Positions 1-25,564 of a stretch of 25,564 nt of DNA are shown one piece after another (the first letter of the stretch is position 1; each line of letters starts with the position of its first letter). The notes under the pieces were generated by a model, which did not search any database, was not told the DNA's origin, and saw nothing but the letters and a program-made list of their open reading frames with translations. Source of the DNA: a virus. The stretch spans positions 1 to 25,564 of IMG/VR virus record IMGVR_UViG_3300011113_000526. The stretch is one strand, 5' to 3'. A program made the position numbers and the translations under genes.

Positions 1-642
1 ACCGTCAGCAACGATCCCAATACCGAATGCTTCGGCTGTCTGTGCACACTCTAATACCGCTGATAGTTGTGGATAGCCCACGCCTGCCACTCGCCGGGTC
101 AGACACATCGATCCCGAACCGATTCCCACCTTTACGAGATCGACTCCAACCTTTGACAATTCCTCGACCCCCTCTGGGGTCACGACATTCCCTGCAATCA
201 AAATAGACTTCGGCCATTTTTCTCTAACCTTTCTGGTAAAATTATGAAATTCAGTCATGTAGCCATTTGCCACATCAACACAAACAAACGTAGGATCTTT
301 GATATCTGCGCTGTCAACAAACAACTTACTTTCAGAATCTAGACCAAGAGTAAGTGAAACGTATTTTTCCTTATCGGGATTTGAAGAAACAAAACTTGAA
401 TAATAATCTCCACCTTTTCGGAGGCAGGTTACTATTTTGTATTCAGAAAGCACAAGCGCCATCTTATGAGTACCAACCGTTGACATATTTGCTGCCATGA
501 TCGGCACACCAGACCATTCAGTTTTGTTTTTAAAGGTTTTGGTAACTTCAAGAGAAACATCTTTTCTTGACTTTACACTGCTAGTATTCGGGACAATAAG
601 CACGTCAGAGTAATCTAGTTTTGGTTCAAAATTTACAATCAT
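1..642 (-). CDS. guaC: GMP reductase (partial, C-terminus beyond left edge)
   Basis: Reading the minus strand from ATG 642 gives 214 residues that stay open to the window edge. The enzyme converts GMP to IMP with NADPH in purine salvage. It aligns end to end in my memory with E. coli GuaC: an N-terminal K-L-x-x-x-D-V-L-I block (residues 8-16), ANMSTVGT (51-58), FVCVDVANGY (119-128), AGNVVT (150-155), the catalytic-loop motif GIGSGSMCLTR (173-183) with nucleophile Cys180, and GVGYPQLSAV (187-196). There is no CBS-domain insertion, and the VANGY and GYPQLSAV forms favour GMP reductase over IMP dehydrogenase. An in-frame ATG at 660 is a less likely start, since 642 matches the GuaC N-terminus exactly; neither has a good Shine-Dalgarno. 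In a phage this is an auxiliary nucleotide-metabolism gene. The downstream part of the visible gene (bases 1-190) is much richer in G+C than the rest. Confidence 0.9.
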   Translation of the reverse strand, partial: MIVNFEPKLDYSDVLIVPNTSSVKSRKDVSLEVTKTFKNKTEWSGVPIMAANMSTVGTHKMALVLSEYKIVTCLRKGGDYYSSFVSSNPDKEKYVSLTLGLDSESKLFVDSADIKDPTFVCVDVANGYMTEFHNFTRKVREKWPKSILIAGNVVTPEGVEELSKVGVDLVKVGIGSGSMCLTRRVAGVGYPQLSAVLECAQTAEAFGIGIVADG

Positions 643-650
643 TGCAGATA

Positions 651-678
651 ATATTACCATCTACTAACGATTGGTCAA
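651..678 (-). promoter_or_regulatory. possible sigma70-type promoter for guaC
   Basis: On the minus strand TTGACC (678-673) and TAATAT (656-651) are separated by 16 bases, and a transcript would begin close to the ATG at 642. It sits in the 39-base gap after the 59-residue gene. The match is good but AT-rich DNA gives such pairs by chance; guaC could equally be read through from the late promoter at 867-874. Confidence 0.4.
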
Positions 679-681
679 CAA

Positions 682-861
682 TTATTTTGTTTCTTCTATT
701 CTTTTTATTGCATCACGAAGATTTAACATTTTTTGAGCAAGATCTTTTGAAGTTATCTTTTCTCTGAGATACTTTTCATAATTATCGACTATAATTTTTG
801 CCTCTCTAAAAAGAACGGCATACAGATGATCTTTTTTCTTTGGATCATCATTTGTCATCAT
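682..861 (-). CDS. small charged protein of unknown function (59 aa)
   Basis: ATG 861 (followed by a second ATG) opens a 59-residue frame ending at TAA 684-682. I do not recognise it. The product starts MMTNDDPKKKDHLYAVLFRE, is rich in Lys, Glu and Asp, has no membrane segment, and its second half (about residues 35-58) looks like a continuous amphipathic helix. A perfect T4-type late promoter octamer TATAAATA (874-867) ends five bases upstream of the first ATG, and there is no Shine-Dalgarno, which supports the frame being a real, late-transcribed gene. It lies upstream of guaC on the same strand and may be co-transcribed with it. Confidence 0.7.
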   Translation of the reverse strand: MMTNDDPKKKDHLYAVLFREAKIIVDNYEKYLREKITSKDLAQKMLNLRDAIKRIEETK

Positions 862-866
862 AATAT

Positions 867-874
867 TATTTATA
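867..874 (-). promoter_or_regulatory. late promoter octamer TATAAATA for the 59-aa gene
   Basis: Exact T4 late (gp55-type sigma) consensus on the minus strand. The usual start point about six bases downstream falls on the A of ATG 861, so the mRNA would have no leader. It abuts the opposing octamer at 875-882. Confidence 0.75.
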
Positions 875-882
875 CATAAATA
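875..882 (+). promoter_or_regulatory. late promoter octamer CATAAATA for the baseplate operon
   Basis: One mismatch to TATAAATA. It ends six bases before ATG 889, with no Shine-Dalgarno between, so a leaderless or nearly leaderless transcript is predicted. It is adjacent, without spacer, to the minus-strand octamer at 867-874. Confidence 0.75.
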
Positions 883-888
883 TTTTAT

Positions 889-1683
889 ATGGCATATTAT
901 AGATATCCTTTAACCTACAGAGAAGACATATCTCTAGAGGTCCAATTTGATGTGGCACCATATTCTTTGAGAAATTATGAAAGAACTCGACAAGGAGTTT
1001 TATCAAGATCACAGGCAACCATTGTTCTTCCCATGCCAAAGGAACCTGGCTACAGCATAATTCACCAATTTGGAGAAGGACAAAATCCTGTTGGTCCTGT
1101 AATTTCAATGGCTGGTGCCGCAAACAGTGGTGGTTTAGAAAATTTTGGAACTCTTTTTTCTAGAGTGATGGCACCTATAACATTTTTTGCAGAAAAACAA
1201 TTTGCTACAGAAACATATAGAAGATTTAGTAACATTACTGAATTAACAATGATTTCTGAAGCAAGAAAAAGTTACTATTTTGAATATGTATTTGTTCCTA
1301 AAAATGAAGAGGAAACCACAGCTGTTACAGATATACTTGGAACTTTTAGAAAAGGATCATATCCAATAGTTGCGACAGGTCTTCCTGAAAGATCTTACCC
1401 ACAAAGACTCTGGACAATAAATGTATTGCAACTGAAAGATACATCTGATAGCCTAAATGCAAATTGGCTCGGAGAACCTTTGGTGTGCGTTCTTTCTGGA
1501 ATGGTTGTAAAACATGCCGATGCAAATGATCCGGTGGTAAGATATCTCCCAAACCTTACATCTTCTGCAATAATGTTGGGGTTAAATTTTACAGAGTTTG
1601 AAACTGGAACTTACGTACCAGAAGCAAACGCAACATGGTCAAAATCAGAAATTTCTGATTATTATTTTGGATATGGTGACTAA
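889..1683 (+). CDS. 48: baseplate tail-tube cap protein, gp48-like
   Basis: This 264-residue protein opens the baseplate block directly upstream of gp53, the position of the tube-cap gene in several streamlined T4-like phages. In T4, gp48 sits on the hub and starts tail-tube polymerisation. Its central part (about residues 120-200) has the pattern of the tail-tube fold family: a strand rich in aromatic residues around YYFEYVFVPKNEEE, a helix (AVTDILGTFRKGSYP), and a strand ending in YPQRLWTINVL. The N-terminal YRYPLTY is also typical as I recall. T4 gp48 is longer (364 residues). ATG 889 is chosen because it follows the late promoter at 875-882. An alternative is gp54, the other tube-initiating baseplate protein; the tube-like fold is more certain than the exact name. 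Confidence 0.6.
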   Translation: MAYYRYPLTYREDISLEVQFDVAPYSLRNYERTRQGVLSRSQATIVLPMPKEPGYSIIHQFGEGQNPVGPVISMAGAANSGGLENFGTLFSRVMAPITFFAEKQFATETYRRFSNITELTMISEARKSYYFEYVFVPKNEEETTAVTDILGTFRKGSYPIVATGLPERSYPQRLWTINVLQLKDTSDSLNANWLGEPLVCVLSGMVVKHADANDPVVRYLPNLTSSAIMLGLNFTEFETGTYVPEANATWSKSEISDYYFGYGD

Positions 1684-1684
1684 T

Positions 1685-2566
1685 ATGAAATATTTTGAAA
1701 AATTACCAAAAAGAAACTATGAAACAACTTTAGGTAGTTTTAACATAAGTGATTTTTTTAGTTATTATAAATTCAATTATGAAAATGTTTCTAAAAAAGA
1801 AATAACAATAGATTCAAAAACAACATTACCAGAAGCAGCATCGGTCATTTATGAAGATTCTAATTCATTTTGGTTATTTTTGCTTGCAAATAAATGGTTA
1901 AATCCTTTTACTCTTTTAGAAGATAACGTTTTAATTTTTTCAAAACAAAATGAAAATAAAAATGATATTAGAATAGGTGCAAACTCTTTTGGTGGGATTG
2001 ATATAAGCGATATACAATCATCTTTAGAAACTTTAATTTATATTGTTCCTGGTTCCATTTTATTAAAAAATACCGGGGCTACATCTGGGAATCCTTGGGA
2101 TTATAGTTATGTTGGATATTTTGATTTAAATGATGAATTTTCTATAGTTGAATCGGTAAATTCTTACTCTAAAAAAATTACTGTAAAAGAAAGTTCTCTA
2201 AGTAAAACTATATTTACAAATGGGGTCACGGGATATAAATTAGCAAACATTAATAAACCAGAATACTCAAATTATTTGGAAGATAAATTTGAAACTAATA
2301 GTAATACACAAGAAATTAAAGCAACAAATTCTACAAAAACTTTAATTTATCAGAAAGAAAATTTTAAACAAGAATTTAAAGATATGGAAAAAACTTATCC
2401 ATATGATGAAATTCCAACACAAACTTCTTCGTTGCCCGCTGGCGACCCTGACATAAAACTTACAGTTTTGGAAGATTTAAAACAAAAAAATAAAAAAATA
2501 TATTATTTTAGTTTAAATGATCTCTCAAAAGTTACTAATAGATTAATTACCGTTAAATATACATGA
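1685..2566 (+). CDS. 53: baseplate wedge protein gp53
   Basis: The product is 293 residues from ATG 1685, which follows the gp48-like stop by one base. The open frame extends back to 1598 but that would overlap the previous gene by 86 bases. The N-terminal part carries the gp53 signature: LPEAASVIYEDSNSFWLFLL followed by ANKWLNPF corresponds to the T4 segment RPEELANAIYGNPQLYWVLL (a LysM-like motif in which a Pro precedes a helix ending in FW or YW). gp53 links wedges around the hub during baseplate assembly. T4 gp53 is 196 residues, so this one has about 100 extra C-terminal residues, rich in Lys, Asn and Thr, that I do not recognise. Confidence 0.8.
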   Translation: MKYFEKLPKRNYETTLGSFNISDFFSYYKFNYENVSKKEITIDSKTTLPEAASVIYEDSNSFWLFLLANKWLNPFTLLEDNVLIFSKQNENKNDIRIGANSFGGIDISDIQSSLETLIYIVPGSILLKNTGATSGNPWDYSYVGYFDLNDEFSIVESVNSYSKKITVKESSLSKTIFTNGVTGYKLANINKPEYSNYLEDKFETNSNTQEIKATNSTKTLIYQKENFKQEFKDMEKTYPYDEIPTQTSSLPAGDPDIKLTVLEDLKQKNKKIYYFSLNDLSKVTNRLITVKYT

Positions 2567-2567
2567 T

Positions 2568-4562
2568 ATGCCAATAAATCCATTTTCAAACGCTTTCAAT
2601 TCAAATTTAGAAAGCATATTTTTAATAAACCCCGAAAATTTAAATAATTCTTTAGATATAATGCTAAAGAACGAGGAATGCCAATTTGAAAAAATACAAA
2701 TGGAAGAAAGCATTTTTCAAATATATCCTAGTGGGACTTTGATTGTAAGAGATTTGAAGGACATAGTTTCTTATTTCCAAACAAACAATATACAAGTAAT
2801 ACAATTAAAGTTTAGTGATGGATCTTATAGAAATTTATCAGTCACAAGCACTTCTTATGTAAACAATGCGGCTTCAAATACAGAAGAAAACTTTGTTGCA
2901 ATAAATTTTTCTAATTTCTTTTATAAAATATCTCAAAAATATTCAGTGAATTATTTTTTCAAAGAAAATGATAGAATTTATAAAATAGAAAATATATTAG
3001 AAAAAGTAAATACTGAATTAAAAACAATTTTAAGTGATGACTATTTAGTAGACACACAAAATACCATTGGAACGTTTGATAAGTGTGATAACTTTTTTTG
3101 CATCAAAATATTAAATGCCGGAGATAACAAATTAAATTATTCAGTATCAGATAACATATTTCAGTATTTAAATTATTTGTCTAGCATGGCCGTGGATGAA
3201 ACAAACAAAGAACCTCATTTCTTATTTTGGACTGAGTTTGATGAATATATAAATTTTAAATATTTTCCTATAGTATCTAAACTAAATCCAGGTGACGATG
3301 TAGTGCAAAGATACGAACAAAGAAACTTTCGATACACAGTTTACGATGGAGATTCACCACAACAAGAAGCAACTAATGGAAAAGTGTATAAAAAAATATA
3401 CACTTTAACTACAGACCCAACAAATCAATATGTTTCTAAAAATTATTATTACATCAAAAAAACCCCAAAATTTTTAGATTCAATTCCAACAATTTTAAGC
3501 AATGAAGATAAGAAAAAGTACGCCACAAAAGCACTTGCATTCCATTTTCAAGATGATTTTGAAAAATATAACGTAGAAGCAATTTCTTCTAACGGAGAAA
3601 TAAATGGGATTACTGCAGGTGCCGATGAAATTTTTTATGAAAAGGAATGGGGTTGGTTGTCGGATTTTAATACAAAAAATAATAGAGCAAATGAAACTTT
3701 TGATACTGGAGATTATGGATTTAATCAAACATATTCTAAAATGAATTTGATGGGAAGTTCTGGTTATTTTTCTCATTCAGATAATTCTGAAATGTGGAAA
3801 AATATATTTGATTTTACTGAAATTCACCCAAATTACCCTGGAACTGGTGGGTTGCCGATAAATTTAGCAGATTACAATTATAATTTAGTACATAAACTTT
3901 TAGATGATTTAAATAAAACTAATGGTTATAAAAATGAAATAACAGAACAGATGAGAAAAATAGAAAGGGAAAATTTTGTGTTATATGCTTTATGTTGTAT
4001 AAACACAGAAGAAGAAACCTTTTTTGCTAATTTGACTCGCTATGAACCAGACCCAAATACTGAATTAAAAGTAACATTTACAAATCCACAAACCCAACAA
4101 CAAGAAATTGGTGGAATATCTTTGGCCTATCCTGCTTGGAGATATAAATGGGAAAAATTGACATTCGATAATTATGGAGCGAGCGGTGCTTCAGGTGGAA
4201 ACAGCTTCTGGACTTATGTTGAGTCGTGGAAGAGCGACGGTGGTATTGCGTGCAGCAAAACACTTGACGACACTTGGGCAATAAATTTAAACGAAAGGCA
4301 AGCTGGGTGGGGAAGCCCCTCTTATTATCCACCCGGGTGGGTTAGCACAAACTTGTCCAGTGGGTTTAAGTATAGGCCCATTGGAGCAAATAAAGCTTCT
4401 TACAACGAAGCGGGCGATACCATATCACACATAGTAAGAATGCACAGAAAACCAATAGAACAACTTGCATTAGAGGGTGGAATAACTTTGGGGCCAGCAT
4501 TGCGTGGTAAAAATTTATATTATTTCACTGTAGAAAACGTAGTAGATGGGGAGTGTTTATAA
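2568..4562 (+). CDS. baseplate hub protein, gp27/VgrG-like N-terminal domains
   Basis: The protein has 664 residues and starts one base after the gp53 stop. Two segments look like the gp27/VgrG hub fold: an N-terminal strand-loop block around MEESIFQIYPSGTLIVRDL (44-62) followed by IQVIQLKFSDG, and a block at 196-238 in which IFQYLNYLSSMA is followed by PHFLFWTEFDEYINF, the form seen in hub proteins that read the next ring. The hub forms the central trimer that joins the tube to the baseplate and spike. The segment of residues 534-611 is rich in Gly and Trp and is encoded by DNA of about 50% G+C within a gene of about 27%, which looks like an inserted domain. The usual second tube-like domain of gp27 is not evident here but is seen in the next gene. 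No lysozyme domain is visible. Confidence 0.6.
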   Translation: MPINPFSNAFNSNLESIFLINPENLNNSLDIMLKNEECQFEKIQMEESIFQIYPSGTLIVRDLKDIVSYFQTNNIQVIQLKFSDGSYRNLSVTSTSYVNNAASNTEENFVAINFSNFFYKISQKYSVNYFFKENDRIYKIENILEKVNTELKTILSDDYLVDTQNTIGTFDKCDNFFCIKILNAGDNKLNYSVSDNIFQYLNYLSSMAVDETNKEPHFLFWTEFDEYINFKYFPIVSKLNPGDDVVQRYEQRNFRYTVYDGDSPQQEATNGKVYKKIYTLTTDPTNQYVSKNYYYIKKTPKFLDSIPTILSNEDKKKYATKALAFHFQDDFEKYNVEAISSNGEINGITAGADEIFYEKEWGWLSDFNTKNNRANETFDTGDYGFNQTYSKMNLMGSSGYFSHSDNSEMWKNIFDFTEIHPNYPGTGGLPINLADYNYNLVHKLLDDLNKTNGYKNEITEQMRKIERENFVLYALCCINTEEETFFANLTRYEPDPNTELKVTFTNPQTQQQEIGGISLAYPAWRYKWEKLTFDNYGASGASGGNSFWTYVESWKSDGGIACSKTLDDTWAINLNERQAGWGSPSYYPPGWVSTNLSSGFKYRPIGANKASYNEAGDTISHIVRMHRKPIEQLALEGGITLGPALRGKNLYYFTVENVVDGECL

Positions 4563-5401
4563 TGTCGGCAGGAAAACGAATAACATATCCAGGAAATCAT
4601 ACTCAAAATGTTTTGGGGCAATTTGGGTCTAAAGATCAATATATTTGTGCTAATGCACAAATTACAAGAGGTGCAACTACGCCACCAAATTCAATTGAAG
4701 AGTGTTTCAATAGATTTCCAAAAATAGAAGAATTGGCTGAAATATTTGGAGTTTCGCTTGGAAGTCTCTCTCAGATGGCCGGTGCATCTGGATTTACTTA
4801 TCCATCCGATCTTTACACCGGAATAACATGTTCTGAGTGCAATGCTGTGAAAGATAACTTAAAACTAGGTTCAGATTGGTTAGGTTGTTTGTGGGGGTCT
4901 CCGGAAACACCATATAGTTGCACTTGCCCGGAAATAGGAGAAAAGTTTGAAGCTTATTTAAAACACAGACTCAATATTGCTACATTTTGGAATACACCAA
5001 AAACCACTCCAGTAAAACGTAGAGAATTTTTAGATTCTTTGAAATATGCAAGAAAAATTAACATAAACATTGCGGGAGATTTTGGAATAAGGCCATCAGA
5101 TATTGTTGAAATAAGAGTAAATAATTTGAGTGGTTATCCTTATGGGACACCAGGATCTGTTTTAAATGGTATTTACTGGGTTTTGGGTGTTAGTCACATT
5201 ATAACTAACACGGGAACTCATGAAACTGCTTTAAAAATTTCTCCAATATTACCTTCGCAAATTGTAAGTTCTGGAACAAATCCTCCAACAACTGGATCTG
5301 GAACAAATTCCTCTTGGAGTCCAACTTTAGATCTTCCAAACAATCCAACAGACTTTGATGATCCATTTGCTCCACCAAATGGTGATGTTTTGTGGTCTTG
5401 A
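4562..5401 (+). CDS. hub-associated protein with gp27 C-terminal-like domain and Cys cluster
   Basis: ATG 4562 overlaps the previous stop as TAATG, with the Shine-Dalgarno GGGGAG (about 4548-4553) eight bases upstream; the in-frame GTG at 4553 is too close to that site. The product is 279 residues. Residues 164-228 read like the end of hub proteins: INIAGDFGIRPSDIVEI, then LNGIYWVLGVSHII, then ETALKISP, comparable to the gp27/VgrG pattern of a strand with R-x-G/S-D-x-V-E followed by a G-x-Y-x-V-x-x-V-x-H strand. Residues 90-122 hold CSEC, a lone Cys109 and CTC (Cys90, 93, 109, 120, 122), a possible metal site or disulphide set. The C-terminal 45 residues are Pro, Thr, Ser and Asn rich, probably unstructured. 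It likely works with the preceding hub protein as one assembly. The domain call is inference. Confidence 0.55.
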   Translation: MSAGKRITYPGNHTQNVLGQFGSKDQYICANAQITRGATTPPNSIEECFNRFPKIEELAEIFGVSLGSLSQMAGASGFTYPSDLYTGITCSECNAVKDNLKLGSDWLGCLWGSPETPYSCTCPEIGEKFEAYLKHRLNIATFWNTPKTTPVKRREFLDSLKYARKININIAGDFGIRPSDIVEIRVNNLSGYPYGTPGSVLNGIYWVLGVSHIITNTGTHETALKISPILPSQIVSSGTNPPTTGSGTNSSWSPTLDLPNNPTDFDDPFAPPNGDVLWS

Positions 5402-5406
5402 TCTGA

Positions 5407-5414
5407 TCTAAATA
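5407..5414 (+). promoter_or_regulatory. late promoter octamer TCTAAATA for gp25
   Basis: CTAAATA-type late motif in the 19-base gap before gp25. It ends six bases before ATG 5421 with no Shine-Dalgarno, placing the expected start point at or next to the start codon. Confidence 0.55.
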
Positions 5415-5420
5415 ACTTTG

Positions 5421-5804
5421 ATGAGAACTAAAGATTTTTCTATTTTTTGTGAAAAAGTAGCAGCATCTTCATCAACAAAGGATATATCTTTTGTTGATGG
5501 TTACAATATGTTTGTGCAGCAAATAGAATTAGTTTTAAAATCTAAAAAAGGTGAAATAGTAGGGGATAAAAATATAGGTTCTGACATCTATTCCTACCAA
5601 TTTAATCCTAGATTTAATAAAAATTCTATGGAACTTTTAATAAAAGGTAACATAGAATATTCAATTAAAAAAATTTTTAATGTTAAAGTAAATTTAGCGT
5701 ATTCCTCGGATGAATTGTTAATATTTGAAATATCTTTTGATTCAACCTATGGAAGTGAAACTCTAACTACTTCTTCTTGTATAATAGAAATACCATTAAC
5801 ATGA
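5421..5804 (+). CDS. 25: baseplate wedge protein gp25-like
   Basis: The product is 127 residues (T4 gp25 is 132). ATG 5421 is preferred over the in-frame TTG at 5418. The family pattern of a helix followed by a Lys-Gly turn is seen at VQQIELVLKSKKGE, followed by a GSDIYSYQF segment corresponding to the FGCDLSDQLF region of T4 gp25, a helix around ELLIKGNIEYSIKKI, and two closing strands (VKVNLAY, LLIFEISFD). gp25-like proteins join gp6/gp7 and the first sheath ring, and are shared with the TssE proteins of type VI secretion. The conserved EPR motif after the helix is not present: the position reads KKIFNVKV. It precedes gp6, the order expected for a wedge core operon. Confidence rests on pattern and position. 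Confidence 0.7.
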   Translation: MRTKDFSIFCEKVAASSSTKDISFVDGYNMFVQQIELVLKSKKGEIVGDKNIGSDIYSYQFNPRFNKNSMELLIKGNIEYSIKKIFNVKVNLAYSSDELLIFEISFDSTYGSETLTTSSCIIEIPLT

Positions 5805-6874
5805 CATATAACTTAAAAAAATTAAATGTTGCCTCGTTGGATTTTGATAATATATCTCAATCTTTAATAAATTTTTTAGAAATTCAACCCGGACTGACCG
5901 ATATTGCTTTCAGAGATAAATCGAGTACAGCAAATTTATTAATTAATATATTATCAACTGCAACTGCTTATAATGGTGTCTATGCACAGTTTGGATTTAC
6001 CGAATCCTTTGCTTCAACTGCAACACTTTTAGAATCTTTAGTTTCTATTGCGTCGAATCATTCTATTTTATTTCCTTTGACCCAATCAGCATCAGCCAAA
6101 GCCGTTGTGGCAACAGAAGTGACTTCAGATTATACAGCTTTTCAAGGAAACAGCATAAATGGAGCAAGTATTCGATATTTTATTAAAGATGCTGCGACAG
6201 CTGGAGAAGAAGTAACAATTTATTCTGGTATAGAAATTCAATCTTTTACAAATTATGACATGGAAAGCCAATCAATATTGTTGCCAGCAAATATTGATCC
6301 AAATACAATTAATTTTTACACAATTCCAGATCCAACTGATAAAAATCCTGCTTTAAGAGAAAAATGGACAAGAGTAGACAAATCTAATAAAACATTAACA
6401 ACAAACAATAAGCATTATACTGTAACATTTTCTGCAAATGGATATCTAGTAACAAACAATTTTCAATCTTCTTCTGTAATACCAAAAAGCAAATCTGTAA
6501 TAGTAAACGCAATTGTTTCAAACGGAACTGCTGGAAATAGTGGGACTATCGTAGATTCTATTGGTTATTTGACAAATGTTGGTTCTTTTTCTGGCGGTTA
6601 CAATTTAATTAGCGTAGATACAGCAAGAGCAAAAATGCTTTTTGAAGCCACCGGACAAAATCGTTGTGTGACATTAGTTGATTTTGAACAAGCAATTCTT
6701 TCTTCTGGTATATCTGGAACAGATGATGAAGATTTAATATCTGTCAGAAATGGTGATGTTCCGGGTTCTGTAAATGTTTACGTAGAAAATTTATCAGAGA
6801 GTGGGCAAGCTCTTCTTGTAGAATATCTTACTCCAAAAATGATTTCTGGAACACAATTAGTGTACGCACAATGA
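5801..6874 (+). CDS. 6: baseplate wedge protein gp6 (short form)
   Basis: ATG 5801 overlaps the gp25 stop as ATGA. The 357-residue product begins with the gp6 / gpJ-like signature: LDFDNISQSLINFLEIQPGL then TANLLINILSTATAYNGVYA, matching T4 gp6 where a LDF-x-x-I helix is followed by L-L-D-L-L-A-Y-N-T-x-Y-N. A C-terminal segment (SVDTARAKMLFEATGQ, VTLVDFEQAI) resembles the J-type entry of this family. gp6 forms the continuous inner ring that links the wedges and drives baseplate rearrangement on contraction. T4 gp6 is 660 residues, so the protein has about half the usual length; both ends of the family pattern are present, which suggests loss of inserted domains rather than truncation. Confidence 0.85.
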   Translation: MTYNLKKLNVASLDFDNISQSLINFLEIQPGLTDIAFRDKSSTANLLINILSTATAYNGVYAQFGFTESFASTATLLESLVSIASNHSILFPLTQSASAKAVVATEVTSDYTAFQGNSINGASIRYFIKDAATAGEEVTIYSGIEIQSFTNYDMESQSILLPANIDPNTINFYTIPDPTDKNPALREKWTRVDKSNKTLTTNNKHYTVTFSANGYLVTNNFQSSSVIPKSKSVIVNAIVSNGTAGNSGTIVDSIGYLTNVGSFSGGYNLISVDTARAKMLFEATGQNRCVTLVDFEQAILSSGISGTDDEDLISVRNGDVPGSVNVYVENLSESGQALLVEYLTPKMISGTQLVYAQ

Positions 6875-7506
6875 TCCCTTTATTTTTTAACAGACTTCCT
6901 GTTACAATAGAATCTAAACTAAATCTTTTGTTTAAAAAAGCAAAAGAATTATATGGTTCTGAATTTTATAATATTGATGGTGGTTACGGGCAAAACGATA
7001 AATGGAGGGGTGATAATTTAACAATTGAATCACTTTTTCCTGATTGGATCGTTAATGAATATACTAAAAACCCATCCAAAGTAAACATAATTCCAATTAT
7101 AAAAAATTATTTGCGGTGGCTTTTTAGCACAAAATATGGTTATGGCGCTTATATCGAATGGGAAACCCTCAGAAGCCCAATATTTGTTGATTCTTTCTTT
7201 TTAGAGGCTTTAGCTGAATTTTATTTTCCAGGAGAAGATTTCAATTCTGACAATTTAAAAGATATTTTGCCAAACATAAGAAAATTTTCTATTCAAGTAG
7301 ATTCAAATTATTTTGATATAAAAGGAACTTCAAATGCAATAAAATATGTTTTAGTAACCCTTTTAGGTTTGGATTATACATCTACCACCGTGGAAACATT
7401 TTCAAATAATGTAATTAAAATAAAAGGCAATGTACCTGAAAATAAAAAAGCATTCTTAGAAAGAAGTGTTTTTCCAGCAGGAAAATATATTATATATGAG
7501 GTCTGA
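6871..7506 (+). CDS. baseplate wedge partner, gpI/gp7-like
   Basis: ATG 6871 overlaps the gp6 stop as ATGA. The 211-residue product has a segment FDIKGTSNAIKYVLVTLLGLD (split here: FDIKGTSNAIKY at 148-159, then VLVTLLGLD) of the kind found in gpI, gp7 and related tail proteins, where an S-K/R-G-T-x-x-x-I/L helix packs against gp6/gpJ. Position right after gp6 is that of gpI after gpJ in simpler contractile tails, and in T4 gp7 and gp6 form the wedge heterotrimer. T4 gp7 is far larger (1032 residues), so this would be the minimal core only. The aromatic-rich first half is not recognised. Function is inferred from context plus this one motif. Confidence 0.5.
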   Translation: MIPLFFNRLPVTIESKLNLLFKKAKELYGSEFYNIDGGYGQNDKWRGDNLTIESLFPDWIVNEYTKNPSKVNIIPIIKNYLRWLFSTKYGYGAYIEWETLRSPIFVDSFFLEALAEFYFPGEDFNSDNLKDILPNIRKFSIQVDSNYFDIKGTSNAIKYVLVTLLGLDYTSTTVETFSNNVIKIKGNVPENKKAFLERSVFPAGKYIIYEV

Positions 7507-7508
7507 TT

Positions 7509-7955
7509 ATGATTTCAAAAATTGTTTCTTTTGCAATGTCGATTGCTTCGCGCGGTTTAAATAACAATAAAATAGATCAAACTACAAAACAATTAAGATA
7601 CGTTTCTTGTTTTGGAACTGATAAAATAAAACCGTGTTTTTTTCTTAAAAAAAGCAAACATGCTGATTATTTTTACTGTGGTGCTTGTGGGTGCGGGGAC
7701 CACCCACATACTTGGTTGGTACGGGGAGTTGGTGAATACTCTAAACTTGATTATCCTTCTTTAAACTGTCCTTTAAAAATGCCGGGGTTTACTAATTTTG
7801 ACCCAAATTTTTATCCAGTTGCAGACCCCCAAAGAAAAAAAGACGTAGAAAATTTAGAACCAGAAGTACTTAATTTGATTCAAATTACTGTAAATGGTGA
7901 TCCAGCAAAAGAAAAAATTGTCGATGATATTTCAAAGTTAGATAAAAATTCATAA
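7509..7955 (+). CDS. Cys-rich protein of unknown function next to neck genes
   Basis: The product is 148 residues. I do not recognise it. Residues 34-67 hold Cys34, Cys43, His51, Cys57, Cys60, Cys62, His65 and His67, with Cys87 further on; YCGACGCGDHPH (56-67) has CxxC and CxC spacing plus two His, which looks like a zinc- or iron-binding knuckle. The rest is hydrophilic, with a charged C-terminal tail. No signal peptide or membrane helix is evident. It starts two bases after the gpI-like gene and its stop codon lies inside the late promoter of gp13, so it closes the baseplate operon. A structural adaptor role is possible but unsupported by homology. Confidence 0.7.
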   Translation: MISKIVSFAMSIASRGLNNNKIDQTTKQLRYVSCFGTDKIKPCFFLKKSKHADYFYCGACGCGDHPHTWLVRGVGEYSKLDYPSLNCPLKMPGFTNFDPNFYPVADPQRKKDVENLEPEVLNLIQITVNGDPAKEKIVDDISKLDKNS

Positions 7956-7958
7956 ATA
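7951..7958 (+). promoter_or_regulatory. late promoter octamer CATAAATA for the neck/packaging operon
   Basis: The octamer includes the TAA stop (7953-7955) of the upstream gene and ends five bases before ATG 7964. There is no Shine-Dalgarno, so a leaderless gp13 mRNA is predicted. Confidence 0.7.
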
Positions 7959-7963
7959 TTTCT

Positions 7964-8794
7964 ATGGCAATTGCAAACTCACGGCAAGAATTCATAGAAT
8001 ATTGTTTTAGATCTCTTGGCGCTCCTGTATTACAAATAAATATAGATCAACAACAGGCAGAAGATCGACTTGATGAAGCTTTGGAATATATGTATGAGAG
8101 ACACTTTGATTTTAATCAAAGAGCTCTTTACGCATATCAAATAAATTCTACTGACATAATAAGAAAATATTTTGATACTACTGAGTTTGGACCTGCTCTG
8201 GGGGCCCAAGTAAAAACTGATGAATATGGAAATACTGGTTACTGGCCGCTTGCCACCGATATACGTTCTATAACAAAAGTTTATGCACCGAGCAATGTTG
8301 TTGGTGATTATATGTTTGATTTAAGATATCAAATGACTCTTTTTGATTTCTTCGGTCTTTATTTTAATCAATCTGGCCATCCATCCGGTCCAATGGCAGC
8401 GTTCATGGAGAGCATGACATATATCAAATTAGTAAATGATGTATTTAATTATCCAATGTCATACACATACACCAGAACAACGGATAGATTGTTTTTAGAT
8501 ACAGATCACACAAAATTGCAAGCTGGCTCATATTTAATGGTAGAGGCATATGTTCAAATAGACGCTTCACAATACCCTAAAATTTGGGGGGATAGAGTTT
8601 TTAAACGGTATTATACCGCATTATTGAAAAAACAATGGGCTCAAAATTTAAGCAAATTTGCTGGAGTACCATTGCCTGGTGGCGCACAACTTAATGCTGC
8701 AGCAATAATGAATGAGGCTATGGCAGAGCTTAAAGATATTGAGGAAATGCTAAAGAAAACTCAAGAACTTCCACCCGATCCTCTTATAGGATAA
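7964..8794 (+). CDS. 13: neck protein gp13
   Basis: The 276-residue product matches gp13 of T4-like phages along its length: RQEFIEYCFRSLGAPVLQIN (7-26), then DRLDEALEYMYERHFDF, the FFGLYFNQSG segment, YTRTTDRLFLD and a final YPKIWGDRVFKRYYTALLKK with a conserved LPGG downstream. T4 gp13 is 309 residues. Together with gp14 it seals the portal after packaging and provides the tail-docking site. It begins the neck and packaging block, followed by gp14 after two bases. Confidence 0.95.
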   Translation: MAIANSRQEFIEYCFRSLGAPVLQINIDQQQAEDRLDEALEYMYERHFDFNQRALYAYQINSTDIIRKYFDTTEFGPALGAQVKTDEYGNTGYWPLATDIRSITKVYAPSNVVGDYMFDLRYQMTLFDFFGLYFNQSGHPSGPMAAFMESMTYIKLVNDVFNYPMSYTYTRTTDRLFLDTDHTKLQAGSYLMVEAYVQIDASQYPKIWGDRVFKRYYTALLKKQWAQNLSKFAGVPLPGGAQLNAAAIMNEAMAELKDIEEMLKKTQELPPDPLIG

Positions 8795-8796
8795 AA

Positions 8797-9456
8797 ATGG
8801 CAACAAATCCATATTTTTTAAAAAATACAGGTGAACAAGATTTGGTAGAATCTATAACCGTAGAAATTATAAAAACTATGGGTCAGGACTGTGTTTATAT
8901 TCCAAGAGATTATCTTATGATCGATAAGCTTTTTGGAGAAGATCCCGGTTCAGCATTTCAAAACGCATACACTATTGAAATGTACATGGTAAATTACCAA
9001 GGATTTGATGGGACGGATATTGTAAGTCAATTTGGTATCGAGATAAAAGATAAAATTACCTTGTTGATGGCAAGAAAAAGATTTAAAGAAGAAGTAATAA
9101 ACAAAAACATTAATGTAAAAAGACCAAGAGAAGGTGACTTGATATATTTTCCGGCATCAAAATCTTTATTTGAAATAAATTTCGTAGAACACGAAAATCC
9201 TTTTTATCCACTGGGAAAACTTTATTCTTATTTGATTACTGCTGAACTTTTCACTTACAGTTACGAAAAGATGAACACAAAAAATACTGTCGTGGATTCT
9301 TTGATGACCAACACAAGAGGTCTTTCTGGTTCTCAAATCATACCGAAAAACAATGTTCTTGGGACTACTGCTGGAATTAATGATTTGCTCAATACCGAGG
9401 CAGCTGGTTATACGTTTGATCCAAACAACCCGTTTGATATAGAGGATTGTACATAA
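8797..9456 (+). CDS. 14: neck protein gp14
   Basis: 219 residues (T4: 256). The start NPYF-x(4)-GEQDLVESIT, the segment DCVYIPRDY (31-39) and KITLLMARKRFKEEV are typical of gp14 as I recall, as is the LIYFPASKSLFEINFVEHENP block. A Shine-Dalgarno AGGA lies six bases upstream of ATG 8797, immediately after the gp13 stop. gp14 completes the neck ring between portal and tail. Confidence 0.92.
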   Translation: MATNPYFLKNTGEQDLVESITVEIIKTMGQDCVYIPRDYLMIDKLFGEDPGSAFQNAYTIEMYMVNYQGFDGTDIVSQFGIEIKDKITLLMARKRFKEEVINKNINVKRPREGDLIYFPASKSLFEINFVEHENPFYPLGKLYSYLITAELFTYSYEKMNTKNTVVDSLMTNTRGLSGSQIIPKNNVLGTTAGINDLLNTEAAGYTFDPNNPFDIEDCT

Positions 9457-10130
9457 TGTTTAATTACGTTTATAACAAAAATTTAAGAAAATTGGTTGTT
9501 GGGTTTGGATCTTTGTTTGATAGTATCTATGTAAGACACGACAATCCAGATGGTGGTGCAGATCTAGAAATCCGAGTTCCCATCACATATGCGTCTCAAG
9601 AAAAATTTATTAGAAGGTATTTGGAACCATCTTCCATTCAAGATGGTGTTCGTGTTGAAACCCAACTTCCTAAATTGAGTTATGTGATGACTAGCATTCA
9701 GCCAGATGCTGGGAGAAGAAGAAATAGAAATACTCCATTGATAAAATCTAGTGTTTCGGGTGCTGGCTGCAATTCAAACGGTAGCATTATAACTGAAGAA
9801 ATACCCGTAAATATAGGTTTTACAGTTTTTATCTATACTAGGCATATAGATGATACACTTCAAATTTTTGAACAAATATTGCCATATTTTAATCCAGACC
9901 ACATTATTTCAATGGCATTAACTGAGGCAACAACAGTAAACATACCTATCACGATGACATCTAACAGTATCAGTGAAAAGTATGATGGTGACTTCTCTAC
10001 ACGAAGAATAAATATATCGTCTATCAATTTTATTGCAAAAAGTTATATATACGGAACTATAAATCCAATTACTACAATTAGTTCTACTACAGTGAGAGGA
10101 TTGACCGCAGGTATTAATTTTGATTTATGA
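9456..10130 (+). CDS. 15: tail sheath stabiliser and tail completion protein gp15
   Basis: ATG 9456 overlaps the gp14 stop as TAATG; the in-frame TTG at 9447 is rejected because GAGGA lies nine bases before 9456. The 224-residue product matches T4 gp15 (272): it begins MFNYVYNKNLRK (T4: MFGYFYNSSFRR), then LEIRVPITYASQEKF (T4: FIRVPITYASKEHF), then FTVFIYTRHIDDTLQIFEQI and LPYFNPDH. gp15 caps the sheath and gp3 and docks to gp14. The long acidic C-terminal tail of T4 gp15 is absent. Confidence 0.95.
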   Translation: MFNYVYNKNLRKLVVGFGSLFDSIYVRHDNPDGGADLEIRVPITYASQEKFIRRYLEPSSIQDGVRVETQLPKLSYVMTSIQPDAGRRRNRNTPLIKSSVSGAGCNSNGSIITEEIPVNIGFTVFIYTRHIDDTLQIFEQILPYFNPDHIISMALTEATTVNIPITMTSNSISEKYDGDFSTRRINISSINFIAKSYIYGTINPITTISSTTVRGLTAGINFDL

Positions 10131-10564
10131 ATAAAAATTTAGCATCATTTTTTAATGTACCGTTAGAACCATCCAAAAAAGATATTTTGCCTGGTGGAAC
10201 TTTTGATTCTCAATCTTTTCAAAAAGATTATGATTTAGTTCAAAAAAACTTTAAAGGTCTTTTGGAGAATGGAAATGTTGCACTTGAAAGTGCACTAAAA
10301 GTTGCAACTGAATCAGATAGTCCTAGAGCATTTGAAGTTGTTGCAATATTGTTAAAAACAATGGCTGATTTGAATAATAATGTTTTAGATGTTCACAAAA
10401 AAGCAAAAGACACCACAAATCAAAAAGTGGAAGTTAAACAAACAAATAACTCTGTTTTTGTAGGGTCAACTAAAGATTTACAAAACATATTGAATAAAGA
10501 AAGAAGCACCGATAAAGAAATTATCGATGCAGAGGTTGTGAATAATGGGGACAAACAACAATAA
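10127..10564 (+). CDS. 16: small terminase subunit gp16
   Basis: ATG 10127 overlaps the gp15 stop as ATGA. The 145-residue product has the usual gp16 layout: an N-terminal region with LPGG (about residues 22-25), a helical centre in which paired helices are seen (DYDLVQKNFKGLLENG; SPRAFEVVAILLKTMADLN), and the conserved VFVGSTKDLQ (about 110-119) near the C-terminus. It binds concatemeric DNA and stimulates gp17 during packaging. T4 gp16 is 164 residues. Confidence 0.92.
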   Translation: MNKNLASFFNVPLEPSKKDILPGGTFDSQSFQKDYDLVQKNFKGLLENGNVALESALKVATESDSPRAFEVVAILLKTMADLNNNVLDVHKKAKDTTNQKVEVKQTNNSVFVGSTKDLQNILNKERSTDKEIIDAEVVNNGDKQQ

Positions 10565-12197
10565 TCTTGGGTATAGAAATAATCCAAATTTAAAATTACC
10601 TGGCGTAGAACTACAGTATACAAAAGAACAGCTTGATGAATATATCAAGTGTGCAAACGACCCGGTGTACTTTTGTGAAAAATATATAAAAGTTAAAACT
10701 TTAGATAAAGGAATTGTTCCTTTTAAACTTTATGAATATCAAAAAAAGTTTATAAGAGAAATACATAAAAATAGATTTGTAATTTCTAAATGGCCACGCC
10801 AATGTGGTAAATCTACGTGTGTAACTAGTTACATTTGTCATTATGTGTGTTTTAATCAAAGCGTTAACGTTGGCATTCTCGCAAACAGATTGAAAACTGC
10901 AAAAGAAGAGCTTTTTTCAAAATTGCAATTAGCATATGAGAACCTACCTCATTTTCTGCAACAAGGAGTTGTAGAATGGAATAAGACGAGCTTTAAGCTC
11001 GAAAACGGGTCTAGAGTCATGTGTGATGCAACGTCCTCCACAGCGATTCGTGGCGGCTCGTATAATCTATTGCTGCTTGACGAGTATGCCTTCTTACCTA
11101 GCCACGTTGCAGAAGAATTTTACACATCCACATATCCTACCATTTCTGCAGGTACTACCACAAAACTTATAATTGTATCTACACCAAATGGGATGAATCA
11201 TTTTCACAAACTTTGGGTTGATGCAAATCGTCAAGAGGGACACAAACTTAAAAATAAATTTATTCCTGTAGAAGTTAGTTGGCGCGAAACACCCATAAGC
11301 CCAGGAAGACCAAATCTCAGAGACGAAGAATGGGCAGCGGAACAAATAGCAAACACCAGTGCCGAACAATTTGAACAAGAATACGGATGTAACTTTTTAG
11401 GTTCTTCTAATACTTTAATATCTTCTACTAAATTAAATGTATTGGCTCCAGAAGAGGCGGTTGAAGAGGATTCAGAAGGATTAAAAGTTTTTGAACTGCC
11501 TAAAAAAGATTCTGTTTACTTTTTGCAAGCCGATGTATCTAGAGGTCAGGGATCAGATTATTCTGCATTTACTGTAATTGAGGGAAATAATTTTCCATAT
11601 AAAGTTGTTGCAGTTTATAGAAATAATACTGTGAGCCCATTTGCTTTTCCAAATAATATTAAAAAAGTTGCGGAAAGATATAACAATGCATATGTTTTAG
11701 TTGAAACAAACGACATTGGGGGTCAAGTATCCAATATTCTTTATAATGATTTATTGTATGAAAATTTATTAATGACCAAAATTTCTGGCAGAAAAGGTCA
11801 AGTGTTATCACAGGGGTTTGCAAACAATAAAAGTGAAATGGGTTTGAGAACAACAGCCCAAACCAAAAAAATTGGATGTGCTATCTTAAAAAGATTGGTA
11901 GAAGAAGATAAAATTTTACTAAATGACGAAAGAATTATTGCAGAATTTATGACTTTCGTCTCAAAATCAAATACTTTTAAGGCAGAAGAGGGCCACCATG
12001 ACGATTTAGTAATGACTTTGGTGTTTTTTGCCTGGTTGTCGAGGCAAGAATATTTTGCTGATTTAATTGAAAGTGCAAAATTTAATTACGAAGAGGCAAA
12101 AAACCCGGAAGATGATAACACACTGTTTATGGCAGGTAATAATGAAATTGATGATGATGAATTTAGTGATGGACAAGTAGTATGGAAGAAAGTATAA
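10545..12197 (+). CDS. 17: large terminase subunit gp17 (ATPase and nuclease)
   Basis: 550 residues (T4: 610), overlapping gp16 by 20 bases with GAGG eight bases before ATG 10545. It is the DNA-packaging motor. The ATPase domain shows Walker A PRQCGKST (84-91), Walker B LLLLDE (175-180) with the catalytic Glu180, and the coupling motif STPNG (212-216). The nuclease domain shows Asp329 in LQADVSRGQGSDYS, Glu387 in VLVETNDIGG and Asp486/487 in GHHDDLV, the three acidic sites of the RNase H-like fold. All key residues are present. Its last gene position before the gp18 promoter ends the neck/packaging operon. Confidence 0.97.
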   Translation: MGTNNNNLGYRNNPNLKLPGVELQYTKEQLDEYIKCANDPVYFCEKYIKVKTLDKGIVPFKLYEYQKKFIREIHKNRFVISKWPRQCGKSTCVTSYICHYVCFNQSVNVGILANRLKTAKEELFSKLQLAYENLPHFLQQGVVEWNKTSFKLENGSRVMCDATSSTAIRGGSYNLLLLDEYAFLPSHVAEEFYTSTYPTISAGTTTKLIIVSTPNGMNHFHKLWVDANRQEGHKLKNKFIPVEVSWRETPISPGRPNLRDEEWAAEQIANTSAEQFEQEYGCNFLGSSNTLISSTKLNVLAPEEAVEEDSEGLKVFELPKKDSVYFLQADVSRGQGSDYSAFTVIEGNNFPYKVVAVYRNNTVSPFAFPNNIKKVAERYNNAYVLVETNDIGGQVSNILYNDLLYENLLMTKISGRKGQVLSQGFANNKSEMGLRTTAQTKKIGCAILKRLVEEDKILLNDERIIAEFMTFVSKSNTFKAEEGHHDDLVMTLVFFAWLSRQEYFADLIESAKFNYEEAKNPEDDNTLFMAGNNEIDDDEFSDGQVVWKKV

Positions 12198-12204
12198 AAT
12201 TTTT

Positions 12205-12212
12205 TATAAATA
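12205..12212 (+). promoter_or_regulatory. late promoter octamer TATAAATA for gp18
   Basis: Exact consensus in the 37-base gap after gp17. The expected start near 12218 gives a leader of about 17 bases containing AAGGA before ATG 12235: the leadered class of late promoter. Confidence 0.9.
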
Positions 12213-12234
12213 CTATAGATAAAAAAGGACATTC

Positions 12235-13527
12235 ATGCCAACTCTTAGTTCTTTTACTAGCCCAAACCAATTTCAGTCGGAGACTGCAGGAGCAGCATCA
12301 AAACTAACTGCAGCGTACATTTCAGGTCTATCGTATGTAACACCAACTTTTAGCTCAACTGCGCCAACAAACAATCCGGGTGGAATTTTTGGTTGGCTGC
12401 TTTATGCAAAAACGGTACTTTCTAGTCCAGCTACAGGTACTACAGGAGACAGATATGTTTATTATACTTCTCCCTTTGCATTTTTGACAGATTTAAACAA
12501 ATTAAGCGGTGCCACTGGTTGTTTAATAAACAGCACCGGAACATCAAACCCAAATGGCTTCTTTGTAGACAGTGGCGACAATAATATTACTACTGCCAAT
12601 GCTGGTAAAGAATTTATACAACTTTTGGATTATCTTTCGTATGGTGGTAATCTTGTAATAGCTGGCAATACTTTAGGTCTTTATAATTTTGAAACCGCAA
12701 CTGGCACGAAGATAAATCTGTTACTTGGTTATACCGGAGAAGGCTTTACTTCAGGAATTAATATTGCACAAAAATGGTTAGAACTTGAATCACCCAATAC
12801 AATTGGAGTGTTTGCTTCCCATGACAATGGTAATGGATTGACTGCACCAGCGTATGCTTTTAACGGTCTTTCGTTTGTTTCGGGCGCAACTGTTGCTGAC
12901 AGAGTTGTTACTGTTTATGGACAGAAAAAGAAAACAGATTTGCCGGTTCCTTCACTGAAGACCAATGGAAAAATTACAATAACAAATAATCTTGTTTCAG
13001 ATGTGGCTGGATTCTTTACCAGAGCAAATTCTAGGGGTGAGCTTTATCTGACAATTGCCGGGTCTGACCGTGGAATCGCTTTAAACGGAGAAATTTTAAA
13101 TTCTGTTGCATGGTCTAACAGTGCCTTGAGAACAGCATTGAAAAACAATAGAGTTAATTTTTTCTTAGATTATAATCCAAAATTTTTAGGAAGTGATTTT
13201 GTTGGAGCCACATATTCATCTAGCGATCTTACCGTCGATGAAAGAATTGGCCCAGCACAAATGAAAGTCGCAATGAAACGCGACATAACTGAAATTGGTT
13301 TGAAATATTTGTATGAAATTAATAACGCCACAACAAGATCTCTTGTTACCGGTGAAATTGAAACATACTTATTACAATACATAGATGTTTTAGATACAAC
13401 CCAAACACAAGTCGTATGTGATTCTACAAACAATGATGACAACGCTTCAAATCTAACAATATTTGTGTCCGTGAAGCCACTTGTGGCTACAACAGCATTT
13501 ACTTTGAATATTCTACTAACCACATAA
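12235..13527 (+). CDS. 18: tail sheath protein gp18 (short form)
   Basis: 430 residues against 659 in T4. The C-terminal half carries the contractile sheath signature: SDVAGFFTRANSRG, LTIAGSDRGIALNG, a central NRVNFFLDYNPKFLG and a closing DERIGPAQMKVAMKRDI with the R-I-x(n)-R-D-I pattern, then a helix leading into the domain that swaps strands between subunits. The N-terminal half has the usual alpha/beta core (VIAGNTLGLYNF, TIGVFASHDN). The length suggests a core sheath with the external domains of T4 gp18 missing. It is preceded by a consensus late promoter and AAGGA, as befits a highly made protein. Confidence 0.92.
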   Translation: MPTLSSFTSPNQFQSETAGAASKLTAAYISGLSYVTPTFSSTAPTNNPGGIFGWLLYAKTVLSSPATGTTGDRYVYYTSPFAFLTDLNKLSGATGCLINSTGTSNPNGFFVDSGDNNITTANAGKEFIQLLDYLSYGGNLVIAGNTLGLYNFETATGTKINLLLGYTGEGFTSGINIAQKWLELESPNTIGVFASHDNGNGLTAPAYAFNGLSFVSGATVADRVVTVYGQKKKTDLPVPSLKTNGKITITNNLVSDVAGFFTRANSRGELYLTIAGSDRGIALNGEILNSVAWSNSALRTALKNNRVNFFLDYNPKFLGSDFVGATYSSSDLTVDERIGPAQMKVAMKRDITEIGLKYLYEINNATTRSLVTGEIETYLLQYIDVLDTTQTQVVCDSTNNDDNASNLTIFVSVKPLVATTAFTLNILLTT

Positions 13528-13528
13528 A

Positions 13529-14083
13529 ATGACACATTCATTAAACAGTTTTAAAAATGCATTCAGCGGCGGAACTAGGGCAAATAGATTCATAGTCATA
13601 CCGAATTTTCCTTCGTTAGAGGGATTAAATTCGTCTGGTTTTTCTAATTTACAAAATAAATGCAAATTTACTGTTACCTCTGCGTCATTACCTAAAGTTG
13701 ACATTGGTGTAATAGCCGTTCCATACAGAGGAAGAATGGCATACTATGCTGGAGATAGACAATATTCTGTATGGCCAATAAAAGTTTACGATGATAATGA
13801 CAGAACTCTTTGGAATGCATTTCATTTGTGGAAAGAGAGTTTAGACGGTCACATAACCCATTTAGTAAACAAAGGCAGCACAAGAGATCACAAAACATTA
13901 CAAACAACTTGGAGTGTTGAACAACTTCCAACAAATGGAACAGTAGCACACAGAAGAATAAATTTAATTCGGTGTTGGCCCAGTGAAATTGGTGGAATAA
14001 ATCTTGATATGGGATCTTCGGAATTCGTGTCATTTGACATGACTTTAACGTTTGACCACATAGAAATAGCAAGAGGATTATAA
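13529..14083 (+). CDS. 19: tail tube protein gp19
   Basis: 184 residues (T4: 163), one base after the gp18 stop, without a clear Shine-Dalgarno, so translation may be coupled. Tube-fold features: N-terminal LNSFKNAFSGGTRANRF, SASLPKVDIGVIAVPYRG (51-68, the loop after the first sheet), RMAYYAGDRQYSVWPIKVYDD, the helix RTLWNAFHLWKESLDGH and a final strand FDMTLTFDHIEI. It polymerises as hexameric rings inside the sheath. The next gene is a diverged copy. Confidence 0.93.
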   Translation: MTHSLNSFKNAFSGGTRANRFIVIPNFPSLEGLNSSGFSNLQNKCKFTVTSASLPKVDIGVIAVPYRGRMAYYAGDRQYSVWPIKVYDDNDRTLWNAFHLWKESLDGHITHLVNKGSTRDHKTLQTTWSVEQLPTNGTVAHRRINLIRCWPSEIGGINLDMGSSEFVSFDMTLTFDHIEIARGL

Positions 14084-14086
14084 CAA

Positions 14087-14665
14087 ATGCCATTTTCAGC
14101 AAATGAATTAAATAATTTTAAAAACAATTTTGTTGGAGGCACCAGACAAAACAGATTTCGTGTTCTAGGTACATTCCCAAGCACAAGTTCTCAGGAAACT
14201 ACAAGTACAACAACTTCAACTAATTCTACTAATTTATCTGAATTTCACATAAGATCAACTTTAATACCAACGTTGCAAACAAGCACAGTTGCATATGATT
14301 TTTTTGGAAGAAAATTAAATTATCCAGGTGAAAAATTATATTCTACTTGGTCTGTTACTGTTTTAGATGATACTAATGCCAATAATCTTTGGACTAGATT
14401 TCATAACTGGCAAAATAATATTAATAATCATATGTCGAATCAAACACAATATGTACAAAACCATAGTGGTTACAAAACTAGATGGACAGTTCAGCATTTA
14501 GATTTAAATGGAAATAGTTTAAAAACATTTATTCTGGCCGGTCTTTGGCCAAGAACTGTAAATGAAATTTCATTTAGCCATTCAAGAACAAATGCGTTAA
14601 ATACTTTTAACGTAGTATTTGTTTATGACACTATCGAAATACCCGGAATAACACCAACTACATAA
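14087..14665 (+). CDS. second tail tube (gp19-type) protein
   Basis: 192 residues, with GAGGA nine bases before ATG 14087. It is a paralogue of the preceding gp19: both start with an LN-x-FKN-x-F-x-GGTR-x-NRF-x-V block ending in FPS, and share the Y-G loop (FFGRKLNYPGEKLYSTWSVTVLDD against the gp19 form MAYYAGDRQYSVWPIKVYDD), the W-x-x-F-H-x-W helix and the final strand ending in DTIEI / DHIEI. It carries a Thr/Ser-rich insertion near residues 34-49 absent from gp19. It may be a tube cap, terminator or alternative ring; it could also replace gp54. The relationship is seen in the sequence; the role is not known. Confidence 0.85.
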   Translation: MPFSANELNNFKNNFVGGTRQNRFRVLGTFPSTSSQETTSTTTSTNSTNLSEFHIRSTLIPTLQTSTVAYDFFGRKLNYPGEKLYSTWSVTVLDDTNANNLWTRFHNWQNNINNHMSNQTQYVQNHSGYKTRWTVQHLDLNGNSLKTFILAGLWPRTVNEISFSHSRTNALNTFNVVFVYDTIEIPGITPTT

Positions 14666-14675
14666 AGGAAATGTG

Positions 14676-16238
14676 ATGGAAATCGATGTTTTTGGATTTG
14701 AGTTTGGAAAAAGAAAATTAGAAAAAGAACAAGAAACAGTAGATCTGGTTCGTAAAAATTTTGCTGCACCCGAAATATTTGATGGTACAGTAACAGTAGA
14801 AGCCGGTGGTTTTTTTGGAACCGCTTTAGATTATGCTGCAAATCTTCGTGATGAAGGCGCATCAATTATTCAATATAGAAATATGTCTATATACCCTGAA
14901 GTAGACAATGCCATTGATGAAATCACAAATGCTGCAATGGTTCCCGGAACAGAAAGAAAAACAGTAAAAATAGACTTAAAAAATGTTCCAATTTCAGATC
15001 CAATAAAAACCAAAATTTATAAAGAATTTGAAAATATTTTACAACTTTTAGATTTTAATAGCAAATCTTACGAAATTTTTAGACGCTGGTATATTGATTC
15101 TAGATTATTTTACAACATCATAATTGATAAAGACCAGCCAACGCAAGGAATTCAAGAAATAATTCCTTTAGATCCTTTAAAGATTAAAAAAATAAGAAAA
15201 GTAGAAAAACAGCCAGAAAAACTTGGAAAAACCCAAGTAACTTTGATCAAAAAAATTGAAGAATATTATCTGTATACAAATACAGACAAAGAAACATATA
15301 TGCTTACTGGGCCCGGGGGACTACACCTTTCTCTGGATAGTGTCGTTTATGTTCCTTCTGGAATAGTAGATTTAAATACAAAACGTGTATTGGGTTACCT
15401 GCACAAAGCAATTAGACCTCTTAACATGTTACGACAACTTGAAGACGCTCTTCTTGTTTATCGTGTAGCAAGAGCTCCGGAAAGAAGAGTATTTTACGTT
15501 GACGTAGGTCAGCTTCCGAAACAAAAAGCCGAACAATATGTTCGTGATATGATGAGCCGATTCCGTACAAGACTGATTTACAATCAAGCCACGGGAGAAG
15601 TGAGAGATGAAAGAAACCATTTATCTGTCTTAGAAGATTATTGGATTCCAAGAAGAGAAGGTTCAAACGGAACACAAATTACCACACTTCCGGGTGGTAA
15701 TGCGATGTCTCAAATAGAAGACGTTGATTACTTTAAAAAGAAATTATACTCATCCCTTAATGTACCATTGAGCAGATTGATGGCCGATCAAACAGGATTT
15801 AACATGGGTAGATCTGTGGAAATAACAAGAGAAGAAGTTAAATTCTACAAATTTATAGAAAGAATTAGACACCAGTTTTCAAAACTTTTTATGGATTTCA
15901 TGAGAGTCCAATTAATTTTGAAAGGTGTGATGACAGAAGAAGATTGGAACGTTTTAAAAAATCAAATTAAAATTGTATTCAACACAGACAATTATTTCTG
16001 GGATTTAAAAGAAGCAGAAATATTATCAGAAAGAATTAAAGTACTTTCATTTGTAGATCCATATGTCGGCAAATACTATTCTTCAGATTATATCAGAAGA
16101 AATATTTTGAGACAAACAGAAGAAGAAATGTTGCAAATGGATAAAGAAATGGCTGTAGACAGGCAGAGAATTCAAGCAGAGCAAATGGCTTTGATGGCCC
16201 AACAACAGGCACAAGAACAGCAGGGTGGACAACAATGA
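14676..16238 (+). CDS. 20: portal vertex protein gp20
   Basis: 520 residues (T4: 524). ATG 14676 is preferred over the adjacent in-frame GTG 14673 because AAGGA lies six to seven bases upstream. The N-terminal DYAANLRDEGASIIQYRNMS and YPEVDNAIDEITNAAMV blocks are hallmarks of T4-like portals, followed by LPGGNAMSQIEDVDYFKKKL and LNVPLSRLMADQTGFNMGRS, conserved in the crown/stem region. The C-terminus is Gln- and Ala-rich. The dodecameric portal is the prohead initiator, DNA channel and terminase dock. Confidence 0.96.
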   Translation: MEIDVFGFEFGKRKLEKEQETVDLVRKNFAAPEIFDGTVTVEAGGFFGTALDYAANLRDEGASIIQYRNMSIYPEVDNAIDEITNAAMVPGTERKTVKIDLKNVPISDPIKTKIYKEFENILQLLDFNSKSYEIFRRWYIDSRLFYNIIIDKDQPTQGIQEIIPLDPLKIKKIRKVEKQPEKLGKTQVTLIKKIEEYYLYTNTDKETYMLTGPGGLHLSLDSVVYVPSGIVDLNTKRVLGYLHKAIRPLNMLRQLEDALLVYRVARAPERRVFYVDVGQLPKQKAEQYVRDMMSRFRTRLIYNQATGEVRDERNHLSVLEDYWIPRREGSNGTQITTLPGGNAMSQIEDVDYFKKKLYSSLNVPLSRLMADQTGFNMGRSVEITREEVKFYKFIERIRHQFSKLFMDFMRVQLILKGVMTEEDWNVLKNQIKIVFNTDNYFWDLKEAEILSERIKVLSFVDPYVGKYYSSDYIRRNILRQTEEEMLQMDKEMAVDRQRIQAEQMALMAQQQAQEQQGGQQ

Positions 16239-16663
16239 AAACCATACAAAATTCAATATTAAAAAATGGAATTAAAGATTTAGCAAAAAACAATGAAACT
16301 TCATTTAAAAAATCTTTAATCGATGTTTTATCTTTTAAATTGAATGAAAGTTTAGAAAATACAGAAAATATTACTAAAAACCGTCTTCTTGAAAAAAAGG
16401 AAGAAATTACAAAAATTACTTCCGAAATAAAAATATTTTTAGAATTTTTAAACAATTATAATGCAGAAACGGTTACAAAAATTAAATTAAAAAATGACAG
16501 CATTCTAAATATTACAGAAGAAAATATAAAAAACATAAAAGCACTATTTGACCAGCTGAAACCAGAAAATAGACAATTAATGGCAGAAACAATTTTTAAT
16601 GACACTGGAACATTTCAGCAACATCTAGAATTTTATGAAAAAACAAAGGCTATAAACAAATGA
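16235..16663 (+). CDS. small prohead-core-like protein (unknown)
   Basis: 142 residues, ATGA overlap with gp20. It is strongly helical and Lys/Asn/Glu-rich with no membrane segment. Position between portal and protease is that of T4 gp67 and gp68, the minor prohead core proteins, and the segment SFKKSLIDVLSFKLNESLEN (24-43) resembles the F-K-x-x-L-x-x-K-L helix of such core proteins. The coding DNA is extremely AT-rich (one 60-base stretch is 17% G+C). Context supports a core role; the sequence alone does not prove it. Confidence 0.6.
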   Translation: MKTIQNSILKNGIKDLAKNNETSFKKSLIDVLSFKLNESLENTENITKNRLLEKKEEITKITSEIKIFLEFLNNYNAETVTKIKLKNDSILNITEENIKNIKALFDQLKPENRQLMAETIFNDTGTFQQHLEFYEKTKAINK

Positions 16664-17031
16664 AACCACAAATTCAAGAATTAATAAAAAATATGATTGA
16701 CGAAAACGCAGTAGATTTTAAAAATAATACTGCAAAAGTTCTTTATACAAAAATTAATAAAAAATTAGAAGAACAATACAAAGAAACTGCTAAAAAAGTT
16801 TTTTCTATTCAAGAAGAGAAAGTCAAAATTGAAGACTTAGATAGAGTTGAGGGGCATGAACACAAGGCAGATGGAATTGGTGCCAGATATGTCGGAACTG
16901 GGACTGATGGTAAAAAATATAGTTTTTGGCACAGGGGCGGTCCTAATACACCTGACTCCGGTTTAATGACTCTCCCTCACATTGAAATAGATGATCCGAG
17001 AATTCAAGATATTGAAGTTCTTGATCAATAA
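16660..17031 (+). CDS. small prohead-core-like protein (unknown, second)
   Basis: 123 residues, ATGA overlap with the previous gene. The N-terminal half is a charged helix with DFKNNTAKVLYTKINKKLEE (19-38), similar in kind to the previous protein and to gp67/68-type core helices. The C-terminal half is different: it contains GARYVGTGTDGKKYSFWHRG, a small Gly/Tyr-rich, strand-like domain, and ends in acidic residues. The fold of this half is not recognised. It probably acts in the prohead core. Confidence 0.6.
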   Translation: MKPQIQELIKNMIDENAVDFKNNTAKVLYTKINKKLEEQYKETAKKVFSIQEEKVKIEDLDRVEGHEHKADGIGARYVGTGTDGKKYSFWHRGGPNTPDSGLMTLPHIEIDDPRIQDIEVLDQ

Positions 17032-17056
17032 TAACAACAAATAGAAAATTATCAGC

Positions 17057-17701
17057 ATGAAACTAATAACAGAACTAACTGAAGATATAAAATACGTAAA
17101 AGAAAATGTAGGCAATGGAGATCGAAATTACTTCATTGAAGGCATTTTTATGCAAGCTGACCAAAAAAATAGAAATGGTAGAATTTACCCACAACCAATA
17201 TTGGTCAAAGAATGCAAAAGATATATTAATGAATATGTCGATAAAGGGCGCGCTCTTGGTGAACTAAATCACCCAACCGGCCCAACAGTTAATCTTGACC
17301 GCGTTTCACACATTGTAAAGGAACTCTATGAAGATGGTAAAAATGTTTATGGTAAAGCTAAAGTCCTTGATACTCCAATGGGCAAAATCGTTAAAAACCT
17401 TATTGACGAAGGTGCTCAACTTGGTGTCTCTACCCGTGGTATGGGTTCTCTCAAAAGCAAAAATGGTTATCAAGAAGTTCAAGAAGACTTCATGTTAGCA
17501 GCAATTGACATTGTTGCCGATCCCTCTGCACCAAATGCTTTTGTCAACGGAATCATGGAAGGCAGAGAATGGATGTTGGACAATGGAATGTGGACTGTCA
17601 GAGAATACGAGCAAGCTAAAAAAATTATTAAAACAAGTTCAAAAAGAAATTTAAATGAAAATGTTTTGAAAGTTTTTAAAAATTACTTTAAAAACCTCTA
17701 A
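17057..17701 (+). CDS. 21: prohead core protease gp21
   Basis: 214 residues (T4: 212). The catalytic His is His72 in GELNHPTGP (68-76) and the nucleophile Ser125 in GVSTRG (123-128), in the context of the T4 prohead protease family; IDIVADPSAPNAF (150-162) is the third conserved block. The enzyme cleaves prohead proteins after Glu at (L/I)-x-E sites, and itself. Its own N-terminus reads MKLITELTED, with candidate site LTE9. No good Shine-Dalgarno is visible before ATG 17057. Confidence 0.95.
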   Translation: MKLITELTEDIKYVKENVGNGDRNYFIEGIFMQADQKNRNGRIYPQPILVKECKRYINEYVDKGRALGELNHPTGPTVNLDRVSHIVKELYEDGKNVYGKAKVLDTPMGKIVKNLIDEGAQLGVSTRGMGSLKSKNGYQEVQEDFMLAAIDIVADPSAPNAFVNGIMEGREWMLDNGMWTVREYEQAKKIIKTSSKRNLNENVLKVFKNYFKNL

Positions 17702-17709
17702 GGACTAAA

Positions 17710-18561
17710 ATGATCACTATTTCAGAAAACACAAAAAATTACATAAAAACTGTTTTGTCTGAAGCAGGTGGTCCAAGAGGAAAACCACATTTTTCTCCAA
17801 AACCTGGAATGCCCGGAACAGCCACCTCGCCAGCAGGTTTTACTGGAACAGCAGATCCGGGAACTGCGGGTGGCATGTATTCACCCCACTTATCTGATAG
17901 TTCAAAAGAAATTATATATAAAAGACAAGATGCTAAAGCTAAAGGCCAAGTTGGCATGGATATAGACCGCGACATTTTAATGGGAAGAACATCAATAGGT
18001 AATGCCCAAGATACCATGGATCACATCGCGCAAATGTCTCAAGGTTATGCAACTGCAGAATATTTGGATTCGGTTATGCCTGCCGCAGCTAAAGCGGCAA
18101 TGGCCCTGGACCTTTTAGGAAAGAGTCCGGGCGTGAAGGGTAAACAGCTTAAATCTTCCTCCACAACAATTGATTTAACACAATATGGCGTCGATGCAAA
18201 CACAGCAAAAGTTGCTAAAGATTTTTTAAATCCTAGCTCGGCTTCTGCTTCTCCTTCCGAAACACAAACAGCACCCAAACCCACAGGAGCCCCTTCTTCT
18301 GCAAGTTCACCACAACAAAAAGCAGCAGCAGCAGAAGAAAGAGCAGCAAAAGATAAAAAAGACCAATTTGTTTCTCTTACAAAAAAATTTGCAGCAAATT
18401 TAGGAAGTTTAGACCCATTCAATCCACTCTTGGGAATAAAACTCGGATATGAACTTCTTGGTGGTAAGGAAATTCTCAAAAGAACCCGAGAACTTGGTGC
18501 TGCACAAAGTGCTGGTGTACAATCATCTATGGGTCACCCATCAGCAATTGGAAGATTTTAA
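17710..18561 (+). CDS. candidate processed internal head protein (unknown)
   Basis: 283 residues, AAGGA five bases before ATG 17710, between protease and scaffold genes. I do not recognise it. The N-terminus has a short helical stretch ending in VLSE-AGG (residues 15-21): Leu16-Ser-Glu18 followed by Ala is a good gp21-type cleavage site, and the preceding 18 residues resemble in size and pattern the capsid-targeting peptides of T4 internal proteins. Then come a Gly/Pro-rich part (19-60), a middle domain with Ala-rich helices (110-137), a Ser/Pro/Thr/Ala linker (174-207) and a basic Lys-rich helix (about 203-228). No membrane segment is visible. A packaged or core protein is an inference from the site and the location. 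Confidence 0.7.
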   Translation: MITISENTKNYIKTVLSEAGGPRGKPHFSPKPGMPGTATSPAGFTGTADPGTAGGMYSPHLSDSSKEIIYKRQDAKAKGQVGMDIDRDILMGRTSIGNAQDTMDHIAQMSQGYATAEYLDSVMPAAAKAAMALDLLGKSPGVKGKQLKSSSTTIDLTQYGVDANTAKVAKDFLNPSSASASPSETQTAPKPTGAPSSASSPQQKAAAAEERAAKDKKDQFVSLTKKFAANLGSLDPFNPLLGIKLGYELLGGKEILKRTRELGAAQSAGVQSSMGHPSAIGRF

Positions 18562-18573
18562 ATTTACAAATAT

Positions 18574-18581
18574 TATAAATA
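18574..18581 (+). promoter_or_regulatory. late promoter octamer TATAAATA for gp22
   Basis: Exact consensus in the 45-base gap. The expected start near 18587 leaves a leader of about 20 bases with AAGGA (18592-18596) before ATG 18607. Confidence 0.9.
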
Positions 18582-18606
18582 ATTTAACCTTAAGGATTAA
18601 TTGAAT

Positions 18607-19659
18607 ATGAAAACTAACAAAAAAATAAACCTTTCAGAAGCCGCTGCACAAGTCATGGGTGTTGTACCCATGGATGGCACCGGTAAGTCAGATTCAGATG
18701 GAATGAGAGGCGGTTCGATGACTGCTTCACCCATCGTGTCAGGAGTTCCGGCAACAACACCAGTTCCACCTCCAATTGTTCCAAGTTCTATGGCCAAATC
18801 AATGGGTTCCATGAAGGTTGCTCCTGCACCAGTTGCATCAAAGCCACAAGAAGAATCCGAAGAAACTGAAGAAGAAACCGAAGAAGAGGAAATGGAAGAA
18901 TCAACCACACCAGATGAAACAAAAGAAGAAATTGCAGAAGCATTCCGATCTGCCATTTCATCTCTGCTTGGTGAAAGCGTTGATGAATCTTCTTTCACTC
19001 AAATTGAGGCTATTTTTGAAGCTGCAGTTCAAGATAGAGTTCAAAAAGAAGTTTCAACAACAGTTGCACAATTGGACGAGGGTGCAAAAGAATATCTTGA
19101 AACAGTCACAAACACACTAGTTGAAAAAGTTGATGACTACTTGGATTATGTTGTTGAAGAATGGGTAAAAGAAAATGCAATTGCAATTGAACAGGGTATC
19201 AAGACAACAATTGCAGAAAACTTCATCACCGGTCTCAAAGAACTTTTTGAAAATCACTACATTGATGTTCCTGCAGAGAAGTACAATGTTCTTGATGATC
19301 TATACGCACAAAATAGAGAACTTCAAGAAAAACTCAATGCCACAATCAATGAATCAATTCAATTGAAAAAAGATGTTGCATTGACTGAATGCGCCGGAAT
19401 CTTTGTTGCTGAAACAAGAGATCTTGCAGACACTCAAGTTGCTAAACTTCAAAGTTTGATGGAAAACATCAATTTTACAAGTCCAGAAGAATACAGAGAA
19501 AAATTGCTTGCTATTAAGAATAATTACGTGAATGGTAAGCGTCCCGCTCCAACACAAACAATTACTGAAGAGCAAACATTTTCAAAATCCGTAAACACAC
19601 CAGGAACATTGGTCGAGAGCTACGCCAATGTTATTGGTCGTCTGAATAAAAAGCTCTAA
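18607..19659 (+). CDS. 22: prohead scaffold (major core) protein gp22
   Basis: 350 residues from ATG 18607; an in-frame TTG at 18601 is a possible start but sits only four bases after AAGGA. The central and C-terminal parts match T4 gp22 well: VEKVDDYLDYVVEEWVKENA, then a FITGLKELFENHYIDVP block and a coiled coil LYAQNRELQEKLNATINESI. A Pro-rich N-terminal third and a run of Glu residues (about 80-105) precede it. gp22 forms the inner core around which gp23 assembles and is then degraded by gp21; the N-terminus reads NLSE-AAA with a candidate site after Glu11. Confidence 0.95.
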   Translation: MKTNKKINLSEAAAQVMGVVPMDGTGKSDSDGMRGGSMTASPIVSGVPATTPVPPPIVPSSMAKSMGSMKVAPAPVASKPQEESEETEEETEEEEMEESTTPDETKEEIAEAFRSAISSLLGESVDESSFTQIEAIFEAAVQDRVQKEVSTTVAQLDEGAKEYLETVTNTLVEKVDDYLDYVVEEWVKENAIAIEQGIKTTIAENFITGLKELFENHYIDVPAEKYNVLDDLYAQNRELQEKLNATINESIQLKKDVALTECAGIFVAETRDLADTQVAKLQSLMENINFTSPEEYREKLLAIKNNYVNGKRPAPTQTITEEQTFSKSVNTPGTLVESYANVIGRLNKKL

Positions 19660-19678
19660 ATACAAATTTTACTAAATA
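19655..19678 (+). promoter_or_regulatory. tandem late promoter motifs for gp23
   Basis: TCTAAATA at 19655-19662 and ACTAAATA at 19671-19678, spaced 16 bases apart. The first contains the TAA stop of gp22. Leaders of about 39 and 23 bases would both include the AGGAG Shine-Dalgarno upstream of ATG 19707. Two promoters fit the capsid gene being the most expressed. Confidence 0.7.
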
Positions 19679-19706
19679 ATTTTAACTCACAGGAGATACT
19701 GATAAA

Positions 19707-21140
19707 ATGCAATTTCAAGAAAATACACCATATGACATTTTGACCGAAAAGTGGAATCCAGTGCTCAATCACGAAGCTCTGCCCACAATCGGTGACGACT
19801 ATCGTAAGAAGGTAACTGCTGTTCTTTTGGAAAACCAAGAACAAGCTCTTCGCACACAACACCTCACAGAAGACATGACTTCTGGTAACCTTGGTGGACC
19901 AGCAACATCAACTGGATATAACACCGGAAATATTTCTGGTTATGATCCTGTTTTGATCAGCTTGGTTCGCCGCGCTATGCCAAACTTGATGGCCTACGAC
20001 GTCTGCGGCGTTCAGCCAATGACTGCTCCAACAGGTCTCATTTTTGCAATGCGTTCAAACTATGGAAACGCCGATGGTGGTAAGCTTTATACTGACAGCA
20101 CATACGCTGAAGCTATGTTCCAAGAACCACAAGCAAACTTTGGCGGCTCTGGTTACACCTTGGGTGGAACATTTGCTGCAAGCAAGGGCTTGTCTGCTGG
20201 TTGGAACTATGGAAGCAGCTTTGGTACTTGGACAAACTATTCTGCAACTGGACCAGGAAGTTTCAATGCTCTCCGTGGTATTCTTACCAACTTTGGTGAA
20301 GGCTTGGGTGCATTAACTAATCAAGATCCATATAAGAAGTTCAACCAAATGGCCTTCTCAATTGATCGTGTTGCAGTACAAGCTCGTACACGCGCTCTGT
20401 CCAGCAACTACACTGTTGAATTGGCACAAGACCTCAAGGCCGTTCACGGACTTGATGCTGAATCAGAACTCGCAAATCTTCTCAGCACAGAAATTCTTGC
20501 TGAAATCAACCGCGAGATCGTTCGTACAATTTACTTTGTCGCCAAAGCTGGTAGCCAACAATGGGATCTCACAACAGCCGGTCAATACAATCTTGAACTC
20601 GATTCAGATGGTCGTTGGTCAGCTGAAAGATTCCGTGGCCTTAGCTTCCAAATTGAGCGTGAATGCAATGCAATCGCCAAGGAAACCCGCCGTGGTAAGG
20701 GCAACTTTATCATCTGCGATAGCGATACAGCCGCAGCTCTCGCAATGTCTGGATTCATGAGCCTCAGCCCAGGAATCGCACCACAGCTAAATGCTGATGA
20801 CACACAAAGCACATTTGCTGGTGTACTGAATGGTAAAGTTCGCGTCTACATCGACCCATACGCCCCACTCGGTGCAAACTTCTTCTGCACAGGTTATAAG
20901 GGTGAATCGGCTTATGATGCAGGCTTGTTCTACTGCCCATACGTCCCACTGCAAATGGTCCGTGCCGTTGATCCTAACACTTTCCAACCACGTATTGCTT
21001 TCAAGACCCGCTATGGTGTCGTAGCTAACCCCTACGTCCTCAACAGCAACAATGTTCCAGATGGTGAAACATTGACAACTGGTTTGAACCAATACTACCG
21101 CTTGACAAGAGTTGCAAATCTTCACGGCAACAAGATCTAA
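19707..21140 (+). CDS. 23: major capsid protein gp23
   Basis: 477 residues (T4: 521), with AGGAG upstream of ATG 19707. Strong match to T4 gp23: LTEKWNPVLNHEALPTI (12-28), then LVRRAMPNLMAYDVCGVQPM and TGLIFAMRS (T4: VRRAIPNLIAFDICGVQPM), and the A-domain ALSSNYTVELAQDLKAVHGL plus AEINREIVRTI. HLTE55 followed by Asp is the candidate gp21 maturation site, comparable to FLTE65 in T4. Codon choice is unlike the neighbours: two 60-base samples are 50-52% G+C, with many CGT, CGC, GGT, AAC and TTC codons, as expected for very high expression. Confidence 0.97.
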   Translation: MQFQENTPYDILTEKWNPVLNHEALPTIGDDYRKKVTAVLLENQEQALRTQHLTEDMTSGNLGGPATSTGYNTGNISGYDPVLISLVRRAMPNLMAYDVCGVQPMTAPTGLIFAMRSNYGNADGGKLYTDSTYAEAMFQEPQANFGGSGYTLGGTFAASKGLSAGWNYGSSFGTWTNYSATGPGSFNALRGILTNFGEGLGALTNQDPYKKFNQMAFSIDRVAVQARTRALSSNYTVELAQDLKAVHGLDAESELANLLSTEILAEINREIVRTIYFVAKAGSQQWDLTTAGQYNLELDSDGRWSAERFRGLSFQIERECNAIAKETRRGKGNFIICDSDTAAALAMSGFMSLSPGIAPQLNADDTQSTFAGVLNGKVRVYIDPYAPLGANFFCTGYKGESAYDAGLFYCPYVPLQMVRAVDPNTFQPRIAFKTRYGVVANPYVLNSNNVPDGETLTTGLNQYYRLTRVANLHGNKI

Positions 21141-21163
21141 TTAAAAATTAGATAAAAGACAGC

Positions 21164-21199
21164 AAAGACCTCCCGAGAAATCGGGAGGTCTTTCTTTTT
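21164..21199 (+). terminator. intrinsic terminator after gp23
   Basis: A perfect 13-bp stem, AAAGACCTCCCGA (21164-21176) with TCGGGAGGTCTTT (21181-21193), a GAAA tetraloop (GNRA type), then a T-rich tract TTTCTTTTT (21191-21199). It lies 24 bases after the gp23 stop and is the only strong intrinsic terminator I see in the window. Confidence 0.95.
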
Positions 21200-21201
21200 C
21201 C

Positions 21202-21209
21202 CATAAATA
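21202..21209 (+). promoter_or_regulatory. late promoter octamer CATAAATA for the gp3-like gene
   Basis: Directly follows the terminator T-tract and ends five bases before ATG 21215. There is no Shine-Dalgarno. The expected +1 is the A of the ATG. Confidence 0.75.
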
Positions 21210-21214
21210 TTAAT

Positions 21215-21751
21215 ATGACCACCAATGCTTGCTCTGGAAATACAAATCCACTATACAACAATTATTTTACTTTAAAATTTAACAGAGGAACATCTCAGTT
21301 TGAACTTCTTTGCCAAAGAGTAAATTTACCAGGAATTAATGTTCCAGATCTTGCTCAACCAACAACATTGGGAACAACAATTCCTGTTCCAAGTTTAGTG
21401 GCTGCGTTTGAACCTTTGTCAGTAGATTTTATTGTTGACGAAAATTTGGATAACTGGAAAAGTATATATTCTTGGATTAGAAATATTTCAAATATTAAAG
21501 ATGACACTTCTAACAATTTAAATTACCAAAAATGGCATATAACTGCAACTCTTGGAATATATGCAGGTCCATATACAATAAATGGTTGCAATTCCGGAAC
21601 AACGATCAAATTTCAAAATGTTGTTCCAATTTACTTGAGTGGTTTAAATTTTCAATCAGACAACACCGATGCAGTAATTCAAAAAGCATCTTGTAAATTT
21701 AGATATTCTTACTATACCATAAATCCTGATGCACCATCAATTTTATCTTAA
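21215..21751 (+). CDS. 3: tail terminator, tube-fold protein (gp3-like)
   Basis: 178 residues, close to T4 gp3 (176). It has tube-fold features: FTLKFNRGTSQFELLCQRVN (17-36) and LPGINVPDLAQPTTLGT, in which the P-G-I loop and the switch to a Thr-Pro-rich strand are typical, then FEPLSVDFIVDENLDNWKSI with a Trp-containing helix YSWIRNIS. Location after gp23 and before uvsW agrees with gp3 in related phages as I recall. gp3 ends the tube and binds gp15. It could instead be another gp19 or gp54-type member. Its stop overlaps the stop of the convergent minus-strand gene. Confidence 0.65.
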   Translation: MTTNACSGNTNPLYNNYFTLKFNRGTSQFELLCQRVNLPGINVPDLAQPTTLGTTIPVPSLVAAFEPLSVDFIVDENLDNWKSIYSWIRNISNIKDDTSNNLNYQKWHITATLGIYAGPYTINGCNSGTTIKFQNVVPIYLSGLNFQSDNTDAVIQKASCKFRYSYYTINPDAPSILS

Positions 21752-22395
21752 ATGTAATCTGATGGGTTATCTGACCAACTTTCCGGATCGTCCGGGGGGC
21801 TAGATGGGTTGTAAGGCATTTTATTAGTTTCTGGTTTGATTTTACGGCGTTTCTTGGGCTTAGGTTGGGGTTCGGGCGGTTCTGGTTGAGAATCGCTTAT
21901 ATCGCCTTCTGCAACTTCATCATCGTCTTCTATTAAAATTTCAGCACCCTCAAAAGTGTCGATGAGATCGTTTACAAACATTACAAAATCTTCATTATTG
22001 AAGAGATCATTAAGAAGGTGCAAACCATGTTGGGTATTTTCTGCAGAATCATTAGTTGATGGAGCAATTGTTTTTGGATCTGTTTGCATTGTCATGAAGT
22101 AAACTTCATACATTTTTTCAAGTTCCAAAGAAGCTTCACCTATGTAAACTACACAATTTTTATTTACAACTGCTTCATAATTTTTTAAATTGGCAAGATA
22201 ATTTGTAAGTTTAACATATTCAACCATCTCATTGGTTTCAGATCTAGCAATATAGTTTTCCATTTTAGCTGGAAGTTTAATGTTAATTTTTTCTGGCGTA
22301 GGTTCACTTACAAGGCCAACTAATTCTTCGCCTGTGATAAGCTTAACAACTCTTAATACGCCTGAGAAAGAGTTCTCAGGAAGTGAATCGGACAT
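21748..22395 (-). CDS. unknown acidic protein with Sm-like N-terminus
   Basis: 215 residues from ATG 22395, with GGGAGGA in a 17-base leader. The first half (residues 10-105) looks like an Sm/LSm-type beta barrel: LRVVKLITGEELVGLVSEPT (13-32) fits the first strands with the K-L-x-x-G-E-x-x-x-G pattern, and a Y-V-x-F-M strand near 98-102 could close it. Then come a helix, an acidic run (EILIEDDDE), a Pro-rich tail and a basic KPKKRRKIKPE segment. It lies downstream of uvsW on the same strand but has its own late promoter. If the fold is right, binding of RNA or nucleic acid is plausible, but this is inference. I know of no assigned function. Confidence 0.7.
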   Translation of the reverse strand: MSDSLPENSFSGVLRVVKLITGEELVGLVSEPTPEKINIKLPAKMENYIARSETNEMVEYVKLTNYLANLKNYEAVVNKNCVVYIGEASLELEKMYEVYFMTMQTDPKTIAPSTNDSAENTQHGLHLLNDLFNNEDFVMFVNDLIDTFEGAEILIEDDDEVAEGDISDSQPEPPEPQPKPKKRRKIKPETNKMPYNPSSPPDDPESWSDNPSDYI

Positions 22396-22417
22396 ATGAA
22401 TGTCCTCCCTTCCATAA

Positions 22418-22425
22418 TATTTATC
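22418..22425 (-). promoter_or_regulatory. late promoter octamer GATAAATA for the Sm-like gene
   Basis: On the minus strand four bases after the uvsW stop. The expected start near 22412 leaves a 17-base leader containing GGGAGGA, so this is a leadered late unit. Confidence 0.7.
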
Positions 22426-22428
22426 TTC

Positions 22429-23925
22429 TTAGTTTTCTGTGAAACCCATCGAATGGACTTTGTAATCAAACTTTTCTTTTTTGTAAATCTTTACACGTTC
22501 TTCAAAGTGTCTGTATACGTGATTTTTGTGTGACTTCCAACACAGATCATCAACAATATCAAATACTTTCAATGTTTTTTTCTTTTCGGAAACTCTTAAT
22601 CCACGACCAATACTTTGTAGCAAACGAATTACGGATTTTGTAGGAGAGGCGAAAACAATATTATCAAGATTAACGATATTAATGCCAGCACTAGTTGTGC
22701 CGTAACTCGCCACCAGAATGGCATCTTTCTCAGAGTCAATAATTCTTCGAATGTACTCTCTCGCCTCTGCTTCTGTTTTACCTGAGATAAAATAGACCTT
22801 GCGTGTTCCCGCTTTTTCTTTGAAAAGTTCGTAGAGAGGCTTCCCTTGCGCTTCAACATAATTGAAGAGTACAAGCGCATTGCCCTTTGTTCTGGAGACC
22901 AGTTGCCAGATGAACTCATTTCTCTTATCATTACTTATGATCCACTTTATCTCGTCTGCGTATTTTTGTTTTTTCAACAACTGTTTTTCTTCGTCTGTGT
23001 ACTTCAACACAATACAATCAATGCCCAGCGTTGCAAGCAATCCTTTGTTCATTAAGTTTTTTGTTTGAATGAACTGAACTGCTGGACCAAGAATGCCTTC
23101 TATGCTCAACCTGTGAGCTTGTGTTTGTTGTAGTGTTCCGGTTGTACCACAACGAAACCAAGCCTTGGTTAGTTTTTGTCCGATGAAATTAATTGATTCT
23201 GCTTTTGCTTGATGGCATTCATCAAAAAATATGGCATCAAACTGGTCGAACCATTCTCTAGGCAATTTGTAAATGGATTGCCATGTCGAGACTACTATCT
23301 GCTTCTTTGTTTCTTTGTCTGCACCAGCAGATATCTTGTGAATATACTTTTTGCAGGACCAGGATTTATCTTGACTTGAGTAGTCAAAAAAATCGGCCTC
23401 CATCTGATTGACGAGGCCAACGGTCGGAACTAAAATCAATATTTTGCGGTCGGTATTTAATACCTTTTGTAGATATCGAACCAAGACGTATATAATAAGA
23501 CTTTTTCCAGAGCCAGTCGGAGATATCAGAACTGAACGATGATTGTTCAATCCATGCATAATAGCTTGCACCTGATGTGTGTGCATCTTTACTGGCTGTT
23601 TGCGGACGCAAACTTTCAGCGATTCGTAGAAAGCCTGAAGTTCCTCCTCTGTTGCGCATAAAGGATTTTTGCTCTCCTTTATATTTAACCCATAACCCCG
23701 GTCTTTGCAAAATTTTTCTAGGTAGGTTTTCAAACCTCTTGGGAGGGTAGATGAAAGAATATCATAGAGCCGAATTTTTCCATCCCAAATACGCCTTTTA
23801 AACATAGGCATAAACTGAGCACCGGGAACCATGAATGAGAAATAATCTCTCAATTCTTGTTTTATTCCCTTTTCGGTCTTTACATAATAACGAACTTCAT
23901 CTGTAGATTCAACATCTATATCCAC
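22429..23925 (-). CDS. uvsW: UvsW RNA-DNA and Holliday-junction helicase
   Basis: 498 residues (T4: 587 in the full form). Start is GTG 23925: the N-terminus MDIDV agrees with T4 MDIKV and the ATG at 23927 is out of frame. The N-terminal domain has MFKRRIWDGKIRLYD (41-55; T4 NPRFRYGNWDGRIRLLD). SF2 helicase motifs: Walker A SPTGSGKS (135-142), DECH (235-238), motif III TTGTL, VASYGTTSAGIN (motif V) and QSIGRGLR (437-444, motif VI with the Arg finger). UvsW unwinds R-loops, ending origin-initiated replication, and processes recombination intermediates. In T4 it is a late gene; here a late motif lies directly before the GTG. Confidence 0.96.
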   Translation of the reverse strand: MDIDVESTDEVRYYVKTEKGIKQELRDYFSFMVPGAQFMPMFKRRIWDGKIRLYDILSSTLPRGLKTYLEKFCKDRGYGLNIKESKNPLCATEEELQAFYESLKVCVRKQPVKMHTHQVQAIMHGLNNHRSVLISPTGSGKSLIIYVLVRYLQKVLNTDRKILILVPTVGLVNQMEADFFDYSSQDKSWSCKKYIHKISAGADKETKKQIVVSTWQSIYKLPREWFDQFDAIFFDECHQAKAESINFIGQKLTKAWFRCGTTGTLQQTQAHRLSIEGILGPAVQFIQTKNLMNKGLLATLGIDCIVLKYTDEEKQLLKKQKYADEIKWIISNDKRNEFIWQLVSRTKGNALVLFNYVEAQGKPLYELFKEKAGTRKVYFISGKTEAEAREYIRRIIDSEKDAILVASYGTTSAGINIVNLDNIVFASPTKSVIRLLQSIGRGLRVSEKKKTLKVFDIVDDLCWKSHKNHVYRHFEERVKIYKKEKFDYKVHSMGFTEN

Positions 23926-23929
23926 ATAA

Positions 23930-23937
23930 TATTTAGA
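23930..23937 (-). promoter_or_regulatory. late promoter octamer TCTAAATA for uvsW
   Basis: Minus strand; it contains the TAA stop of uvsY (23935-23933) and ends four bases before GTG 23925. No Shine-Dalgarno is present. T4 uvsW is likewise transcribed late. Confidence 0.65.
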
Positions 23938-24370
23938 TGATTCCGTTCATCATTTTTTGCCACTCGATGGCAGACTTTATCATAAAATTTCTGTTGTTTA
24001 CAGATTTGATGAACTCCTCCACCATACGAAGTTTAACTTCGCTTACAGCAATTTTTGATTTTAACTCTATTACTTTTGGATCTGCTTCTACAAATTGTTC
24101 TACATCACTTTTTAGTAGTGTAAAATTGCATGGCTCTTCACCCCAAGATTCAAGTTCTTCTTGAGATGCTTTCCCTGTATAAATTTTCCACTTACGTAAT
24201 TTTAAAATTGCTAGATCACTTTGCTGTTTTGTCAAAAGTAATTTGACATCTGATAAAATTGTAAGATACTTGGAGTGTATTTGAGGTATCTTAAGAGACT
24301 CTATACCTAACTCTGTAGAGTCTATTTGAGAGTCTTTAGTAATAAGTTCTTTAAGGTTCTCTAGATTCAT
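23933..24370 (-). CDS. uvsY: UvsY recombination mediator
   Basis: 145 residues (T4: 137). T4 UvsY helps UvsX load on gp32-covered single-stranded DNA. The N-terminus MNLENLKELITKDSQIDST parallels T4 MRLEDLQEELKKDVFIDST, and the rest follows the same helical plan: LRKWKIYTGKASQEELESWG (T4: KARLDYYSGRGDG), a helix before LLKSDVEQFVEADPKVIELK and a closing NNRNFMIKSAIEWQKM (T4: IKSRGFAIKHIQDMRAF). Adjacent to uvsW on the same strand, as in T4. Its promoter looks sigma70-like, matching early or middle expression. Confidence 0.93.
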   Translation of the reverse strand: MNLENLKELITKDSQIDSTELGIESLKIPQIHSKYLTILSDVKLLLTKQQSDLAILKLRKWKIYTGKASQEELESWGEEPCNFTLLKSDVEQFVEADPKVIELKSKIAVSEVKLRMVEEFIKSVNNRNFMIKSAIEWQKMMNGII

Positions 24371-24439
24371 CTTTTAAGATGTATTTTAAAGTACTCTAGA
24401 GTAAAGTCAAATAAATATTCTTGACATTTCTTTAGAGTA
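24295..24439. promoter_or_regulatory. cluster of ACTCTA/TAGAGT half-sites (operator-like)
   Basis: The half-site recurs at 24298-24303 (ACTCTA), 24310-24321 (ACTCTGTAGAGT, a 12-base inverted repeat), 24329-24333 (AGAGT), 24359-24365 (CTCTAGA), 24392-24403 (TACTCTAGAGTA, perfect palindrome) and 24433-24439 (TAGAGTA). The last two lie within the -35/-10 spacers of the divergent uvsY and glycosyltransferase promoters; the first ones are inside the uvsY start region. It could be the binding site for a repressor or activator. Function is inferred. Confidence 0.5.
24383..24410 (-). promoter_or_regulatory. sigma70-type promoter for uvsY
   Basis: Minus strand TTGACT (24410-24405), 16-base spacer, TAAAAT (24388-24383). 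The spacer contains a perfect 12-bp palindrome TACTCTAGAGTA (24392-24403). The expected start is about 5-10 bases upstream of ATG 24370. Confidence 0.75.
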
Positions 24440-24448
24440 ATCTATAAT
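24421..24448 (+). promoter_or_regulatory. consensus sigma70 promoter for the glycosyltransferase operon
   Basis: TTGACA (24421-24426), 16-base spacer with TAGAGTA, TATAAT (24443-24448): both hexamers match the consensus exactly. The transcript would start near 24455, with a leader of about 14 bases before ATG 24469. AATAAATA at 24410-24417 may be a second, late-type element or chance. Confidence 0.9.
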
Positions 24449-24468
24449 TATTAAAAGGTCTATTGGCG

Positions 24469-25104
24469 ATGAAAATTGATTTACGTGAAATTTTAGTTGT
24501 ATGGATAAATTTAGATTCTGCAACAAAAAATGCAGAAGAGATGACAGCAAGACTAAAAGACAAAGGATTTAAAAATACTTTTCGTAAATCTGCTAGAATA
24601 ATTCCAGCCCCACCCGGAACAATGGCATCCAATTCACATTATGTTGGATGCGCCCAATCACACATTGATATATTAGATGATTCTCAATATTCTACACCAC
24701 TTCTAATTCTTGAAGATGATGCAGAATTTTCTGATTCATTTAATCCAGTAATTGACGTGCCCGACGATTCAGATGGATTGTATCTTGGTATATCAACAGG
24801 AAACCAAGGGTATCAAACAAAAAGATACAACCAAGAATATTTAAGAATTGGTGGTATACTTGCTACACATGCAATTTTGTATGTAACAGAAAATTTTAAA
24901 CAAAATATGTCCGCTGTCGCCAAACACTGTATAAACAATTTGCAACAGCCATGGGATATGGGGGCTTCTGTTTTACAGTATCATTTTAGAGTATATACAC
25001 CAAATAAACCAATGTTTTACCAATCTGATAACAAAGAATCTGCCAATAAATGGCAATTTTTTACGGATGGTATTCTTGAAGATAAAAATTCTCAATACTT
25101 ATGA
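24469..25104 (+). CDS. glycosyltransferase, family 25-like
   Basis: 211 residues from ATG 24469; the in-frame TTG at 24463 is an unlikely start. N-terminal ILVVWINLDSATKNAEEMTA fits the I-N-L-D-x(5)-R/N-x-E-M start of family 25 (LPS galactosyl-type) transferases, then VGCAQSHIDILDD and LLILEDDAEFSD, the conserved G-C-x-x-S-H and E-D-D metal/sugar-nucleotide motifs. No signal peptide or membrane segment, so a cytoplasmic enzyme using a sugar nucleotide is expected. The acceptor (host surface glycan, phage DNA or protein) cannot be told. The consensus sigma70 promoter implies expression early in infection. It overlaps the next glycosyltransferase. Confidence 0.8.
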   Translation: MKIDLREILVVWINLDSATKNAEEMTARLKDKGFKNTFRKSARIIPAPPGTMASNSHYVGCAQSHIDILDDSQYSTPLLILEDDAEFSDSFNPVIDVPDDSDGLYLGISTGNQGYQTKRYNQEYLRIGGILATHAILYVTENFKQNMSAVAKHCINNLQQPWDMGASVLQYHFRVYTPNKPMFYQSDNKESANKWQFFTDGILEDKNSQYL

Positions 25105-25564
25105 TAACATTTAATAGTTTGGGACATTACGGTAGATTCGGAAACCAAATGTTTCAGTATGCCACTTTATATTCAATTGCAAAAACAAAAAAATACGAAT
25201 TTGGTGTTCCATACAATAACAGATCAAAAAATGAATATATGGATTTTTGTTTACCTGATTGTTTTCCAAACTTAAGTGCAAAAAATTCTTCAAATTATCA
25301 TACGAAATATAAAGCTCAGGAAAAAATATTTGAATACAATGCAGGAATATTTGGAATTTTAGATGATACTGATATTTGTGGGTATTTTCAAAGTGAAAAA
25401 TATTTTGTAGATTACAAAAATGGATTATTAAAAGAATTTGATTTTGCAGAACATATAAAATTAAAAGCTGGAGATATAAGATCTCTCACATCAAATGAAG
25501 CAATTTCTGTGCACATAAGACTGGGCGATTTTGTATCACAACAACACAATCATCCTGTATGCTC
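25101..25564 (+). CDS. alpha-1,2-fucosyltransferase-like, family GT11 (partial, cut by right edge)
   Basis: ATG 25101 overlaps the preceding stop as ATGA, and 154 complete codons follow before the window ends. Two GT11 motifs are plain: GRFGNQMFQYA at residues 11-21 (the G-G-L/F-G-N-Q-M-F-Q-Y-A start) and VHIRLGDFV near the visible end (the H-x-R-R-G-D-Y GDP-binding motif with Leu instead of the second Arg). GT11 enzymes transfer fucose from GDP-fucose. The pair with the GT25-like gene suggests a two-step modification of one glycan, but the acceptor is unknown. The C-terminal part lies outside. Confidence 0.88.
   Translation, partial: MITFNSLGHYGRFGNQMFQYATLYSIAKTKKYEFGVPYNNRSKNEYMDFCLPDCFPNLSAKNSSNYHTKYKAQEKIFEYNAGIFGILDDTDICGYFQSEKYFVDYKNGLLKEFDFAEHIKLKAGDIRSLTSNEAISVHIRLGDFVSQQHNHPVC

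Follow-up and report, generated by a model that had tools for sequence, protein, structure and literature searches.

The window, by which we mean the whole stretch of DNA analysed, is a 25.6 kb (25,564 nt) IMG/VR fragment of a T4-like phage (IMGVR_UViG_3300011113_000526). Its head block, on the plus strand, contains in order gp20, a 142 aa ORF, a 123 aa ORF (o123), gp21, a 283 aa ORF, gp22 and gp23. Pfam and PHROGs identify the gp20 portal protein (14676-16238), the gp21 prohead protease of the S77 family (17057-17701), the T4-type scaffold gp22 (18607-19659) and the major capsid protein gp23 (19707-21140). In T4 the order is gp20, gp67, gp68, gp21, gp22, gp23; thus, the core-like 142 aa ORF (16235-16663) and o123 (16660-17031) stand where T4 has gp67 and gp68, and the 283 aa ORF (17710-18561) is an extra gene.

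The extra gene begins with ATG and is preceded by a Shine-Dalgarno-like AAGGA (17700-17704) that overlaps the gp21 stop codon. An earlier note on this DNA had pointed to residues 16-18 of the product, LSE followed by Ala-Gly-Gly, as a gp21 cleavage site. The protein starts with MITISENTKNYIKTVLSE, followed by the proposed cut and then AGG, and so LSE18 (17755-17763), with AGGPRG after it, does have the form of a gp21 site. The sites quoted for comparison are also exact: LSE11 then AAA in gp22, LTE9 then DIK in gp21 and LTE55 then DMT in gp23, in genes that Pfam and PHROGs confirm. Residues 1-18 (17710-17763) would be a cleavable targeting propeptide, with a helix predicted at residues 6-19 (pLDDT 89); within it, ISE6 (17719-17727), followed by NTK, is a possible site of an extra cut. 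The proposed mature protein (residues 19-283; 17764-18558) has a pI of 9.4 and contains no [LI]xE. It includes a conserved middle segment with a DILMG motif and helices (residues 86-137; 17965-18120) and a conserved C-terminal segment (residues 216-283; 18355-18558; LDPFNPLLGIKLGYELLGGKE...SSMGHPSAIGRF). The Ser/Pro/Ala linker described in the earlier note is present at about residues 172-205, as is the Ala/Lys/Glu helix after it (residues 201-232).

In T4, the protease gp21 cleaves its substrates after L/I-X-E, core proteins at repeated sites and virion proteins only at N-terminal propeptides, which in the internal proteins are 10-19 residues long (PMC9026906). The 283 aa ORF has two [LI]xE near its start (ISE6 and LSE18) and none in the other 265 residues. 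Taken singly, the LSE site is weak statistically and could be due to chance: two sites in 17 shuffled residues have P = 0.04, and the later absence has P = 0.39. Seven of 29 window proteins have [LI]xE at residues 8-30 (the 283 aa ORF, o123, gp21, gp22, gp23, gp14 and UvsY), four of which (o123, gp21, gp22 and gp23) are head-block neighbours of the 283 aa ORF.

Relatives were obtained by a gp21 scan, using the best 80 contigs (gp21 identity 79-86%), which are from uncultured T4-like phages. All 71 of these that hold both gp21 and gp22, the window included, have an ORF of 180-365 aa between the two genes, and at a clustering level of 70% these ORFs reduce to 41 representatives. BLAST chaining, corrected for composition and filtered for low complexity, connects 40 of the 41 through their last 110 residues at E < 1e-3; thus, the gap holds one family rather than serving as a slot for unrelated genes. 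Profile comparison of family subgroups with hhalign gives weak scores (E 0.005 and 0.02, and 0.14 for a third). No gene is annotated between gp21 and gp22 in T4, Synechococcus phage S-PM2, Prochlorococcus phage Syn1, Pelagibacter phage Mosig or Stenotrophomonas phage DLP6. Among deposited phage records, identity reaches at most 57% for gp21 and about 47% for the portal, and so the clade of the window phage appears to be uncultured.

The rapid variation between strains that had been predicted for this protein is real but concentrated in two linkers. Mean pairwise identity is 26.6% in the gap family, compared with 83% for gp21, 79.5% for gp23 and 61% for gp22 (61-83% over gp20-gp23). In the close group, identity to the window is 47% in the propeptide, 13% in linker 1, 33% in the middle segment, 12% in linker 2 and 57% at the C-terminus; the difference between residues 1-18 and the linker that adjoins them supports the proposed propeptide. 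Most close pairs have dN/dS of about 0.1-0.5, and thus the gene is real and under purifying selection.

Across the 41 representatives, the first 50 residues contain 73 [LI]xE sites, compared with 20.8 +/- 4.1 in shuffled sequences, and the residues after position 50 contain 10, compared with 46.7 +/- 6.1 expected. Forty representatives have at least one site in the first 50 residues, and the remaining one (L004) has FKE. Among control motifs counted after residue 50, [LI]xD (57 vs 58) and [LI]E (46 vs 47) are at expectation, Ex[LI] (71 vs 47) and [LI]xK (118 vs 95) are above it, and [LI]xxE is mildly scarce (30 vs 46), so that part of the avoidance of [LI]xE may reflect a helix pattern. Sites at the start only are found in 33 of 41 family members and in five of 102 other proteins (150 aa or longer) encoded at these loci (Fisher p ~1e-19, a probability inflated by shared ancestry). 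The shuffle-based probabilities are inflated as well, since the motif is short and the relatives are not independent. The same pattern is repeated in all 14 non-identical members found later, six of which are <60% identical to the first set. Despite the relatedness of the sequences, the direction of the enrichment and avoidance and the controls agree. The pI of the mature part is above pH 7 in 40 of the 41 relatives.

The neighbouring genes and T4 itself can be used for comparison, and the counts on the neighbours come out as expected from their biology. [LI]xE is enriched throughout gp22 (z +24.6), gp21 (z +29) and the 142 aa protein (z +9.8), while gp23 is enriched in its first 50 residues (z +10.4) and depleted after residue 60 (z -3.4). 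The first 50 residues of gp20 are not enriched (z -3.9). As a separate observation, [LI]xE is avoided in this portal segment (14676-14825) among the relatives (1 vs 14 expected), as though this part of the portal were shielded from cleavage by gp21. The NHP and STRG motifs of gp21, intact in the window, are so in all 41 gp21 sequences. In T4, each of the internal proteins IPI, IPII and IPIII carries a single site, at residue 19, 10 and 10, respectively, and their mature parts carry none (0 vs 2.7 expected); the scaffold gp22 shows the opposite pattern, with 16 sites against 5.7 expected. A Glu to Asp change blocks the processing of IPIII.

Structure prediction, which had been proposed as a check, was informative for one part of the protein: the N-terminal helix is confident, but the remainder has no confident fold. 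The AlphaFold model of the window protein (pTM 0.27) is confident for residues 1-20 only, and in that of a shorter relative (pTM 0.17) the N-terminal helix alone is confident; thus, no fold backs a mature function. Foldseek against viral models gives no match with E below 0.5. Searches of Pfam, PHROGs, PADLOC, PDB sequences, plasmids and phage records return no matches to the family (for PHROGs, none of 45 relatives matched), and the PADLOC result is a weak test for an anti-defence family, that database being mainly of defence systems. In the phage records there is no similarity to the T4 internal proteins at E up to 1, and the T4 internal-protein start MKTYQEFIAE is absent. A membrane-channel role was considered and dropped: the mean maximum hydrophobicity of the Gly/Ala stretches is 1.10, compared with 1.07-1.22 in the soluble gp20, gp21 and gp23.

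Most likely, then, the product of the 283 aa ORF is an internal protein of the head of a T4-like water virus, which gp21 trims at the N-terminus and which stays with the DNA. Capsid targeting and gp21 cleavage after Glu18, as the earlier note envisaged, and retention in the head are inferred, with good support, from the family-wide conservation of the site, its avoidance in the mature part, the comparison with T4 IPI, IPII and IPIII and the basic character of the mature part. Residues 1-18, as an amphipathic helix, would anchor the precursor next to gp22 in the prohead core. Once active, gp21 would cut after LSE18 and perhaps also after ISE6, to judge from the motif. The basic remainder of 265 residues, free of gp21 sites, would outlast digestion of the core, remain with the packaged DNA inside the head and probably exit through the portal with the genome, ejection being the weakest of these steps. 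The conserved middle and C-terminal segments may carry a function common to the clade, with the disordered linkers between them free to vary. We give this proposal as a whole (docking by the N-terminal helix, cleavage by gp21, packing of the basic remainder with DNA and probable ejection) a probability of roughly 75%.

A close known parallel in architecture is with T4 IPI, IPII and IPIII, which like the 283 aa ORF have a short N-terminal propeptide ending in (I/L)xE, no further gp21 site and a basic mature part. The 18-residue propeptide is inside the 10-19 residue range of the T4 internal proteins (PMC9026906), and, as befits a protein of that kind, the gene lies beside a T4-type prohead protease and scaffold (Pfam S77 and T4_CASP). 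There are also differences. No sequence similarity to IPI-III was found; the T4 internal-protein genes lie at 65.4-66.4 and 73.6-73.9 kb, a long way from the head block at 101-108 kb, and are dispensable and poorly conserved among T4 relatives, whereas the 283 aa gene has one fixed place, between gp21 and gp22, and is universal in its clade.

Other explanations can be weighed against this one. That the LSE site is coincidental and the protein no protease substrate at all would fit the weak statistics of the pattern within a single protein, but runs against the family-wide enrichment and avoidance and their out-of-sample repeat, and we consider it highly improbable. A role like that of T4 gp67 or gp68, in which an accessory protein of the core or scaffold would help to shape the prohead and then be digested and lost, is suggested by the position of the gene in the core block beside gp22 and by the flexible, helical, low-complexity character of the protein. 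T4 gp67 and gp68 share the block next to gp21 with the 283 aa ORF, but they precede gp21, gp67 is cut into fragments, and the window has its own 142 and 123 aa proteins in those places. Digested core proteins are rich in [LI]xE throughout (gp22 z +25, 142 aa protein z +10), and the 283 aa family avoids it; the window protein does not have the many gp21 sites along its chain that would mark a digested core protein of the gp22 or gp67 kind. A core role is thus improbable.

The two further possibilities concern what a packaged protein would do. One is that the protein, although cut at its N-terminus, lines the head or forms a minor part of the shell and stays fixed to the capsid interior, a variant of the internal head protein favoured above. 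Phage P1 DarA is likewise an internal head protein with its N-terminus cut by the prohead protease, and it contacts the inner capsid surface (PMC12810830). The universal presence of the gene at a single locus, its conserved C-terminus and purifying selection are in keeping with such a role, although divergence this fast relative to gp23 (27% vs 80%) would be unusual for a regular shell contact. DarA is much larger (69 kDa) and belongs to a phage without a separate scaffold, and the family shows no similarity to DarA or any P1 record in the phage collection. A fixed inner-head role like that of DarA may be regarded as a fair rival, possible rather than probable. The other is injection as an effector against host restriction or another defence, as with T4 IPI, for which the shared precursor architecture of IPI-III and the rapid divergence of the family can be cited. 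On the other side, PADLOC, Pfam, PHROGs and the PDB give no matches, the gene is in every relative examined at the same locus and never swapped for an unrelated protein, the C-terminal segment is conserved, and dN/dS for the gene is 0.1-0.5. A counter-defence role is somewhat disfavoured by these observations, and we consider it unlikely.

The proposal defines an unnamed protein family from a widespread group of uncultured T4-like phages and would place this family in the virion interior. Sites at the start only, combined with avoidance in the mature part, make a simple test for packaged proteins that can be applied to any phage with a known prohead protease motif, and the proteins so found are candidates for early takeover, counter-defence and protein delivery tags.

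The neighbouring o123 represents a second family. Its conserved 50 aa module mostly stands alone (52-67 aa), but in 11 cases, including the window, it carries a variable tail that can reach about 220 aa, and in 10 of these there is an [LI]xE at the module-tail junction (residues 49-55; IQE52 in the window). One relative (L006) has two tailed modules in tandem with different tails. The module with variable, often Pro-rich tails can be seen at 16660-17031 of the window and in relatives L006 (2780-4146), L034 (1048-1800) and L044 (4741-5550), and resembles a modular carrier of packaged proteins. There is no avoidance of [LI]xE in the tails (7 vs 6.5 expected), and so retention is not indicated for them. 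A bolder reading, which we put forward tentatively as doubtful, is that the 283 aa family is an obligatory ejected protein of a large uncultured T4-like clade, its C-terminal segment doing a clade-wide job at DNA entry or takeover, and that the 50-residue module of o123 carries interchangeable payloads. In three phages, the beginning of the 142 aa neighbour also gives a weak hit with the module profile (E 2e-6 to 2e-3), a resemblance that suggests that the two core-like genes (16235-16663 and 16660-17031) may be old duplicates.

Elsewhere in the window, an IMP dehydrogenase/GMP reductase gene (1-660, minus strand; Pfam E 3e-39) adjoins tail genes and is likely a host-derived metabolic gene. 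Three genes are tail-tube-like, two in tandem before the portal (13529-14083 and 14087-14665) and one after gp23 (21215-21751), and the right end (24463-25562) has two glycosyltransferase-like genes, one of family 25 (a weak match) and one of family 11.
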